A DNA stretch of 64,000 bases from Stappia indica. Its GTDB lineage: Bacteria; Pseudomonadota; Alphaproteobacteria; Rhizobiales; Stappiaceae. Numbering within the stretch: position 1 is the stretch's first letter; each line of letters starts with the position of its first letter. A program made the translations under genes and the position numbers. Under the pieces are notes generated by a model. That model searched no databases. It saw only the letters and a program-made list of their open reading frames with translations, and was not told the origin of the DNA. Shown here piece by piece: positions 1 to 64,000 of the stretch. The DNA lies in contig NZ_CP046908.1 of NCBI RefSeq assembly GCF_009789575.1, positions 1,116,001 through 1,180,000 on the forward strand. Direction: 5' to 3'.

Positions 1-340
1 AGAGCAGCGGCTCGAGCAGCCGGGTGCAGGCCGGATCGCGGTCGTAGACGGCAACCAGGTCGACGCGGAAGGCCTCGGCCAGCGCACGGGAATCCTGCAG
101 CGCCTCCAGGTAGGTCTGGCGGATCAGCGAGGGCGAGACCACCACATGACCGAGCCGGTCGGCCAGGCGGTGGACGACGGCCTCTTCCAGCCGGTCATGG
201 TTGAGCACGGTCTCGTAGGCGAAGGATGCCAGCGCCGGCTCGCAGCGCACCATCGCTTCGGCCTCTTCGCGGAGCTGGCTCCACACGGGATCGTGGCGCG
301 GCAGGGCCGGCGCCTCGGCAAGGGGGTTGGTTTGCGGCAT
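1..340 (-). CDS. cysE: Serine O-acetyltransferase, N-terminal part (cut by window edge)
   Basis: Acetylates L-serine with acetyl-CoA, the first step of cysteine synthesis in the cytoplasm. The reverse strand reads open from an ATG at 340 to the window edge (113 codons). The translation carries the CysE N-terminal helical domain: a DPVWSQLREEAEAMV segment followed by EPALASFAYETVLNH and a run ending in DRLGHVVVSPSL. The hexapeptide-repeat catalytic domain lies outside the window. A GGAGG ribosome site sits just upstream of the start, which supports it. The call rests on the recognisable N-terminal domain, and the gene is incomplete only because the window ends. Confidence 0.88.
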   Translation of the reverse strand, partial: MPQTNPLAEAPALPRHDPVWSQLREEAEAMVRCEPALASFAYETVLNHDRLEEAVVHRLADRLGHVVVSPSLIRQTYLEALQDSRALAEAFRVDLVAVYDRDPACTRLLEPLL

Positions 341-593
341 GTCCGCCTCCTTATGGAGCCCCCGCCGGACGGGCAGGACAGGCTCCCTTCAAGCACAGGT
401 CGTTGGTGCCATCCTACTGCGATGTGTGCAGGCAAGGCCATAGGTCAAGCTTGCCGTAACGGTCATTTCACGCTGCTCTGGGTACACGGCATGCTCTCTG
501 GCACGCATCCAACGCCCTCCTCGAATGGACTGTGTCGCCGCACCTTGCGATAACCATGCGCAACCCGCCCCTTCTCGAAGCTTCGGACCCGAC

Positions 594-1403
594 ATGACCG
601 ACAGTCCCGCCGACACCCGCCCCGCCCGTATCGCCACCCGGATCGAGGGTCGCATCGGCTGGCTGGAGGTGGACAACCCCGCCCGCAAGAACGCCATCAC
701 GCTCGCCATGTGGCAGGCCATCCCGCAGGCGGTCGCAGAGCTTGCCGCAGCCCCCGGCGTGCGCGTCATCGTGCTGCGCGGCGCCGGCGAGGAGACCTTC
801 ATCGCCGGCGCCGACATTTCCGAGTTCGCCACCTTGCGCAAGGACGCGGCCTCGGCCCGCGCCTACGAGGCCTCGAACGCCGCCGCCTTCGATGCCTTGC
901 GCAATGCACCCTTGCCGACCCTGGCGATGATCCGCGGCTTCTGTCTCGGCGGCGGCTTCGGGCTTGCGGCCGCCTGCGACCTGCGCATCGCCGAGGACGG
1001 CGCCAGCTTCGGCATTCCCGCGGCGCGGCTCGGCGTCGGCTACCCGCCGACGGCGATTGCCGATGTCGTGCGCCTGCTCGGCCCCTCGCGCGCCAAGCTC
1101 CTGTTCATTACGGCGCGGCGCATCGGCGTACAGGAGGCCGAGCGGTTCGGCTTCCTCGACATCGTCGCCTCCGCAGGCACCCTGGAGGCAGAGGCACGGC
1201 GCCTTGCCGGCGAGATCGCGTCCGGTGCGCCCCTCACCCTTCGCGCGGCCCGCGTCGGCATCGACGCGCTCACCGCGCGCCTGTCGGGCGAGGACCTCGA
1301 TGCCTGCCAGGCGCTGGCCGATGCCTGCTTCGACAGCCGCGATTTCGTGGAAGGGCGAACCGCCTTCATGGAGAAGCGGGCGCCGGAATTCACCGGCGGT
1401 TAA
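594..1403 (+). CDS. Crotonase-superfamily protein (enoyl-CoA hydratase/isomerase-like) lacking both hydratase glutamates
   Basis: A 269-residue crotonase-fold protein that should bind an acyl-CoA. The oxyanion-hole segments are present: AGADISEF in the N-terminal half and CLGGGFGLAAACD in the middle. In true enoyl-CoA hydratases two Glu residues activate water, one after the GGG motif and one in a QPE-type motif. Here those positions read GGGFGL and GIPAARLG, so both are non-acidic. Hydration by the classic mechanism is therefore unlikely, and isomerase, decarboxylase or other crotonase chemistry is possible. The ATG at 594 is preferred because family similarity begins soon after it. It stands alone, divergent from cysE. 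Confidence 0.82.
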   Translation: MTDSPADTRPARIATRIEGRIGWLEVDNPARKNAITLAMWQAIPQAVAELAAAPGVRVIVLRGAGEETFIAGADISEFATLRKDAASARAYEASNAAAFDALRNAPLPTLAMIRGFCLGGGFGLAAACDLRIAEDGASFGIPAARLGVGYPPTAIADVVRLLGPSRAKLLFITARRIGVQEAERFGFLDIVASAGTLEAEARRLAGEIASGAPLTLRAARVGIDALTARLSGEDLDACQALADACFDSRDFVEGRTAFMEKRAPEFTGG

Positions 1404-1959
1404 CCATGACGCGCGATACCCGCCTTCGTCAGAGCAATCCCGCCGCGCGAAGGGCAACGGCGGGCGACGCAGAGTCATTTTGTTAACCGACTCCTTGCAG
1501 CGTCGAAAAAGAGCCGAGCACCCACCGACTTTGCGGACCGGCCACTTGACCGGCGGAATCCGGGATGATTCTCTGGCGCTCGATCCAGCTTGATTCTGCC
1601 TGCGAAGACCTTAAATCGGATCCTCAGCAGAAAGCTGACGCACCACTTTAAGACAGACTGAAAATTCATTCCCAATCAGCAGCTTGAGGAAAAATCCTCA
1701 AGCTATGCTTTTGAGTGAACCCATTTTCTGCATTAACTTTCAATTAACCATACAAGCCTTTGTACTCATTGAGAAAGCCCGAAGGCCATCCCAACACGCC
1801 AACTTGAATCGGCAGGTGAGAACCGCGGCCGCTCGGAGCGCGCGAGAGCATGCCCCGACCGCCACGCGCACGGCAGCGCTCCGGGCACCTCAAAGGCACC
1901 CGGCACGCCGGCTCAGACGCTGGAAAGATCGTTTCAAAAGCCGTGGGCGACTGACCTGC
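1404..1959. other. Intergenic stretch with AT-rich core
   Basis: No convincing gene. The part from about 1580 to 1770 is clearly richer in A and T than the genome and contains several TTAA tracts and a perfect hairpin (1681-1704). An open frame starting at 1684 runs into the antisense of the next gene, with arginine-rich composition typical of a shadow frame. The stretch may hold promoter elements or a small RNA; none is provable by eye. Confidence 0.5.
1681..1704. other. Perfect 10-bp hairpin with AAAA loop
   Basis: AGCTTGAGGA and TCCTCAAGCT are exact complements separated by AAAA. On the plus strand a short T-run follows five bases later (TTTT at about 1709). It lies in AT-rich intergenic DNA about 280 bases after the crotonase gene, so it could end a small RNA or a long 3' untranslated region. 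This reading is inference. Confidence 0.5.
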
Positions 1960-2844
1960 TCAGGCGGCGCGCAACCGGTCGAGGAAGGTAACCACCGCGC
2001 CCGCGAAGGCGTCGTTGCGGTCGCCGGCGACCATATGGCCGGCCCCTGCGACATCGGTGTACTCGGCATGCGGAACCATGGTCAGGAACTCGTCCACCTG
2101 CGCTTCGGTGACCAGTTCCGAGCGCGCGCCGCGCACCAGCAGGACGGGCACCTTCAGCGCCTGCGCCGCGCGCACGAGTTCGTCCTCGACGCGTTCCTCG
2201 ATCCCCTCGCCAGGCTCGACCGGCCGGCCGCGCCTGTCGCCTAGGAAGCGCGGGTCCCAGTGCCAGCGATAGCGCCCGTCGTCGTGAAGACGCAGGTTCT
2301 TGGCCAGCCCGTCGAGCCGCTCCGGGCGCTTGCGATGCGGCAGGTAGCGGGCGATGGCATCGGCCGCCTCCTCCACCGTGCCGAAGCCTGCCTCCGCCCG
2401 GTCGGCCATGAAGGAGATCACCTTGTGCACGCCTGCCGGATCCATCCGCGGCGTCACATCGACCAGCACCAGCGCCGACAGCGTGCCGGGCTGGAACGCC
2501 CCCTCGGCCAGCAGGCTCGCCATGCCGCCGAGCGAGGCGCCGATGCCGATGGGCCGCGCGCCCGAGCGCTCGGCGATCTGGTCCGACACCGCCACCACGT
2601 CGCGGCCGAAGTCGCGGAACTCGTAGGCGCCGCTGTCGACCCAGTCGCTGTCGCCGTGGCCACGCTGGTCGAGGCACCAGGCGGCAAGACCGCGCGCGGC
2701 CAACCGCTCGCCGGTCCCCTCCCAGGCATGGCGCGTCTGTCCCCCGCCATGCAGCAGCAGCACGGGCTGCCCGCCGGCGCCATGCACATCGGCGACCAGA
2801 CGGTTGTTCTCCGCCCCGGTCAGCGTGACGGTTTCGCGGCTCAC
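1960..2844 (-). CDS. Alpha/beta hydrolase
   Basis: A 294-residue cytoplasmic alpha/beta-fold hydrolase of unknown substrate. It shows an HGGG oxyanion segment near residue 32, a nucleophile elbow GASLGG near residue 104, and a C-terminal GAGHMV segment carrying the catalytic His. The start is GTG at 2844, overlapping the TGA of the upstream hydrolase gene in a GTGA arrangement, so the two are very probably translationally coupled in one transcript. It could be an esterase, lactonase or C-C hydrolase; the sequence alone does not decide. Confidence 0.85.
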   Translation of the reverse strand: MSRETVTLTGAENNRLVADVHGAGGQPVLLLHGGGQTRHAWEGTGERLAARGLAAWCLDQRGHGDSDWVDSGAYEFRDFGRDVVAVSDQIAERSGARPIGIGASLGGMASLLAEGAFQPGTLSALVLVDVTPRMDPAGVHKVISFMADRAEAGFGTVEEAADAIARYLPHRKRPERLDGLAKNLRLHDDGRYRWHWDPRFLGDRRGRPVEPGEGIEERVEDELVRAAQALKVPVLLVRGARSELVTEAQVDEFLTMVPHAEYTDVAGAGHMVAGDRNDAFAGAVVTFLDRLRAA

Positions 2845-3608
2845 GCAACCCCCTCCCGCGCCAGGCTCTCCAGGAAGTCGATCACGCCCGCCTTGTAGAC
2901 CTTGTCGCCCACCGCGATCATGTGGTCTCGGCCGGGGATCTCCAGCACCCTCGCCCTTGGCATCAGCCGGGCGAGCTTCTCCGGCGAACCGGCGATCTCG
3001 TCCTTGGTCCCGACGGCAACCAGAACCGGCTGGGTGATGCGGGAGACCTCGTCCTCGCCGATCTTCTGCCGCGAGGAGCGCATGCAGGCGGCGAGCGCGA
3101 GACGGTCGGAATTGGTCTGCTCGGCAAAGGCCCGGAAAGCACGCGCTCCGCGGTCCGTGACATCCGAGAGCTTCTCCGCCTCAAGTCCGGCGGCGATCGG
3201 TTCGGGATCGCCGACGCCGGTGATCATGCCGTAGCCCAGCCCGCCGAAGACGGCGCTGCGCACCCGCTGCGGATGGTTGAGCGTCAGGAAGGCAGAGATC
3301 CGCGCGCCCATCGAGTAGCCCATCACGTCGGTCCGCTCGATGCCGAGATGGTCCAGCAGGCGCCTTGCATCCTCCGCCATCGCCGGCGCGCCGTAGTCGT
3401 CGGGATTGTGGCTGCCGGCGCTCTCGCCATGCCCGCGGTTGTCGATGGCGATCACCCGCCGGCCGGCCTCGGTCAGCAGCTTCACCCAGCCGGGATAGAC
3501 CCAGTTCACATGCTTGTTGGAGGCAAAGCCGTGGATGAGAAGGATCGGCTCGCCCCGTCCCTCGTCCAGATAGGCGAGGCGGAGATCGGCGGAATCGAAA
3601 TGGGGCAT
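2841..3608 (-). CDS. Alpha/beta hydrolase, first gene of a two-hydrolase operon
   Basis: A 255-residue alpha/beta hydrolase. HGFASNK forms the oxyanion region, GYSMGA is the nucleophile elbow, and GRDHMI carries the catalytic His. The frame stays open much further upstream, but similarity to the family begins at MPHFDSADLRLAYLDEG, so the ATG at 3608 is chosen. Its stop overlaps the GTG of the next hydrolase. Fourteen bases upstream of the start lies a palindrome, TTGACGTAAACGTAAA, resembling a MerR-family operator. If that is functional, the pair belongs to a fatty-acid or branched-chain acid catabolic regulon. The substrate is unknown. Confidence 0.86.
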   Translation of the reverse strand: MPHFDSADLRLAYLDEGRGEPILLIHGFASNKHVNWVYPGWVKLLTEAGRRVIAIDNRGHGESAGSHNPDDYGAPAMAEDARRLLDHLGIERTDVMGYSMGARISAFLTLNHPQRVRSAVFGGLGYGMITGVGDPEPIAAGLEAEKLSDVTDRGARAFRAFAEQTNSDRLALAACMRSSRQKIGEDEVSRITQPVLVAVGTKDEIAGSPEKLARLMPRARVLEIPGRDHMIAVGDKVYKAGVIDFLESLAREGVA

Positions 3609-3621
3609 CGGAGCCTTTACC

Positions 3622-3637
3622 TTGACGTAAACGTAAA
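3622..3637. promoter_or_regulatory. Candidate LiuR/MerR-type operator
   Basis: TTGACGTAAACGTAAA is an inverted repeat with one mismatch (TTKACGT, two-base spacer, ACGTAAA). It lies 14 bases upstream of the hydrolase start at 3608. From memory it resembles operators of LiuR-like MerR regulators of branched-chain amino acid and acyl-CoA breakdown in proteobacteria. The match is by eye only. Confidence 0.45.
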
Positions 3638-3834
3638 AAGACAGAGTCCCACGATAGTGCGCATGGCTGCCGATGAAAAGCCTGCAGCCCCCGGGCTGTG
3701 CGCCCCTTGCTCGCGCTCCCTGCTTCCGGTCGCCGCAGTTGTGGCGAAACCGCCACTTCCCCCTGTTCAAACTGCTCCTTCCTGCGTATGGTCCGGCAAA
3801 TCCTGCAGGACATGCTGAACGACGGATGGATGCG

Positions 3835-4080
3835 ATGGCGCATGCTGTAATTCCCCATTTCCAGAACGACCGCGGCCTGGAGTCGATCGAGATCGGCGCG
3901 AAGGAGTTCCAGTGCGTGGGGGCCCGCCCGCCCTTCGACCATCCGCACGTCTTCCTGGACATGGGCGACGACAACGAGATCATCTGCCCCTACTGCTCGA
4001 CGCTCTACCGCTACAACCCGGCCCTGAGCGCTCATCAGGCGGAGCCGGCCGACTGCGTCTGGGCCCCGGAAGCCGCCTGA
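3835..4080 (+). CDS. Zinc-finger domain protein, CHCC type
   Basis: An 81-residue protein of the small CHCC zinc-finger family related to the complex I accessory subunit NDUFS6/Lpd6. Potential zinc ligands are the Cys in KEFQCVGA, the His residues in FDHPH, and the pair in CPYCSTLYRYNP. The ATG at 3835 gives the usual family start (MAHAVIPHFQND); an ATG nine bases earlier is also possible. It is followed 25 bases later by a monooxygenase gene on the same strand and is divergent from the hydrolase pair. The role is probably complex I related or structural, by family inference. Confidence 0.85.
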   Translation: MAHAVIPHFQNDRGLESIEIGAKEFQCVGARPPFDHPHVFLDMGDDNEIICPYCSTLYRYNPALSAHQAEPADCVWAPEAA

Positions 4081-4105
4081 CCGACGGCTGCCGCAAGGCT
4101 CGCCC

Positions 4106-5329
4106 ATGGCGCAGTCCCACTCCGACGCGAACCGCATCTTCATCGCCGGTGCAGGCATCGGCGGCCTGACGGCCGCCTTGTGCCTGTCGCGCCGCTCGCG
4201 GGCCGTGACGGTGATCGAGCAGGCGAGCGAGCTGCGCCCCGTCGGCTCCGGCTTGCAGCTTCCCCCCAATACGATGCAGGTGCTGCGCGACCTCGGCCTT
4301 GAGGACGCGCTTCTTCCGCATGTTGCCGCGCCTCGTGCCATCGAGGTGATGACCTGGCGCAGCGACACCCCGGTCGCCGAAATTCCGCTCGGGAAGATCG
4401 CCGAGGAGCGGTACGGCGCGCCCTATCTGGTCATTCACCGCGCAGACCTGCAGGGAGTGCTGCTGAAAGCGGCCCGCGCCTCAGCCGGCATTACCCTGCG
4501 CCTCGGCACGCGGCTGCGCGCAGCCGCGCAAAGCGCCGACGCCATCAAGCTGGAACTCGAGCACGCAGCCGAGGACACGGATCCAGACACCCCGCTCGAT
4601 CACGATACGGGCGCGGCGCTGATCGGCGCGGACGGCGTCTGGTCGACCGTGCGCCGCCGCATCATGGGCCTGCGTGCCGCCGCCTTCTCCGGGCGCACCG
4701 CCTACCGGGCCGTCATCCCGGCGAGCGAGGTGCCCGAGCGCTGGCGCAACGTCACCGGCCTGTGGCTCGGCCCGCGCGCCCATGTCGTGCACTATCCCGT
4801 CGCCGGCGGCGAGCGCTTCAATCTGGTCGCCCTGGTGGAAGAGGATTGGCAGGAAGAGGCCTGGTCCGGCCCCGCCGACCGCAGCGCCCTGCTGGACCGC
4901 TTCCGCGACTGGCCGGGCAGCTGCCGCGAACTGCTTTCCCTCCCCTCCTCTTGGCTGAAATGGGCGCTGTGCTCGATGGATCCTGGCACCAGTTGGGTCG
5001 ACGGGCGTTTTGCCCTGCTCGGCGATGCCGCCCACGCGATGCTGCCCTTTGCCGCCCAGGGCGCGGCCATGGCCATCGAGGATGCGGAGGCGCTGGCGCG
5101 TCATCTCGACCAGGGCGCGAGCGATGTCCCGCGTGCCCTGCGCGCCTATGAGGCGGAACGGCAGGATCGGGCCGAGCGGGTGATGCGCCTGGCACGCTCC
5201 AACGACCGCATCTACCACATGAGCGGGCCGCTGGCGCTTGCCCGCGACCTGGTGATGCGATCCTTGCCGTCGGAACGTCTTCTCGCGCGGCTCGATTGGC
5301 TATATGGATGGCGGCCTCCGGGCGCCTGA
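4106..5329 (+). CDS. FAD-dependent monooxygenase (salicylate hydroxylase-like)
   Basis: A 407-residue group A flavoprotein monooxygenase of the PHBH fold, using NAD(P)H and oxygen to hydroxylate an organic ring. It has the N-terminal Rossmann motif GAGIGGLTAA, the internal ADGVWS (DG) motif and the C-terminal GDAAHAMLPFAAQGA flavin-binding motif. The ATG at 4106 directly precedes the Rossmann strand. In this family similar proteins act on salicylate, 3-hydroxybenzoate or kynurenine-type substrates. No ring-cleavage gene is nearby, so the substrate cannot be named. Confidence 0.88.
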   Translation: MAQSHSDANRIFIAGAGIGGLTAALCLSRRSRAVTVIEQASELRPVGSGLQLPPNTMQVLRDLGLEDALLPHVAAPRAIEVMTWRSDTPVAEIPLGKIAEERYGAPYLVIHRADLQGVLLKAARASAGITLRLGTRLRAAAQSADAIKLELEHAAEDTDPDTPLDHDTGAALIGADGVWSTVRRRIMGLRAAAFSGRTAYRAVIPASEVPERWRNVTGLWLGPRAHVVHYPVAGGERFNLVALVEEDWQEEAWSGPADRSALLDRFRDWPGSCRELLSLPSSWLKWALCSMDPGTSWVDGRFALLGDAAHAMLPFAAQGAAMAIEDAEALARHLDQGASDVPRALRAYEAERQDRAERVMRLARSNDRIYHMSGPLALARDLVMRSLPSERLLARLDWLYGWRPPGA

Positions 5330-5409
5330 TCATGCCCGCGAGCGCACCGATCCACGCCCCGACGGCGCGGGAAAAGGGGCGACAGGGACTGATCCAGGAG
5401 TGGGTGGGC

Positions 5410-6147
5410 ATGTCGACTGACCAGGACATCGTGACCGCAGGCTTCCTCGTCATCGGCGACGAGATCCTGTCGGGGCGCACCAAGGACAAGAACATCGGCT
5501 ATCTCGCCGAATATCTCACGGCCATCGGCGTCGACCTGTCCGAGGTGCGCGTGGTGCCGGATGTGGAAGACCGCATCGTCGAGGCGGTGCGCGAGTTGAG
5601 CGCCCGCTACACCTATGTCTTCACCTCCGGCGGCATCGGCCCGACCCATGACGACATCACCGCCGATTCGATGGCCAAGGCCTTCGGCGTGCCGATCGAC
5701 CACGATCCGCGCGCCGTCGAGATCCTTCGCAATTTCTATCCCGAGGGCCAGCTGACCGAGGCGCGCCTGCGCATGGCGCGCATTCCGCAAGGCGCCGACC
5801 TCATCGAGAATTCCGTCTCGAAGGCGCCCGGCTTCCGCATCGGCAACGTCCATGTCATGGCCGGCGTCCCCTCGATCATGCAGGCCATGCTCGATGCCGT
5901 CGCCCCGACGCTGAAGACCGGCAAGCGCATGCTGTCGGAGGCGGTGGATGCCGACCTGCCGGAAAGCCGCATCGCGGCAAGCCTGCGCGAGATCCAGGAG
6001 GCGCATCCCGGCGTCATGATCGGCTCGTACCCTCGCTCCGTCGACGGGCGCTTCTCGACCCAGATCGTCGTGCGCTCGCGCGACGGCGACTTGCTGCAAC
6101 GGGCGGCCGAGGCGGTACGCAACGCCGTCGCCGCCACCACCCGCTGA
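5410..6147 (+). CDS. Competence/damage-inducible protein A-like, molybdopterin-binding domain
   Basis: A 245-residue protein with the MoaB/Mog-type domain found in Cin[14 protein letters not shown] near the N terminus and [13 protein letters not shown] in the middle. The C-terminal CinA amidohydrolase domain (pyridine nucleotide recycling) is absent, so this is the short stand-alone form common in alphaproteobacteria. The ATG at 5410 has a CAGGAG ribosome site. The gene follows the monooxygenase by 80 bases and precedes gpt by 38, which suggests a loose co-directional cluster. Its exact function is uncertain. Confidence 0.88.
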
Positions 6148-6185
6148 CCTTTCACGTATCTGCCGAACGACAGGACCCGACCCGC

Positions 6186-6695
6186 ATGGAAAACCCGCAA
6201 GCCCCCAAAGCCTTTCCCGTTTCCTGGGACCAGTTCCACCGCGACTGCCGTGCCCTTGCATGGCGCCTGTCGGGACAGGGCAAGTGGGAAGCGATCGTCT
6301 GCATCACCCGCGGCGGCCTGGTTCCGGCGGCCATCGTCGCGCGCGAGCTCGGCATCCGGCTCATCGAGACGGTGTGCGTCGCCTCCTATCACGACTACGA
6401 GAATCAGGGCGAGTTGCAGGTCCTGAAGACCATCGACAAGAAGGTGGTCGACCTGAACGGCGGCAAGGGGTCCGGCGTGCTGGTCATCGACGACCTGGTC
6501 GATACCGGCAAGACCGCGCGCGTCGTTCGCGAAATGTTGCCCGAAGCGCATTTCGCCACCGTCTATGCCAAGCCGATGGGCCGTCCGCTGGTCGACACCT
6601 TCGTCACCGAGGTCTCGCAGGACACCTGGATCTATTTCCCCTGGGACATGGGCTGGCAGTTCCAGCCGCCGATCGCCACCAGCACTCAGGGCTGA
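6186..6695 (+). CDS. gpt: Xanthine phosphoribosyltransferase
   Basis: Salvages xanthine and guanine by transferring them to PRPP. The 169-residue protein has the PRPP-binding motif [13 protein letters not shown], an N-terminal [12 protein letters not shown] segment and the aromatic C-terminal patch [11 protein letters not shown] typical of bacterial XGPRT. Length fits the family. The start is ATG at 6186, 38 bases after the CinA-like gene. Confidence 0.93.
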
Positions 6696-6871
6696 AGAAC
6701 CCTGCGTCAACTTTACCACATAGCTCCCCGGCGGGTGCAGGCCAGCCCTGCACTCGCGGGAAAGTTATTGCCCTGCCCATATTTCGGCGCAATTTCTCAG
6801 CCTATAACCCCGTTATGACACACGAGATTCTCCAGCGCGCCGGTTCCCTTCCCGCTTCCGGCAACACCCTC

Positions 6872-7552
6872 ATGTCGCGTCGCACCGCTTTGGTCGGTCT
6901 CGGCGCGATGGCGCTTGCCGGCTGCCAGAGCACGGGCAACAACCCGCGCATCCAGGCAGCATCGGCGACGGCACCGGCCCCGGTGATCGACCCGTACTAC
7001 CTGCAGATGTACGCGGCGATGCCGAACGAGAAGTTCCCGATCCCGGCCGTGGACCTGCGCCGGGTCAATCCGGTCTACTTCCGCCAGGTGGTGCCCTACC
7101 GCACCCAGGAACGCGCCGGCACACTGGTGGTCGATACGCCGAACCGGTTCCTCTATCTGGTGATGGAGAACGGACAGGCCTTGCGCTATGGCGTCGGTAT
7201 CGGCCGCGCCGGCTTCGACTGGGGCGGGCGTGCCCGCATCGCCTACAAGCGCGCCTGGCCGCGCTGGACGCCGCCGGCCGAGATGATCGCCCGCCAGCCG
7301 GAGCTGGAGCCCTATCGCAACGGCATGGAGCCGGGGCTCGACAACCCGCTCGGCGCCCGTGCGCTCTACATTTTCGAGGGCAACCGCGACACGATCTACC
7401 GTATCCACGGCACGATGGAATACTGGACCATCGGCAAGGCGGTCTCTTCGGGCTGCGTGCGCCTGATGAACCAGGACATCATCGACCTTGCCGCGCGCGT
7501 GCCTAACAACACGCCGATCGTCGTCCTGCAGGACAATAGCGGCGTCGCCTGA
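6872..7552 (+). CDS. L,D-transpeptidase lipoprotein (YkuD domain)
   Basis: Cross-links peptidoglycan or attaches proteins to it in the periplasm. The YkuD signature is complete: HGTMEY, then SSGCVRLMNQD with the catalytic Cys. From the ATG at 6872 the product starts MSRRTALVGLGAMALAGC, a lipoprotein signal with lipobox LAGC (Cys18). An in-frame ATG at 6815 would add 19 residues in front of it; neither start has a strong ribosome site, and the shorter form is preferred because it leaves a normal signal peptide. The gene ends before a strong terminator at 7595. Its first Arg residues could also suggest Tat export, but no true RR motif is present. Confidence 0.9.
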   Translation: MSRRTALVGLGAMALAGCQSTGNNPRIQAASATAPAPVIDPYYLQMYAAMPNEKFPIPAVDLRRVNPVYFRQVVPYRTQERAGTLVVDTPNRFLYLVMENGQALRYGVGIGRAGFDWGGRARIAYKRAWPRWTPPAEMIARQPELEPYRNGMEPGLDNPLGARALYIFEGNRDTIYRIHGTMEYWTIGKAVSSGCVRLMNQDIIDLAARVPNNTPIVVLQDNSGVA

Positions 7553-7594
7553 CGGCAGCGGCCGCATTTTCCCACCGAATACACAAGATGCTGG

Positions 7595-7620
7595 CGGGCC
7601 CGTTGCAACGGGCCCGTTTT
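7595..7620 (+). terminator. Rho-independent terminator after L,D-transpeptidase
   Basis: A perfect 22-bp palindrome (7595-7616, arms CGGGCCCGTTG and CAACGGGCCCG) followed by TTTT. It lies 42 bases after the transpeptidase stop and just before the convergent sfsA stop, so it probably insulates both. Confidence 0.88.
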
Positions 7621-7622
7621 CG

Positions 7623-8324
7623 TTATGGCAGCAGGGTTACCCGCTGCTCGGCGATGATTTCCTCCGGCGTGATCCGGCAGCCGATCGCATAGGCCTCGAC
7701 GCCCCGTTCCCGCGCCGCCGCAAAGGCTGCGGCATAGGCCGGGTCGAGATCGCCGGCAAAGGAGAGGCGGTCGCAGTCCGGTCGCTGCACGAGGTAGACC
7801 ATCGCCGCGCGCGAACCTTCCGCCACCATGTCTCCCATCTCGACGAGATGCTTGGCACCGCGCGCAGTCACCGAGTCCGGAAACTCTGCGAGGCCCGCCT
7901 GCCGCATCAGGTGAACGTTCTTGACCTCGACATAGACCGGACGGCCGTCAGCCCCTTCAAGCAGGATATCGATGCGCGAGTTGCGGCCGTATTTCACTTC
8001 GCGGCGCAGCCCGGTGAAACCGGCCAGTTCCTCGATCAACCCGGCACGCAGCGCCTCCTCGACCAGGCCGTTGGGATGAGCGGTGTTGATGCCGACCAGC
8101 GCTCCGTCGGCCTCCACGATCTCCCAGGAATATTTCAGCTTTCGCGCCGGATTGTCGGACACCGACAGATAGACCCGCGCGCCGGGCTCGCGCAGTCCCA
8201 GCATCGAGCCGGGATTGGCGCAGTGGGCCGTCACCTCCTCGCCGCTGTCGAGAACAACATCGGCAAGGAACCGCTTGTAGCGCTTGACCAGGCGGCCGGG
8301 CACGAGAGGAGTGGCAAAACGCAA
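7623..8324 (-). CDS. sfsA: SfsA family protein (sugar fermentation stimulation)
   Basis: A 233-residue SfsA protein, a nuclease-like DNA-binding fold whose cellular role is poorly defined. It shows the family motifs [10 protein letters not shown] near the N terminus, NSRIDILLE and VEVKNVHL in the nuclease-like core, and [12 protein letters not shown]. The start is inferred as TTG at 8324, because the family begins with a few residues before ATPLVPGRL and GGAG lies at the right distance. It follows trkH by 26 bases on the same strand and probably shares its transcript. Confidence 0.9.
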
Positions 8325-8350
8325 TGGAAACTCCGGACAGTTGAACGGGC

Positions 8351-9796
8351 TCAGCGCGACCAGAAGTCGGGATCGAGCAGCACCAGCACGGTGAACAGTT
8401 CGAGCCGGCCCATCAGCATGGCAAAGGACAGGATCCACTTCGCCCCATCGGGCAGCGGTGCGAAGTTGCCGGCCGGGCCGATGATCGGGCCGAGACCGGG
8501 GCCGACGTTGGAGACCGCCGTTGCCGCCGCCGACAAGGCGGTGACGAGGTCGAGGCCGAAGCCGGACAGCGCCAGCGTGATCGTGCCGACGGAGCCCATG
8601 TAGACAACGAGAAAGGCCAGGACCGAGAAGGACAGCTCCGGCGTCAGGCGGGTATTGGCGTATTGTTCGGACATCACCCGGTTCGGCCGGACCATCCGCC
8701 GCACATGCGCCCGCACGGTGCCGAAGAACACCAGAAAGCGGAAGATCTTGATACCGCCGGACGTGGAACCCGTGCAACCGCCGACAAAGGTCAGCAGCAG
8801 GGCAAGGCCTATCACCGGCGGGCCCCAGGTGGTGTAGTCGCCCATGGCGAAACCCGTCGTCGTGATGATCGAGACGATGTTGAAGGTGGAGGCCAGCAGC
8901 GCCTCCGAGAAATTCATCTCCAGCGCCGCCCCGAGATAGACCGTCACCGCCAGCGAGGTCAGCACCACCAGGCCGAGCAAGGCACGCACCTGCGGGTCGT
9001 TCCACAGCACCAGCGGCCGGCCGCGCAGCGCCTGGATGATAAGAACGAAAGGCATCGCACCCATCAGCATGAAGGTCACCGCGACCCAGCCGGATGCAGG
9101 GTTGGTGAAGAAGGCGAAGGACGCATCATGGGTGGAATAGCCGCCCGTCGAGATCGTCGCCATCGCATGGTTGATCGCATCGAACACCGTCATGCCGGTC
9201 AGCAGGAAGGCCAGCACGCAGACGAAGGTCAGGAACAGGTAGGTGATGCCGAACAGACGGATCAGCTCGACCGAGCGCGCGACGATCTTCTCGCTGCGGT
9301 CCGAGCTTTCGCTCTGAAAGAGCTGCATGCCGCCGATCCGCAGGAACGGCAGCAGCACGATGGCCATGACGACGATGCCGACACCGCCCATCCATTGCAT
9401 CAGGGAGCGCCAGACCAGCAATCCGGGGGGCAAGCTGTCGAGGCCGGACAGCACGGTCGATCCGGTCGTCGTGAAGCCGGACACCGCCTCGAACACCGCA
9501 TCCGCATACCCGATGCCGAGCCACAGGAACGGCAGCGCTCCGAAGGCCGGCAGCGTCAGCCAGGACAGCGTCGTCAGGATGAAGGTCTGGCGGATGTCGA
9601 GCCCTTCGGTCAGCGCACCGCCGACGGCGACGGACAGCAGCAGGCCGATCAGGCCGGTGATCAGCGCCGACATGACAAAGGCCTGCCAGTCGGCATTGCG
9701 CGCGGCGACGTCGACCATCGCCGGGATGAGCATGGCTGTCGCCAGGCCCACATAGAGGAAACCGAGGACGTTGAGCACGGGGCGAAGCGAAATCAC
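8351..9796 (-). CDS. trkH: Potassium uptake protein TrkH
   Basis: The membrane channel subunit of the Trk potassium system, which works with a TrkA regulatory protein not seen here. About 481 residues with many hydrophobic helices. Four selectivity-filter loops are visible: [30 protein letters not shown] and [10 protein letters not shown]. The frame is open far upstream, but a GTG at 9796 ([16 protein letters not shown]) matches the usual N terminus. SfsA follows directly downstream. Confidence 0.92.
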
Positions 9797-10264
9797 GGAA
9801 TGGCGTCTTTCGTCGTCTGGCGTCGTCCGGGATCTGCGATCGTCGTCCCGTCTTGCGATGCGTGGCGGCAATCCTGGTACGGACGGTAGGGCTCGATCCC
9901 GCATGGCCTAGGTCGTGGGACCGGGAACTCTGGAGACCGTACCTGTCGTTCTGTATCTGAAAGCGAGTTTTCCGGCTTATCCGGGAGCGCGCAGGACAGT
10001 GCGCACGAATCCTGCTGATTTTGCGGGCATCTCGGACCTCATCCGCCTGCTGCCTTGCGGCACCGACTGCATGTGGCTGCCAACCTACCATTTTCCCCGG
10101 CCGAGCCAAGTACAAGGCTGAACGGACATGGTCAAGGCTTCGCCCGGAAGCCACGCCTCCCGTGCCGCCCCTCGCCTCATCGCGGCCTTGTCATCTGCAC
10201 TCGCCACCGCCGGCGTCGGAACAATGTCTTCGATCAGGCCGTTTGCAGGGGATGGAGTGGTCGC
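9797..10264. other. Divergent intergenic region between trkH and an mgtC-like gene
   Basis: About 470 bases with no supportable gene. Open frames here are short shadows with arginine- and proline-rich composition. It must contain the promoters for both flanking genes, but no convincing -35/-10 pair, operator or riboswitch was recognised by eye. Confidence 0.4.
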
Positions 10265-10792
10265 ATGCTTGAAACGGATATCGTCCTGAGGCTGTCGCTC
10301 GCCGTTGCCGGCGGCCTCGTCCTGGGTCTCGACCGCGAGCTGCGCGGCATTTCTGCCGGCATTCGCACGCATGGCATCGTGTCGCTGAGTTCGGCGGCGA
10401 TCACGGTGTCCGCGCTTCTGCTCTATGATGCGCTGAGGGTGGATGCCGGCCCGCAGAGCATGGATCCCTTGCGGGTCATCCAGGGACTGGCGCAAGCCAT
10501 CGGCTTCATCGCGGCCGGGACCATCTTCTTCTCCCGCGGCGACGTCCACAACCTGACATCGGCCGCCAATCTCTGGCTTGCCGCCGCGCTGGGAATCGCC
10601 GCAGGCGCGGGCCAGTTCGTCCTGTTCGTTACCGCGCTCGTCCTGGGTGCGGTCCTGCTCACCGGCGTTCGTGTTCTGGAACGCTTCCTGCCCGGACGCG
10701 GCGAACCCGAGCAAACGCAGCCTACCGGGCGACAAGACTCGCGGGACGCACACTCCAACGCTCCGAACCGCGCGGTCACAAGCAAAGACTGA
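10265..10792 (+). CDS. MgtC/SapB family membrane protein
   Basis: A 175-residue inner-membrane protein of the MgtC/SapB family. The hallmark segments are VLGLDRELRGISAGIRTHGIV near residue 20 and IGFIAAGTIFF in the middle. About four to five hydrophobic helices are visible, followed by a polar tail. MgtC proteins modulate Mg homeostasis and F1Fo-ATPase in pathogens; in this organism the role is unknown. A GGGATGGAG ribosome site precedes the ATG at 10265. It is convergent with the cation antiporter gene. Confidence 0.87.
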   Translation: MLETDIVLRLSLAVAGGLVLGLDRELRGISAGIRTHGIVSLSSAAITVSALLLYDALRVDAGPQSMDPLRVIQGLAQAIGFIAAGTIFFSRGDVHNLTSAANLWLAAALGIAAGAGQFVLFVTALVLGAVLLTGVRVLERFLPGRGEPEQTQPTGRQDSRDAHSNAPNRAVTSKD

Positions 10793-10801
10793 CAGGCTGC
10801 T

Positions 10802-10819
10802 GCAGCAGGTCCCTGCTGC
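10802..10819. terminator. Possible bidirectional terminator hairpin
   Basis: GCAGCAG and CTGCTGC form a 7-bp stem with a 4-base loop between two convergent genes (stops at 10792 and 10834). There is no T-run, so termination is only suggested by the position. Confidence 0.3.
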
Positions 10820-10833
10820 GGGGCACTAGCGCC

Positions 10834-11844
10834 TCATGTGACGAAGATCTGGAGCGCGACAGCGCCCGCATAGATGGCAAGCAGCGCTGCGCTTTCCGTC
10901 CCGATGCGGATGGGCCGGGAGCGCTCGCGCAAAATGAGCCCCGCCAGGAGAACCGCCGTCATCATGGCGGCGATAACGACCCAGAAGAAGTCCGAAGGGC
11001 CGGCCGCGTGATAGAGCGAACCGTCCCGATACGAGATGTCCGCGGCCGTCAGGAACAGGGTGTCGAACGTGTTCCCTCCGATGATCCCGCCGATGGCCAG
11101 TTGCAGCGAGCCGCGCCGGACGGCGACCAGCGTGGTCACAAGCTCCGGCATCGAGGTGATCGTCGCCGTCGCCAGCGCACCGACCAGCGAGGCCGAGAGC
11201 GCGAACCTGTCCACCAGCACCGAGGCGCTCGAGGCGATGGCCCAGCCAGCAGTCCCCATGACCACCATCAATCCTGCAAAGCTCGCGAAGAGCGCGGCAG
11301 TGGAGCGCTCGGCTTCGCCGCCGCCTTCCGCCTCCGGCCGGTCTTCCCGGGTATCGGAGGTCGCAACGGGGCGCCACATGGGTTCTGCGCGAATGGAGCG
11401 GCTGGCGACCAGCGACGCGATATAGATGACCGGTATCGCCAGGGAGACAGGATGGACCGACCACAAGGTCACCTCCGGCAGGGTCACCGCGAAGAACGGC
11501 AGCATCAGCAAGCCGAACAGCACCACCGCCTGAAACACATTTACCAGTTCGGCGCCGGCATGTTCGAGATTGGCCCGCCGGTATGTCAGGTCGGCGATGG
11601 CCAGGAACGCCGTCTGGGCGGCGATACCGCCGATGCTGTTGGAGAACGCCAGCGACGCCTGCCCCTCCAGTGCCGCCGTAATCGAGACGATGGTGCCGCT
11701 GAGCGAGGTGGACGCCCCCAGCAGCACCGCCCCGGCAATCGCTTCTCCCAGGCCCGTGCGATCGGCAAGCGTGTCGGCGAGCCTGGTGAGGCGGGTTCCG
11801 CTGACGAAAACTGCAAGGGCTGCCGCGATGAAGACAACCAGCAC
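10834..11844 (-). CDS. Sodium/calcium antiporter-like membrane protein (CaCA superfamily), unusual first alpha repeat
   Basis: A 336-residue polytopic protein with two alpha repeats. The second repeat is canonical (ATITSMPELVT, then GGIIGGNTFDT). In the first repeat the matching segment is GASTSLSGT, so the acidic residue of the usual PE pair is missing. Ion specificity may therefore differ from Ca exchangers. The nearest canonical start in frame is GTG at 11844, but the best ribosome site (AAGGAG at 11880-11885) lies well upstream, with hydrophobic codons between and no ATG/GTG/TTG. The true N terminus is therefore uncertain, and the first helix may begin earlier. Confidence 0.8.
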   Translation of the reverse strand: MLVVFIAAALAVFVSGTRLTRLADTLADRTGLGEAIAGAVLLGASTSLSGTIVSITAALEGQASLAFSNSIGGIAAQTAFLAIADLTYRRANLEHAGAELVNVFQAVVLFGLLMLPFFAVTLPEVTLWSVHPVSLAIPVIYIASLVASRSIRAEPMWRPVATSDTREDRPEAEGGGEAERSTAALFASFAGLMVVMGTAGWAIASSASVLVDRFALSASLVGALATATITSMPELVTTLVAVRRGSLQLAIGGIIGGNTFDTLFLTAADISYRDGSLYHAAGPSDFFWVVIAAMMTAVLLAGLILRERSRPIRIGTESAALLAIYAGAVALQIFVT

Positions 11845-11944
11845 CGTGGTGGTGGACGCGCTGACAAGGATGACGAAATCTCCTTCTTCTGCAGGATTGC
11901 GATGTTTCGGGTAGGGCCGCCAGCCCCGGCGCGCACCGCCGTCT

Positions 11945-12082
11945 CTAGACCAGGGCTCTCACCGCCTCGACCGCCCTGTCGACCTCGGCGTCAAGATTGC
12001 GGATCGAGGGCGTCAGATGCACATGCGCCTGCGCACAAGGTGCGACCGATGCGACGATGCCGCGCTCCCTGAGTGCCGCCAA
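11945..12082 (-). pseudogene. C-terminal remnant of a class V (PLP) aminotransferase
   Basis: The reverse strand encodes about 44 residues ending at TAG (11945), reading ALRERGIVASVAP, then HLTPSIRNLDAEVD and a helical end. This matches the C terminus of class V aminotransferases of the isopenicillin N epimerase / cysteine desulfurase type. No body of the enzyme continues upstream, where the frame degenerates towards the tRNA gene. I read it as a leftover of a deleted gene next to tRNA-Leu. Confidence 0.55.
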
Positions 12083-12268
12083 GCGCAGCTGGAAACGCCG
12101 CCATGAGGGTGGAGCAGATGACGGCGCGAAAACGCCATGGGGAGGCCTCCATGTCTGTCTTGGGAGTCAACGCAAGACCTAGCACATGGTTGCCCGAGGG
12201 AGGGACCATGCCGGCGGCGCAGTTCCAGGTTGAGCATTGGCCGGCGCTTTGCTAGCAGAGAGGCCAGT

Positions 12269-12560
12269 GCGGACGTGGTGGAATTGGTAGACACAAGGGA
12301 CTTGGGTCAAACTTGAGTGCGCCGGCGGAAACGCGGGACGTAGAACTGCTCAAATTCGGGGAACCCTGTCACATGGCGATCCCGAGCCAAGCCCGAGAAA
12401 TCGGGAAGGTGTAGAGACTAGACGGGCAGCACCTAAGGCTTTCGCTACGGTGAAGGTATAGTCCAGACCACAAACGCCGGAAGGCGGCGGCGAAAGCCGT
12501 AGCTGGTACGAAAATCCCTCAGCCTCGGCTATGCGGGTTCGAGTCCCGCCGTCCGTACCA
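12269..12560 (+). tRNA. tRNA-Leu(UAA) interrupted by a group I intron
   Basis: Exon 1 is 12269-12303 and exon 2 is 12511-12560, giving an 85-nt spliced tRNA. The acceptor GCGGACG pairs with CGTCCGT (first pair G-U), and CCA is encoded at 12558-12560. The D arm carries AATTGGTAGAC, and the T arm reads GGGTTCGAGTCCC. Joining the exons gives the anticodon arm AGGGA-CTTAAAA-TCCCT, with anticodon TAA in a 7-base loop and a 5-bp stem. A long class II variable arm follows. The intervening 207 nt lie between anticodon positions 34 and 35. Confidence 0.95.
12304..12510 (+). ncRNA. Self-splicing group I intron in the tRNA-Leu anticodon loop
   Basis: A 207-nt intron with no open frame for a homing nuclease. 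The 5' exon ends in U (12303) and the intron ends in G (12510), as group I introns require. Exon ACUU (12300-12303) can pair with intron GAGU (12315-12318), giving the P1 helix with a U-G pair at the splice site. The conserved core is clear: an R element with GUAGAGACUAGACGG (12411-12425) and an S element AAGGUAUAGUCC (12453-12464). P7 forms from GACUA (12416-12420) with UAGUC (12459-12463). A CCCGAGAAAUCGGG hairpin fits P5. The small size suggests the IC3-type group of bacterial tRNA introns. Confidence 0.93.
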
Positions 12561-12826
12561 GACAGACTGGCTTCACGCGCCGGCTTCTCGGCCGGCTTCC
12601 CCGGCACCCTCCTGCGCCGGCCCTGCGACCGGTGCGGCTCGCCCTTGCGGCGAAAGCGGATTGCGCCCCGCGCCCTCGCGTTTTAAGGCTATTGGAAATC
12701 CCGGCGGAGCCAGTCCCGCCCGACCCTTGCGCCCCGCATGCCTCCCGCATCGCGCGGCGACCGCAGACACTGCGGCGCGGGGGGCGGCAGTCCCGCGACA
12801 CGAACAGCCCGGACGAGCATCTCGCA

Positions 12827-13660
12827 ATGGTCACCTATATCGACGCCGCCACGGCCCCCCTCAAGAATACCGGCCAGATCCGCCTTTACGGGCCGGAGGA
12901 CTTCGCAGGCATGCACAAGGCGGGACAGCTGACCGCACGCTGCCTGGATGCGCTGGTGGAAAAGATCGTTCCCGGCGTCACCACCCAGGAGATCGACGAT
13001 TTCGTCTACCGCTTCGGCGTCGAGAACGGCGCCCTGCCGGCGACGCTGAACTATCGCGGCTACACCAAGTCGACCTGCACCTCGATCAACCATGTCGTCT
13101 GCCACGGCATCCCGAACGACAAGCCGCTCAAGGAAGGCGACATCGTCAATATCGACGTGACCTACATCCTCGAAGGCTGGCACGGCGATTCCAGCCGCAT
13201 GTATGCGGTCGGCAAGCTGAAGCGCGCGGCCGAGCGGCTGGTGGAGGTCACCTACGAATCGCTGCTGCGCGGCATCGAGATGGCCCGGCCCGGCAAGACC
13301 ACCGGCGACATCGGCCACGCGATCCAGAGCTTCGTGGAAGCGGAGCGCTGCTCGGTGGTGCGCGACTTCTGCGGCCACGGTGTCGGCCGTCTGTTCCACG
13401 ACATGCCGAACATCCTGCATTACGGCCGTCCGGGCGAAGGCATCGAGCTGAAGCCGGGGATGATCTTCACCATCGAACCGATGGTCAATCTCGGCCGGCC
13501 GCATGTGAAGGTGCTCGGCGACGGCTGGACCGCCGTCACCCGCGACCGCTCTCTGTCGGCCCAGTTCGAGCACTCGGTCGGCATCACCGCGACGGGGTGC
13601 GAGATCTTCACCCTGTCGCCCGCCGGCCTCGACAATCCGCTGACCTTCGGTCGCGCCTGA
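12827..13660 (+). CDS. map: Methionine aminopeptidase, type I
   Basis: Removes the initiator Met from new proteins. The 277-residue enzyme has all metal and catalytic residues: the first His in [12 protein letters not shown], Asp pairs in NIDVTYI and HGDSS, His in CGHGVG, Glu in FTIEPMV and Glu in QFEHSV. It is slightly longer than the 264-residue Escherichia coli form because of an N-terminal extension. The ATG at 12827 is used, since upstream codons are shadow-like. It is followed 25 bases later by radC. Confidence 0.94.
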
Positions 13661-13685
13661 CGACGGCACCACGGGAGGGGGCGGC

Positions 13686-14396
13686 ATGAACGGCACCGAC
13701 GACGGCTTCTCAGACGCTGGCGTCGCTCCGCATTTCCATGGGCACCGCGACCGGCTGCGCCAGCGCTTCCGCGAAGGCGGCCATGCCGCGCTGCAGGATT
13801 ACGAACTGCTCGAGCTGCTGCTGTTCTCGCCGATCCGCCGCGCCGACACCAAGCCCGTGGCCAAGGCGCTGATCGACCGCTTCGGGTCTTTCGCCGAGGT
13901 GCTGGCCGCCCCGCCGGCCCGCCTCAAGGAAGTGCGCGGCGTCGGCGACCGGGTGGTGGACGAGCTGAAGCTCGCCCATGCGGTGGCCGAGCGCTTCCTG
14001 CGCGGCCAGGTTCGCGAGCGCACCGTGCTGTCGTCCTGGTCGCAGGTGATCGACTATGTGCGCACCGCCATGGCCTTTTCCGACCGGGAAGAGTTCCGCA
14101 TCCTCTTCCTCGACAAGAAGAACGCGCTGATCGCCGACGAGGTGCAGCAGCGCGGCACGGTCGACCACACGCCGGTCTATCCGCGCGAGGTGATGAAGCG
14201 GGCGCTGGAGCTTTCCGCCAGCGCGCTGATCCTGGTGCACAACCACCCGTCCGGCGACCCGACGCCCTCGCGCGCCGACATCCAGATGACCAAGCAGATC
14301 GCCGACATTGCCGGCACGCTCGGCATCGTCCTGCACGACCACATCATCGTCGGGCGCGACGGCCACGCGAGTTTCCGCGGCCTGCAGCTGATCTGA
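13686..14396 (+). CDS. radC: RadC-like JAB domain protein
   Basis: A 236-residue RadC protein. The N-terminal half has a helix-hairpin-helix-like region around [12 protein letters not shown]. The C-terminal JAMM metalloprotease fold carries [16 protein letters not shown] with His185 and His187 as zinc ligands. The name comes from an old link to DNA repair, which is disputed; the biochemical activity is unknown. A very strong ribosome site (GGGAGGGGGCGGC) precedes the ATG at 13686. It is probably cotranscribed with map. Confidence 0.92.
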
Positions 14397-14454
14397 AGCT
14401 CCGAACAGCGCCGTCAGACAGCACCCCGGCAGCGACACCCCGTCGCAGCCGTGC

Positions 14455-14495
14455 TTGACGTTTATCAACGTTCTGCCACACGCCGGCGCTAGGAT
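14455..14495 (+). promoter_or_regulatory. Fnr/FixK-type box with -10 element (class II promoter)
   Basis: TTGACGTTTATCAA at 14455-14468 fits the Fnr/FixK consensus TTGAY-N4-ATCAA exactly. A TAGGAT -10-like element lies at 14490-14495. If transcription starts near 14503, the box is centred at about -41.5, the class II activation distance. The gene 60 bases downstream is a phasin-like protein with a good ribosome site. This predicts induction under low oxygen. Confidence 0.65.
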
Positions 14496-14563
14496 GGTCC
14501 TTGCGGTCGTGGACGGCCGCAACGCCTGTCCCCGCAAAGGGACGCCGCAGGGAGGACCGCACG

Positions 14564-14962
14564 ATGGCAGATACTCGCAAGACCGCTTCCGAGGACGGCG
14601 TCAATGCCTCCCTCACCCCGTTCGAGATGGCCTATTGCAATCCGATGGTTCTGATCGGGCGCATGCAATCCGAGGCGCTGCGCGCGACACTGGACCGGCA
14701 AGTCGAGATGGTCGACTTCCTGCGCCTGCGGGTGGAAAAGGACGTCCGTCTCGCCGAGCGCCTGCTGCAGGCGCGCCAGCCCGTCGACGTCGTTGCGGCC
14801 TGCACCGAGTTCTGCAGCGATGCGCTCGAGGATTACGCCCGCGAGGGCTTCCGCGCGGCCAATCTTGTGCCAGAGGTCGCGGCGGAGGCGGCCGAACGGG
14901 CCGCCCGCGACGCGGAAGAAGTCTCCGACGAGTTGAAGGCGGCCTCTCTCGTCGTCGCCTGA
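14564..14962 (+). CDS. Phasin-like protein, predicted low-oxygen induced
   Basis: A 132-residue helical protein with strings of Glu, Arg and Ala and the segment QVEMVDFLRLRVEKDVRLAE, similar to the phasin family that coats polyhydroxyalkanoate granules. GGGAGGACCGCACG precedes the ATG at 14564. An Fnr/FixK box stands about 100 bases upstream. It is convergent with ackA. Phasin-like small proteins also occur in stress regulons without PHA, so granule binding is inference. Confidence 0.7.
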   Translation: MADTRKTASEDGVNASLTPFEMAYCNPMVLIGRMQSEALRATLDRQVEMVDFLRLRVEKDVRLAERLLQARQPVDVVAACTEFCSDALEDYAREGFRAANLVPEVAAEAAERAARDAEEVSDELKAASLVVA

Positions 14963-14978
14963 CGGCGCACCGCAACAC

Positions 14979-16169
14979 TCACGAAGCCGGCAGGTCGCGG
15001 ACATGCTCCGCGATCATCGCCTCCTCGTCGGTGGCGATCACCCGCACTTCGACAGCGCTGTCCGCCGCAGAGATGACCGGTGCCGCGTCCGCGTTCGCAG
15101 CCCTGTCGAGCCGCACGCCGAGCCATCCCAGCCGCTCGCAGACCCGCTCGCGGATTTCGGGCGCATTCTCGCCGATGCCGGCGGTGAAGACGAACCCGTC
15201 CAGCCCGCCGAGCACGCTGGCCAGCGCACCTGTCTCGCGCACGATGCGATGGACGAAGACGTCGACCGCCTCGGCCGCCGCCGGCTCCGCGCTCTCCAGC
15301 AGCACCCGCATGTCGTTGGAAATGCCGGAAAGCCCCAGCAGTCCTGCGCGCGTGTAGAGCAGCCGCTCCGTCTCGTCGATGGACAGCCCTTCCCAGCGCA
15401 TCAGGTGCAGCAGGGCGCCGGGGTCGAGTGCGCCGCAGCGCGTGCCCATCACCAGCCCGTCCAGCGCCGTGAAGCCCATGGTCGTGTCGATGCTCTCGCC
15501 GCCCCTCAAGGCGCACATGCTGGCGCCGTTGCCCAGATGCGCCGCGATCACCCGCCCGCCATGCACCTGCGGCGAGACGACCGCCAGCCGCCGCGAAACG
15601 TACTCATAGGAGAGACCATGAAAGCCGTAGCGGCGGATGCCGCGCCGCTCGAACTCGCGCGGCAGGGCGAAGCGCGTCGCCACCGCCGGCATCGTGCGGT
15701 GAAAGGCCGTGTCGAAGCACACGACCTGCCGGATGCCGGGCCGTGTGCGGGCGATCTCGCGGATCGGTGCGAGATTGTGCGGCACGTGCAGCGGCGCCAG
15801 TTCCGCCAGGCTGCCGAGCAGGTCCAGGAGCTCCGGCGTCACCTCCTCGGGTGCCCTGTGGCCGGCCCCGCCATGCACCACACGGTGGCCGATACCGGCA
15901 AGATGCCGCCCGTGGAGTTCGCCGTCGAGCCGGGAAAGGAGATGCTCGAGCGAGGCCTCGAAACCGGTCTGTTCCCAGGCCTCGTCGGCGAGCAACTCAC
16001 CGTCCGCGTCCTTCACCCGGAAGCGCTGGCCAGCTCCGTCCTCGCGCAGTTCGCCCCGCCGCCAGGCCTGCAGGGCGCCGTCCGCGGCAACATCGAAGAT
16101 CGCGAACTTGATGCTCGATGAGCCCGCATTGAGCGTCAGGATCGCTCCGGTCTCGCCTGCCCCGCTCAC
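14979..16169 (-). CDS. ackA: Acetate (or short-chain acyl) kinase
   Basis: Transfers phosphate between acetyl phosphate and ADP, making ATP from acetyl-CoA with the neighbouring Pta. The 396-residue protein has the ASKHA fold motifs: NAGSSSIKF at the N terminus, FHGLSYEYV and HLGNGASMCAL in the middle, DTTMGFTALDGLVMGTRCG, and FTAGIGENAPEIR near the end. The GTG at 16169 overlaps the TGA of the pta gene (GTGA), indicating coupling. Length is usual. Confidence 0.92.
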   Translation of the reverse strand: MSGAGETGAILTLNAGSSSIKFAIFDVAADGALQAWRRGELREDGAGQRFRVKDADGELLADEAWEQTGFEASLEHLLSRLDGELHGRHLAGIGHRVVHGGAGHRAPEEVTPELLDLLGSLAELAPLHVPHNLAPIREIARTRPGIRQVVCFDTAFHRTMPAVATRFALPREFERRGIRRYGFHGLSYEYVSRRLAVVSPQVHGGRVIAAHLGNGASMCALRGGESIDTTMGFTALDGLVMGTRCGALDPGALLHLMRWEGLSIDETERLLYTRAGLLGLSGISNDMRVLLESAEPAAAEAVDVFVHRIVRETGALASVLGGLDGFVFTAGIGENAPEIRERVCERLGWLGVRLDRAANADAAPVISAADSAVEVRVIATDEEAMIAEHVRDLPAS

Positions 16170-17563
16170 GCCGCGCCCTCCCCGCCGGGGGCCGCGGCAA
16201 GGCGCAACCGTGCCAGCTTCGCGGCGACCGCGCAGGAGGCGAGCCGCGTGCGCTCCGCATCCGCCCGGCTGGTCAGGATGATCGGCACCCGTGCGCCCAG
16301 CACCACGCCGGCGGCATCTGCGCCGGCAAGGAAGGTCAGCTGCTTGGCGAGGATGTTGCCGGCCTCCAGATCCGGCACCACGAGAATGTCCGCCTCGCCC
16401 GCGACCGGCGAGACGATGCCCTTTTCCCTGGCGGCCCATGGATCGACCGCATTGTCGAAGGCCAGCGGCCCGTCGACGAGCCCGCCGGTGATCTGGCCCC
16501 GGTCCGCCATCTTGCACAACGCCGCGGCGTCCAGCGTCGAGGCAAGCTTCGGATTGATCGTCTCCACCGCCGAGAGGATCGCCACCTTCGGCAGGGCGAG
16601 ACCCATCGCATGTGCCAGATCGATGGCGTTCTGGATGATGTCGCGCTTGATCGCGAGATCGGGCGCGATGTTGACCGCCGCATCGGTCACCAGCAGCGGC
16701 CGGGGGTAGCCCGGCACGTCCATCAGGTAGACATGCGACAGCCGCCGCTCGGTCCGCAGTCCCTTCGCCCGGTCGAGCACGGCGCGCAGCAGCTCGTCCG
16801 TGTGCAGCGAGCCCTTCATCAGCAGCGAGGCTTCACCCCGCCGCACCAGCGCCACCGCCTCCTCGGCCGCCGCGTGGCTGTGCGGCGTCTCGACCAGGCG
16901 GAACCGGTCGAGGGCAACGCCCGCCTCCGCTGCCGCCTGCTCGATCTTGCCGCGCGGCCCCACCAGGATCGGGACGACGATGCCCGCCTGCGCGGCCTCC
17001 GCGGCCGCGGCGATCGCCGGTGCGCTGCAGGGATGGGCAACGGCTGCGACCGGAGGCTCGGAGGACGCCGCCTCCGCCATCAGCGCGCGGAACCTCTCGT
17101 GCCGGCTCATGCGGATATCGGGCAGCTCGGCCCTCGGCCGGCGGATCTTCTCGTTCGGCGCGCGCACGCGGATGGTACCGCAAGCCACCTCCCTGCCCGC
17201 CTCGGTGCGGCAGTCGCAGGACAGGGTCAGCTCCCGTGTCCCGGCTTCCCGTCCGGTGACGGTGAGCGTCAGCACCAGGGCATCGCCGGCGGACACCGTG
17301 CCGCGAAAGGCAAGCTCCTGCCCCAGCATCACCACCCCGGGTCCCGGCAGCTCGGTCGCAACCAGCAGCGACACCAGTCCGGTCACCACCGGGCCGGCGC
17401 TGGCGCCTTCTCCGCCGCTGCCGCCGCCCGCGATCACCGCCAGCAGGTCGATATCCTGCTGGGCGAGCGTCCGGCGCAACACCGCGCTGTCGCCGGCCGC
17501 GATCTCGTCGAAGGTCCGGTTCTCCACCATGTCCTGGCTGGTGGCGCCCGTGCGAATGTCCAT
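16166..17563 (-). CDS. Bifunctional MaoC-like hydratase / phosphate acyltransferase
   Basis: A 465-residue fusion. Residues 1-140 look like a MaoC/hot-dog hydratase domain (MVENRTFDEIAAGD near the start, ending RVRAPNEKI). Residues about 150-455 are a phosphate acetyl/butyryltransferase (LLMKGSLHTDELL, LVTDAAVNIAPD, KLASTLDAAALCKMAD). It should convert acyl-CoA plus phosphate to acyl phosphate, feeding AckA. The ATG at 17563 has a weak ribosome site; an internal ATG at 17530 fits the usual family start. The fusion suggests acyl-CoAs other than acetyl-CoA may be handled. Confidence 0.9.
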   Translation of the reverse strand: MDIRTGATSQDMVENRTFDEIAAGDSAVLRRTLAQQDIDLLAVIAGGGSGGEGASAGPVVTGLVSLLVATELPGPGVVMLGQELAFRGTVSAGDALVLTLTVTGREAGTRELTLSCDCRTEAGREVACGTIRVRAPNEKIRRPRAELPDIRMSRHERFRALMAEAASSEPPVAAVAHPCSAPAIAAAAEAAQAGIVVPILVGPRGKIEQAAAEAGVALDRFRLVETPHSHAAAEEAVALVRRGEASLLMKGSLHTDELLRAVLDRAKGLRTERRLSHVYLMDVPGYPRPLLVTDAAVNIAPDLAIKRDIIQNAIDLAHAMGLALPKVAILSAVETINPKLASTLDAAALCKMADRGQITGGLVDGPLAFDNAVDPWAAREKGIVSPVAGEADILVVPDLEAGNILAKQLTFLAGADAAGVVLGARVPIILTSRADAERTRLASCAVAAKLARLRLAAAPGGEGAA

Positions 17564-17752
17564 GAAAGATCGGTCCCGGCTTGTCTTTGGGTGTCAGTCG
17601 GTCGCGCGGGAGCATGTATGCCCCCCGCCCCGGCACGCAATCCGTCAATATCCGGACCCCTCGGCCGCCCTTTGCCGCACAGCGCGCAAACCGCTGCGGC
17701 AATCCGCCAGCCTTTTTACAGCGTAGCACATGCTGAACGTGAGGAGCCCGCC

Positions 17753-18337
17753 ATGAACCGCCTGTTTGCACGTCTTGCCTGCGCATTGCTTACCCTTGCA
17801 GCTCTCGGCGGCCCGCCGCTGCGGGCGGACGAGAGAACCGCGCATGACTTCTCGCTGACGGCGATCGACGGTTCGGCGATGCCGCTTTCAGCCTATCGCG
17901 GCAAGACCGTTCTCGTCGTCAACACCGCCTCGCGCTGCAGCTTCACGCAGCAATATGCGCCGCTGCAGGCCCTGCACGAGGAATATCGCGACCGCGGCCT
18001 CGTGGTGATCGGCGTGCCGTCCAACGATTTTGGCGGACAGGAGCCGGGAACGGAAGGCGACATCGAGGACTTCACGCGATCCGCCTACCGGGTCGACTTT
18101 CCGCTGACCAACAAGACATCGGTGCGCGGCGAGGCGGCAACGCCGTTCTACAAATGGGTGACGCGCGAGGCCGGGCCGCTCGGCGCGCCGCGCTGGAACT
18201 TCCAGAAATACCTGATCGGACCCGACGGCCGCCTGGTGGAGTGGTACACGCCGATGACCGAACCGGACTCCCCGCGCCTGCGCGCCGCCATCGAGCGCAG
18301 CCTTGCCACCCATGCATCGACCGCCGGCGGGTCCTGA
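17753..18337 (+). CDS. Secreted glutathione peroxidase family protein
   Basis: Reduces peroxides using a thiol donor. The 194-residue product begins with a signal peptide (MNRLFARLACALLTLAALGG, cleavage probably after the ADE region). The catalytic tetrad is Cys62 in NTASRCSFT, Gln96 in FGGQEPG, and Trp148-Asn149 in APRWNF. It is a Cys, not selenocysteine, enzyme, and its export points to a periplasmic role. GAGGAGCCCGCC precedes the ATG at 17753. Confidence 0.9.
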   Translation: MNRLFARLACALLTLAALGGPPLRADERTAHDFSLTAIDGSAMPLSAYRGKTVLVVNTASRCSFTQQYAPLQALHEEYRDRGLVVIGVPSNDFGGQEPGTEGDIEDFTRSAYRVDFPLTNKTSVRGEAATPFYKWVTREAGPLGAPRWNFQKYLIGPDGRLVEWYTPMTEPDSPRLRAAIERSLATHASTAGGS

Positions 18338-18377
18338 CCGCCGATCCCGCTGACGCATAGCGCTGAAGACGCCCCCG

Positions 18378-19946
18378 GTGACCTCCCCTCCCGCCCCTGC
18401 CCTGCAGGTCGTGTGGTTCAAGCGCGACCTTCGAACGCATGACCACGAGCCGTTGGCGCGGGCGGCGGAGCGCGGGCCGGTCCTGCCGCTCTACGTCGTC
18501 GAGCCCGAGCTCTGGCAGCAGCCGGACATCTCCGCCCGCCACTGGGCTTTCGTGAGCCAATGCCTGGACGCTCTGTCGGCGGACCTCGGCAGGCTCGGCC
18601 AGCCGCTGCTCCTGCGCCACGGCCAGGTGGTCGAGGTGCTCGCCCGCATCCATGCCGCTCGCGGCATCGCCGCCCTGTGGTCGCATCAGGAGACGGGCAA
18701 TGGCTGGACCTTCGCCCGCGACCGACAGGTCGGCGCCTGGTGCCGGGCGCAAGGCATTCCCTGGCACGAGCTACGCCAGGACGGCGTGACCCGGCGGCTG
18801 CGCAGCCGCGACGGCTGGGCGGCGAACTGGGAGCGCGACATGGCCGCGGCACAGGTCTGCGCTCCCGCTCTCGCCCCATTGCCCCTTGCCGATGCCGGCC
18901 GCATCCCGACAGCCGCGGACCTCGGCCTTGCCGCAGACCCCTGCCCCGGCCGCCAGCCCGGAGGCCGGCCGGCGGGGCTTGCCTGCCTCGACAGCTTTCT
19001 CCACCGCCGGGGCGAGCCGTACCGTGCGGCCATGTCGAGCCCCCTGCTCGGCTTCGATGCCTGCTCCCGCCTCTCGCCGCATCTTGCCTGGGGCACGCTG
19101 TCGCTGCGCGAGACGCTGCAGGCCTGCCGGGTCCGCCAGCGCACGCTTCGCGATGGGCCGGTGTCCGCGCGCGGTTGGCGGCAGTCGCTCTCCTCCTTCG
19201 ACGGCCGGCTGCACTGGCGCTCGCATTTCATGCAGAAGCTGGAGGATGCGCCCTCGCTGGAGTTCCGCAACCTGCACCGCGCCTATGACGGCCTGCGCCC
19301 GCCGGCGGAAAGCGAGCCCGCCCGTCTCGCTGCCTGGATGCACGGAGAGACCGGGTTGCCCTTCGTCGATGCCTGCATGCGGGCGCTCGCGGCCACCGGC
19401 TGGATGAACTTCCGCATGCGCGCCATGCTGATGGCGGTGGCCAGCTACCACCTGTGGCTCGACTGGCGCCGGCCGGGCGAACATCTCGCCCGCCTCTTCA
19501 CCGACTACGAGCCGGGCATCCACTGGCCGCAGGTCCAGATGCAGTCGGGAACCACCGGCATCAACACCGTGCGCATCTACAACCCGGTGAAACAGGGCAT
19601 CGACCAGGACCCAGCCGGCGTCTTCACCCGGCGCTGGGTGCCGGAGCTCGCCCCCGTGCCGGACCGCTTCCTGCACGAGCCGTGGAAGTGGGAGGGCGCA
19701 GACGGCGTCCTCGGCAGCCGCTATCCCGCGCCCGTCGTCGACCATCTGGCGGCCGCACGCCATGCCCGCGAAGCCGTCTGGGGACGACGCGTCTCGTCCG
19801 GCTTCCGCGATGCCGCCGCCCGGATCCAGCAGCGCCACGGCAGCCGGCGCGCCGGCCTGTCCGTGCCCGGCCGCACAAAGCGCGGCAGCCCCGACACACG
19901 CCAGCTTTCGCTCTCGCTCGACATCGGCGGAGAGGACAAGTCATGA
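18378..19946 (+). CDS. Cryptochrome/photolyase family protein
   Basis: A 522-residue flavoprotein with an N-terminal antenna Rossmann domain (VVWFKRDLRTHDHEPLARA) and a C-terminal FAD-binding helical domain containing GWMNFRMRAMLM, HWPQVQMQSGTTGIN and VRIYNPVKQG. It uses blue light to repair UV lesions or to sense light. The class is not certain: the C-terminal region differs from Escherichia coli PhrB, and the linked DUF2256 gene points to a cryptochrome-like clade. The GTG at 18378 is the start; the stop overlaps the ATG of the DUF2256 gene. Confidence 0.88.
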   Translation: MTSPPAPALQVVWFKRDLRTHDHEPLARAAERGPVLPLYVVEPELWQQPDISARHWAFVSQCLDALSADLGRLGQPLLLRHGQVVEVLARIHAARGIAALWSHQETGNGWTFARDRQVGAWCRAQGIPWHELRQDGVTRRLRSRDGWAANWERDMAAAQVCAPALAPLPLADAGRIPTAADLGLAADPCPGRQPGGRPAGLACLDSFLHRRGEPYRAAMSSPLLGFDACSRLSPHLAWGTLSLRETLQACRVRQRTLRDGPVSARGWRQSLSSFDGRLHWRSHFMQKLEDAPSLEFRNLHRAYDGLRPPAESEPARLAAWMHGETGLPFVDACMRALAATGWMNFRMRAMLMAVASYHLWLDWRRPGEHLARLFTDYEPGIHWPQVQMQSGTTGINTVRIYNPVKQGIDQDPAGVFTRRWVPELAPVPDRFLHEPWKWEGADGVLGSRYPAPVVDHLAAARHAREAVWGRRVSSGFRDAAARIQQRHGSRRAGLSVPGRTKRGSPDTRQLSLSLDIGGEDKS

Positions 19947-20110
19947 AGATGCGCAAACGCCAGGACCTGCCGCAAAAGGTCTGCGCGACCTGTGGCCGCC
20001 CCTTCGCCTGGCGACGCAAATGGCGCCTGAACTGGGAGGAGGTCCGCCACTGCTCGCAGCGCTGCAGGGAGAACCGAACTCGCTCCGGCTCGAGCGGAAA
20101 TTCACGCTAA
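19943..20110 (+). CDS. DUF2256 small zinc-ribbon-like protein
   Basis: A 55-residue basic protein with two Cys pairs (CATCGRPF and CSQRC) and KWRLNWEEVRHC between them, matching DUF2256. The ATG overlaps the photolyase stop codon (ATGA), so the two are translated together. DUF2256 genes are commonly seen next to cryptochrome/photolyase genes, and a helper role there is inferred. The function is unknown. Confidence 0.88.
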   Translation: MKMRKRQDLPQKVCATCGRPFAWRRKWRLNWEEVRHCSQRCRENRTRSGSSGNSR

Positions 20111-20225
20111 GCCATTGCGGATGATGAGGTTTCGCAAACAGGTGTTTACGCGGATTAACCAAGCATTGATGGTCATTTGTTAACAGCCGCCATGCCACCT
20201 TCGCCTCGTTATTAAGGGGCTCGCA

Positions 20226-22475
20226 ATGGTAGCGACACGAACCGACACAGGCGCACGTCTGGCAAATGCCATCCTGTTTCCCGTTGTGGGACTGGTGCTG
20301 CTCGCGATCGCGTTCTCGGTGGCGCTGATCGCCTATACGTCGCGGTCCGCCGACATCGCCGCTCTCAACAGCGAGCGCTCCCTGCTGCGCGGCAGCACCA
20401 ATCTCCAGCTGGAGTTGCTGGCCAAGGAGCAAGAAGGCGTCGCGGTCTGGGACCAGTCGTTCTTCTACGCCCGGCCGGAGACCTTGAGCGTCGACTGGCT
20501 CGACAGCAATGTCGGCCTGTGGCTCTTTGCCAATTACGGCCACGACCAGACCATCATCCTCGATGTCGACGGCAACCCGGTCTACAATTCGGTCCGCGGC
20601 AAGCGCATGCCGGTGGACGATGCGGCGGCGCTGCTCGACGACATCAAGCCGCTTGTGGCCCGCGCGCGCGCCCGCTTCATCGCCAGTTTCGACCGGCTGC
20701 CGTCGGGCCTCTTCTACATCGAGCGCCCGCCGAGCGGCTTCACCCGTTCGCTTCACGAGACCGGTATGACCTCGTTCGAGGGCGAGCCGGCCCTGGTCGC
20801 GGCGACGGCGATCAGCCCGGAGCTGAAGCAGTTCCTGTCCAAGCGCCGCGCCCCGGCCGTGGTCGTCAGCCTGAAGAAGCTCGACCCCGCCCGCCTGCAG
20901 GCTCTGGCCGAACGTTCGGGCATCACGGGCCTGCGCTCGATCGCAAGTCCCGCCGGCGAGGCCGCGACCTTCGAACTGCGCAACCCGCGCGCCCAGCATA
21001 TCGGCTATCTCGCCTGGCAGGCGGAGAACCCGGGGTCCTCGATCCTGTCGGGCGTGGGGCCGATCCTGTTCTTCCTTGCCGCGACCATTGCCGGCCTCAC
21101 CGGCCTGGTGCTGTTCTACACCCGCCAGAACACGCGCAGGCTCGCCGAAAGCGAGGCCCGCGCCCAGCATGCCGCGCTGCATGACAGCCTGACGGGCCTC
21201 GCCAATCGCGACTATTTCGCCAGCAGCTTCCGCGAGGAGCTGGCCGGATGGCAGGCCGCAAAGGGCCTGCTCGGCGTGATCTATATCGACCTCGACCACT
21301 TCAAGGACATCAACGATACGCTGGGACACGCCGCCGGCGACGAGGTGATCCGCGAGGCGGCGCGCCGGTTGCGCGTGCTGGTGCCGGAAGAGGCGACGCT
21401 CGCACGCATCAGCGGCGACGAGTTCGCTCTGCTGCTGCCCGGCTGCGACTCCCGCGAGCGCATCGAGCAGGTGCTGAAGCGCATGCAGGACCGCTTCGCC
21501 GTGCCGATGTATATCGGCGGCAACCACCTGCATGTCAGTCTCAGCGTGGGTGCGGCGATTGCGCCCGAAGACAGCCTGTCGATGGGCGAGCTGCTGCGCA
21601 AGGCGGACATCGCGCTCTACTCGGCCAAGGCGAGCGGCCGCGGCCGCTGGGCCTTCTTCGAGGCCTGCATGGAAGAACATGTGCGCACCCGGGAGAGCCT
21701 TGCCCACGCCCTGCGCGATGCCATTGCCCGCGGCAAGCTCGACGTCGTCTACCAGCCGCAGACCACGATCGACGGAACCAAGGTCCTGTCCGTGGAGGCG
21801 CTGCTGCGCTGGACCGATCCCGACATGGGCGCGATCAGCCCGGCGACCTTTGTGCCGATTGCCGAGGAGACCGGCCTGATCAACGATCTCGGCCTCTACG
21901 TGCTGCGCCGCGCCTGCCAGGACGCCGCCGCCTGGCCGCATCTGGGCCTTGCGGTCAATGTCTCGCCGACCCAGTTCCGCCATCCGCGTTTCATCGAGGA
22001 CCTTCGCGACACGCTGGAGGCCTGCAACTTCGAGCCCTCGCGGCTGGAGATCGAGGTGACCGAGTCGGTCTTCGCCGACAACGACAACGACATTCTCAAG
22101 ATCCTCACCCAGGTGCAGGAAATGGGCGTGCGCGTCGCGCTGGACGATTTCGGCGTCGGCTATTCGAGCCTGAGCTACCTGCGCCGCTTTCCCTTCAACA
22201 CGTTGAAGATCGACCGCTCCTTCATCGCCGACCTGGAGATCGCACCGCATGCCCATGCGATCCTGTCGACGATCATCGACTTGGGCGAGGCGCTGGGGAT
22301 GAAGGTGGTGGCGGAAGGCATCGAGACCCGCCAGCAGGCGGTGATCCTGCAGCGGACGAATTGCGACCGCCTGCAGGGCTTCTACCTGTCGCGGCCCGTG
22401 CCTCCAAGCCGCATCGCCGAAGCTGAGGCCCGTTTGTCGGGCGAGGATCAGCAGGCCGTGCCGCTCAGGGCGTGA
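20226..22475 (+). CDS. Membrane c-di-GMP enzyme: CHASE4-like sensor, GGDEF and EAL domains
   Basis: A 749-residue signalling protein. Helices at about residues 13-38 and 272-296 flank a periplasmic CHASE4-like domain. The GGDEF domain reads SGDEF at the catalytic turn, a substitution still compatible with activity, and no RxxD inhibitory site is seen upstream. The EAL domain is complete: VEALLRW, NVSPTQF, EVTES, DDFGVGYSS, KIDRSF and AEGIET. Phosphodiesterase activity is thus likely, and cyclase activity possible. AGGGG precedes the ATG at 20226. It ends head-to-head against meaB with no gap. Confidence 0.92.
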   Translation: MVATRTDTGARLANAILFPVVGLVLLAIAFSVALIAYTSRSADIAALNSERSLLRGSTNLQLELLAKEQEGVAVWDQSFFYARPETLSVDWLDSNVGLWLFANYGHDQTIILDVDGNPVYNSVRGKRMPVDDAAALLDDIKPLVARARARFIASFDRLPSGLFYIERPPSGFTRSLHETGMTSFEGEPALVAATAISPELKQFLSKRRAPAVVVSLKKLDPARLQALAERSGITGLRSIASPAGEAATFELRNPRAQHIGYLAWQAENPGSSILSGVGPILFFLAATIAGLTGLVLFYTRQNTRRLAESEARAQHAALHDSLTGLANRDYFASSFREELAGWQAAKGLLGVIYIDLDHFKDINDTLGHAAGDEVIREAARRLRVLVPEEATLARISGDEFALLLPGCDSRERIEQVLKRMQDRFAVPMYIGGNHLHVSLSVGAAIAPEDSLSMGELLRKADIALYSAKASGRGRWAFFEACMEEHVRTRESLAHALRDAIARGKLDVVYQPQTTIDGTKVLSVEALLRWTDPDMGAISPATFVPIAEETGLINDLGLYVLRRACQDAAAWPHLGLAVNVSPTQFRHPRFIEDLRDTLEACNFEPSRLEIEVTESVFADNDNDILKILTQVQEMGVRVALDDFGVGYSSLSYLRRFPFNTLKIDRSFIADLEIAPHAHAILSTIIDLGEALGMKVVAEGIETRQQAVILQRTNCDRLQGFYLSRPVPPSRIAEAEARLSGEDQQAVPLRA

Positions 22476-23420
22476 TCAGGGGACAAGTCGCGCCCGAAGC
22501 TCGCCGTCCAGCCGGGCGATGGCGCCGAACGGCCCGCCTGCCCCGGCAAGCGCCGCGTCGATGTCGCAGACCGCCCGTCCCACCGTGCCGAAGCGCCGGG
22601 TGACGGCATCCACCACCCAGTGCCGCTGCTGCCGCGCGCGCCGCCCGGCGAGTTCGCCGCCCGCCTCCAGCCGCGCCGCATGGGCATCGCAGGCCGCAAC
22701 CGCCTCCGCGATACCCTGCTCCGCCGTCGCCGAGACCATCAGCACCTCGGACAGGGCGGCTCCGGCCGGGCGGGCCAGCGACAGCGCGCCTTGCACATCG
22801 GCCGCCGCGCGCCGGGCCAGAGCGCCCATGTCCGCCTTGGTGACCAGCACCAAGTCGGGCAGCTCCATCACCCCGGCTTTCATGAATTGCAGGCTGTCGC
22901 CCGACCCCGGCTGGATGCACAGGGCGAGCGTGTCGGCGACATGGGCGACATCCGCCTCCGACTGGCCAATGCCGACCGATTCGACGATCACCCGGTCCAT
23001 CACCGCGCGCATCAGGACGACGGCGGCGATGGCATGGTCGGAGAGCCCGCCGAGCCGGTCGCGCGCCGCCATCGAGCGCACGAAGACGCCCGTATCCTCA
23101 GGATCGGTGGAAAGCCGCGTGCGGTCGCCGAGCAGCGCGCCGCCGGTGATCTGCGAGGAGGGATCGACGGCGATGACGCCGACGCTCTCGCCCCGCCCGC
23201 GATAGGTGCGGATAAGGGCGTTGGTCAGCGTCGACTTGCCGACGCCCGGCGGACCGGTCAGCCCGAGGACGCGGCCGCCCCCTGCCCCCGCCGCCTCATC
23301 CAGAAGCTGCAGGAAGGCGGGCTCGGCCGCCGCCGTCTCGATGGCCGACAGCGTGCGGGCGAGCGCCGGCTTGCCGCCGGCGGCAAGCTCCGCGATGGTC
23401 GCCGGCCGCCGGACCGCCAT
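22476..23420 (-). CDS. meaB: Methylmalonyl-CoA mutase-associated GTPase MeaB
   Basis: A G3E-family GTPase chaperone that protects and loads B12-dependent acyl-CoA mutases. The 314-residue protein has Walker A GPPGVGKST, the ITGGALLGDRTRL segment, VESVGIGQSE and the base-specificity motif VTKAD. It follows ppdK by four bases. The mutase genes are not in the window, so the partner (methylmalonyl- or ethylmalonyl-CoA mutase) must be encoded elsewhere. Confidence 0.93.
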   Translation of the reverse strand: MAVRRPATIAELAAGGKPALARTLSAIETAAAEPAFLQLLDEAAGAGGGRVLGLTGPPGVGKSTLTNALIRTYRGRGESVGVIAVDPSSQITGGALLGDRTRLSTDPEDTGVFVRSMAARDRLGGLSDHAIAAVVLMRAVMDRVIVESVGIGQSEADVAHVADTLALCIQPGSGDSLQFMKAGVMELPDLVLVTKADMGALARRAAADVQGALSLARPAGAALSEVLMVSATAEQGIAEAVAACDAHAARLEAGGELAGRRARQQRHWVVDAVTRRFGTVGRAVCDIDAALAGAGGPFGAIARLDGELRARLVP

Positions 23421-23424
23421 GGCC

Positions 23425-26097
<2,673 letters not shown>

Positions 26098-26515
26098 GCC
26101 GCCTGCATCCTCTCGCTTCGGGGCTTGCGGTCGCGCACCCCGGAAGGCGCCGGGCCCTGCGCTTGGGCTCGCACGCGCCTCCCTCCCCGGATGCCCACCC
26201 CCATAAATGATGCAGTGCACGAAACAAAGGTTTTTTGCGCGATTGCCCGCTCCGTTCTCGGCGCAAGGCATCGGCGGATGCCGTAAAACCCTGCGATTCC
26301 AGCGCTTGCCGCATTGCCGGACATGCCGCAACGCCCCATATCGCGAAAACAGGCAGGATCGATGCGCAGCAGACCGCCCCACGTATGAGCCGGCTCAGCG
26401 GGCAGCAAGCCCGCCGATGCTTGCAGGCGGGACATATTGCGGCCATCCTCGCAGGCAAAATCAGGCGGATGACTCGCCGCATTCGCGCCAAAGCAGGGGC
26501 ATTGAGACAATCCGG
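26098..26515. other. Divergent intergenic region between ppdK and a TPR-protein gene
   Basis: About 420 bases holding two divergent promoters. An AT-rich stretch near 26205-26235 (ATAAATGATG and a T6 run) is the likeliest promoter area for ppdK. No operator or small RNA could be identified with confidence. Confidence 0.4.
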
Positions 26516-28318
26516 ATGACAACACGCCGCCTCACCCGAACCGCCCGCCGCGGCAGCCTTGCCTGCAGCGTCGCACTTCTGGCCTCGCTCGCGGCCCTTT
26601 CGTCCGCCCCTCTGGCTTTCGCCGAAACGCAAGCGCAAGCGACCGATATCGCCCCCGACTTCAGCGCAGGCACTCCGGAAGGCCTGCCGATCACCCTGAG
26701 CGGCAGCTATCTCTCCGGACGGCTGGCCGGCCAGAGCAACGACCTCGACAATGCCGCCACCTTCTTCGGCGAGGCGTTGCTGGTCGACCCGGGCAATCCC
26801 TTCCTGCTCGACCGCACCTTCGTGCTGAAACTGGCCAACGGCGACCTTGCCGAGGCGCTGGAACTGGCCGAACGCCTCAAGGGCGAGCAGGCCGACCACT
26901 TCCTCGCCGGGCTGATGCTGGCGGTCGAGGAGATGCGCGCGGGCAACAACGCCAAGGCCGGCGAGTATCTTTCCGACGGCGGCCGCGGCCCGCTGGCGGA
27001 GCTTGCGGCCGGGCTGCTGTCGGCCTGGGCTCTGGCCGGCGACGGCAAGACCGACGAGGCGCTGGCGCGAATCTCGCGGCTGAACGGGCCGAGCTGGTAC
27101 ACCGTCTTCGTCGCCTACCACACCGGCCTGATCCAGGACTTCGCGGGCCGGGCCAAGGATGCGGAGGCGAACTTCCGCGATGCCTACAGCGCCGACCGGG
27201 GCGCCCTGCGCGTCGTCAACGCCTATGCGCTGTCGCTCTATCGCAACGGCGACAAGGAGGCCGCGCTGAAGGTTCTGGCCGAGTTCGACGCGATGCTGCC
27301 CGACCACCCGGTTCTGGTGGCCACCCGCGAGCGGATCGAGAGCGGCGAGACCATCGAGCGCATCGCCGCAAGCCCGCAGGTGGGCGCCGCCGAGGTTCTG
27401 TACGGACTGGGCGCGGCGATCGGCCGGGACGGCGGCGAGGAGCTGTCGGCGACCTTCCTGCAGCTCGCCCTGCATCTCGACGAGGAGGCCGATGTCGCGG
27501 CCATCGCGCTGGCCGGCCTCTTCGACCGCATGGGCCGCTTCCAGCGCTCCATCGAGGTTCTCTCGGGCGTTCCCGACAGCTCGCCGCTGAAGCGCGATGC
27601 CGAGATCCAGGTCGGCATCAACTACAACGCCATCGACAATCTCGACGAGGCGCGCGCGCATCTCTCGGCCCTGGTGGAGAGCGATCCGAGCGACCTCGAC
27701 GCGGTGATGGCGCTCGGTAACGTCTTGAGATCCCACAAGCTTTTCAAGGAAGCCGAGGAAGCCTATTCCAAGGGCATCGACACCATCGCCGAGCCGGACA
27801 GCCGCCACTGGACGATCTTCTACTATCGCGGGATCTGCCGCGAGCGGCTGAAGACCTGGGGAGCGGCTGAAGCCGACTTCCGCCTGTCGCTGAAGCTGTC
27901 GCCCGAGCAGCCCCTGGTGCTCAACTACCTCGGATATTCGCTTGTCGATCAAGGGCTTAAGCTGCCCGAGGCGCTGGACATGATCCGCAAGGCGGTGGAG
28001 CTGCGCCCGCGCGACGGCTACATCGTCGACAGCCTCGGCTGGGCCTATTACAAGCTGCACCGCTACGAGGAGGCGGTGACCGAACTGGAGCGCGCCGTCG
28101 AGCTGCGGCCGCAGGATCCGGTGCTCAACGACCATCTGGGCGATGCCTACTGGAAGGTCGGGCGCCGGCTGGAGGCGCAGTTCCAGTGGAACCACGCCCG
28201 CGACCTCGGCCCCGAGCCGGAAGAGCTGCCGAAGATCCTGGAAAAGATCGAGAAGGGCCTGCCGGAACCCGGCGAGGCGCCGGCCGCCAAGGCCGAGCCG
28301 AAGCAGAACGGCGGCTGA
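26516..28318 (+). CDS. Exported tetratricopeptide-repeat protein
   Basis: A 600-residue protein with a signal peptide (MTTRRLTRTARRG, a hydrophobic stretch, then AFA before ETQ) and many TPR helices along its length, for example EALDMIRKAVELRPRDGY and YEEAVTELERAVELRPQDP near the C terminus. Likely a periplasmic or membrane-linked scaffold; related alphaproteobacterial proteins have no fixed role. It is followed eight bases later by ispE, so the pair is probably cotranscribed. Confidence 0.87.
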   Translation: MTTRRLTRTARRGSLACSVALLASLAALSSAPLAFAETQAQATDIAPDFSAGTPEGLPITLSGSYLSGRLAGQSNDLDNAATFFGEALLVDPGNPFLLDRTFVLKLANGDLAEALELAERLKGEQADHFLAGLMLAVEEMRAGNNAKAGEYLSDGGRGPLAELAAGLLSAWALAGDGKTDEALARISRLNGPSWYTVFVAYHTGLIQDFAGRAKDAEANFRDAYSADRGALRVVNAYALSLYRNGDKEAALKVLAEFDAMLPDHPVLVATRERIESGETIERIAASPQVGAAEVLYGLGAAIGRDGGEELSATFLQLALHLDEEADVAAIALAGLFDRMGRFQRSIEVLSGVPDSSPLKRDAEIQVGINYNAIDNLDEARAHLSALVESDPSDLDAVMALGNVLRSHKLFKEAEEAYSKGIDTIAEPDSRHWTIFYYRGICRERLKTWGAAEADFRLSLKLSPEQPLVLNYLGYSLVDQGLKLPEALDMIRKAVELRPRDGYIVDSLGWAYYKLHRYEEAVTELERAVELRPQDPVLNDHLGDAYWKVGRRLEAQFQWNHARDLGPEPEELPKILEKIEKGLPEPGEAPAAKAEPKQNGG

Positions 28319-28325
28319 CGCCGCC

Positions 28326-29309
28326 GTGCGCCCTGACGCGCGGGGACAGAGCCCGCAGGACGACCGGCCCGGAGCGGGGATATCTGCGGGCGGGAACGCC
28401 CCTACCCCGCTGCTTGCGCGCGCCAAGATCAACTACGCCCTGCATGTCACCGGCCGGCGTGACGACGGCTACCACCTGCTGCAAAGCCTTGTCGCCTTTG
28501 CCGAATTCGGCGACCTCCTGTCGGCGAAACCGGCCGGGAGCGGACAAGGCACGACGCTTGCGCTCACCGGCCCCTTCGCCGGCGCGCTGGCGTCGGACAC
28601 GGAGGATAAGCCGCAGGGCGACAACCTCGTGCTGCGTGCACTCGCCGCGCTCGCCCTCGCCCTCGAAACGGCGCCACCGCCCCTCGCCGTGACGCTCGAA
28701 AAGCACCTGCCGGTCGCCTCCGGCATCGGCGGCGGCTCGGCCGACGCGGCCGCAGCGCTGCGGCTCGGCTTCGCCGCGATGACCGGCCGCGCGGCGAACG
28801 CGGGCGAGATGGCGCGGCTTGCCGAGATCGCCGGAACGCTCGGCGCCGACGTGCCGATGTGCCTTGCCTCGCAGCCAGCGCTGGTCTCGGGCACCGGCAC
28901 CGAGGTCGCCCCTTTTCCCCGCTTTCCGGGCCATGCGGCACTGCTGGCAAATCCGGGCTTACCCGTTGCAACGCCTCAGGTTTTCGCGCAGCTGGAGCGT
29001 CGGGACAACCCGCCGCTACCCCCGCTTCGCGAAAGCGATCTCGCCTCTTTCGACGCGCTCGTTGCCTGGATCGAGGGCACGCGCAACGACCTCGAACCGC
29101 CGGCGCTGAGGCTTGCGCCGCAGATCGCCGAGGTGCTGGCCGCGCTGCGCTCGGCGCCCGGCGCGCGGCTTGCCCGCATGTCCGGATCGGGCGCGACATG
29201 CTTCGCGCTGTTCGCGGGGATAGACGAGGCCGAGCGCGAGGCCCGCCGGCTCACCGCGCTTCATCCCGGCTGGTGGATCCAGGCGGCGCCCGTCGCGGCG
29301 GTCGCCTGA
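28326..29309 (+). CDS. ispE: 4-diphosphocytidyl-2-C-methyl-D-erythritol kinase
   Basis: Phosphorylates CDP-ME in the MEP pathway to isoprenoids. GHMP-kinase motifs are present: ARAKINYALHVTGRR near residue 32, the ATP loop LPVASGIGGGSADAAAAL, and a C-terminal MSGSGATCFALF. From the GTG at 28326 the protein is 327 residues with about 28 extra N-terminal residues before the conserved core. No nearer start codon is evident. Polyprenyl diphosphate synthase, a user of this pathway, lies 1.2 kb away on the other strand. Confidence 0.92.
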   Translation: MRPDARGQSPQDDRPGAGISAGGNAPTPLLARAKINYALHVTGRRDDGYHLLQSLVAFAEFGDLLSAKPAGSGQGTTLALTGPFAGALASDTEDKPQGDNLVLRALAALALALETAPPPLAVTLEKHLPVASGIGGGSADAAAALRLGFAAMTGRAANAGEMARLAEIAGTLGADVPMCLASQPALVSGTGTEVAPFPRFPGHAALLANPGLPVATPQVFAQLERRDNPPLPPLRESDLASFDALVAWIEGTRNDLEPPALRLAPQIAEVLAALRSAPGARLARMSGSGATCFALFAGIDEAEREARRLTALHPGWWIQAAPVAAVA

Positions 29310-29459
29310 GGCGAAACCGCACGCCTGCCCGTCGCAAATCGTCGCCAATGCGCCGTTTTTCGAAATGTCCCCGGCGCGCGAACGCGACAACACTTGGACA
29401 ACCCGCGACACTCCGCTATCGCGTGGGCCTGTTGTCCTCTCAGCCGGGAATCATCACCG

Positions 29460-30344
29460 ATGAGCGCCTTCGCCCTGACCGTCACCTGCCGCTCGACCCG
29501 CGGCATCGTCGCCGCCATCTCCACCTATCTGGCGGAGCACGGTTGCAACATCACCGACAGCGCCCAGTTCGACGACCGCGAGACCGGGAATTTCTTCATG
29601 CGGGTCAGCTTCAACAGCGAGACCGGCGCAACGCTGGAGACGCTCTCAAGCGGCTTTGCGGCCCGTGCCGAGGCCTTCGGAATGGACTTTTCGTTCCACG
29701 ACGAGAAGGCGCAAATGAAGGTTTTAATTATGGTTTCTCGGTTCGGGCACTGCCTGAACGACATTTTGTACCGGTGGCGGATCGGGGCGCTACCCATCGA
29801 TATCGTCGGCGTGATCTCCAACCATCTCGACTACCAGAAGCTGGTGGTGAACCACGATATCCCCTTCCACTACATAAAGGTGACGAAGGACAACAAGGCG
29901 GAGGCCGAGGCGCGGCAGATGGCGATCGTCGAGGAAACCGGCGCGGAACTGGTGGTTCTGGCCCGCTACATGCAGGTGCTGTCGACGCGCATGTGCGAGG
30001 AAATGGCCGGGCGGATCATCAACATCCACCATTCTTTCCTCCCCAGCTTCAAGGGCGCCAACCCCTACAAGCAGGCCTTCGCGCGCGGCGTGAAGCTGAT
30101 CGGCGCGACCTCGCACTACGTCACCAGCGACCTCGACGAGGGGCCGATCATCGAGCAGGACACCGTGCGCGTCACCCATGCCCAGTCGCCCGAGGATTAC
30201 GTCTCGCTCGGCCGCGACGTGGAGAGCCAGGTTCTCGCCCGCGCCATCCACGCGCATATCCACCGCCGCGTTTTCCTCAACGGAAACAAGACGGTGGTCT
30301 TCCCGGCGAGCCCGGGCAGCTATGCGTCGGAGCGGATGGGCTGA
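29460..30344 (+). CDS. purU: Formyltetrahydrofolate deformylase
   Basis: Hydrolyses 10-formyl-THF to formate and THF, balancing C1 pools. The 294-residue protein has an N-terminal ACT domain (residues 1-85, CRSTRGIVAAISTYL) and a formyltransferase-like hydrolase domain with NIHHSFLPSFKGANPY and the Asp in TSDLDEGPIIEQD. ATG at 29460. It is convergent with the polyprenyl synthase gene across a repeat-rich 156-base spacer. Confidence 0.94.
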   Translation: MSAFALTVTCRSTRGIVAAISTYLAEHGCNITDSAQFDDRETGNFFMRVSFNSETGATLETLSSGFAARAEAFGMDFSFHDEKAQMKVLIMVSRFGHCLNDILYRWRIGALPIDIVGVISNHLDYQKLVVNHDIPFHYIKVTKDNKAEAEARQMAIVEETGAELVVLARYMQVLSTRMCEEMAGRIINIHHSFLPSFKGANPYKQAFARGVKLIGATSHYVTSDLDEGPIIEQDTVRVTHAQSPEDYVSLGRDVESQVLARAIHAHIHRRVFLNGNKTVVFPASPGSYASERMG

Positions 30345-30406
30345 GGGGACAACCGGCCCCATCGGGGGCGGTCCGGGGCGGTGCCGCCACGGGGACAACC
30401 CGCCCC
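30345..30406 (+). repeat. Two copies of a 16-bp GGGGACAACCSGCCCC repeat
   Basis: The sequence GGGGACAACCGGCCCC occurs at 30345-30360 and again, with one change, at 30391-30406, directly after the purU stop. They flank a G-rich spacer. Function is unknown. Confidence 0.55.
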
Positions 30407-30431
30407 GCAATCGGCAGCGAGGCGGTTGCAA

Positions 30432-30468
30432 ATTTCGAGACGGATTTTGCAAAAACCCGTCTCGAAAT
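30432..30468. repeat. Long hairpin between convergent genes
   Basis: ATTTCGAGACGG and CCGTCTCGAAAT make a perfect 12-bp stem, and the loop itself contains TTTT and AAAA arms that extend the pairing. A third copy of the arm, CGTCTCGAAA, follows at 30488-30497. Placed between purU and ispB stops, it may act as a bidirectional terminator, although no T-run follows. Confidence 0.6.
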
Positions 30469-30500
30469 CGCTCAAATTCGATAATGGCGTCTCGAAAAGC

Positions 30501-31517
30501 TCAGCTGACGCGGGCGATGCAGAATTCGACCGCCTCGGCCAGCGCCTCGCGCTGCCCGCCGGCAGGTAATCCCCGCAGCGCATCCAGCGCCTGCGCCCCG
30601 AAGGCACGAGCCCGCTCGACCGTCTCGGTGAGCGCCCCGGTCTCCTGCATGATCGCGATGGCGCGGTCGAGATCGCCGTCGCGCACGTCGCGCTCCTCCA
30701 GGCAGCGGACCCAGAATTCGCGATCCTCCGGCTTGCCCCGGCGGATGGCGAGGATAACCGGCAGGGTGATCTTGCCTTCGCGCAGGTCGTCGCCGGTGTC
30801 CTTGCCGAGATCAGCGGCCGAGCCGCCATAGTCGAGCGCATCGTCGACGAGCTGGAAGGCAAGGCCGAGCGCCATGCCATAGGCGCGGGCGTGGGCGCGG
30901 TCCGTATCGGAGGCCTCGGCGATGACCGGGCCGACCTCGGCGGCAGCGGCGAACAGGGCCGCCGTCTTCGCCTCGATGACCTGCATGTAGCGCTCTTCGG
31001 TGGTCTCCAGGTCCTGCGCCGCGCCGAGCTGCATGACCTCGCCCTCGGCGATGACGGCCGAGGCGCTGGCCAGGATCTGCAGCGCCTCGAGCGAGCCGAC
31101 ATCGACCATCATCTTGAAGGCCTGGCCGAGCAGGTAGTCGCCGACCAGCACGCTTGCCTGATTGCCCCACAATTTGCGCGCGGCGAGCTTGCCGCGCCGC
31201 ATGTCGCTCTCGTCGACGACATCGTCGTGCAGCAGCGTCGCGGTGTGCATGAACTCGACGCTGGCGGCGAGGCCCACATGGCCCTCGCCCGCGTAGCCGA
31301 ACATGTCGGCCATGGCGAGGGTCAGCATCGGCCGCAGCCGCTTGCCGCCCGACGAGATCAGGTGGCGGGCGATCTCCGGGATCAGCTCGACATTCGATCC
31401 CGCCTTGGACAGGATGAGCTGGTTGACGGCCTCCATGCCGCCGGCGGTGAGGTCGACCAGGTTCTGGATGCTGGCCGGTTCTGACCGGGTTTCGCGCAAG
31501 GGAACCACCACGCCCAC
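30501..31517 (-). CDS. ispB: Polyprenyl diphosphate synthase (octaprenyl or decaprenyl)
   Basis: Builds the long isoprenoid tail of ubiquinone. The 338-residue protein has both Asp-rich motifs, LLHDDVVDESDMRRG and QLVDDALDYGG, plus GGKRLRPML for pyrophosphate binding. The frame extends to a TTG at 31556, but the GTG at 31517 (GVVVPLRETRSEPASIQ) fits the family N terminus and length. Chain length (C40 or C50) is not decidable here; alphaproteobacteria usually make Q10. Confidence 0.92.
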   Translation of the reverse strand: MGVVVPLRETRSEPASIQNLVDLTAGGMEAVNQLILSKAGSNVELIPEIARHLISSGGKRLRPMLTLAMADMFGYAGEGHVGLAASVEFMHTATLLHDDVVDESDMRRGKLAARKLWGNQASVLVGDYLLGQAFKMMVDVGSLEALQILASASAVIAEGEVMQLGAAQDLETTEERYMQVIEAKTAALFAAAAEVGPVIAEASDTDRAHARAYGMALGLAFQLVDDALDYGGSAADLGKDTGDDLREGKITLPVILAIRRGKPEDREFWVRCLEERDVRDGDLDRAIAIMQETGALTETVERARAFGAQALDALRGLPAGGQREALAEAVEFCIARVS

Positions 31518-31710
31518 GTTGAACAACCTCGTTTCGAGTAAGAGACGGGCGGACAATAGGTCCGCCCCATGCCCACGGCAAGCCGTCTTTCGCGAGACAC
31601 ACCGTTGACCAAACCGACGGGATGCCGCACAGCCGCGTCAGGGAATGTCGCCTCGACCGCCCTGGTCTTGTAAGGTGCCCCACCCGAACCCGCGAACGGA
31701 CAAGGACTAC

Positions 31711-31977
31711 ATGGTTCCTCTGCTCAAGACCAACGATATGGTCCTGATTTCCTATGTCGAGGCGCTTCTGGGCGAAGCGGGCATCGGCCATCTCGTGCTG
31801 GACGGCAACATGAGCATCCTGGAAGGCTCGATCGGCATCATCGCACGACGGGTGATGGTGACCGAAGACGACCTCGGCGCGGCCATTCGCCTCATGCGCG
31901 AGGCGGAGCTCGCCCACGAGCTCGATGCCGACACGCTGGCCCGCCACGCGAAGGCCGGCGGGAGGCAGGCGCCGTGA
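31711..31977 (+). CDS. DUF2007 domain protein
   Basis: An 88-residue protein beginning MVPLLKTNDMVLISYVEALL, typical of DUF2007, a putative signal-transduction fold related to PII-like/ferredoxin-like proteins. It includes the conserved RRVMVTEDDL segment. The stop overlaps the GTG of the methyltransferase gene downstream, so the two are coupled. Function is unknown. Confidence 0.86.
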   Translation: MVPLLKTNDMVLISYVEALLGEAGIGHLVLDGNMSILEGSIGIIARRVMVTEDDLGAAIRLMREAELAHELDADTLARHAKAGGRQAP

Positions 31978-32846
31978 GCGGCGACGCTCAGGACGCGGCC
32001 GAGGCCGAAGCCCCGGCCGGGACGGATCCCAGCGAGCCGGGACCTGTCGAGCAGGCCTTGCAGGAGAGCGCGGAGATCACCCGGGACGCCTTTCTCGGCG
32101 GGCTGGTGCAGGTGCTGCAGCCGGCGCGCGGTGCCCACCGCGCCGGGCTGGATGCGGTCTATCTGGCCGCCGCCGTGCCCCCGGCCACGCGCGGGCGGGT
32201 GGTCGACCTCGGCTCGGGCGTCGGCACTGCCGGCTTCTGCCTTGCCGCGCGCCTGCCCGAGGTGGAGGTGCTGCTGGTCGACCGCGACCGGGCCGCGCTC
32301 GATCTGGCGCAGCGCGCGCTGACCCTGCCCGACAATGCCGGTTTCGCGCCGCGCGTTACCATCATCGAAGCGGACATCACCGCCCGCGGGCGCGAGCGCC
32401 ATGCCGCCGGCCTGACGCCGGGCCTTGCCGACCACGCCATCGTCAACCCGCCCTATTATGCCGACGGGCGGTTCCGCGCCTCGCCCGCCGCCCCGCGCGC
32501 CGGGGCGCATGTGCTGGACACGCGCGGGCTGGAGCCCTGGGTGCGGGTCGCCACCGACATCGTGCGCGAGGGCGGCACGCTGACCATGATCTTCCGCGCC
32601 GACGGGCTGGGCGAGATCCTGCAGCTGCTGCCCGGCCGCTTCGGCGCCATCGACGTCATTCCGCTGCGCCCGCGCCCCGAGGCCGCGGCAACGCGCATCC
32701 TGGTGCGCTGCGTGCGGGCGAGCCGGGCGCCGCTGCGCCTGCTGCCGGGCTTCGTGCTGCACGAGGGCGCCGGCTCCGATTTCACCCCCGAGGCACGCGC
32801 GATCATGCGCGACGGTGCCGGCCTGCCTCCGCCCCCGCCGCGCTGA
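31974..32846 (+). CDS. TrmN6-like N6-adenine methyltransferase
   Basis: A 290-residue SAM-dependent methyltransferase with motif I VVDLGSGVGTAGF and the catalytic NPPYY motif of N6-adenine enzymes. The pattern matches the TrmN6/YfiC group that methylates A37 of tRNA-Val, though other RNA targets are possible. The GTG start at 31974 overlaps the DUF2007 stop. The N-terminal 30 residues are acidic and low-complexity, as is the proline-rich tail. Confidence 0.87.
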   Translation: MSGDAQDAAEAEAPAGTDPSEPGPVEQALQESAEITRDAFLGGLVQVLQPARGAHRAGLDAVYLAAAVPPATRGRVVDLGSGVGTAGFCLAARLPEVEVLLVDRDRAALDLAQRALTLPDNAGFAPRVTIIEADITARGRERHAAGLTPGLADHAIVNPPYYADGRFRASPAAPRAGAHVLDTRGLEPWVRVATDIVREGGTLTMIFRADGLGEILQLLPGRFGAIDVIPLRPRPEAAATRILVRCVRASRAPLRLLPGFVLHEGAGSDFTPEARAIMRDGAGLPPPPPR

Positions 32847-32978
32847 GACGCGGCGCAGGCGGCAGTCCGGGATGCAGGAATTCGCGATTTTGGGGAACCA
32901 GGACCGCGCGCCCTAAAACATGATTGAGAGACTCATGTTTTATGCCTAACCTCCTCGCAATCGAGGATGGGGGTTTTC

Positions 32979-33344
32979 ATGGAGTGGCGTCTCTCTCAAA
33001 CGGCACAGGGCAACATCAAGTCGGTGTTGCTGATTTCGTGCCTCGCCATTGGAGCTTATTTCATTTTTACTTTAGGTAACTATTCTAATATTTCACCAAT
33101 AATCATCTATACATCATTATATTTGTTATTTAGATTAATCGGCCTATGCAAAATTAAAACAAAGTATGAAAACTACAAATTTTATTCCTCCTTATTTTGG
33201 ATAATATTTTCAACTTACGCCTTCTATAAATTTGACGCCGATAATTATTCGATGCTGAATTTTCTGTATTTTTTCTTTGGCATTGGCCTGCACGTGCCGC
33301 TCTCTCTCGAGCTCGCCCTGGGCTTCTATCGGCGTCGCAGGTAG
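32979..33344 (+). CDS. AT-rich orphan membrane protein
   Basis: A 121-residue hydrophobic protein with about four membrane segments (LLISCLAIGAYFIFTL, IIIYTSLYLLF, FWIIFSTYAFY and LNFLYFFFGIGLHV) and a basic RRRR tail. Codons from about 33050 to 33275 are strongly AT-rich, unlike every neighbour. I do not recognise a family. GAGGATGGGGG precedes the ATG at 32979; an in-frame ATG at 32967 is also possible. The composition suggests recent horizontal gain. Confidence 0.65.
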   Translation: MEWRLSQTAQGNIKSVLLISCLAIGAYFIFTLGNYSNISPIIIYTSLYLLFRLIGLCKIKTKYENYKFYSSLFWIIFSTYAFYKFDADNYSMLNFLYFFFGIGLHVPLSLELALGFYRRRR

Positions 33345-33426
33345 CCGCGCGGCCGAAGTTGCCCGTGCGGCGGGGCATGGCACTCCGCCACGCCCCGCGC
33401 GGTGGACCGCAGGCAGGACCGATCCG

Positions 33427-33696
33427 TCAGTGGATCGGGAACTCCGCGTCGAGGATGCGCCAGTCGCTCGGCCCGATCAGGTCGCGATGGGAAATGCGCA
33501 CCGAATGCAGCCTGCCCTCGATGTCGCGCTCCCAGAACTGCAGGAAGCGGCTGAGCTCGGGGAAGGTCGGCGCCTTGTCGAGCGTCTGCCAGAGGAAGGT
33601 CTGCAACAGCCGCGGATGGTCGGGCATGTGGTAGAGGATATGGGCCGTGAGCAGGCCGTAGCCCTCGAGCTGGCGGGAAAAATCCGATGATCTCAT
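33427..33696 (-). CDS. Usg family protein
   Basis: An 89-residue protein with the signature GYGLLTAHILYHMPDHP and LQTFLWQ, as in the Usg family of alphaproteobacteria, once annotated as linked to tryptophan biosynthesis. It includes WERDIEGRLHSVRISHRDLIG. The ATG at 33696 gives the family length. The real function is unknown, and no trp genes are nearby. Confidence 0.87.
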   Translation of the reverse strand: MRSSDFSRQLEGYGLLTAHILYHMPDHPRLLQTFLWQTLDKAPTFPELSRFLQFWERDIEGRLHSVRISHRDLIGPSDWRILDAEFPIH

Positions 33697-33900
33697 GATC
33701 CGAACCTTTCGAAGTCCCTCACCCAACGTCAAGTGTCCGGAAGTTATGGTTAACGGCGGGTTAACCGGCCGTTCCCCGCATCCGGGTCCGCCTTGTCCCT
33801 AAGGACACCTGACAAGCGCGGCCTGCCCGCACTATGTTGCAGGGAAAGAGCCCGGCGCCTTGAGACGGCAGCGCGGGCGAGCCAAGCAACAGGAGCCCAG

Positions 33901-34836
33901 ATGACCGCGCAGCCTCTCCCGGACACGATCGACGCGACGAGCGCCCTGCTGGACGGCCAGGGCTATGTGGGCGACCGCTCGCTGGCCACCGTGCTGCTGC
34001 TGGCGCTGAAGCTGAAGCGGCCGCTCTTCCTGGAAGGCGAGGCCGGCGTCGGCAAGACCGAGATCGCCAAGGTGCTGTCGCAGGCGCTGGGGCGCGAGCT
34101 GATCCGCCTGCAATGCTACGAGGGGCTGGACGTTTCCACCGCCGTCTACGAATGGAACTACGCCGCGCAGATGGTCGAGATCCGCGTGTCGGAAGCGGCC
34201 GGCGACACCGATCACAGCGAATTGTCGAAGTCGGTCTTCGCCGAGCGCTTCCTGATCAAGCGCCCCGTGCTGCAGGCGCTGGAGCCTTCGCTCTCCGGCC
34301 CGCCGGTGTTCCTGATCGACGAGCTCGACCGGGCCGACGAGGCGTTCGAGGCCTTCCTGCTGGAAGTGCTGTCGGACAACCAGGTAACGATCCCCGAACT
34401 CGGCACGATCCGCGCCGAGGAGCCGCCCATCGTCATCATCACCACCAACCGCACCCGCGAGATCCACGACGCCCTGAAGCGGCGCTGCCTCTATCACTGG
34501 GTCGACTATCCGGACGCGGAGCGCGAACTGGAGATCGTCCGGCGCAAGGTGCCGGGCGCCGGCGACCGGCTGTCGCGCGAACTCGTCGCCTTCGTGCAGG
34601 CGCTGCGCACGGACGAGGACCTGTTCAAGCAGCCGGGCGTTGCCGAGACGCTGGACTGGGCGACCGCGCTGACCGAGCTGGACCAGATCGCGCTGGACCC
34701 GGACATGGTGTCCGACACGCTGGGCGTGCTGCTGAAATACCAGGACGATATCGAGCGCGTCCGCGGCTCGCGCGCCCGCAAGATCATCGAGGAGATCCAG
34801 CGCGACCACGACCGCACGGCAAGCGGAGCGGCTTGA
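33901..34836 (+). CDS. MoxR-type AAA+ ATPase
   Basis: A 311-residue AAA+ chaperone of the MoxR/CoxD kind. Walker A is GEAGVGKTE, Walker B VFLIDELDRADEAF, and the sensor region TTNRTREIHDALKRRC. MoxR ATPases usually work with a VWA-domain partner to mature metal enzymes or membrane complexes. The VWA gene follows five bases downstream. CAACAGGAGCCCAG precedes the ATG at 33901. Confidence 0.9.
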   Translation: MTAQPLPDTIDATSALLDGQGYVGDRSLATVLLLALKLKRPLFLEGEAGVGKTEIAKVLSQALGRELIRLQCYEGLDVSTAVYEWNYAAQMVEIRVSEAAGDTDHSELSKSVFAERFLIKRPVLQALEPSLSGPPVFLIDELDRADEAFEAFLLEVLSDNQVTIPELGTIRAEEPPIVIITTNRTREIHDALKRRCLYHWVDYPDAERELEIVRRKVPGAGDRLSRELVAFVQALRTDEDLFKQPGVAETLDWATALTELDQIALDPDMVSDTLGVLLKYQDDIERVRGSRARKIIEEIQRDHDRTASGAA

Positions 34837-34841
34837 GCCCC

Positions 34842-36119
34842 ATGACGGACGAGCTCGCGACGCTGCAGGAGCAGGCCGGCGGACGCATCGCCGACAATAT
34901 CGTGCATTTCGCCCGGACCCTGCGCCGTGCCGGCCTGCCGGTCGGTCCGGCCAGCGTCGTCGACGCGGTGCGCGCGGTCGAGGTCGCCGGCATCCGCAAT
35001 CGCGAGGACCTGTACTGGACGCTGCATGCGGTCTTCGTGCGCAAGCGCGAGCAGCGCGCCGTCTTCGACGAGGCCTTCCGCATCTACTGGCGCTCGCGCG
35101 GGCTGATCGAGAAGCTGCTGTCGATCCTCTCGCCGGTGGCGCCCGCGCGCGGCGAGCCGGACAAGCCCAAGGCCGGCCAGACCCGCGTCGCCCAGGCCTT
35201 CCAGGCAACGCGCGAACGCCAGCAGCAGCACGAGCGCGAGGAGGTGGTGGTGGATGCCCGCTTCACCGTGTCGGGCCGCGAGCTGCTGCAGCGCAAGGAC
35301 TTCGCCCAGATGAACGCGGAGGAGATCCGCCGGGCCAAGGCGGCGCTGCGGCGCATGGTGCTGCCGATGGAGAAGGTGCGCCTGCGCCGGCTGGTCAGCG
35401 CGACGCGCGGGCGCATCGACCCGCGCCGGACCCTGCGCGCCTCGCTGCGCACCGGCGGCGACATGATCGAGCTGCGCCACCGGCGCCACGACGTCAAGCG
35501 CCCGCCCATCGTTGCGCTTTGCGACATTTCCGGCTCGATGAGCCAGTACACCCGCATCCTGCTGCATTTCATGCATGCGCTGACCGAGGAGCGGCGCAAC
35601 GTCCACACCTTCCTGTTCGGCACGCGGCTGACCAATGTCACGCGGCAATTGCGGATGAAGGACCCGGACGAGGCGCTCCTCGCCTGCACGCAAGGGGTGG
35701 AGGACTGGTCGGGCGGCACCCGCATCGCCACGGCGCTGGCCGCCTTCAACCGGCAATGGTCGCGCCGGGTGCTGTCCGGCGGGCCCATCGTGCTGCTGGT
35801 CACCGACGGGCTGGAGCGCGACACGGACGAGGATCTGGAGCGGGAGATCGACCGGCTGCACCGCTCGTGCCGGCGGCTGATCTGGCTGAACCCGCTGCTG
35901 CGCTTCGAAGGGTTCGAGGCGCGCGCAAGGGGCGTGCGGGCGATGCTGCCGCATGTCGACGAGTTCCGCGCCGTGCATTCGCTGGACGCGGTCGCCGACC
36001 TTTGCACCGCGCTCAGCGGCGAGCGCGGCCGCGGCGGCCAGCTGACCGACCCGCGCGCCTGGCTGCGCCGGGCGGAAGCGCATGCGGCGCAGGACGCAGC
36101 GCGCCTCGCCGCGAGCTGA
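34842..36119 (+). CDS. VWA domain protein (CoxE-like), partner of MoxR ATPase
   Basis: A 425-residue protein with a helical N-terminal half and a C-terminal von Willebrand A domain whose MIDAS motif is CDISGSMS. The arrangement matches CoxE-like proteins, which pair with MoxR ATPases in carbon monoxide dehydrogenase maturation. No cox structural genes are in the window, so the client is unknown. ATG at 34842, five bases after the ATPase stop, so the two form a two-gene operon. Confidence 0.89.
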   Translation: MTDELATLQEQAGGRIADNIVHFARTLRRAGLPVGPASVVDAVRAVEVAGIRNREDLYWTLHAVFVRKREQRAVFDEAFRIYWRSRGLIEKLLSILSPVAPARGEPDKPKAGQTRVAQAFQATRERQQQHEREEVVVDARFTVSGRELLQRKDFAQMNAEEIRRAKAALRRMVLPMEKVRLRRLVSATRGRIDPRRTLRASLRTGGDMIELRHRRHDVKRPPIVALCDISGSMSQYTRILLHFMHALTEERRNVHTFLFGTRLTNVTRQLRMKDPDEALLACTQGVEDWSGGTRIATALAAFNRQWSRRVLSGGPIVLLVTDGLERDTDEDLEREIDRLHRSCRRLIWLNPLLRFEGFEARARGVRAMLPHVDEFRAVHSLDAVADLCTALSGERGRGGQLTDPRAWLRRAEAHAAQDAARLAAS

Positions 36120-36137
36120 CGACCGCCCGAAGACCCG

Positions 36138-36860
36138 CTACCCGAAAATCAGGCGCCAGACGAGCGGCACCAAGAGCGCCGTCGCGATGGCATTGAGCCC
36201 CATGGCAAGGCCGGAAAAGGCGCCGGCGGTCTCGTTGACCAGCAGCGCGCGCGAGGTGCCGATGCCGTGGGCGGCGACGCCGATGGCAAAGCCGCGCGCC
36301 CGCCAGTCGCGAATGCGCGCCAGGTCCAGCACCAGCGGCCCGAGCGCTGCGCCGAGAATGCCGGTCAGGATGACGAGGACAGCGGTGAGCGAGGGCAGCC
36401 CGCCGAGCGGCTCGGCAATGCCCATGGCGACCGGCGCGGTGGCGGATTTCGGCGCCAGCGAGGCCAGCGTCTGGCGCGAGGCGCCGAGCAGCGAAGCGAC
36501 GGCGAGCGCGGAGAGCGCGGCGGTGAGCGAGCCGGCAAGCAGGCTGACGCCGATGGCCAGCGCCGAGCGGCGCACCCGCGCGAACTGGCGGTAGAGCGGG
36601 ATGGCGAGCGCCACCGTCGCCGGCCCGAGCAGGAAGTGCACGAACTTGGCGCCGTCGAAATAGACCGGGTAGGCGGTGCCGGAGAGAAGCAGCACGGCGC
36701 CGATCAGCAGCACCGCGACCAGCACCGGATTGACCAGCGGGTGAAAGCCGGCGCGCCGATACAGGAAGAAGCCGAGCTGATAGGCGGCAAGGGTGAGCGT
36801 CAGGGCGGCCAAGGGGCTCGCCGAGAGATAGACCCAGATCTGCGACAGCGGCTCGCTCAT
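36138..36860 (-). CDS. lrgB: LrgB family inner-membrane protein
   Basis: A 240-residue polytopic protein of the CidB/LrgB family, with the signatures SATAPVAMGIAEPLGG and GVAAHGIGTSRAL. It is linked with lrgA and linked in other bacteria to murein hydrolase control or to glycolate/pyruvate export. The ATG at 36860 overlaps the lrgA stop (ATGA), so translation is coupled. Confidence 0.92.
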   Translation of the reverse strand: MSEPLSQIWVYLSASPLAALTLTLAAYQLGFFLYRRAGFHPLVNPVLVAVLLIGAVLLLSGTAYPVYFDGAKFVHFLLGPATVALAIPLYRQFARVRRSALAIGVSLLAGSLTAALSALAVASLLGASRQTLASLAPKSATAPVAMGIAEPLGGLPSLTAVLVILTGILGAALGPLVLDLARIRDWRARGFAIGVAAHGIGTSRALLVNETAGAFSGLAMGLNAIATALLVPLVWRLIFG

Positions 36861-37231
36861 GGCGCGCCTCCCTCGGGACCGGAGGGGCTTTCCGCCTCGT
36901 GCCGCGCCAGCCGGCTCATGACGAGGCCGGTGACCAGCACGGTGAGCAAGGTGGAGACGATGAGCGCGGCGGTGATCGCCAGCCCCTCGCGCCCGATCAG
37001 GCCGAGATGCACGACGACGCCGACGCCGGCCGGCACGAAGAGCAGCGCCAGGTTCTTGAGCAGCGCATCGCCGACGCGGCCGAGATCCTCCCCCACCCCG
37101 CCGCGGATGAGCAGCAGCAGGAACAACAGGATCATGCCGAGCACCGGGCCCGGCACCGGCAGGCCGCCCGCCGTGACCACGAGTTCGCCGGCGAGCTGGC
37201 AGCACAGTATCAGCGTCAGAGCCCCGATCAT
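36857..37231 (-). CDS. lrgA: LrgA/CidA holin-like membrane protein
   Basis: A 124-residue protein with four hydrophobic helices, including LPVPGPVLGMILLFLLLL and LLKNLALLFVPAGVGVV, hallmarks of CidA/LrgA. It may form a channel with LrgB. The start ATG at 37231 (MIGALTLIL) is chosen over an upstream in-frame start at 37300. A pair of CTCGCGAGG motifs lies about 110-140 bases upstream. Confidence 0.9.
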   Translation of the reverse strand: MIGALTLILCCQLAGELVVTAGGLPVPGPVLGMILLFLLLLIRGGVGEDLGRVGDALLKNLALLFVPAGVGVVVHLGLIGREGLAITAALIVSTLLTVLVTGLVMSRLARHEAESPSGPEGGAP

Positions 37232-37341
37232 TCGCGCTTCCCCCAATCTTCGATCCGCCCACAGTGCCCCCACAGTGCAAGCCCGCCGGACCGCCGGCAA
37301 GCGCGGCGATGCGAGGGCGTTGTGCAGCGACGTTTTTCACT

Positions 37342-37370
37342 CTCGCGAGGAAACCGGAAGACTCGCGAGG
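37342..37370. repeat. Two CTCGCGAGG boxes 20 bp apart
   Basis: Each box (37342-37350 and 37362-37370) contains the palindrome CTCGCGAG. Their 20-bp spacing is two helical turns, which suits a dimeric regulator on one DNA face. They lie between the divergent lrgA gene and a small membrane gene. Regulatory function is inference. Confidence 0.4.
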
Positions 37371-37495
37371 GAGTTACACGGATGTGATCAGTAGTCGGAA
37401 GGACAGATCGGCGGTCGACTTGAAATCGCCAAGATCGTCGCCATTTCTTGTCCGACGAAAGCAAGGGAGCCGCGAGAAAGAGCGGCGAACGGACC

Positions 37496-37687
37496 ATGAT
37501 GCGACTGACCGAGCCTTATGATCCTGCCGCACCGCGCCGCGGCCGGATGCTGCTGCCCGCGCTGATCGTCTTCGTGCTGGGAACGGCGACCTTGATGGTG
37601 CTGGGCGCCGGCCTTGCCGATGTCAGCCGCAAGGACGCGACGCTGGCCCGGCCGGCGGAGGCGCCAGCCCCGGCACAGGTCGGCTGA
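37496..37687 (+). CDS. Small single-pass membrane protein
   Basis: A 63-residue protein with one hydrophobic helix (LLPALIVFVLGTATLMVLG) flanked by a basic N-terminal region (PRRGR) and an Ala/Pro-rich tail. Start ATG at 37496, with another ATG three bases on. I do not recognise a family. It lies convergent to an L,D-transpeptidase, so an envelope function is possible. Confidence 0.55.
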   Translation: MMRLTEPYDPAAPRRGRMLLPALIVFVLGTATLMVLGAGLADVSRKDATLARPAEAPAPAQVG

Positions 37688-37698
37688 GGAGCAGGCCG

Positions 37699-37726
37699 TC
37701 AGTTGACCGCGATCAGTTGACCGCGA
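37699..37726. repeat. 14-bp tandem duplication over the stop codon of an L,D-transpeptidase
   Basis: TCAGTTGACCGCGA occurs twice in a row (37699-37712 and 37713-37726). On the minus strand each copy encodes the last residues and a TGA, so the duplication has left a second stop-containing copy after the real one. Confidence 0.8.
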
Positions 37727-38231
37727 TCACCGGCGTGTTGACGCCGACCCGGCGGAACAGGTCCGCAATGTCGCGATTGTGCATGCGGATGCAGCCGTAG
37801 GAGACCGGCCGGCCGATGGAACCCGGCCGGTTGGTGCCGTGAATGGCATATTCGCCCCCGGCGAGCGTCATCGCCGCAACCCCCATCGGATTGTTCGGCG
37901 CCCCGCCCGCGATCACCTTCGGCAGATGCGGCAGGTCGCGCTTGACCTCGGCCGGCGGGGACCAGGCCGGACGCACATGCATGCCGGTGATGTAGGTGCG
38001 GCCCGCCCAGGCCTTGCCGCGCTTGCCCACCGCAACGGAATAGCGCAGGGCCGTGCCGCCGCGCTGCACCAGGTTGAGGCGCTTCTCGCTGTTGCGGATG
38101 ACGATGGTCCCCGGCGCGATGCGGGCGTCGGAAAAGGCGACGAGCTCCGGTGCGGCGAGCGCCTGATGGCTCCACAGCGCCACGCCGATTGCCAGATAGA
38201 TCGCAACGATACCCCAGACGACCTTGCCCAT
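37713..38231 (-). CDS. L,D-transpeptidase (YkuD), membrane-anchored or secreted
   Basis: A 172-residue periplasmic cross-linking enzyme. The N terminus is a hydrophobic signal (MGKVVWGIVAIYLAIGVALW, likely cleaved near HQALA/APE). The YkuD catalytic motif is IHGTNRPGSIG followed by VSYGCIRMHNRDI, with the active Cys. Smaller than the first transpeptidase (6872) and not a lipoprotein. The 3' end was copied in tandem without changing the protein. Confidence 0.9.
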   Translation of the reverse strand: MGKVVWGIVAIYLAIGVALWSHQALAAPELVAFSDARIAPGTIVIRNSEKRLNLVQRGGTALRYSVAVGKRGKAWAGRTYITGMHVRPAWSPPAEVKRDLPHLPKVIAGGAPNNPMGVAAMTLAGGEYAIHGTNRPGSIGRPVSYGCIRMHNRDIADLFRRVGVNTPVIAVN

Positions 38232-38364
38232 CGCATGCCCCGGTATTGGTTTACCGAAAGTTTACGCAATAGCAGAGCGCGGGGAAGCAGCAAGCGCAGG
38301 CCGCCGCGCGGAATCGATTCGCATGGTTACGGATTAAGGTTTACGCGGGCCCCAGCGGGCAAAG

Positions 38365-38394
38365 AAAAACCCCGCCCGGACGAACCGGGCGGGG
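38365..38394 (-). terminator. Rho-independent terminator of the liv operon
   Basis: CCCCGCCCGG and CCGGGCGGGG form a 10-bp perfect stem (38370-38394) with loop ACGAA. On the minus strand TTTTT follows. It lies 25 bases after the livJ stop. Confidence 0.93.
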
Positions 38395-38419
38395 CCAGAA
38401 ATCCAGTCAGCCGAAAGGC

Positions 38420-39523
38420 TTACTTCAGATAGTCGTAGGTGCCGTCCTTCCACTCGTAGAAGACGTAGCCCGGCAGGGTCACGTCGCCCACGTCGTTGAA
38501 GGCCAGGTTGCCGAGCACGGTGGAGAACTCCATCTCGTTCAGCTTGCCGACGACCGCGTCGAAGTCGGTCGAACCGGCGGCCTTGACGGCCTCGGCCCAG
38601 GCCTGGATCGCGGCGTAGGTGTAGAGCGAGTAGCCCTCGGCGGTACGGCCGGCGGCCTCGAGCGCATCCACGACCGGCTTGGCGACCTCGTTCTTGCGCG
38701 GATCCGGCGAGAAGGTCATGAGCGTGCCGGCACCGACGTCGCCGGTGATCGACCAGTACTCGTCGGTGACGAGCGCGTCGCCCGAGACGAGGATGGTGGC
38801 CATGCCCTGCTCGGCCATCTGGCGCTTGATGAGGCCGGCTTCCGTGTGGTAGCCGCCGACATAGAGCACGTCGACGTTCTCGGACTTCAGCTTGGAGACG
38901 AGCGCGGTGTAGTCCTTCTCGCCAGCCGTATAGGCCTCGTAGAGGGCTTCCTGCTTGCCGGCCTCGTTCAGGTACTTCTTGGTCTCGTCGGCGAGACCTT
39001 TGCCGTAGGCGGTCTTGTCGTGGATGATGGCGATGTTCTTGTCGCCGAACTTCTCGGCAAGGAACGCGCCGGCAACCTGGCCCTGCTGGTCGTCACGACC
39101 GCAGGTCCGGAAGATGCCCGGGCCCGGACGCTCGTCGGTGAAGGTCGGGTTGGTCGAGGCCGGAGAGATCTGGATGATGCCCTCCTCGGAATAGACCTGG
39201 CTGGCCGGGATCGAGGATCCCGAGCAGAAGTGGCCGGCGACGAAGACGACGCCCGAACCGACGAACTGGTTGGCAACCGCAACGGCCTGCTTGGGATCGC
39301 AGGCATCGTCGCCGATCTGCAGCACCAGCTTCTCGCCGTTGATGCCGCCGGCGGCATTGATGTCCTCGACGGCCTGCTCGGCACCGGCCTTCATCTGCGC
39401 GCCGAACGAGGCGTACTGGCCGGTCATCGGACCTGCGGTCGCGATGATGATGTCGGCCATGGCCGCGGTCGACAGGCCCATGCCGACGACGGTGGCGACG
39501 CTCGCCATAAGAAGCTTCTTCAT
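38420..39523 (-). CDS. livJ: Branched-chain amino acid ABC transporter, substrate-binding protein
   Basis: Periplasmic receptor of the Liv uptake system. The 367-residue protein has a Sec signal (MKKLLMASVATVVGMGLSTAAMA, cut before DIII) and a Leu/Ile/Val-binding fold with TAGPMTGQYASFGAQM at its start and a disulfide-prone GHFCSGSS segment. It is the last gene before a strong terminator and lies 200 bases after the small membrane gene, which may allow separate high expression. Confidence 0.93.
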   Translation of the reverse strand: MKKLLMASVATVVGMGLSTAAMADIIIATAGPMTGQYASFGAQMKAGAEQAVEDINAAGGINGEKLVLQIGDDACDPKQAVAVANQFVGSGVVFVAGHFCSGSSIPASQVYSEEGIIQISPASTNPTFTDERPGPGIFRTCGRDDQQGQVAGAFLAEKFGDKNIAIIHDKTAYGKGLADETKKYLNEAGKQEALYEAYTAGEKDYTALVSKLKSENVDVLYVGGYHTEAGLIKRQMAEQGMATILVSGDALVTDEYWSITGDVGAGTLMTFSPDPRKNEVAKPVVDALEAAGRTAEGYSLYTYAAIQAWAEAVKAAGSTDFDAVVGKLNEMEFSTVLGNLAFNDVGDVTLPGYVFYEWKDGTYDYLK

Positions 39524-39724
39524 AAGGTAGTCTCCCCTTGCTCCAGATGCATTCCCGACCCACCTCGGACCGGGAGCTGAACCACTCTGGTTGTGCGGGC
39601 TTTTTGCCCGCGGGCCGTCCCTTCCGGATCGGCCATCTACCGAAACACTATCGCCTTTTCTGGCAAAGTCGAGCGTTTCGGATCAGGTAGCGGGAAGCCG
39701 GAGCTTCCCGCAATGCGCGTATCG

Positions 39725-40087
39725 TCAGGCGATGCTGTCGTCCGCTCCCGGACGCAGCCGCCAGCCGAACGGGCTCGTCTTCTCGTAGAGCCAGCGGTAC
39801 TGGCTGGTCATCTGGTTGGTGCGCGTCACCCGCCAGCCGGCAAGCGCCAGCGCGACCAGATAGGCGAAGGCGATCAGCCAGTGCTGCACCGACAGCAGCG
39901 TGCCGCCATAGAGCGCGAAACTGAGAAAGCGCACCGCCACCGACAGCAGGAAGATGAACCACACCAGGACGAAGAGCGGGCGCCAGGTCAGGGCGCAGGC
40001 GCGGCCCGTGGACCAGGCCGCAGCCCCGCCCAGCACCAGCGTCAGGATGATGAAGCCCGCAAGGCTCGTGTCATAGAGGAATCCCAT
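39725..40087 (-). CDS. Small membrane protein embedded in the liv operon (DUF6867-like)
   Basis: A 120-residue protein with about three to four hydrophobic helices (FIILTLVLGGAAAW, PLFVLVWFIFLLSVAVRF and LIAFAYLVALALAGW) and a Trp/Arg-rich tail. GGGAGGTCCTG precedes the ATG at 40087. I recall similar proteins in liv clusters of Hyphomicrobiales (possibly DUF6867), but the number is from memory. It lies between livF and livJ on the same strand. Role in transport is unknown. Confidence 0.7.
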   Translation of the reverse strand: MGFLYDTSLAGFIILTLVLGGAAAWSTGRACALTWRPLFVLVWFIFLLSVAVRFLSFALYGGTLLSVQHWLIAFAYLVALALAGWRVTRTNQMTSQYRWLYEKTSPFGWRLRPGADDSIA

Positions 40088-40193
40088 CAGGACCTCCCGT
40101 TGTGCCGCCGGCCGCCCCATGGGGCGCTGGTGCCGGCGAGAATGAGAACACGGGTTCCGGCCGCCGCGCCGCAAAGGGCTGGCGGCCGCCGGA

Positions 40194-40921
<728 letters not shown>

Positions 40922-40925
<4 letters not shown>

Positions 40926-41767
40926 AGGCCCACCTCTTCTTCCACCTGGTCGACTTCGTCATCGGCAACGCCCAGATAGGCGGCGATGACCTTCGGGTCG
41001 TTCTTCACCTCGTCCGGCGTGCCGTCGGAGATCTTCTCGCCGTAGTCCAGCACGACGACGTGGTCGGAGATTTCCATGACCACCGACATGTCGTGCTCGA
41101 TCAGGAGGACCGAGGTCTTGTGCTCGTCGCGGATGTAGTGGAGCAGCGTGTTGAGCTCGGCGCTTTCGCGCGGGTTGAGGCCCGCCGCCGGCTCGTCCAG
41201 GCACAGAAGCTCGGGCATGGTGCACATGGCGCGGGCGATCTCGAGCCGCCGCTGGTCGCCATAGGGCAGGTCCGCCGCCGGCGCATCGGCCCGGTCGATC
41301 AGGTTGGTGCGCTCGAGCCAGTACCTGGCCCGGTCCACCGCGCCGGCCTCCGCCTTGCGGAAGCCGCCGATGCCCAGCAGGCCGCCGACCGTGTAGCCGG
41401 AGGCCACCATCAGCGGGTTGTGCTGCGCCACCATCAGGTTTTCCAGCAAGGTCATGCCGCCGAACAGGCGGATGTTCTGGAAGGTGCGCGCGACCCCGGC
41501 CTTGGCCGAGATCTGGAAGTCGGGCATGCGCTCCAGCAGGTAGTGCTCGCCGGTGCGCCGCTTCATGGTGATGCGGCCCTCGGTCGGCTTGTAGAAGCCG
41601 GTGGCGCAGTTGAAGACCGTGGTCTTGCCGGCGCCATTGGGACCGATCAGGGCGGTGATGTCGCCGCGACCGACATTGAACGACAGGTCGTTCACCGCGA
41701 CCAGGCCGCCGAAGCGCATGGTCACATGTTCGATGCGAAGGACGGGATCGTCGTTCCAGCGGCTCAT
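40922..41767 (-). CDS. livG: Branched-chain amino acid ABC transporter ATPase LivG
   Basis: The second Liv ATPase. The 281-residue protein has Walker A GPNGAGKTTVFN, the LivG-typical ARTFQNIRLFGGMTLLEN and Walker B LLCLDEPAAGLNP. The family signature LSGGQ is replaced by LPYGDQRRLEIARAM, as is usual in LivG. ATG at 41767 overlaps the livM stop by four bases. Confidence 0.94.
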
Positions 41768-43089
41768 CCGTGGCCCTCCTGAACCAGATCGGCGGAAATG
41801 CCCTTGGCCTTCTTTCGGTCAAGCGCGATGGAGGGCGCACGGGTCGAGATCAGACCGCGCGGCTTCCAGACCATGATGACGACCATCAGGAGGCCGAACA
41901 CGAGCATCCGGTATTCCTCGAACTGCCGGAAGAACTCGAAGCCGCCGATCATCACCACCGCGGCGATGACGACGCCGACCTGCGAGCCGAGGCCGCCGAG
42001 AACGACGATCGCCAGGATCACCGCCGATTCGATGAAGGTGAAGCTCTCCGGCGAGATGAAGCCCTGGCGCGTGGCGAAGAACGAGCCCGCGAACCCGCCG
42101 AACATGGCGCCGAGCGCGAAGGCGGTCAGCTTGGTGTTGGTGGTGTTGATGCCGAGCGAGCGGCAGGCGATCTCGTCTTCGCGCAGGGCCTCCCAGGCCC
42201 GCCCGACCGGCAGCTTGCGCAGCCGCATGGTGACGAAGTTGGTCGCGAGCGCCATCACCAGGATCAGATAGTAGAGGAAGATGATCCGGTGGATGGAGTT
42301 GAAGTCCAGCCCGAAGAAGTCGGCAAAGCCGCCCTCCCCGCGCTCGAACTCCAGACCGAAGAAGCTCGGCCGGGGAATGCCGGACAACCCGTTCGGGCCG
42401 CCGGTGAACTCGTACCAGTTGAGCAGCACTACGCGGATGATCTCGCCGAAGGCCAGCGTCACGATGGCGAGATAATCGCCCCGCAGGCGCAGCACCGGGA
42501 AGCCGAGGATGACGCCCCAGAAGGCGGCGAGGATGCCGGCCAGCGGCAGGCAGAGCCAGAAGGAAAAGCCGAAATACTGGGCCAGCAGCGCATAGGAGTA
42601 GGCGCCCACCGCATAGAAGGCGACATAGCCGAGGTCCAGCAGGCCGGCGAGGCCGACCACGATGTTGAGGCCCCAGCCGAGCATCACGTAGGTGGTCACC
42701 AGGATCGCGAGATCGAGATACTGGCGCGAACCGCGCGAGCCGAGGAAATACATCAGCAGGAACGGCAGGACCACGGCGAGCACGAAGAGCGCCGGGGTGA
42801 TCAGGTGGCCGAAGCGGGAGGCCGCCTCCTGGCTGGGCACGAACCCGCCGAGCACGGCGGTGACCGGCTTCTCGCTCTTCCAGACGAAGAGGTTGAGAGC
42901 CAGGCGTCCGACGAAGACGACGGCGACCGCGATGGCGACCGCGCCCCAGCGGTACTCGATCGACAGACCGCCGATGCTGACGTCGGTCTTCATGCCGATG
43001 AGCATGGCGAACAGGCCGAATGCGACCAGCGCGCCCACGGCGGCATCCTTCACGGAGCCGGCGAGCAAATCCTGTTTCTGTGCGGCCAT
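41764..43089 (-). CDS. livM: Branched-chain amino acid ABC transporter permease LivM
   Basis: Inner-membrane permease. The 441-residue form is the longer LivM type, with extra N-terminal helices (residues about 1-110) before the core. Core motifs include GLAGLLDLGYVAFYAVGAY and LRGDYLAIVTLAFGEI. It pairs with LivH to form the channel. ATG at 43089, four bases after the livH stop. Confidence 0.93.
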   Translation of the reverse strand: MAAQKQDLLAGSVKDAAVGALVAFGLFAMLIGMKTDVSIGGLSIEYRWGAVAIAVAVVFVGRLALNLFVWKSEKPVTAVLGGFVPSQEAASRFGHLITPALFVLAVVLPFLLMYFLGSRGSRQYLDLAILVTTYVMLGWGLNIVVGLAGLLDLGYVAFYAVGAYSYALLAQYFGFSFWLCLPLAGILAAFWGVILGFPVLRLRGDYLAIVTLAFGEIIRVVLLNWYEFTGGPNGLSGIPRPSFFGLEFERGEGGFADFFGLDFNSIHRIIFLYYLILVMALATNFVTMRLRKLPVGRAWEALREDEIACRSLGINTTNTKLTAFALGAMFGGFAGSFFATRQGFISPESFTFIESAVILAIVVLGGLGSQVGVVIAAVVMIGGFEFFRQFEEYRMLVFGLLMVVIMVWKPRGLISTRAPSIALDRKKAKGISADLVQEGHG

Positions 43090-43093
43090 GGTG

Positions 43094-44029
43094 TCAGACC
43101 TTCTCGACTTCGGGTTTGCCCAGGAGGCCTTCGGGCATGAAGATCAGCACGATGGCGAGGATCGAGAACGCGGCCACGTCCTTGTATTCAAGGGAGAAGT
43201 AGCCGGACCAGAACGTCTCGATGAGGCCGATCAGAAGGCCGCCGAGCATGGCGCCGGGCAGCGAGCCGATGCCGCCGAGAACGGCCGCGGTGAAGGCCTT
43301 AACGCCGGCCAGGAAGCCGATGTAGAAGTCGATGACGCCATAGTAGAGCAGGAACATCAGGCCGGCGACGGCGGCCAGCGCCGCACCCATGACGAAGGTC
43401 AGCGAGATGGTGCGGTCGACATTGATGCCGAGCAGCGCGGCCATCTTGCGGTCCTGCTCGCAGGCGCGCTGGGCGCGCCCGAGCGGCGTCTTGGTGATGA
43501 GGAAGGTGAAGCCGGCCATCAGCAGCAGCGTCGCGACGATGATCAGGATCTGCATGTAGCTGATCTGGACGACGAAGTTGCCCTCCGGACTGACCGTCTC
43601 CCACAGCTGGATGTTGCCGCCCAGCAGCGGCTGCAGCGGCTTGGTGCGCGCGCCTTGCGAAATCTGCACGAAGTTCTGCAGCGCGATGGAGGCGCCGATG
43701 GCGGTGATCAGCGGCGCCAGGCGGAACGAACCGCGCAGCGGCCGGTAGGCGATCCGCTCCACCGTCCAGCCCCAGACGGCGGTCAGCGCCATGGCGATGA
43801 CCAGCACGAGGCAGAGCGCCAGGATGAGTAGCAGCAACGGCGTCGCCGCGGTGATGCCCAGCGCGATGATCACGATGAGCGCGATGAAGGCTCCGACCAT
43901 GAAGATATCTCCATGGGCGAAGTTGATCATGCCGATGATCCCGTAGACCATCGTGTAGCCAATGGCGATCAGGCCGTAGATCGACCCGAGCGTTACGCCA
44001 TTGATCAACTGTTGGATGAAGTAGTCCAT
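43094..44029 (-). CDS. livH: Branched-chain amino acid ABC transporter permease LivH
   Basis: First gene of the liv operon and partner permease of LivM. The 311-residue protein begins MDYFIQQLINGVTLGSIYGL, with the permease motif YGIIGMINFAHGDIFMVGAF and AVLGGIGSLPGAMLGG later. Its promoter region is the 400-base gap shared with a divergent LysR gene. Confidence 0.94.
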   Translation of the reverse strand: MDYFIQQLINGVTLGSIYGLIAIGYTMVYGIIGMINFAHGDIFMVGAFIALIVIIALGITAATPLLLLILALCLVLVIAMALTAVWGWTVERIAYRPLRGSFRLAPLITAIGASIALQNFVQISQGARTKPLQPLLGGNIQLWETVSPEGNFVVQISYMQILIIVATLLLMAGFTFLITKTPLGRAQRACEQDRKMAALLGINVDRTISLTFVMGAALAAVAGLMFLLYYGVIDFYIGFLAGVKAFTAAVLGGIGSLPGAMLGGLLIGLIETFWSGYFSLEYKDVAAFSILAIVLIFMPEGLLGKPEVEKV

Positions 44030-44389
44030 AGGCCCTGTGGTCCCCCTGAAGGACTGGCGGCTTCGCCGTTCTCAGTCCGCAGCACCGCCGACATGGCAGC
44101 GGCGCATGATCTTATGTACTTACCAAGCCCCTGTGGGCGGCACAATTCCCCTCGAAAACCGGTACTTAGAAAAGAACATCTTTCCCCTCCGCCGGCAAAC
44201 GAAACGCGATTGTTCCTCCACTGCGCCCCGATGGCCCTCCCCGCGCGCGGATACCGTCCGGCGGCCCCGCAGGGCGCGCAATGCACCCGGCGATATCCGG
44301 ACAGACCTGTGGCGGGGAATCGAAGCGGCGACGTGGCTCCTCCCGATCGCGCCGTTAACGTAGGGGAAAAAAGTCACAAGGAAACGCCA

Positions 44390-44403
44390 GTTTCAATTGA
44401 AAC
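44390..44403. promoter_or_regulatory. Perfect 14-bp palindrome upstream of the LysR gene
   Basis: GTTTCAATTGAAAC is an exact palindrome containing a T-N11-A-compatible arrangement, as LysR-family sites have. It lies 30 bases before the LysR start codon, so autoregulation is plausible. Confidence 0.55.
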
Positions 44404-44417
44404 TTCCCGACGTGATG

Positions 44418-44432
44418 GTTAGAAAATCTAAC
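44418..44432. promoter_or_regulatory. Palindrome GTTAG-N5-CTAAC just before the LysR start
   Basis: GTTAG and CTAAC flank AAAAT, ending one base before the ATG at 44434. It occupies the ribosome-site position, so a bound regulator could block translation or transcription. No good Shine-Dalgarno is visible. Autoregulation is inferred. Confidence 0.55.
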
Positions 44433-44433
44433 G

Positions 44434-45369
44434 ATGAGCACCGGCAGCCTGCCTCCCCTCAATGCGCTCAGGGCCTTGGCCGCCCTCGCCCAGACCGGCC
44501 GCGTCGGCCTGGCCGCCGACGAACTGGGCGTCACCCATGCCGCCGTCAGCCACCATCTGCGCAATCTGGAGGACTGGTTCGGCGTCGCATTGGTGCGGCG
44601 GGTCGGACGCCGCGTCGAGCTGACGCCGGAGGCCGAGCGCATCGCCGAGGTGACGCGCGCCTCGCTGCAGCGGATCGGCGACGTCTGCCACGACGTGCTG
44701 GAGACGGTGCGCCGGCCGGAACTGTCCATCGCCTGCGTACCCTCCTTCGGCACGCGTTACCTCATTCCCCGGCTGGTCGACTTCGCGGAAGTCGCGCCGA
44801 ACCTGCGGCTCAGCCTGCTCTACGCCCAGCACGGGCTGGCGCAGGACACCGACATTTCCATCGACTGGTTCGACACCCCGCCGCTGGCCGAGCGCTATGC
44901 GGTGCGCCTGCGGCTCCTGTCGGGCCACACGCGGCCGGTCTGCAGCCCGGCGCATCTGGCCGCGCACGGCCCCTTCGACACGCCGGAAAAGCTCGCCGGC
45001 GCGCGCCTGCTGCACGACGAGACGCGCAAGGACTGGCGCGACTGGCTGGCGGAAAACGGCCTGCCGCCGGACCTTGCCGGCAACGGCCCGGTGTTCAGCG
45101 ACTTCAACCTCCTGGTCAGCGCCGTCGTCGCCGGCCACGGGGTGGCGCTCTGCGTGGAAACGATGATCGAGGCGGAGCTGCAGCGCGGCGACCTGATCCC
45201 GCTCACGAACACGCTTGGCAGCCGCGACCGCGGCTACTGGCTGACCGCGGCGCAGCCGCCCGGCCCGGCCGCCCAGCGCTTCATCGAGTGGATCACCGAG
45301 CGCATGCTGGGCAGCGTCGCCGACCCGCCGGACCTCGGACGGGCCGAAAATCCGCACACCGCCCCGTGA
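44434..45369 (+). CDS. LysR-family transcriptional regulator (GcvA-like)
   Basis: A 311-residue regulator with an N-terminal winged helix-turn-helix (AADELGVTHAAVSHHLRNLE near residue 27) and a substrate-binding domain of the GcvA type. It is divergent from livH and followed by a flavin reductase. It may control itself, via the palindromes at its start, and possibly the neighbouring genes. Ligand unknown. Confidence 0.9.
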   Translation: MSTGSLPPLNALRALAALAQTGRVGLAADELGVTHAAVSHHLRNLEDWFGVALVRRVGRRVELTPEAERIAEVTRASLQRIGDVCHDVLETVRRPELSIACVPSFGTRYLIPRLVDFAEVAPNLRLSLLYAQHGLAQDTDISIDWFDTPPLAERYAVRLRLLSGHTRPVCSPAHLAAHGPFDTPEKLAGARLLHDETRKDWRDWLAENGLPPDLAGNGPVFSDFNLLVSAVVAGHGVALCVETMIEAELQRGDLIPLTNTLGSRDRGYWLTAAQPPGPAAQRFIEWITERMLGSVADPPDLGRAENPHTAP

Positions 45370-45477
45370 AACCACTTCGAAACCGCCCTAGGTTAGGATC
45401 GATGCTCAAGATGCGGACAAACAGGGACGGGCACGGTCGGGCCATGTGAATTGGCCGATAGGACCGGAGGGGACGAC

Positions 45478-46011
45478 ATGACGAACAGCTCAGCCTTCAG
45501 GACGGGAGGCCTCGACGGCGAGGGCACGCAGCCCGTCGACCGCTTCGCCTTCCGCGAGGCGATGAGCCGGCTGGGCACCGCGGTGCACATCGCCACGACC
45601 GACGGCGTTGCCGGGCGCGGCGGCACCACCGTCTCGGCCGTCGCCTCCGTCTCCGACGCGCCGCCCACGGTGCTGGTCTGCGTCAACCGCCAGGCCCGCA
45701 TCAACGCCGCGATCAAGGCCAACGGCCTGTTCGCCATCAACACGCTGCCGGCCGAGGCGCAGGACCTGTCCGACGCCTTCGCCGGCAAGGGCGACCTCAC
45801 CTTCGACGACCGCTTCGCGCTGGCCGACTGGCATCGGCTGGCGACCGGATCGCCGATCCTGCGCGGGGCGCGCGTCGCCCTCGACTGCCGGGTGACCGGC
45901 ATTTCCGAAATCGGCACCCATTCGGTGATCTTCGGCGAGATCCTCGGCATCGAGCTGGGCGAGCGCGGCCCGGCGCTGATCTATCTCGACCGCGCCTATC
46001 ACCGCATCTGA
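45478..46011 (+). CDS. Flavin reductase domain protein (RutF/HpaC-like)
   Basis: A 177-residue flavin reductase that would supply reduced FMN or FAD to a monooxygenase. The fold is recognised by FREAMSRLGTAVHIATT, AVASVSDAPPTVLVCVN and the region TFDDRFALADWHRL. GGAGGGGACGAC precedes the ATG at 45478. The partner monooxygenase is not next door. Its position after the LysR gene suggests common control. Confidence 0.85.
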   Translation: MTNSSAFRTGGLDGEGTQPVDRFAFREAMSRLGTAVHIATTDGVAGRGGTTVSAVASVSDAPPTVLVCVNRQARINAAIKANGLFAINTLPAEAQDLSDAFAGKGDLTFDDRFALADWHRLATGSPILRGARVALDCRVTGISEIGTHSVIFGEILGIELGERGPALIYLDRAYHRI

Positions 46012-46053
46012 TCTTCCCCGCCCCCTGTTGCAACGATCCGACGAGGCCCCGCC

Positions 46054-47049
46054 TTGCGCAACCTGATCACCGACGTGCCCGGCCTTTCGGTCGGCAATGC
46101 CTCCTGCGAGAAGCTCAAATCCGGCGTCACCGTGCTGACCGCCGACACGCCGCTGCGCGCCTCCGTGGCGATCCATGGCGGGGCGCCGGGCACCCGCGAG
46201 GCAGCGCTGCTCGATCCGCGCTTCACGGTTGAAAACGTCGACGCGCTGGTGCTGTCTGGCGGCTCGGCCTTTGGCCTCGATGCGGCCTCCGGCGTGCAGA
46301 TGGCGCTGGCCGCCCAAGGGCGCGGCTTTGCGGTGGGCACCGCGCGCGTGCCCATCGTGCCGGGGGCGATCCTCTTCGACCTGCTCAACGGCGGCGACAA
46401 GGACTGGGGCGACACCAACCCCTATGGCGCGCTCGGTCGCACGGCGCTGGCCGCAGCCTCCCCGGACTTCGAGATCGGCAGCCATGGCGCAGGCACCGGC
46501 GCGACGACGGCAACGCTGAAGGGCGGCCTCGGATCGGCCTCGGCGAAGCTGTCGTCGGGTGCGACCGTCGGCGCGCTGGTCGCGGTCAATGCGCTCGGCA
46601 GCGCGGTGCTGGGCGAGGGTCCGCATTTCTGGGCCGCGCCCTTCGAGAAGGGGGACGAGTTCGGCGGCCTCGGCTGGCCGGCAGCACTGCCCGCCCTGCC
46701 CGACAGGCCGCGCACCAAGCTCGACGGCCTCAGCGAGGGCGCCAACACCACCATCGCCATCATCGCGACGGATCTGGCGCTCACCAAGGCGGAACTGCAG
46801 CGGCTGGCGGTGGCAACCCATGACGGCTTCGCCCGCGCCCTGTGGCCGGCGCATACCCCGCTCGACGGCGACCTGATCTTCGCGGCCTCCACGGCCGCGC
46901 GCGAGATGCGCGATCCCCTGGCCGAGACGGTGGAGATCGGCGCGGTCGCAGCTGCCGTGATGAGCCGGGCGATCGCCCGCGCCGTCCATGCGGCCAGCCC
47001 CGCCCCCGGCGACACGCTGCCGACCTGGGCTGAGCGCTTCGGCGGATAG
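46054..47049 (+). CDS. P1 family peptidase (DmpA-like aminopeptidase)
   Basis: A 331-residue Ntn-hydrolase-fold aminopeptidase of the DmpA/beta-peptidyl family, which splits itself into two chains. Motifs: ITDVPGLSVGNAS at the N terminus, ALVLSGGSAFGLDAASGV, and the region ANTTIAIIATD with Asn231-Thr232-Thr233, where the family has its nucleophile. The TTG at 46054 is the start, with GAGG upstream. The natural substrate is unknown. Confidence 0.86.
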   Translation: MRNLITDVPGLSVGNASCEKLKSGVTVLTADTPLRASVAIHGGAPGTREAALLDPRFTVENVDALVLSGGSAFGLDAASGVQMALAAQGRGFAVGTARVPIVPGAILFDLLNGGDKDWGDTNPYGALGRTALAAASPDFEIGSHGAGTGATTATLKGGLGSASAKLSSGATVGALVAVNALGSAVLGEGPHFWAAPFEKGDEFGGLGWPAALPALPDRPRTKLDGLSEGANTTIAIIATDLALTKAELQRLAVATHDGFARALWPAHTPLDGDLIFAASTAAREMRDPLAETVEIGAVAAAVMSRAIARAVHAASPAPGDTLPTWAERFGG

Positions 47050-47075
47050 AGCCGGACCGGACCCGCGGCGGCGGA

Positions 47076-50000
47076 TTACTCCGCCGCCTCCATCACAGGC
47101 GTGCCCTCGCCCTGCGGCGCGAGCTGCGCCAGCAGCGCCTCGCGCCGGACCATCGCCTTGGCGAAGTTCGCCTCCTTCACCGGACCGAAACCGCGCACCG
47201 TGTCGGCAGTGCGGGCGAGCTCGACGAGCAGGCCGTAATTCGCCGTGCCGACAAGACCGGCGATGCGCTCGGCATCGGCAAGGCAGAGGCTGGCGAAGTC
47301 CCGCTCCATGCGCCGCTCTTCGGTGCGGCCGAACGGATCGAACGCGGTGCCGCGCAGGCGCTTGGCCCTCGCCAGCAGGCGGAAGGCGGTGAAGATCCAC
47401 GGGCCGAAGGCGATCTTGCGCGGCCGCCCCGTGCGCGCGTCGAGCGTGCGGGAGATCAGCGGCGGCGCCAAGAGCACCTTGAGCTTGCGCGGACTGTCGA
47501 ACTGCGCCTCCAGCCGGGCACGGAAGTCGGGCTGCGAATAGAGCCGCGCGACCTCGTACTCGTCCTTGTAGGCCATCGCGCGGTAGAGGCCCTCGGCGAG
47601 CGTGCGCGTCAGCCGCAGGGTGCCGTTGCCGGCGCGCTCGTCGGCGGCGCGGACCTGTGCCACCGCATCGAGGAAGCGCTGCGCGTAAGCCTCGTCCTGA
47701 TAGGCGGCAAGCTCGCGACCGAGAAACGCGATCCGCGTGTCGAGATCCATCTCCGCGGCCGGATCGACGGAATTCGCCGCCGGCAGACCGGCAAGGATCT
47801 TGTCCGGTGCCGCGAACAGCACCCGGCCGGCATGGAAGGCGGCAAGGTTCTTGTCGACCGCCGCGCCGTTGAGGCGGATCGCGGTGTCGAGCGCGGTGGT
47901 CGAAAGCGGCAGGCGGCCGGCCTGATGCGCCATGCCGACCAGCATCATGTTGGCGTAGATCGCATCGCCGAACAGCGCCTCGGCGATGCGGGCGATGTCG
48001 TGACCGGCAAAGAGCGGACAGGCCTCGTCCAGCGTCTTCAGCATCCGCGCCTCGTCGAAGGAGAGCGTCTGCTTCATGACGAACTCGGCCGTCGGCGCGA
48101 CGCGCGAATTGGCAAAGCCCGCAGTGCGCTCCCGGTCGATCAGCGCCAGCTGCTCGGCATTGGTCGCCACCACCATGTCGGAGGCGAGCAGCACGTCGAG
48201 GCTGGCGGTCGGGATGCGCGGCCCCTCGATGGCCCGGTCCGCGGTGGAAAAGCGCAGATGCGAGGTCACCGGGCCGCCCTTCTGGGCAAGGCCGGTCATG
48301 TCCAGGGTCGAGGCCTGCTTGCCGTCCACATGCGCGGCCATCGCCAGCACCGCCGCCGTGGTGGTGACGCCGGCCCCGCCGATGCCGGCGATCAGCAGGT
48401 TGAGCGTCGTCTCCAGCCCCGCGACCTCCGCCTCGGGCAGCTCGGCGACGAGGGCGGCAAGGTCGAGCCCGCTCGCCTCGGCTCGGCGCAGCGAGGCCCC
48501 CTCCACCTCCACGAAGGAGGGACAGAAGCCCTTGGCGCAGGAAAAGTCCTTGTTGCAGGACGACTGGTTGATCCGCCGCTTCTCGCCGAAGGGCGTCGCC
48601 AGCGGCTCGATGGAGATGCAGTTCGACTGCACCGAACAATCGCCGCAGCCCTCGCAGACCCGCTCGTTGATGAAGAGGCGCATGTCGGGATCGGCGAAGT
48701 TGCCGCGCTTGCGGCGGCGGCGCTTTTCGGCCGCGCAGGTCTGGTCGTAGATCAGCACGGTGACGCCGGCGACCTGTTGCAGCTCCTCCTGCACGCGCAT
48801 CAGCTCGTCGCGGTGGAAGACATCGGTATCCGGCGCAAGATCGTGGCGGCCGAGATAGGCGTCCGGCTCCTCGCTGACGACGACGATGCGCTCGACGCCC
48901 TCGGCCTCCAGCTGGCGGGTGAGCTGCGGCACGGTGAGGATACCGTCGACCGGCTGGCCGCCGGTCATCGCCACCGCATCGTTGTAGAGGATCTTGTAGG
49001 TGATCGGCACCTTGGAGGCGACGGCCTGGCGGATCGCCAGGATGCCGGAGTGGAAATAGGTGCCGTCGCCCACATTGGCGAAGACGTGGCTATCGCGGGC
49101 AAAGTCCGCCTGGCCGACCCACAACACGCCCTCGCCGCCCATGGCGATCTGGCCGTCGGTGGTGCGGCCCGGGATCTCCGTCATCGCATGGCAGCCGATG
49201 CCGGGCATGGAGCGGGCGCCCTCCGGCACCACGGTGGAGGACGAGTGCGGGCAGCCGGAGCAGAAATACGGCACCCGCGCGGCGCGCTCCGCATGGCCCT
49301 GCGACCACATCACCTGCCGGTTCATCCGCTCGGCGACGGCGCGCATTTCGGCGGTGACGAAATCGGCCGGCAGGAAGGCGAGCAGCGCCGGGATGATCTC
49401 GGCAACGGCGAGTTCCAGCAGGTCGGAGAGGAAGGGATTGCCCTGCGGCGTCATCTTGCCCCAGATCGCCGGACGGGCATGGTCCGGCCAGCCATAGGCG
49501 ATCTCCTTGATCTGCGGCTCGAGGAAGGCGCGCTTGTGCTCCACGACGAGCAGCCGCTCCAGCCCGCGGGCGAAATTCGACAGGCCGATGGGCTCCAGCG
49601 GCCAGGGCATCGCCACCTTGTAGATGGCAAGGCCGATGTCGCGGGCTCGCTCCTCGGTGAGGCCGATCAGCTCGAACGCCTGGCGCAGGTCGCGATAGGC
49701 CTTGCCGGTGGCGACGATGCCGATGCGCGGGCGGCTGGCGCCGAAGGCGACGCGGTCGAGCCCGTTGGCCCGCACATAGGCGCGCGCCGCCGGAATGCGC
49801 ACATCGCGCAGCAGCCGCTCGGTCTCCAGCCGATTGCCGAGCAGCATCACCCGGTTGAGATCGTCGTGGCGGCGCGGGTCGCGGTCCTGCGGGAAGACGA
49901 AATCGAGCCGCGCCGGATCGACGGAGATGGTCGCCGAGGCGTCCATCGTGTCGGCAAGGCAGATCAGCCCGCTCCACAGCCCGCTGAAGCGCGACAGGGC

Positions 50001-50570
50001 GAAGCCGTGCAACCCGTAGTCCAGCACTTCCTGGATGTCGGACGGGTTGAGCACCGGCATCTCGACATGCTGGAAGAAGAATTCCGACTGGGCCGGCAGG
50101 ATCGAGGACTTGGCGAGGTGGTCGTCGCCGGCCAGCGCCAGCACGCCACCATTGGCCGCGGTGCCGCTGGCATTGGCCTGGCGCAGCACGTCGCCGGCCC
50201 GGTCGACGCCCGGCGCCTTGCCGTACCAGATGCCGAAGACGCCGTCGTAATCGCTGCCCTTGCCGTGATGGGCGACCTTCTGGCTGCCCCAGACGGCGGT
50301 GGCGCCGAGTTCCTCGTTGACGCCGGGCTTGAACACGATGTCGGCGGGGGCAAGATGGCGCTTCGCGCGCACCAGCTCGGTGTCGAAGCCGGCAAGCGGC
50401 GACCCGCGATAGCCGGAGATGAAACCGCCGGTCTTCAGCCCGGCCGCCCGGTCGAGCCGGCTGCGGTCGAGGGCGAGGCGAACAAGCGCCTGGATGCCGG
50501 TCAGGTAGACACGGCCGTCATTGGAGACGTATTTGTCGTCGAGGGAGACAGAGCGCATGATGGCGTTCAT
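47076..50570 (-). CDS. Indolepyruvate ferredoxin oxidoreductase, single-chain form
   Basis: A 1164-residue enzyme that oxidatively decarboxylates aryl or branched 2-oxo acids to acyl-CoA using ferredoxin. It holds the TPP domain (LKTGGFISGYRGSPLAGFD and VGDGTYFHSG), Cys clusters CSGCPHSSST, CEGCGDCSVQSNC and CAKGFCPS, and a C-terminal gamma-type pyruvate-oxidoreductase domain (GIGGAGVTTTAAVL). ATG at 50570. A divergent Lrp-type gene lies 168 bases away, so it is likely the local regulator responding to an aromatic amino acid. Confidence 0.93.
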   Translation of the reverse strand: MNAIMRSVSLDDKYVSNDGRVYLTGIQALVRLALDRSRLDRAAGLKTGGFISGYRGSPLAGFDTELVRAKRHLAPADIVFKPGVNEELGATAVWGSQKVAHHGKGSDYDGVFGIWYGKAPGVDRAGDVLRQANASGTAANGGVLALAGDDHLAKSSILPAQSEFFFQHVEMPVLNPSDIQEVLDYGLHGFALSRFSGLWSGLICLADTMDASATISVDPARLDFVFPQDRDPRRHDDLNRVMLLGNRLETERLLRDVRIPAARAYVRANGLDRVAFGASRPRIGIVATGKAYRDLRQAFELIGLTEERARDIGLAIYKVAMPWPLEPIGLSNFARGLERLLVVEHKRAFLEPQIKEIAYGWPDHARPAIWGKMTPQGNPFLSDLLELAVAEIIPALLAFLPADFVTAEMRAVAERMNRQVMWSQGHAERAARVPYFCSGCPHSSSTVVPEGARSMPGIGCHAMTEIPGRTTDGQIAMGGEGVLWVGQADFARDSHVFANVGDGTYFHSGILAIRQAVASKVPITYKILYNDAVAMTGGQPVDGILTVPQLTRQLEAEGVERIVVVSEEPDAYLGRHDLAPDTDVFHRDELMRVQEELQQVAGVTVLIYDQTCAAEKRRRRKRGNFADPDMRLFINERVCEGCGDCSVQSNCISIEPLATPFGEKRRINQSSCNKDFSCAKGFCPSFVEVEGASLRRAEASGLDLAALVAELPEAEVAGLETTLNLLIAGIGGAGVTTTAAVLAMAAHVDGKQASTLDMTGLAQKGGPVTSHLRFSTADRAIEGPRIPTASLDVLLASDMVVATNAEQLALIDRERTAGFANSRVAPTAEFVMKQTLSFDEARMLKTLDEACPLFAGHDIARIAEALFGDAIYANMMLVGMAHQAGRLPLSTTALDTAIRLNGAAVDKNLAAFHAGRVLFAAPDKILAGLPAANSVDPAAEMDLDTRIAFLGRELAAYQDEAYAQRFLDAVAQVRAADERAGNGTLRLTRTLAEGLYRAMAYKDEYEVARLYSQPDFRARLEAQFDSPRKLKVLLAPPLISRTLDARTGRPRKIAFGPWIFTAFRLLARAKRLRGTAFDPFGRTEERRMERDFASLCLADAERIAGLVGTANYGLLVELARTADTVRGFGPVKEANFAKAMVRREALLAQLAPQGEGTPVMEAAE

Positions 50571-50738
50571 GGAGACGGCCTCCTCATCCGTCTTCGAGGG
50601 TCGCGCGCGAGGGGGCGTGAAGCGCCCGCACCCCGCGCAATCTGCTGGGACCCAATATGCTCCTTCTTTGCGTGAAATTCTGTGCTATCGTGCCCGAAAC
50701 AGACCCTAAAACCGCACGGAATTTCCCCTCGACACCCC

Positions 50739-51218
50739 ATGAGCGAAAAAAACCTTCTGGATCCGTCCGATATCCGCGTGCTGCAGATCATGCAGCGGGA
50801 TGCCTCCCTCTCCATCGCCGAAATCGCCCGCGAGGCAGGCATGAGCCAGACCCCGTGCTGGCGCCGCATCAAGAAGCTCAAGGAGACCGGCGTGATCCGC
50901 CAGGTCGTCGCCGTCGTCGACCGGGAAGCGGTCGGGCTGGGCTTCGTCGCCTATGCTTTCGTCAAGCTGGCCGTGCCCAGCCGCGAGAACATGGAGACCT
51001 TCGACAAGCTGCTGCAGCGCTGGCCGGAAGTGGTGATCTGCGAGCGCATCACCGGCGCGGTCGACTACCTGATCAAGGTCGTCGCCAGCGACATCAAGGC
51101 CTATGACGACTTCCTGCGGCTGAAGCTGCTCGACAACACGCTGGTCTCCGACGTGCAGTCGCGCATCGTCGTCAGCACGGTGAAGCACACGGTGGCGCTG
51201 CCGATTCGCGAGACGTGA
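50739..51218 (+). CDS. Lrp/AsnC-family transcriptional regulator
   Basis: A 159-residue regulator with the helix-turn-helix ASLSIAEIAREAGMSQTPCW (from about residue 23) and a C-terminal RAM ligand domain (ITGAVDYLIKVVASDIKAYD). The ATG at 50739 gives the family length. It is divergent from the indolepyruvate oxidoreductase gene, the classic arrangement for local Lrp control of an amino-acid catabolic gene. The inducer is inferred to be an aromatic amino acid. Confidence 0.92.
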   Translation: MSEKNLLDPSDIRVLQIMQRDASLSIAEIAREAGMSQTPCWRRIKKLKETGVIRQVVAVVDREAVGLGFVAYAFVKLAVPSRENMETFDKLLQRWPEVVICERITGAVDYLIKVVASDIKAYDDFLRLKLLDNTLVSDVQSRIVVSTVKHTVALPIRET

Positions 51219-51360
51219 GGGACGGTGGCGGCGGCCGAGAGGATGCGAGGCTGCCACTCCTTCTCGAAGGTCATCCCGGTCGCGGGCAAGCGCGACCCGG
51301 AACCCATTGGCACCCTCGGCAAGCGTGAGGCGGGAGCGCTTCGCCACCTCCACAGCTGTC

Positions 51361-51380
51361 ATACCTGCGAAGGCAGGTAT
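51361..51380. repeat. Palindromic repeat, ATACCTGC-GAAG-GCAGGTAT
   Basis: A perfect 8-bp stem with a GAAG loop, inside GTCATACCTGCGAAGG-type context followed by ATCCAG. It resembles dispersed repeats written as TCATTCCTGCGAAAGCAGGAATCCA in many proteobacterial genomes (from memory). Confidence 0.65.
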
Positions 51381-51485
51381 CCAGTATCCGCCGGGGCGTG
51401 TGGGTTTGCGAAAGCGGCTGCCCCTCGACAAAGGGCGCTTGCGACAACGCCGAGGTCTGAGCCGAACCGTTGGGGGTTACTGGTT

Positions 51486-51513
51486 CCCGGTCTTCGGCTG
51501 CGCCGAAACCGGG
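51486..51513. repeat. Palindromic repeat, CCCGGT...ACCGGG with TTCGGC arms
   Basis: The arms CCCGGT and TTCGGC pair with GCCGAA and ACCGGG, giving 12 base pairs with one bulged C (51492) and a TGC loop. It is followed by GATGACA, as in the other unit at 51271. Likely the same repeat family. Confidence 0.6.
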
Positions 51514-51770
51514 ATGACACACGGTGTGTGGGCGCGCGTGGGCGTGTCCTCACCGCCGCTCTGGAAACTAATAGGCCCGGATCTCGCGATGCTCGTCCGG
51601 GGTGACGGCAGAGGGGATGCGAAGTCGCGCACCTCCCCCGCAGCCAATGGTCGCACCCGACTTGACCCTGCACGCGGACAGGGCAGAGTGGCGGCGCGCG
51701 GGTGCAGGCTCGCGATGCCGCAATCGGGTGCGGCGCATTCGGGAAACACCACTTCGGGAAAGGACAGACG

Positions 51771-52229
51771 ATGGGACACACTGCCGGGCCGCTGACGGGC
51801 AGCTGCCGCTGCGGGGCCACCACGATCGCGATTGCCGCCGATCCGGTGATGACCGCCGCCTGCCACTGCCGGGGCTGCCAGAAGATGAGCTCCAGCGCCT
51901 TTTCGCTGACCGCGATGGTGCCGGCCGAGGCGTTCTCCGTCACCGCCGGCGAGCCGGTGAAGGGCGGCATCCAGGGGCCGCAGCTCGACCACTATTTCTG
52001 CCCGCACTGCAAGACCTGGATGTTCACCCGCATCACCGGCTTCGAGGCGGTGGTCAACGTGCGCCCGACCATGTTCGACGACGACGAGCGCTGGTCGCGC
52101 CCGTTCATGGAGACGATGACGGCGGAAAAGCTCGCCTGGGTCGAGCTTCCGGTGGCGCGCAGTTTCGAGGGTTTCCCGCAGCCGGAGGAGTTTCCGCAGC
52201 TGATCGCCGAGTTCGCCGCGCGCGACTGA
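51771..52229 (+). CDS. GFA family protein (glutathione-dependent formaldehyde-activating-like)
   Basis: A 152-residue zinc protein of the GFA/CENP-V fold. Zinc-binding cysteines are in GSCRCGA, CHCRGCQK and CPHCKTW. Most family members are not formaldehyde-activating enzymes, and the role here is unknown. GGAAAGGACAGACG precedes the ATG at 51771. Confidence 0.88.
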   Translation: MGHTAGPLTGSCRCGATTIAIAADPVMTAACHCRGCQKMSSSAFSLTAMVPAEAFSVTAGEPVKGGIQGPQLDHYFCPHCKTWMFTRITGFEAVVNVRPTMFDDDERWSRPFMETMTAEKLAWVELPVARSFEGFPQPEEFPQLIAEFAARD

Positions 52230-52345
52230 CGGTCAGCGCTAAGGCAGGGTCCCTCCCTGGCGTCTTCCCGGACGAGGCGAAGCCGCGACCCGGGAGGACG
52301 CGGGGAGAGGTGGCGCTCCGTCGCCAGCACTGCTCACCCCCCTCT

Positions 52346-52382
52346 GTCGGCTCCGCCGACATCTCCCCCTCAAGGGGGGAGA
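52346..52382. repeat. Tandem hairpins resembling a rhizobial intergenic mosaic element
   Basis: GTCGGC/GCCGAC (52346-52360) is followed by TCTCCCCC/GGGGGAGA (52362-52382). The surrounding sequence, from about 52245, includes a CCCGG-rich palindrome. The CACCCCCCTCTGTCGG...TCTCCCC layout recalls RIME-like repeats of Rhizobiales. It lies between two convergent genes. Confidence 0.6.
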
Positions 52383-52451
52383 AGGGAGCGAGAGGTTAGC
52401 TCCTGCCTCTCTCTCGGACGTCTGGACTTGCTTCGCAAAAGCGGAGAGGCC

Positions 52452-53717
52452 TTACCCGACCAAAAAACGCGAGGGCGAATAGGGCTGCGGGTCGGCCAGC
52501 GGCAGCATGTCGGTGACGAGATCGGCCAGGAGCCGCGCCATCGCCGGGGCCAGCGAAAAGCCGTCGCGCATGTGGCCGACCGACAGCCACAGGCCCGGCA
52601 TGCCGGGCATTTCGCCGACGATGGGCAGCTGGTCCGGCACGAAGACGCGCACGCCCGCGACCGGCAGCTCCTCCACCGCCGAGCCGAGCGGCAGCAGCGC
52701 GCGGGCGGTGGCGGTCGCACGGTGCAGGGCATTGGCGCGCACCGGAAGCCCGGACAGCGCACGGGCCGTCGACATCAGCTCCGTGCCGCCGACAAGCCGC
52801 AGCCCGCGCTCCATCGGCGTCAGCGTGAAGCCGCCCTCCAGGTCGGTGACCGGCCGGGTCAGCGACACGCCGGAGACGGCGCGGAAATGGCGGTGATAGG
52901 TGCGGCAGGCGGCGAGCGGCATCGTCAGCCCGAAGCGCGCCAGCACCGGCGAGATGCCCGCGCCCAGCGCCAGCACCACGATCGGCGCGCCGACCTCGCC
53001 GCGCACGGTGCGCAGCGCATAGCCCCGGCGCGTGTCGAGAAGCGTGGCGGCATCGCCGATCTCCACCTCGCCGCCGCGCTCGCGGAACAGCCGGCCATAG
53101 GCCTTGGTAACGCCGCCGGGCGAGGAGACCGACTGGCTCTCCGGCCAGTAGATCGCCGCCTCCTCCAGCGAGCGCAGATGCGGCTCCAGCCGGACGATCT
53201 CGACCGCGTCGAGATCCGCGTAAGGCACGCCGAGAATGCGGGCGAAATGCCGGTCGACCTCGGCAAGCTCGCGCACCCGCGGCGAGCGCAGCAGCTTGAT
53301 CCAGCCGGTGCGGCGGAAGAAGCGCAGGGCGCTGGCCGCCCGCGCCAGCGCCAGATGCTCGGCCGCCGCCACCGCCTGCAGCGGGGAGAGCGCGCGCGCC
53401 GCCCGCGCCACGGCGGCCGGCTGGGCGGTGAGCCGGCATTCGCCGAAGAAACGGGCAAGATCGGGCAGCGAGCGCGAATCGATGCCGAAGCCGCGGCGCC
53501 GGGTCAGCGCGCCGGCGAGGATGCCCGGCAGGGTCAGCGGCAGGGCCGGTGCGCAGTAGGCATCGCGGCCGATCAGCCCGTCATTGCCGCGCGTTGCCTC
53601 CTCTCCCGGCGCATCCCGGTCGACGAGAAGCACGCGAAGGCCCCGCCCCTGCAGGTGCAGGGCGGCACTCGTTCCGGTGATTCCGGCGCCAAGGACGATC
53701 GCGTCGAAGCTGCGCAT
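52452..53717 (-). CDS. FAD-dependent amino-acid oxidoreductase (D-amino acid dehydrogenase-like)
   Basis: A 421-residue DAO-family flavoprotein. GAGITGTSAAL at residue 10 binds FAD, and the C-terminal GLWLSVGHMRDGFSLAP segment closes over the flavin as in DadA-like enzymes. The ATG at 53717 (MRSFDAIVL) is preferred, although a GTG at 53738 with AAGGCG upstream is possible. The substrate (D-amino acid, sarcosine or other amine) is unresolved. Confidence 0.87.
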   Translation of the reverse strand: MRSFDAIVLGAGITGTSAALHLQGRGLRVLLVDRDAPGEEATRGNDGLIGRDAYCAPALPLTLPGILAGALTRRRGFGIDSRSLPDLARFFGECRLTAQPAAVARAARALSPLQAVAAAEHLALARAASALRFFRRTGWIKLLRSPRVRELAEVDRHFARILGVPYADLDAVEIVRLEPHLRSLEEAAIYWPESQSVSSPGGVTKAYGRLFRERGGEVEIGDAATLLDTRRGYALRTVRGEVGAPIVVLALGAGISPVLARFGLTMPLAACRTYHRHFRAVSGVSLTRPVTDLEGGFTLTPMERGLRLVGGTELMSTARALSGLPVRANALHRATATARALLPLGSAVEELPVAGVRVFVPDQLPIVGEMPGMPGLWLSVGHMRDGFSLAPAMARLLADLVTDMLPLADPQPYSPSRFLVG

Positions 53718-53811
53718 ACGCTTTTCGACACCGTTCACAATCGCCTTGCAAGTGGAAGACGCTCTCCACGATACTCAAGGTCCTGAAATTGTTCCCGCCC
53801 GGCGCCGTTGC

Positions 53812-53855
53812 GGCGCCCCCGAGCCCCTCCCGGGGCGCCCCCGAGCCCTTCCCGG
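53812..53855. repeat. 22-bp tandem repeat, two copies
   Basis: GGCGCCCCCGAGCCC-C/T-TCCCGG occurs at 53812-53833 and 53834-53855 with one mismatch, in the leader of the BASS-transporter gene. It may be slippage or a small regulatory structure. Confidence 0.6.
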
Positions 53856-53867
53856 AAAGTGTCCGAC

Positions 53868-54866
53868 ATGCCGGCGCTCGCCCTGCCGCTCACCCTCCTT
53901 GCCTGGCTCGGCCGCCAGGGCACCCGCGCCGTTGCCATCAGCGCCCTGCTCGGCATGGTGCTGCCGCCGCTCTCGGCGCTGTTCCGCCCGCTGGTCGAGG
54001 AAGCGATCTTCGTGCTGCTGGTGCTGGCCTTCCTGCGGGTCGATCCGGTCGCCGTCGTCGCCCATGTCCGCCGGCCGAAACTGGTGGCCCTGTCGCTGAT
54101 ATGGATGCTGCTCGCCGTGCCGCTCACCGTGGGCGCGCTGCTGCAGGCGAGCGGGCTTGCCGCCCTGCATCCCGACATCGCGCTGGCCGCCTTCATCGTC
54201 ACCGCCGCCCCGCCGATCATGTCGGCCCCGGCCTTCATCGCGCTGATCGGCCTCGACGGAGCGCTGTCGCTGGCGCTGGTCGGCTGCGGCATGCTGCTGA
54301 CGCCGATCACAGCGCCGCTGATCGGCGGGCTGCTGCTCGGCGAGAGCCTGCCCATCGACGCGCTTGCCCTCGGCCTGCGCCTGACCGGGCTGCTCGCCGC
54401 CTCCGCCGGCATGGCGCTGCTGATTCGCCGCTTTGCCGGCAATGCCCGCGTCGTCGAGGCGAAGGAGCATATCGACGGGCTCAACGTACTGATCCTGTTC
54501 ATCTTCGCCGTGGCGGTGATGGACGGCGTCGCCGAGCGCTTCATGGCAGCGCCCCTGTTCACCCTGGCGGTGGCGGCGCTGACATTTGCCGTGGCACTGA
54601 CGCAGATGGGGGTGACGCTGCTGGTGTTCGCGCGCGTGCGCCGCGACCAGGGCTTCGTCATCGGCCACGCGGTCGGCAACCGCAACATGGGGCTCCTGGT
54701 CGCCGCGCTGGGCGGCACGCTGCCGGATCTCGCCTGGCTGTATTTCGGGCTCGGCCAGCTGCCGATCTACCTGCTGCCATGGCTCCTGAAGCCGCTGGCC
54801 AACCGCATCGCCGCCGATCAGGCGGAACGTGACCGGGATCACGGCAGCGCCGCACCCGGCGGCTAG
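53868..54866 (+). CDS. Bile acid:sodium symporter (BASS/ACR3)-like membrane protein
   Basis: A 332-residue polytopic protein with about ten helices. GHAVGNRNMGLLVAALGG fits the BASS-fold unwound-helix motif with a key Asn, and AAPPIMSAPAFIALIGLDG fits the first half. The substrate could be a bile-acid-like acid or another organic anion. The ATG at 53868 is preferred to an upstream in-frame start. Divergent from the oxidoreductase gene. Confidence 0.72.
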   Translation: MPALALPLTLLAWLGRQGTRAVAISALLGMVLPPLSALFRPLVEEAIFVLLVLAFLRVDPVAVVAHVRRPKLVALSLIWMLLAVPLTVGALLQASGLAALHPDIALAAFIVTAAPPIMSAPAFIALIGLDGALSLALVGCGMLLTPITAPLIGGLLLGESLPIDALALGLRLTGLLAASAGMALLIRRFAGNARVVEAKEHIDGLNVLILFIFAVAVMDGVAERFMAAPLFTLAVAALTFAVALTQMGVTLLVFARVRRDQGFVIGHAVGNRNMGLLVAALGGTLPDLAWLYFGLGQLPIYLLPWLLKPLANRIAADQAERDRDHGSAAPGG

Positions 54867-54908
54867 TCTGACGGGCAACGCAACCCGGATCATCAGGAAG
54901 ACCGCCCC

Positions 54909-55691
54909 TTGCCACACCGCCCGACGTCGAAAGGCACGCCTCTTGCCGCAGCCGCTCCGCTGGGGGCCGCCGCCCTCGCCCTGCTTTTGACGCTGGGCAC
55001 CACGCCGGCCTTCGCCGCCGACCATGCAAGGGTCGACGTGCTGGGCTTTTCGTCCGATGGCAGCCGCTTCGCCTTCGAGGAATACGGCACGCAGGACGGC
55101 TCGGGCTTTCCCTATTCCAACATCTACCTGTTCGACGTCGACCGGGACGCCTGGCTCGGCGGCAGCCCGTTCCGCCGGCTGGACGAGACCGGCGACGCAA
55201 CGCCCGCACAGGCGGAAGCCGACCTTGCCCGCACCCGCGCGGCCAATCGCGACGAGGCATGGGGCCTGATCTCCTCGGCCGCGATCAGCGGCCATGGCGA
55301 CACGGTGGCGCACAATCCGCCGACGCAGCGCGGCGCCGACCCGCACCTGATGATCGCAACGATGCGCGCGGAAGTGCCGGAGTTCGGGCCGCAGGTGGAG
55401 CTGCGGCTGACCGAGCACGGCGTGGAGCGGCCCGCGCGCTGCCCGGACGGCTTCGGCGAGATCAAGGGCTTCCGCCTGACGCTGACGCTGGAGGGCGAGA
55501 CGCGGGTGCTCAACGACGATGCCCGCCTGCCGCAGAGCCGGGGCTGCGCGCTCGGCTACCGGATCGACCGGCTGGTGCTGCATCACCCCGCCGATGGCGG
55601 CCCGACCGCCTTCGCGGTGCTGGTGCTGGTCGAGCAGGTCGGCTTCGAGGGGCGCGACGGGCGGTATCTGGCGATCACCGGGCGGCTGTGA
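54909..55691 (+). CDS. DUF2259 secreted protein
   Basis: A 260-residue exported protein with a signal peptide (AALALLLTLGTTPAFAADH) and the DUF2259 start VLGFSSDGSRFAFEEYG, followed by QDGSGFPYSNIYLFD. The TTG at 54909 is the start codon. Two Cys (in ARCPDGF and RGCALGY) could form a disulfide. Function is unknown; the family is periplasmic. Confidence 0.86.
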   Translation: MPHRPTSKGTPLAAAAPLGAAALALLLTLGTTPAFAADHARVDVLGFSSDGSRFAFEEYGTQDGSGFPYSNIYLFDVDRDAWLGGSPFRRLDETGDATPAQAEADLARTRAANRDEAWGLISSAAISGHGDTVAHNPPTQRGADPHLMIATMRAEVPEFGPQVELRLTEHGVERPARCPDGFGEIKGFRLTLTLEGETRVLNDDARLPQSRGCALGYRIDRLVLHHPADGGPTAFAVLVLVEQVGFEGRDGRYLAITGRL

Positions 55692-55796
55692 GACGAGAGG
55701 GAGCGCCCACCTGGATGCTTGTGGCACCGGGGAGCCTGTGATAGCGGCTTGCGCCAGATCAGCCTCCCCCAAGCTCAGCCATCGGAGCCGCCGCCC

Positions 55797-56474
55797 ATGA
55801 CCCGCCCCGTCGTCATTGCCCCGTCCATGCTCGCCTCGGACTTCTCCGCCTTCGGAAGGGAAGTGCGCGACGTGGTGGAGGCCGGCGCCGACTGGATCCA
55901 TCTCGACGTGATGGACGGGCATTTCGTGCCCAATATCAGCTTCGGCCCCGACGTCATCAAGGCGATGCGCCGGCACACGGACAAGGTGTTCGACACCCAT
56001 CTGATGATCGCCCCCTGCGATGCCTATCTGGAGGCCTTCGCCAAGGCGGGCTCCGACATCATCACCGTGCATGCCGAGGCCGGCCCGCATCTCGACCGCT
56101 CGCTGCAGGCGATCCGCGCGCTCGGCAAGAAGGCCGGCGTCTCGCTGAACCCGGCAACGCCGGAAAGCGTCATCGAATACGTGCTCGACCGCCTCGACCT
56201 GGTGCTGGTGATGAGCGTCAATCCGGGCTTCGGCGGCCAGTCCTTCATCCCGGCGATGGTCGACAAGGTCGCCCGCATCAAGGCGATGATCGGCGACCGG
56301 CCGATCGACATCGAGGTCGACGGCGGCGTGACCGCGCAGACCGCGCCGCTGGTCGCCAAGGCCGGCGCCAACGTGCTGGTCGCCGGCTCGGCGGTGTTCA
56401 AGGGTGAGGGCGTTGCCGGCTACCGCGCCAATATCGAGGCGATCCGCAAGGCCGCCGACGCCGCCGCGGCTTGA
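55797..56474 (+). CDS. rpe: Ribulose-phosphate 3-epimerase
   Basis: Interconverts ribulose-5-phosphate and xylulose-5-phosphate in the pentose phosphate or Calvin cycle. The 225-residue TIM barrel has [10 protein letters not shown] at its start, [17 protein letters not shown] with the metal-binding His and Asp, [14 protein letters not shown] and IEVDGGV. ATG at 55797. Confidence 0.95.
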
Positions 56475-56511
56475 CCGGCTGCGCGGCGCGGCCGACAGTC
56501 GGCGTTTGAAT

Positions 56512-56555
56512 CTGAAGTTCGCACAGAGCGTGCTGACAAGTGTGACGAACTTCAG
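56512..56555. repeat. Hairpin containing CTGAAGTTCG/CGAACTTCAG
   Basis: CTGAAGTTCG and CGAACTTCAG are exact complements around a 24-base loop, whose ends CACA and TGTG also pair after a bulge. The minus-strand sequence CTGAAGTTCGTCACA recurs at 59999-60013. Confidence 0.65.
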
Positions 56556-56587
56556 GTTCGGGTGACCAGAACGGATGGACCTGCCAC

Positions 56588-57061
56588 GTGCGACCGCTCG
56601 TCTTCGCCATTGCCTGGGCCGCCTTCATCGGCCTGACGGAGACCGCGCTCACCTTCTGGCGCGGCGAAGCCCTGACCGGCCGCTCGGCCGGGGTCGTCAC
56701 CGTCTTCACGGTGAGCGCCTTCCTCGGCGCCTTCTGCGCCTGGGGCGCGGCGAACCTCCTCACCTTCCGCCGCCGCAAGGGACGGCTGCCGGCGCGCTTT
56801 GCCGCGATGATCCTGTCGCTGACGCTCGGCACCGCGGGCTTTTGCGCCGTGTTCTTCTTCCTGCAGCTGCGCTCCTATTATTCGGAGTGGCACACCAGCA
56901 CGATCTCCATGGAGATGTTCTGGCAGTTCGCCTTCACCGGCGCCTCGACCAGCTACATCTTCGCCGTGATGGGCGCCCGCCCGCTGCTGCCTTTCGTCTT
57001 CCTGCCGATGCTCGCCTTCTCGTGGTACTTCGCGCGCATTGAGCCGCCGCGCCACGTCTGA
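56588..57061 (+). CDS. Small integral membrane protein, unknown family
   Basis: A 157-residue protein with four predicted helices (FAIAWAAFIGLTETALTFW, VVTVFTVSAFLGAFCAWG, FAAMILSLTLGTAGFCAVFFF and YIFAVMGARPLLPFVFLP). The GTG at 56588 is the only start that fits before a stop. It precedes purB by 44 bases on the same strand. The family is not recognised. Confidence 0.75.
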   Translation: MRPLVFAIAWAAFIGLTETALTFWRGEALTGRSAGVVTVFTVSAFLGAFCAWGAANLLTFRRRKGRLPARFAAMILSLTLGTAGFCAVFFFLQLRSYYSEWHTSTISMEMFWQFAFTGASTSYIFAVMGARPLLPFVFLPMLAFSWYFARIEPPRHV

Positions 57062-57105
57062 TAAGGAGCCGGCACACCCCGCCGCTGCCCGAGAAGGACA
57101 CCCGC

Positions 57106-58434
57106 ATGATCCCGCGCTATTCGCGGCCCGAAATGGTCGCAATCTGGTCTCCCGAGACGAAGTTCCGCATCTGGTTCGAGATCGAGGCGCATGCCTGCGA
57201 CGCGCTCGCCGAGATCGGCGTGATCCCCAAGGAGGCCGCCCGCACGATCTGGGAGAAGGGCGGGGCCGCGACCTTCGACGTCGCCCGCATCGACGAGATC
57301 GAGCGCGAGACCAAGCACGACGTCATCGCCTTCCTGACGCATCTGGCCGAGATCGTCGGGCCCGACGCCCGCTTCGTGCACCAGGGCATGACCTCGTCCG
57401 ACGTGCTGGACACCTGCTTCAACGTGCAGCTGACCCGCGCCGCCGACCTGCTGCTGGCCGATATCGACGCGCTGCTGGCCGCCCTCAAGCGCCGCGCCTT
57501 CGAGCACAAGGACACGGTCTGCATCGGCCGCTCGCACGGCATCCATGCCGAGCCGGTGACCTTCGGCCTGAAGATGGCCGAGGCCTATGCCGAGTTCGAC
57601 CGCTGCCGCACGCGCCTGATCGCCGCCCGCGCTGAAGTGGCCACCTGCGCCATTTCCGGCGCCGTCGGCACCTTCGCCAATATCGATCCGCGCATCGAGG
57701 AACATGTCGCCGAGGCGATGGGCCTGGCCGTCGAGCCGGTCTCCACCCAGGTGATCCCGCGCGACCGGCACGCGATGTTCTTCGCGACGCTCGGCGTCAT
57801 CGCCTCGTCCATCGAGCGCGTGGCGACCGAGATCCGCCACCTGCAGCGCACCGAGGTGCTGGAGGCGGAGGAGTATTTCTCGCCGGGCCAGAAGGGCTCC
57901 AGCGCCATGCCGCACAAGCGCAACCCGGTGCTGACCGAGAACCTGACGGGCCTTGCCCGCATGGTCCGCGCCTATGCGATGCCGGCGATGGAGAACGTCG
58001 CCCTGTGGCACGAGCGCGATATCTCGCACTCCTCCGTGGAACGGATGATCGGCCCGGACGCGACCGTGACGCTCGACTTCGCGCTGGCGCGCCTGACCAA
58101 CGTCATCGACAAGCTGATGGTCTATCCCGAGCGCATGCTGGCCAACATGAACCGCCTCGGCGGCCTGGTGCACTCGCAGCGCATCCTGCTGGCGCTGACC
58201 CAGGCCGGCACCTCGCGCGAGGACGCCTATCGCCTGGTCCAGCGCAACGCCATGAAGGTCTGGGACAGCTACCAGAAGGACGGCAGCGCCGATGTCGACT
58301 TCCTGGAGGAGCTGCTGAACGACGCCGACGTGCGCGCCGCCCTGTCGGAGGAGGAGATCCGCTCGCGCTTCGACCTCGGCTACCACACCAAGGCCGTCGG
58401 CACGATCTTCGACCGGGTGTTCGGCAAGGCCTGA
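57106..58434 (+). CDS. purB: Adenylosuccinate lyase
   Basis: Catalyses two steps of purine synthesis, splitting SAICAR and adenylosuccinate to release fumarate. The 442-residue protein has the family signature SSAMPHKRNP, along with GMTSSDVLDTC and SHGIHAEPVTFG. GAGAAGGACACCCGC precedes the ATG at 57106. purC, which makes SAICAR, lies 4.6 kb downstream on the same strand but separated by unrelated genes. Confidence 0.96.
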   Translation: MIPRYSRPEMVAIWSPETKFRIWFEIEAHACDALAEIGVIPKEAARTIWEKGGAATFDVARIDEIERETKHDVIAFLTHLAEIVGPDARFVHQGMTSSDVLDTCFNVQLTRAADLLLADIDALLAALKRRAFEHKDTVCIGRSHGIHAEPVTFGLKMAEAYAEFDRCRTRLIAARAEVATCAISGAVGTFANIDPRIEEHVAEAMGLAVEPVSTQVIPRDRHAMFFATLGVIASSIERVATEIRHLQRTEVLEAEEYFSPGQKGSSAMPHKRNPVLTENLTGLARMVRAYAMPAMENVALWHERDISHSSVERMIGPDATVTLDFALARLTNVIDKLMVYPERMLANMNRLGGLVHSQRILLALTQAGTSREDAYRLVQRNAMKVWDSYQKDGSADVDFLEELLNDADVRAALSEEEIRSRFDLGYHTKAVGTIFDRVFGKA

Positions 58435-58562
58435 CACCCGGCCTCAGGCTGCGGGCGGGGACCGGCGCCGGTATTGCCTTCCCGCCCGCTGCGGCCTAGA
58501 TTCGGATTGAGGGCAGGCGTCAACCTGTCCTCAATCGGATCAAGGGCATACTGATCTTCGAC

Positions 58563-58787
58563 ATGGCGAAAACACCGGATCCTTTCAGCCTCGACGCGCT
58601 CGACGGCGTAGCCCGCCGCGCGAGCGAAACGGTGCGCCGGCACGCAGCCGACACCAAGGGCACCTTGCCGGTGCTGCGCGACGGCCGTGTCGTCGAGATC
58701 GACCCGTCCAGCGCTCCCCCTTCCGCCGCGAAGCGGGGCGGAGAGCGCGCTTCCGTGAAGAAGCTGAAGCTTCCGAATGTCGGGTGA
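58563..58787 (+). CDS. Putative antitoxin partner of a zeta-like toxin
   Basis: A 74-residue soluble protein with an amphipathic N-terminal helix (SLDALDGVARRASETVRRHA) and a basic tail. Its last codons overlap the start of the zeta-toxin gene by 11 bases, the classic antitoxin-toxin layout. No known antitoxin motif is recognised, so the assignment rests on gene order and size. Confidence 0.7.
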   Translation: MAKTPDPFSLDALDGVARRASETVRRHAADTKGTLPVLRDGRVVEIDPSSAPPSAAKRGGERASVKKLKLPNVG

Positions 58788-59415
58788 CCCGGCACCGCCG
58801 GTTCTGACCATCTTTGCCGGCCCCAACGGCTCAGGCAAGACAACTCTCCGGAACCAGTTCGTCGCCGACGGATACGATCTGGGAGACTATATCAACGCCG
58901 ACGATATCCAGGCCAGTTGGCACACCCTCGCTCCCGAACTCTCCAGCCGCCGCGAACGCGAGATGTGGGCCTTTCACGAAGCCGAACGTCAACGCCGGGC
59001 CTGCCTGACCGGCGGGCGCGACTTTTCGTTCGAGACCGTCTTCTCCCACGAAAGCAAGCTCGACTTTATGCGGGACGCCAGGACGGCGGGGTATTTCATC
59101 CGCCTTCTGTTCGTGGCAACGGACAGTCCGCGCCTCAATGTCGCCCGTGTGGCGAAGAGGGTGAAAGACGGCGGGCACGACATCGAAACCGACAAGGTCG
59201 TGAACCGCTACCGACGGACCTTGACCCTGCTGCCGCAGGCAATGGAACTGGCCGACCACAGTGTCCTGTTCGACAATTCCCGCGCGACCATGCACGCGGT
59301 CGCCACGATAAAACTGGCCGAAGACAGGCTGACAAGCTTCGGCATCCAACACCCGCTGCCCAGCTGGGCGGAAACCGCACTCAGTCAATACAAGGCCAGA
59401 CAAGCAAAGCCATGA
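58777..59415 (+). CDS. Zeta-toxin-like P-loop kinase
   Basis: A 212-residue protein with Walker A AGPNGSGKTTLRNQF and further segments INADDIQ and FETVFSHESKLDFMRDA, as in zeta-toxin family kinases that phosphorylate UDP-sugars or other targets. Together with the overlapping small upstream gene it forms a probable type II toxin-antitoxin pair. The ATG at 58777 is used. The stop overlaps the next gene's start by four bases. Confidence 0.85.
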   Translation: MSGDPAPPVLTIFAGPNGSGKTTLRNQFVADGYDLGDYINADDIQASWHTLAPELSSRREREMWAFHEAERQRRACLTGGRDFSFETVFSHESKLDFMRDARTAGYFIRLLFVATDSPRLNVARVAKRVKDGGHDIETDKVVNRYRRTLTLLPQAMELADHSVLFDNSRATMHAVATIKLAEDRLTSFGIQHPLPSWAETALSQYKARQAKP

Positions 59416-59972
59416 AGATCGCCGAGACCGATATCCTGCTGCTGCCCGGCTACGGCGACACGCCGGCCGGCCACTGGATGCACCGCTGGTGCGAGAAGAT
59501 GCCGACGGCGCGCATCATCGCCCAGCGCAACTGGTTCCAGCCCGTGCTGAAGGAGTGGATCGACGCCTTGAGGGAGGCGGTCGCCGCCGCCGAGCGCCCG
59601 GTGGTGCTGGTCGGCCATTCGCTCGGCTCGATCACCGCGGTGCACGCCGCGCACGGCCACGGGCTCGACACGGACAAGATCAAGGCCGCCTTCCTGGTGG
59701 CGCCGACGGACCTGAACCGCGCCGAGCCGAAGCCCGCCTTCGACGCCGCCCAGTTCCGCGCCGTGCCGAAGGGGCCCCTGCCCTTCCGCGCAAGGGTGGT
59801 GGCCAGCCGCACCGACCCCTATTGCGCCTATGAGGTGGCCGAGCAGATGGCGAGGGACTGGGGCGCGCATTTCCAGGATGCGGGCGATGCCGGCCACATC
59901 AACCTGGAAAGCGGCCACGGCCCCTGGCCGGAAGGCCTGATGTCCTTCGCCTATCTGATGAAGGACCTGTGA
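59412..59972 (+). CDS. RBBP9/YdeN-family alpha/beta hydrolase
   Basis: A 186-residue serine hydrolase with LLPGYGDTPAGHWMHRW at the N terminus, nucleophile elbow GHSLGS, and DAGHINLESGHGPWPEG at the C terminus carrying the His. It overlaps the zeta-toxin stop by four bases, so all three genes (58563-59972) may be one transcript. Its link with the toxin pair is unclear and may be chance. Confidence 0.89.
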   Translation: MKIAETDILLLPGYGDTPAGHWMHRWCEKMPTARIIAQRNWFQPVLKEWIDALREAVAAAERPVVLVGHSLGSITAVHAAHGHGLDTDKIKAAFLVAPTDLNRAEPKPAFDAAQFRAVPKGPLPFRARVVASRTDPYCAYEVAEQMARDWGAHFQDAGDAGHINLESGHGPWPEGLMSFAYLMKDL

Positions 59973-59998
59973 GGGGTCTCGCCGCTCGTCCCCCTGGT

Positions 59999-60013
59999 CT
60001 GAAGTTCGTCACA
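59999..60013 (+). repeat. Second copy of CTGAAGTTCGTCACA
   Basis: The same 15-mer occurs on the minus strand at 56541-56555, and both places lie within 100 bases of CAGGTTCGGG (56553 and about 60098). The copies sit in intergenic DNA 3.4 kb apart. Confidence 0.55.
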
Positions 60014-60215
60014 ATACACGGCGTCGGGCATCAGGGTTTCTCCCGCCCCTCGCTTGGCAGGCGCGCCCGCCGTTGATATGCAACTTTCCCGGAACGACAG
60101 GTTCGGGGCGAGATCGACGCGAGCAAGGCTCGCCCGGGCTGCAGGACCTTCCCACACAGCAGCGGGATCCTCCGATGACCGTGTGCATTCTCACGTTTTT
60201 GGAAAAGACATTGCG

Positions 60216-60893
60216 ATGAAAACCAGCAAGACCTTTTTGCGTGCCGCGCTTCTGATTTCGATTCCGATGGTCCTCGCCGGCTGCGGCCCGAGCAAGGAAG
60301 TGCTGCAGCAGGAGCGGGAGCTGTTCGCGCAGGCGCGCGACCGGCAGAGCAGCTGCGGCAACACCGAGAACGATTCACCGGCGGCACGTGCCATCGTGGA
60401 AAAGGACCGGCTGCGCGGGCTGACGCGCTACACGGAAGCCGATGCGCAGGAGATGATGACCGACCGCACCGATGTCTCCTACATGCCCGGCCACGGCACG
60501 CAGATCTCCTACACCTCCGCGGACGGCCGCGCCTGGCTCTGGTATCCGGGCAACCCCCGCATCCTGGAAGGGCGCTGGAAGCTGGACGACAGCAAGAACT
60601 TTCTGCAGGTCTGCTACGACTACGGCCCCGGCACCCGCAACCCGACGATGAAGGACGCGCCCTCCGGCTTCCAGTGCGGCAGCTTCCACAACCAGAACAT
60701 CTTCACGCTCGACACCAAGCGCGGCGACGTGTTCGGTCTTGCCACCGCGAAGGTCCTGAAGCCGCTGCCGCGCGATGCGGCCAAGCCCTATTTCCCCGGC
60801 TGCGCGCCGGCGAAAAAGCCGCTGCTGAAGAACGGCAAGCCGCCGCTCGACAACCTGCAGAACGACCTCAAGAGCTATATCGGCCGCGCCTGA
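60216..60893 (+). CDS. Lipoprotein of unknown function
   Basis: A 225-residue protein with a signal ending in lipobox LAGC (Cys23), so it is anchored in the membrane by lipid. A Cys-containing middle (DRQSSCGNTE and LQVCYDYGPG) and a lysine-rich tail follow. No domain is recognised. GGAAAAGACATTGCG precedes the ATG at 60216, chosen because only this start gives a proper signal peptide. Confidence 0.75.
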   Translation: MKTSKTFLRAALLISIPMVLAGCGPSKEVLQQERELFAQARDRQSSCGNTENDSPAARAIVEKDRLRGLTRYTEADAQEMMTDRTDVSYMPGHGTQISYTSADGRAWLWYPGNPRILEGRWKLDDSKNFLQVCYDYGPGTRNPTMKDAPSGFQCGSFHNQNIFTLDTKRGDVFGLATAKVLKPLPRDAAKPYFPGCAPAKKPLLKNGKPPLDNLQNDLKSYIGRA

Positions 60894-60923
60894 CGCGCTG
60901 GCCGGGCCTTGCGACGCGCGCCG

Positions 60924-61139
60924 TTACGAGGTGCGCGGACGCGGCCCCATCGCCGCGACGAGGCGGCGGGCGACCAGCAGGGCCACCGGCACGGCCAGCA
61001 GCAGGCCGACGCCGGCGAAGACGGCCAGCAGCCACGGCTCGAAGGCGTTGATGCCGTAGAAGGTCATCGGCACCAGCGCGAAGACCCCGGCCATGGTCGG
61101 GCCGATGACGATGAAGAGGACGGCGGCAAGCTTCCACAT
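60924..61139 (-). CDS. Small two-helix membrane protein
   Basis: A 71-residue protein with two hydrophobic segments (AAVLFIVIGPTMAGVFALV and LLAVFAGVGLLLAVPVALLV) and a basic end. The ATG at 61139 has GGGAGTG upstream; a GTG at 61148 is also possible. Unknown family, convergent with the lipoprotein gene. Confidence 0.6.
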   Translation of the reverse strand: MWKLAAVLFIVIGPTMAGVFALVPMTFYGINAFEPWLLAVFAGVGLLLAVPVALLVARRLVAAMGPRPRTS

Positions 61140-61302
61140 GACAGGCACTCCCGATCAAGGGTCGGGGGCGTGCGTTTCCAAGGCGAACGCTGCCCCGTCA
61201 CCGCCTGCCATCGTAATCTTCAATGGCCCGAAAATAATGCGACACCCGACCTCATAGGGGTTTGCCCATTGGGGGGATTGCCCATCAGGGGTTCCCCGCA
61301 TG

Positions 61303-61333
61303 AAAACGCCGCCCGGCGGGGGGCCGGGCGGCG
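61303..61333 (-). terminator. Rho-independent terminator of the HpaI-type aldolase gene
   Basis: GCCGCCCGGC and GCCGGGCGGC form a 10-bp perfect stem with a 5-base loop, followed on the minus strand by TTTT (61303-61306). It lies 30 bases after the aldolase stop. Confidence 0.9.
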
Positions 61334-61363
61334 CTTTCGAAGAAATCCGGAAACGGAAGGGCG

Positions 61364-62134
61364 TCAGTCGAGTTCGGCGAGCCTGGCCCTGGCCGCGTCC
61401 AGCAGCATCGACATCTCGATGCCGTGGGAGATGAAGCGGAAGCCCATCCGGCGCGCCGACTTCGCATCCTCGGCATTGTTGCAGAAGATGCCGGCGATCT
61501 TGCCGGCAGCGCGGGCGCGCTTTGCCACGTCGGCGGCGATGGTTTGCACCTTCTCGCTGCTGGGGGCGAGTTCGCGCCCCTCCGACAGGGTCAGCGACAG
61601 GTCGCCCGGGCCGATGAAGACGCCGTCGAGGCCGTCCACCGCCAGCATCTCGTCGAGGGCATCCAGCGCGGCCGGCGTCTCGATCATGGCGAAGGCGACC
61701 GTCTCATCGTTGGCGGTGGCGAGATACTCGGCCGGCGTGCGGCCCTGCAGCATGGCCGCGCGGTGCGGGCCCCAGCTGCGCACGCCGACGGGGGGAAACT
61801 TGCTCGCCCCGACCAGCGCCAGCGCATCTTCCACCGTGTTGACCATCGGCATGATCACCGCCTCGGCGCCGAGATCGAAGGCGCGGCTCACGGTGGCGAA
61901 GTCGTCGACCGGCGGACGCACGACGGCGTGGGCACCGCCGAGGCGCGCGGCCGCAATGCCCTCGCGGATGGAGGCGATATCATGGGCGCCGTGCTGCATG
62001 TCGAGCGTCACCGCACCATACCCCGCGCGGCCCAGCAGCTCCGCCATCGCCGGCACGGCCAGCGTCGACCAGGCGGTGATCACGGTCTCGTCGGCGCGAA
62101 GGCGGGCGGCAAGGGAGGGAGCGGAAGCGGTCAT
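61364..62134 (-). CDS. HpcH/HpaI-type aldolase
   Basis: A 256-residue class II aldolase of the HpaI family that cleaves 2-keto-3-deoxy acids to pyruvate and an aldehyde, or acts on similar compounds. Metal and pyruvate-binding motifs include MIETPAALDAL and FIGPGDLSLTL; GYGAVTLDMQHG is at the front. ATG at 62134. The natural substrate is not indicated by the neighbours. Confidence 0.89.
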   Translation of the reverse strand: MTASAPSLAARLRADETVITAWSTLAVPAMAELLGRAGYGAVTLDMQHGAHDIASIREGIAAARLGGAHAVVRPPVDDFATVSRAFDLGAEAVIMPMVNTVEDALALVGASKFPPVGVRSWGPHRAAMLQGRTPAEYLATANDETVAFAMIETPAALDALDEMLAVDGLDGVFIGPGDLSLTLSEGRELAPSSEKVQTIAADVAKRARAAGKIAGIFCNNAEDAKSARRMGFRFISHGIEMSMLLDAARARLAELD

Positions 62135-62294
62135 GGCGGGGGTTTCCGAAATGGCAGGGTGGGAAGGACCCGCAACCGGGCCCGGTGGGCGGCGGCCCGC
62201 ACCTGGCGCGGCCCGCGATCTTTCAAAGGTGCCCCGTGATTTTTTAAAACTGCAAAGGGCAATTCGGGAGGCGAGCCTCGCGTGCGAAACGCGA

Positions 62295-62320
62295 AAGGGG
62301 CAGCGTGTGCGCTGCCCCTT
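62295..62320 (-). terminator. Probable terminator after DUF1476 gene
   Basis: AAGGGGCAGCG and CGCTGCCCCTT pair over 11 bp with a TGTG loop. On the minus strand TTTCG follows, a weak T-run, so termination is likely but not certain. Confidence 0.6.
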
Positions 62321-62329
62321 CGTGTCGTC

Positions 62330-62653
62330 TCAGCCTTCGTTCTGGATCTGCTCGACCGCCTGATGCAGCAGCTCGTCCATGGTCCGGCGGATCTGATGGT
62401 CCGACTGGGCGACGCCGGCATCGTCGAAATCCTTGCGGATCTTGCGGAACACGTCCTCGTCGCCCGGCTCCTCGAAATCGGCGCGGACCACTTCCTTGGC
62501 GTAGTCCTGGGCCTTGTCGGCATCGAGGCCCAGCTTTTCCGCGGCCCACAGGCCGAGCAGCTTGTTGCGGCGGGCCACCGCCTTGAAGCGCAGCTCCTCG
62601 TCGTGGGCGAACTTGGATTCAAAGCCCTCCTGGCGACGGTCGAAGGTGCTCAT
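62330..62653 (-). CDS. DUF1476 protein (F1-ATPase inhibitor zeta subunit-like)
   Basis: A 107-residue alpha-helical protein matching DUF1476. In Paracoccus the homologue, the zeta subunit, inhibits the F1-ATPase of alphaproteobacteria by its N-terminal region. Here MSTFDRRQEGFESKFAHDEE is that N terminus, followed by FKAVARRNKLLGLWAAEKLG. AGGAG precedes the ATG at 62653. Strength of inhibition varies with lineage. Confidence 0.9.
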   Translation of the reverse strand: MSTFDRRQEGFESKFAHDEELRFKAVARRNKLLGLWAAEKLGLDADKAQDYAKEVVRADFEEPGDEDVFRKIRKDFDDAGVAQSDHQIRRTMDELLHQAVEQIQNEG

Positions 62654-63059
62654 GCGTCAGTCTCCTGCCTTCTAGCGGTGGCGCCCTCGGGCGCTGAAAT
62701 CGGTTGCGGTGCCGCCATCATATGGGGATCCGATGCGCCCTTGCATATCCTTCGCGACACACCAAATCAACGCGTATCGGTCGCTTCCCGCCAGCTCAAT
62801 CCGACATCGCCCCGCGAGCGGGCCGAACGCCGGAAAATCTCTTGAGCGGCTTCATTGTACTTTACGGGGCGATCGTGTAGGTTCCGCGCCATCGAGCGGG
62901 GGGTCGAAAGCGCATCTGCCGTTCTCGCGCCCTTCCGATGACCGTCCCGGGTCCGGCCACGGCCGAACGAGACACTGTCCGACAAAGGGCACGGGACCGC
63001 AGTCAACCGGAGCATCTCCGCCAGTTATGGATTTTCTTTCTCCAACACGGTACGTGCCT
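62654..63059. other. Divergent intergenic region between DUF1476 and purC
   Basis: About 400 bases with no supportable gene. The open frame in phase with purC has noisy composition. It holds two promoters, but no riboswitch or purine box could be identified by eye. Confidence 0.4.
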
Positions 63060-63824
63060 ATGAACCGCCGCAGGCGCATTTACGAGGGCAAGGGCAAGAT
63101 CCTCTATGAGGGCCCGGAACCCGGTACGCTCATCCAGCACTTCAAGGATGATGCAACTGCCTTCAACGCCAAGAAGCATGAGATTGTCGATGGCAAGGGG
63201 GTCCTGAACAACCGGATCTCCGAGTACATCTTCAACCATCTCAACGCGATCGGCATCCCGACCCACTTCATTCGCCGGATGAACATGCGCGAGCAGCTCA
63301 TCCGCGAGGTCGAGATCATTCCGCTGGAAGTGGTGGTGCGCAACGTCGCCGCCGGCTCGCTGTCCAAGCGGCTCGGCATCGAGGAAGGCACGCAGCTGCC
63401 GCGTTCGATCATCGAGTTCTATTACAAGAACGACGCGCTCGACGATCCGATGGTCTCCGAGGAGCACATCACCGCCTTCGGCTGGTGCTCGCCCCAGGAG
63501 ATGGACGACATCATGGCGCTGGCCATCCGCGTCAACGACTTCCTGACCGGCCTGTTCCTGGGCGTCGGCATCCGTCTCGTCGACTTCAAGATCGAGTGCG
63601 GCCGCCTGTGGGAAGGCGACATGATGCGCATCGTCGTCGCCGACGAGATCTCGCCGGACAGCTGCCGCCTGTGGGACATCCAGTCCAACGAGAAGATGGA
63701 CAAGGACCGCTTCCGCCGCGATCTCGGCGGTATGCTGGAAGCCTACCAGGAAGTGGCCCGGCGCCTCGGCATCCTCAACGACAACGACCGGCCGAATGGC
63801 ACGGGTCCGGTGCTCGTCAAGTAA
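63060..63824 (+). CDS. purC: Phosphoribosylaminoimidazole-succinocarboxamide synthase
   Basis: Condenses CAIR with aspartate using ATP, the seventh step in purine synthesis. The 254-residue protein has [13 protein letters not shown] at the N terminus, the [12 protein letters not shown] signature, VDFKIECGR and [13 protein letters not shown] at 63060 gives the usual start [10 protein letters not shown]; an in-frame ATG 33 bases earlier is less likely. Confidence 0.95.
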
Positions 63825-63855
63825 GATCGCCGCGCGCTGCGCCCGACGTAACAAG

Positions 63856-63887
63856 GAAAGCCCCGACCGGAAACGGCCGGGGCTTTC
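63856..63887. terminator. Bidirectional terminator between purC and an SDR gene
   Basis: GAAAGCCCCG and CGGGGCTTTC pair (63856-63887) with one mismatch and an inner CCG/CGG stem. On the plus strand GGCTTTT follows. The two flanking genes are convergent. Confidence 0.85.
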
Positions 63888-63916
63888 GGCTTTTCGGGGA
63901 AGCCTTGCGGCAAAGG

Positions 63917-64000
63917 TCAGGTGCGGTTGATCGAGACGCCGCCGTCGACCAGCATCGCCGTGCCGGTGGTGAAGCTGGAGGCCGGCGAGGCGAGGTAGAG
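63917..64000 (-). CDS. Short-chain dehydrogenase, C-terminal fragment (cut by window edge)
   Basis: The minus strand reads LYLASPASSFTTG, then TAMLVDGGVSINRT and a stop at 63917-63919. That is the standard end of an SDR-family oxidoreductase, including the TG...VDGG closing motif. Only 27 residues are in the window, so the substrate is unknown. Confidence 0.85.
   Translation of the reverse strand, partial: LYLASPASSFTTGTAMLVDGGVSINRT

Follow-up and report, generated by a model that had tools for sequence, protein, structure and literature searches.

A probable FixK-dependent class II promoter upstream of a phasin-like gene in Stappia indica

The Stappia host is a non-symbiotic marine alphaproteobacterium. 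Within the 64-kb stretch of its genome analyzed here (referred to as the window), a phasin-like gene lies on the forward strand (positions 14564 to 14962) and encodes a 132-amino-acid protein that marginally matches Phasin_2 and is predicted to form two long helices. A ribosome binding site read from the sequence (GGGAGGA, 14550 to 14556, forward strand) precedes it. Convergent with this gene on the reverse strand are a gene for an acetate/propionate-type kinase, AckA (14979 to 16169), and a gene for a MaoC-phosphotransacylase fusion (MaoC-Pta, 16166 to 17563). Elsewhere in the window, we observed a tRNA-Leu(UAA) gene (12269 to 12560, forward strand) that is interrupted by a 207-base group I intron (12304 to 12510) inserted between bases 34 and 35 of the anticodon. 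The intron matches Rfam RF00028 at 42.2 bits (E = 1.6e-9), under the gathering score of 50, and the joined exons form tRNA-Leu(taa). This gene was found by ARAGORN in intron mode and is missed by the default ARAGORN and Rfam scans.

Upstream of the phasin-like gene lies the sequence TTGACGTTTATCAA (14455 to 14468; TTGAC-GTTT-ATCAA, assigned to neither strand), a TTGAY-N4-RTCAA palindrome of the kind that serves as a class II activator site for FixK/FNR proteins. The sequence-only reading of this DNA had claimed an exact Fnr/FixK consensus at this position with a TAGGAT element at the spacing of a -41.5 site, and both points were borne out: the box fits TTGAY-N4-ATCAA exactly, and TAGGAT (14490 to 14495, forward strand) follows it by 21 bp as a -10 element. 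From this spacing, transcription is predicted to start at G14503 on the forward strand, which would center the box at -41.5. An ordinary sigma-70 promoter for the phasin-like gene was rejected, since TTGACG stands 29 bp from TAGGAT and is thereby ruled out as its -35 element, and a sigma-70 scan of positions 14300 to 15100 found no promoter. A structured 5' leader was likewise rejected, as the region folds no better than its shuffles (z = -0.28).

We assessed how specific the motif is at several scales. The palindrome TTGAY-N5-TCAA occurs in the window at 14455 to 14468 only (two strand-wise matches), compared with a mean of 0.23 matches in shuffled windows and at least two matches in 5 of 100 shuffles. 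With a site matrix whose training set included the phasin box itself, this box scores 19.4 and the next best site in the window 14.7. The exact 14-mer TTGACGTTTATCAA is found once in the 5,116,759-base genome. The strict pattern TTGAY-N4-RTCAA occurs at 13 places genome-wide, compared with 4 places for its reversed form and 2.5 expected from base composition, and 11 of the 13 sites fall outside the genes called by a simple codon-usage gene caller. The looser TTGA-N6-TCAA is found at 26 places and its reversed control at 13, which indicates that loose matches are partly noise. The motif is short, so some single matches must be due to chance; that the phasin box is one of them, with another promoter driving the gene, is nonetheless scarcely credible in light of its conservation, described below.

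Homologues of the phasin-like gene are present in 8 of the 87 genomes of the family, namely, 6 of 14 Stappia genomes (including the one analyzed here) and 2 Roseibium genomes. In all eight of these close loci (the window, five other Stappia loci, and two Roseibium loci), a box is followed at exactly 21 bp by a TANNNT hexamer upstream of the gene. The eight loci carry five different boxes, which differ in their spacers, and five different hexamers (TAGGAT in four loci and TATGCT, TACACT, TAAACT, and TATTCT in the others). The box of the S. indica locus L081 is identical to that of the window. This retention of a box with a fixed -10 spacing argues strongly against a chance match. As a control, we counted strict boxes outside the upstream windows of these loci; this was preferred to the shuffle expectation (0.05 sites for 34 loci) because the flanks also hold boxes. 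The close loci contain nine strict boxes in 2.9 kb of upstream sequence and none in 24 kb of flanks. In one of these loci, L084 from Roseibium litorale, the 7 kb surrounding the homologue (2921 to 9605 of that locus) contains six TTGA-N6-TCAA palindromes and is apparently a low-oxygen gene cluster.

Searching 397 genomes of the order with a profile gave 42 matches in 41 genomes. The best 30 were taken forward and the 12 weakest set aside; 4 of the 30 had already been counted, leaving 26 new, distant loci, 3 of which belong to the family but to further genera within it. Among these 26, 11 have a strict box within 350 bp before the predicted start, with TANNNT at 21 bp in three cases and at 23 bp in one. 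Their upstream regions hold 14 strict boxes in 9.4 kb; the flanks hold 9 in 73 kb, from which 1.2 would be expected, and this again speaks against coincidence. The remaining 15 distant homologues lack a box, and two of these (L053 and L055) lie beside phaC. When all 34 loci are taken together, TANNNT stands 21 bp from 11 of the 23 boxes and 23 bp from one, and no TANNNT is found at any other spacing from 18 to 24 bp. A PhaC_N protein adjoins the homologue in five loci (L045, L050, L053, L054, and L055), and other neighbors include a universal stress protein (L052), CBS and CRP proteins (L058), and a response regulator (L051). The proposal of a class II promoter for the phasin-like gene is thus well supported, both by this footprinting and by the genes elsewhere in the genome that share the motif.

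Those genes emerged from the genome-wide scan for the strict pattern, in which several of the 13 sites precede classic targets. By family search, strict boxes stand before the typical FixK targets ccoN, ccoG, ubiD, and usp. Alongside UbiD, two U32-type proteins adjoin strict boxes, and we take these for UbiU and UbiV. The box at the universal stress protein gene (L007) also has a CoA-ligase/GNAT protein next to it, and other neighbors of strict boxes are cytochrome oxidase subunit II (L008) and an HlyD protein at each of two boxes (L009 and L012). The spacing to a -10-like element is less uniform across this set, as TANNNT lies 18 to 24 bp away, in either direction, from no more than 5 of the 13 boxes and from neither the ccoN nor the ccoG box. 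One further strict palindrome (box L004) is flanked by phaA and phaB, at genome position 2742062 (position 7062 of locus L078). It has no TANNNT at 18 to 24 bp in either direction; it may possibly place a second polyhydroxybutyrate (PHB) gene under the regulator of the phasin-like gene. Neither of the two phaC genes has any of the 26 loose palindromes of the genome nearby.

We then considered which regulator would read the phasin box. The genome has 27 matches to HTH_Crp_2 and 4 to Crp. We inspected the proteins belonging to 20 of these HTH_Crp_2 matches, leaving out seven weak ones, and found five CRP/FNR-type proteins among them (L014 to L017 and L018). The recognition helix signature E--SR marks FNR/FixK proteins. 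The helix reads IETVSR in L015, RENVSR in L016, LHTVSR in L014, and VHVNR in L017, while L018 has none of this kind. L015 (genome positions 4175398 to 4176123; 5398 to 6123 of locus L076) is encoded beside fixL, fixJ, and hemN, and its best NCBIfam models are FixK (117.7 bits) and FnrL (102.1 bits), both under their cut-offs. The neighboring products score 318 of 850 bits for FixL and 215 of 255 bits for FixJ, both below the curated cut-offs, and 422 bits for HemN, which is over its cut-off. The ccoN box lies 3.5 kb and the ccoG box 12.6 kb beyond L015, and the cbb3 oxidase genes follow. Inspection of L015 found no cysteine in its N-terminal third; lacking an N-terminal cysteine cluster, it does not fit an oxygen-sensing Fnr/FnrL protein. 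Because of the L015 locus, its helix, its best models, and the missing N-terminal cysteines, we interpret the phasin site as a box for FixK acting under FixLJ. L015 would therefore be the cognate regulator of the class II site, with the reservation that its models score below cut-off. The sequence-only reading had named Fnr/FixK as the activator; the class of the box stands, and the reader is narrowed to FixK, which is likely mainly by gene context.

For L016 the best NCBIfam model is CRP (73.5 bits) and for L017 it is Fnr (75.8 bits), both under cut-off. L014 encodes an NnrR/Dnr-like CRP/FNR protein close to nnrS (Pfam NnrS, E = 1.1e-46) and may be the main rival reader of the phasin box; the CRP-like L016 also has a helix (RENVSR) that could suit it. 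If L014 were the principal reader, the gene would answer to nitric oxide and not to oxygen. The TTG-N8-CAAA box of NnrR in Sinorhizobium may overlap the FixK consensus (PMC5596199), which, with the LHTVSR helix and the nearby NnrS gene, lends this idea some substance. We nevertheless consider it very unlikely, because both half-sites of the phasin box are full TTGAY/RTCAA sequences and because sites of the same strict form stand before ccoN and ccoG, which are standard FixK targets.

Like members of Phasin_2 (PF09361), the product of the phasin-like gene is small and predicted to be all helical, but unlike them it scores just under the curated cut-off: the match is marginal (E = 9e-5; 23.1 bits against a gathering cut-off of 24.9; model positions 31 to 95). 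TIGR01985 gives 14.5 bits, far under its cut-off of 99.7. Phasin_2 was also detected at an E value of 0.01 or less in seven of the eight members of alignment A1. AlphaFold2 predicts helices at residues 27 to 69 and 74 to 131 (pLDDT, 73; pTM, 0.47), and this long alpha-helical fold, as expected for Phasin_2, fits a phasin without being diagnostic of one. A Foldseek search against the PDB returned no match at an E value of 0.001 or less, which says nothing either way about a helical hairpin with a pLDDT of 73. The genome encodes phaA, phaB, and two phaC genes, which makes PHB metabolism plausible. Taken as a Phasin_2-like protein, the product is likely a storage-granule coat protein. The same genome has three stronger phasin loci, none of which has a box in the approximately 3.2 kb examined for each (two of these loci overlap).

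Herbaspirillum seropedicae belongs to another class of bacteria. There, an Fnr-family activator, Fnr3, acts directly on a phasin gene (Hsero_1639; PMC5934665), as we propose here; it differs in being Fnr where we favor FixK. The promoter also resembles the FixK2 promoters of Bradyrhizobium diazoefficiens (fixNOQP and phaC2) in its 14-bp palindrome, in a FixLJ-FixK cascade, and in having a PHB gene as a target, as FixK2 and phaC2 are linked in that genus (PMC9104804; PMC10888616). It differs from them in that its target is a phasin-like gene and theirs is a synthase, and the word "phasin" does not occur in the main text of PMC9104804. Control of phbC by FnrN/FixK has been predicted in Rhizobiales (PMC4999443). 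In Sphingopyxis granuli, class II Fnr promoters such as those of ccoN and uspA have boxes at -41.5 (PMC7713065), matching the present site in box position and overlapping with it in types of target; unlike here, a phasin gene of that species is among the anaerobically induced genes, with a slow induction ascribed to anaerobic growth conditions. Two findings from Bradyrhizobium indicate that FixK cannot be linked to higher PHB in general. PHB accumulation in a fixK2 mutant exceeded that of the wild type, according to a table in a review (PMC9049629), and in a table of PMC6515984, in the part available without the headings of the column concerned, the microoxia-induced phasin blr2887 does not bear the "+" carried in the last column by fixO and fixP. 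The Bradyrhizobium PHB result, together with the E--SR helix of L016, slightly lowers our confidence in the FixK promoter reading. Among the literature titles and beginnings of abstracts listed, none reported that FixK controls this phasin or paired a phasin with a phosphotransacylase.

The convergent genes raise the question of whether they belong to the same response, the sequence-only reading having envisaged a low-oxygen overflow module that would join them to the phasin-like gene. The linkage itself holds up across the genus: of 14 Stappia genomes, 6 have the phasin-like gene, ackA, and maoC-pta as a set, while the remaining 8 are without both the phasin-like gene and AckA of this type. 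AckA proteins of 75 to 100% identity are confined to the same six genomes, whereas the other eight have only AckAs of 48 to 53% identity in different surroundings. (Genome G077, which is 7% contaminated, has three AckAs, and G084 carries an additional one, of 51% identity.) In G084, the trio is 22 kb from radC and is still intact as a group. In at least four of the eight trio-less genomes (L109, L110, L112, and L113), radC is directly followed by a glutathione peroxidase gene, and in the window a gene of the same kind borders the trio at the end away from radC. These patterns, together with an acetate/propionate kinase in a phosphoketolase operon that a table of PMC9104804 gives as FixK2 dependent in Bradyrhizobium, favor a co-regulated module. 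The shared regulator box is where the proposal falters, as no box lies upstream of maoC-pta, where the best matrix score is 8.4 (at 17855) against 19.4 for the phasin box. In addition, RadC identity parts the same six genomes from the rest (91 to 100% versus 85 to 88%), so the distribution of the trio is explicable by one event, either gain or loss, at the root of a clade, and tblastn of the two Roseibium loci (approximately 10 kb each) found no relative of this AckA or MaoC-Pta. We conclude that the phasin-like gene and maoC-pta/ackA are genetically linked and that a joint overflow module is hypothetical and rather unlikely. A separate feature of the fusion protein concerns its first half. 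The NPxH motif is absent from the MaoC-like domain in all five trio copies compared (the window and L080 to L083) and kept in all six other copies from the genus that were compared (L092, L093, L094, L097, L100, and L102; L095, L096, L098, L099, and L101 were left out of the comparison). The name "enoyl-CoA hydratase/phosphate acetyltransferase" may be misleading for this half.

From the box, its spacing and conservation, the fixLJK locus, and the typical targets that carry the motif, all of which were observed here, we infer that positions 14455 to 14503 are, with good probability, a FixK-dependent class II promoter that drives microoxic expression of the phasin-like gene for granule coating. 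As oxygen falls, FixL-FixJ would raise the level of FixK, a dimer of which would bind TTGAC-N4-ATCAA centered at -41.5 in place of a -35 element. Bound FixK would then recruit RNA polymerase to the TANNNT -10 element and initiate transcription at the predicted start. The phasin-like protein would thus be made under microoxia and could coat PHB granules or serve as a granule-linked chaperone. A more far-reaching picture, which we advance as speculation and doubt as a whole, is that of a distinct phasin subfamily for low oxygen that FixK/FNR proteins control directly throughout the order, often beside its own PHA synthase. In one Stappia clade, this subfamily would have become associated with a phosphotransacylase-acyl kinase pair whose MaoC domain is disabled, as one block-inherited cassette for microoxic carbon overflow that yields ATP from acyl phosphate together with granule coating.

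A FixK-activated phasin-like gene probably extends known regulation and is nothing new in principle. Its meaning for Stappia is that the FixK/FNR regulon likely reaches beyond PHB synthase to include a phasin-like gene as a direct member, and the promoter allows one to ask in vivo whether one phasin paralogue is reserved for low oxygen.
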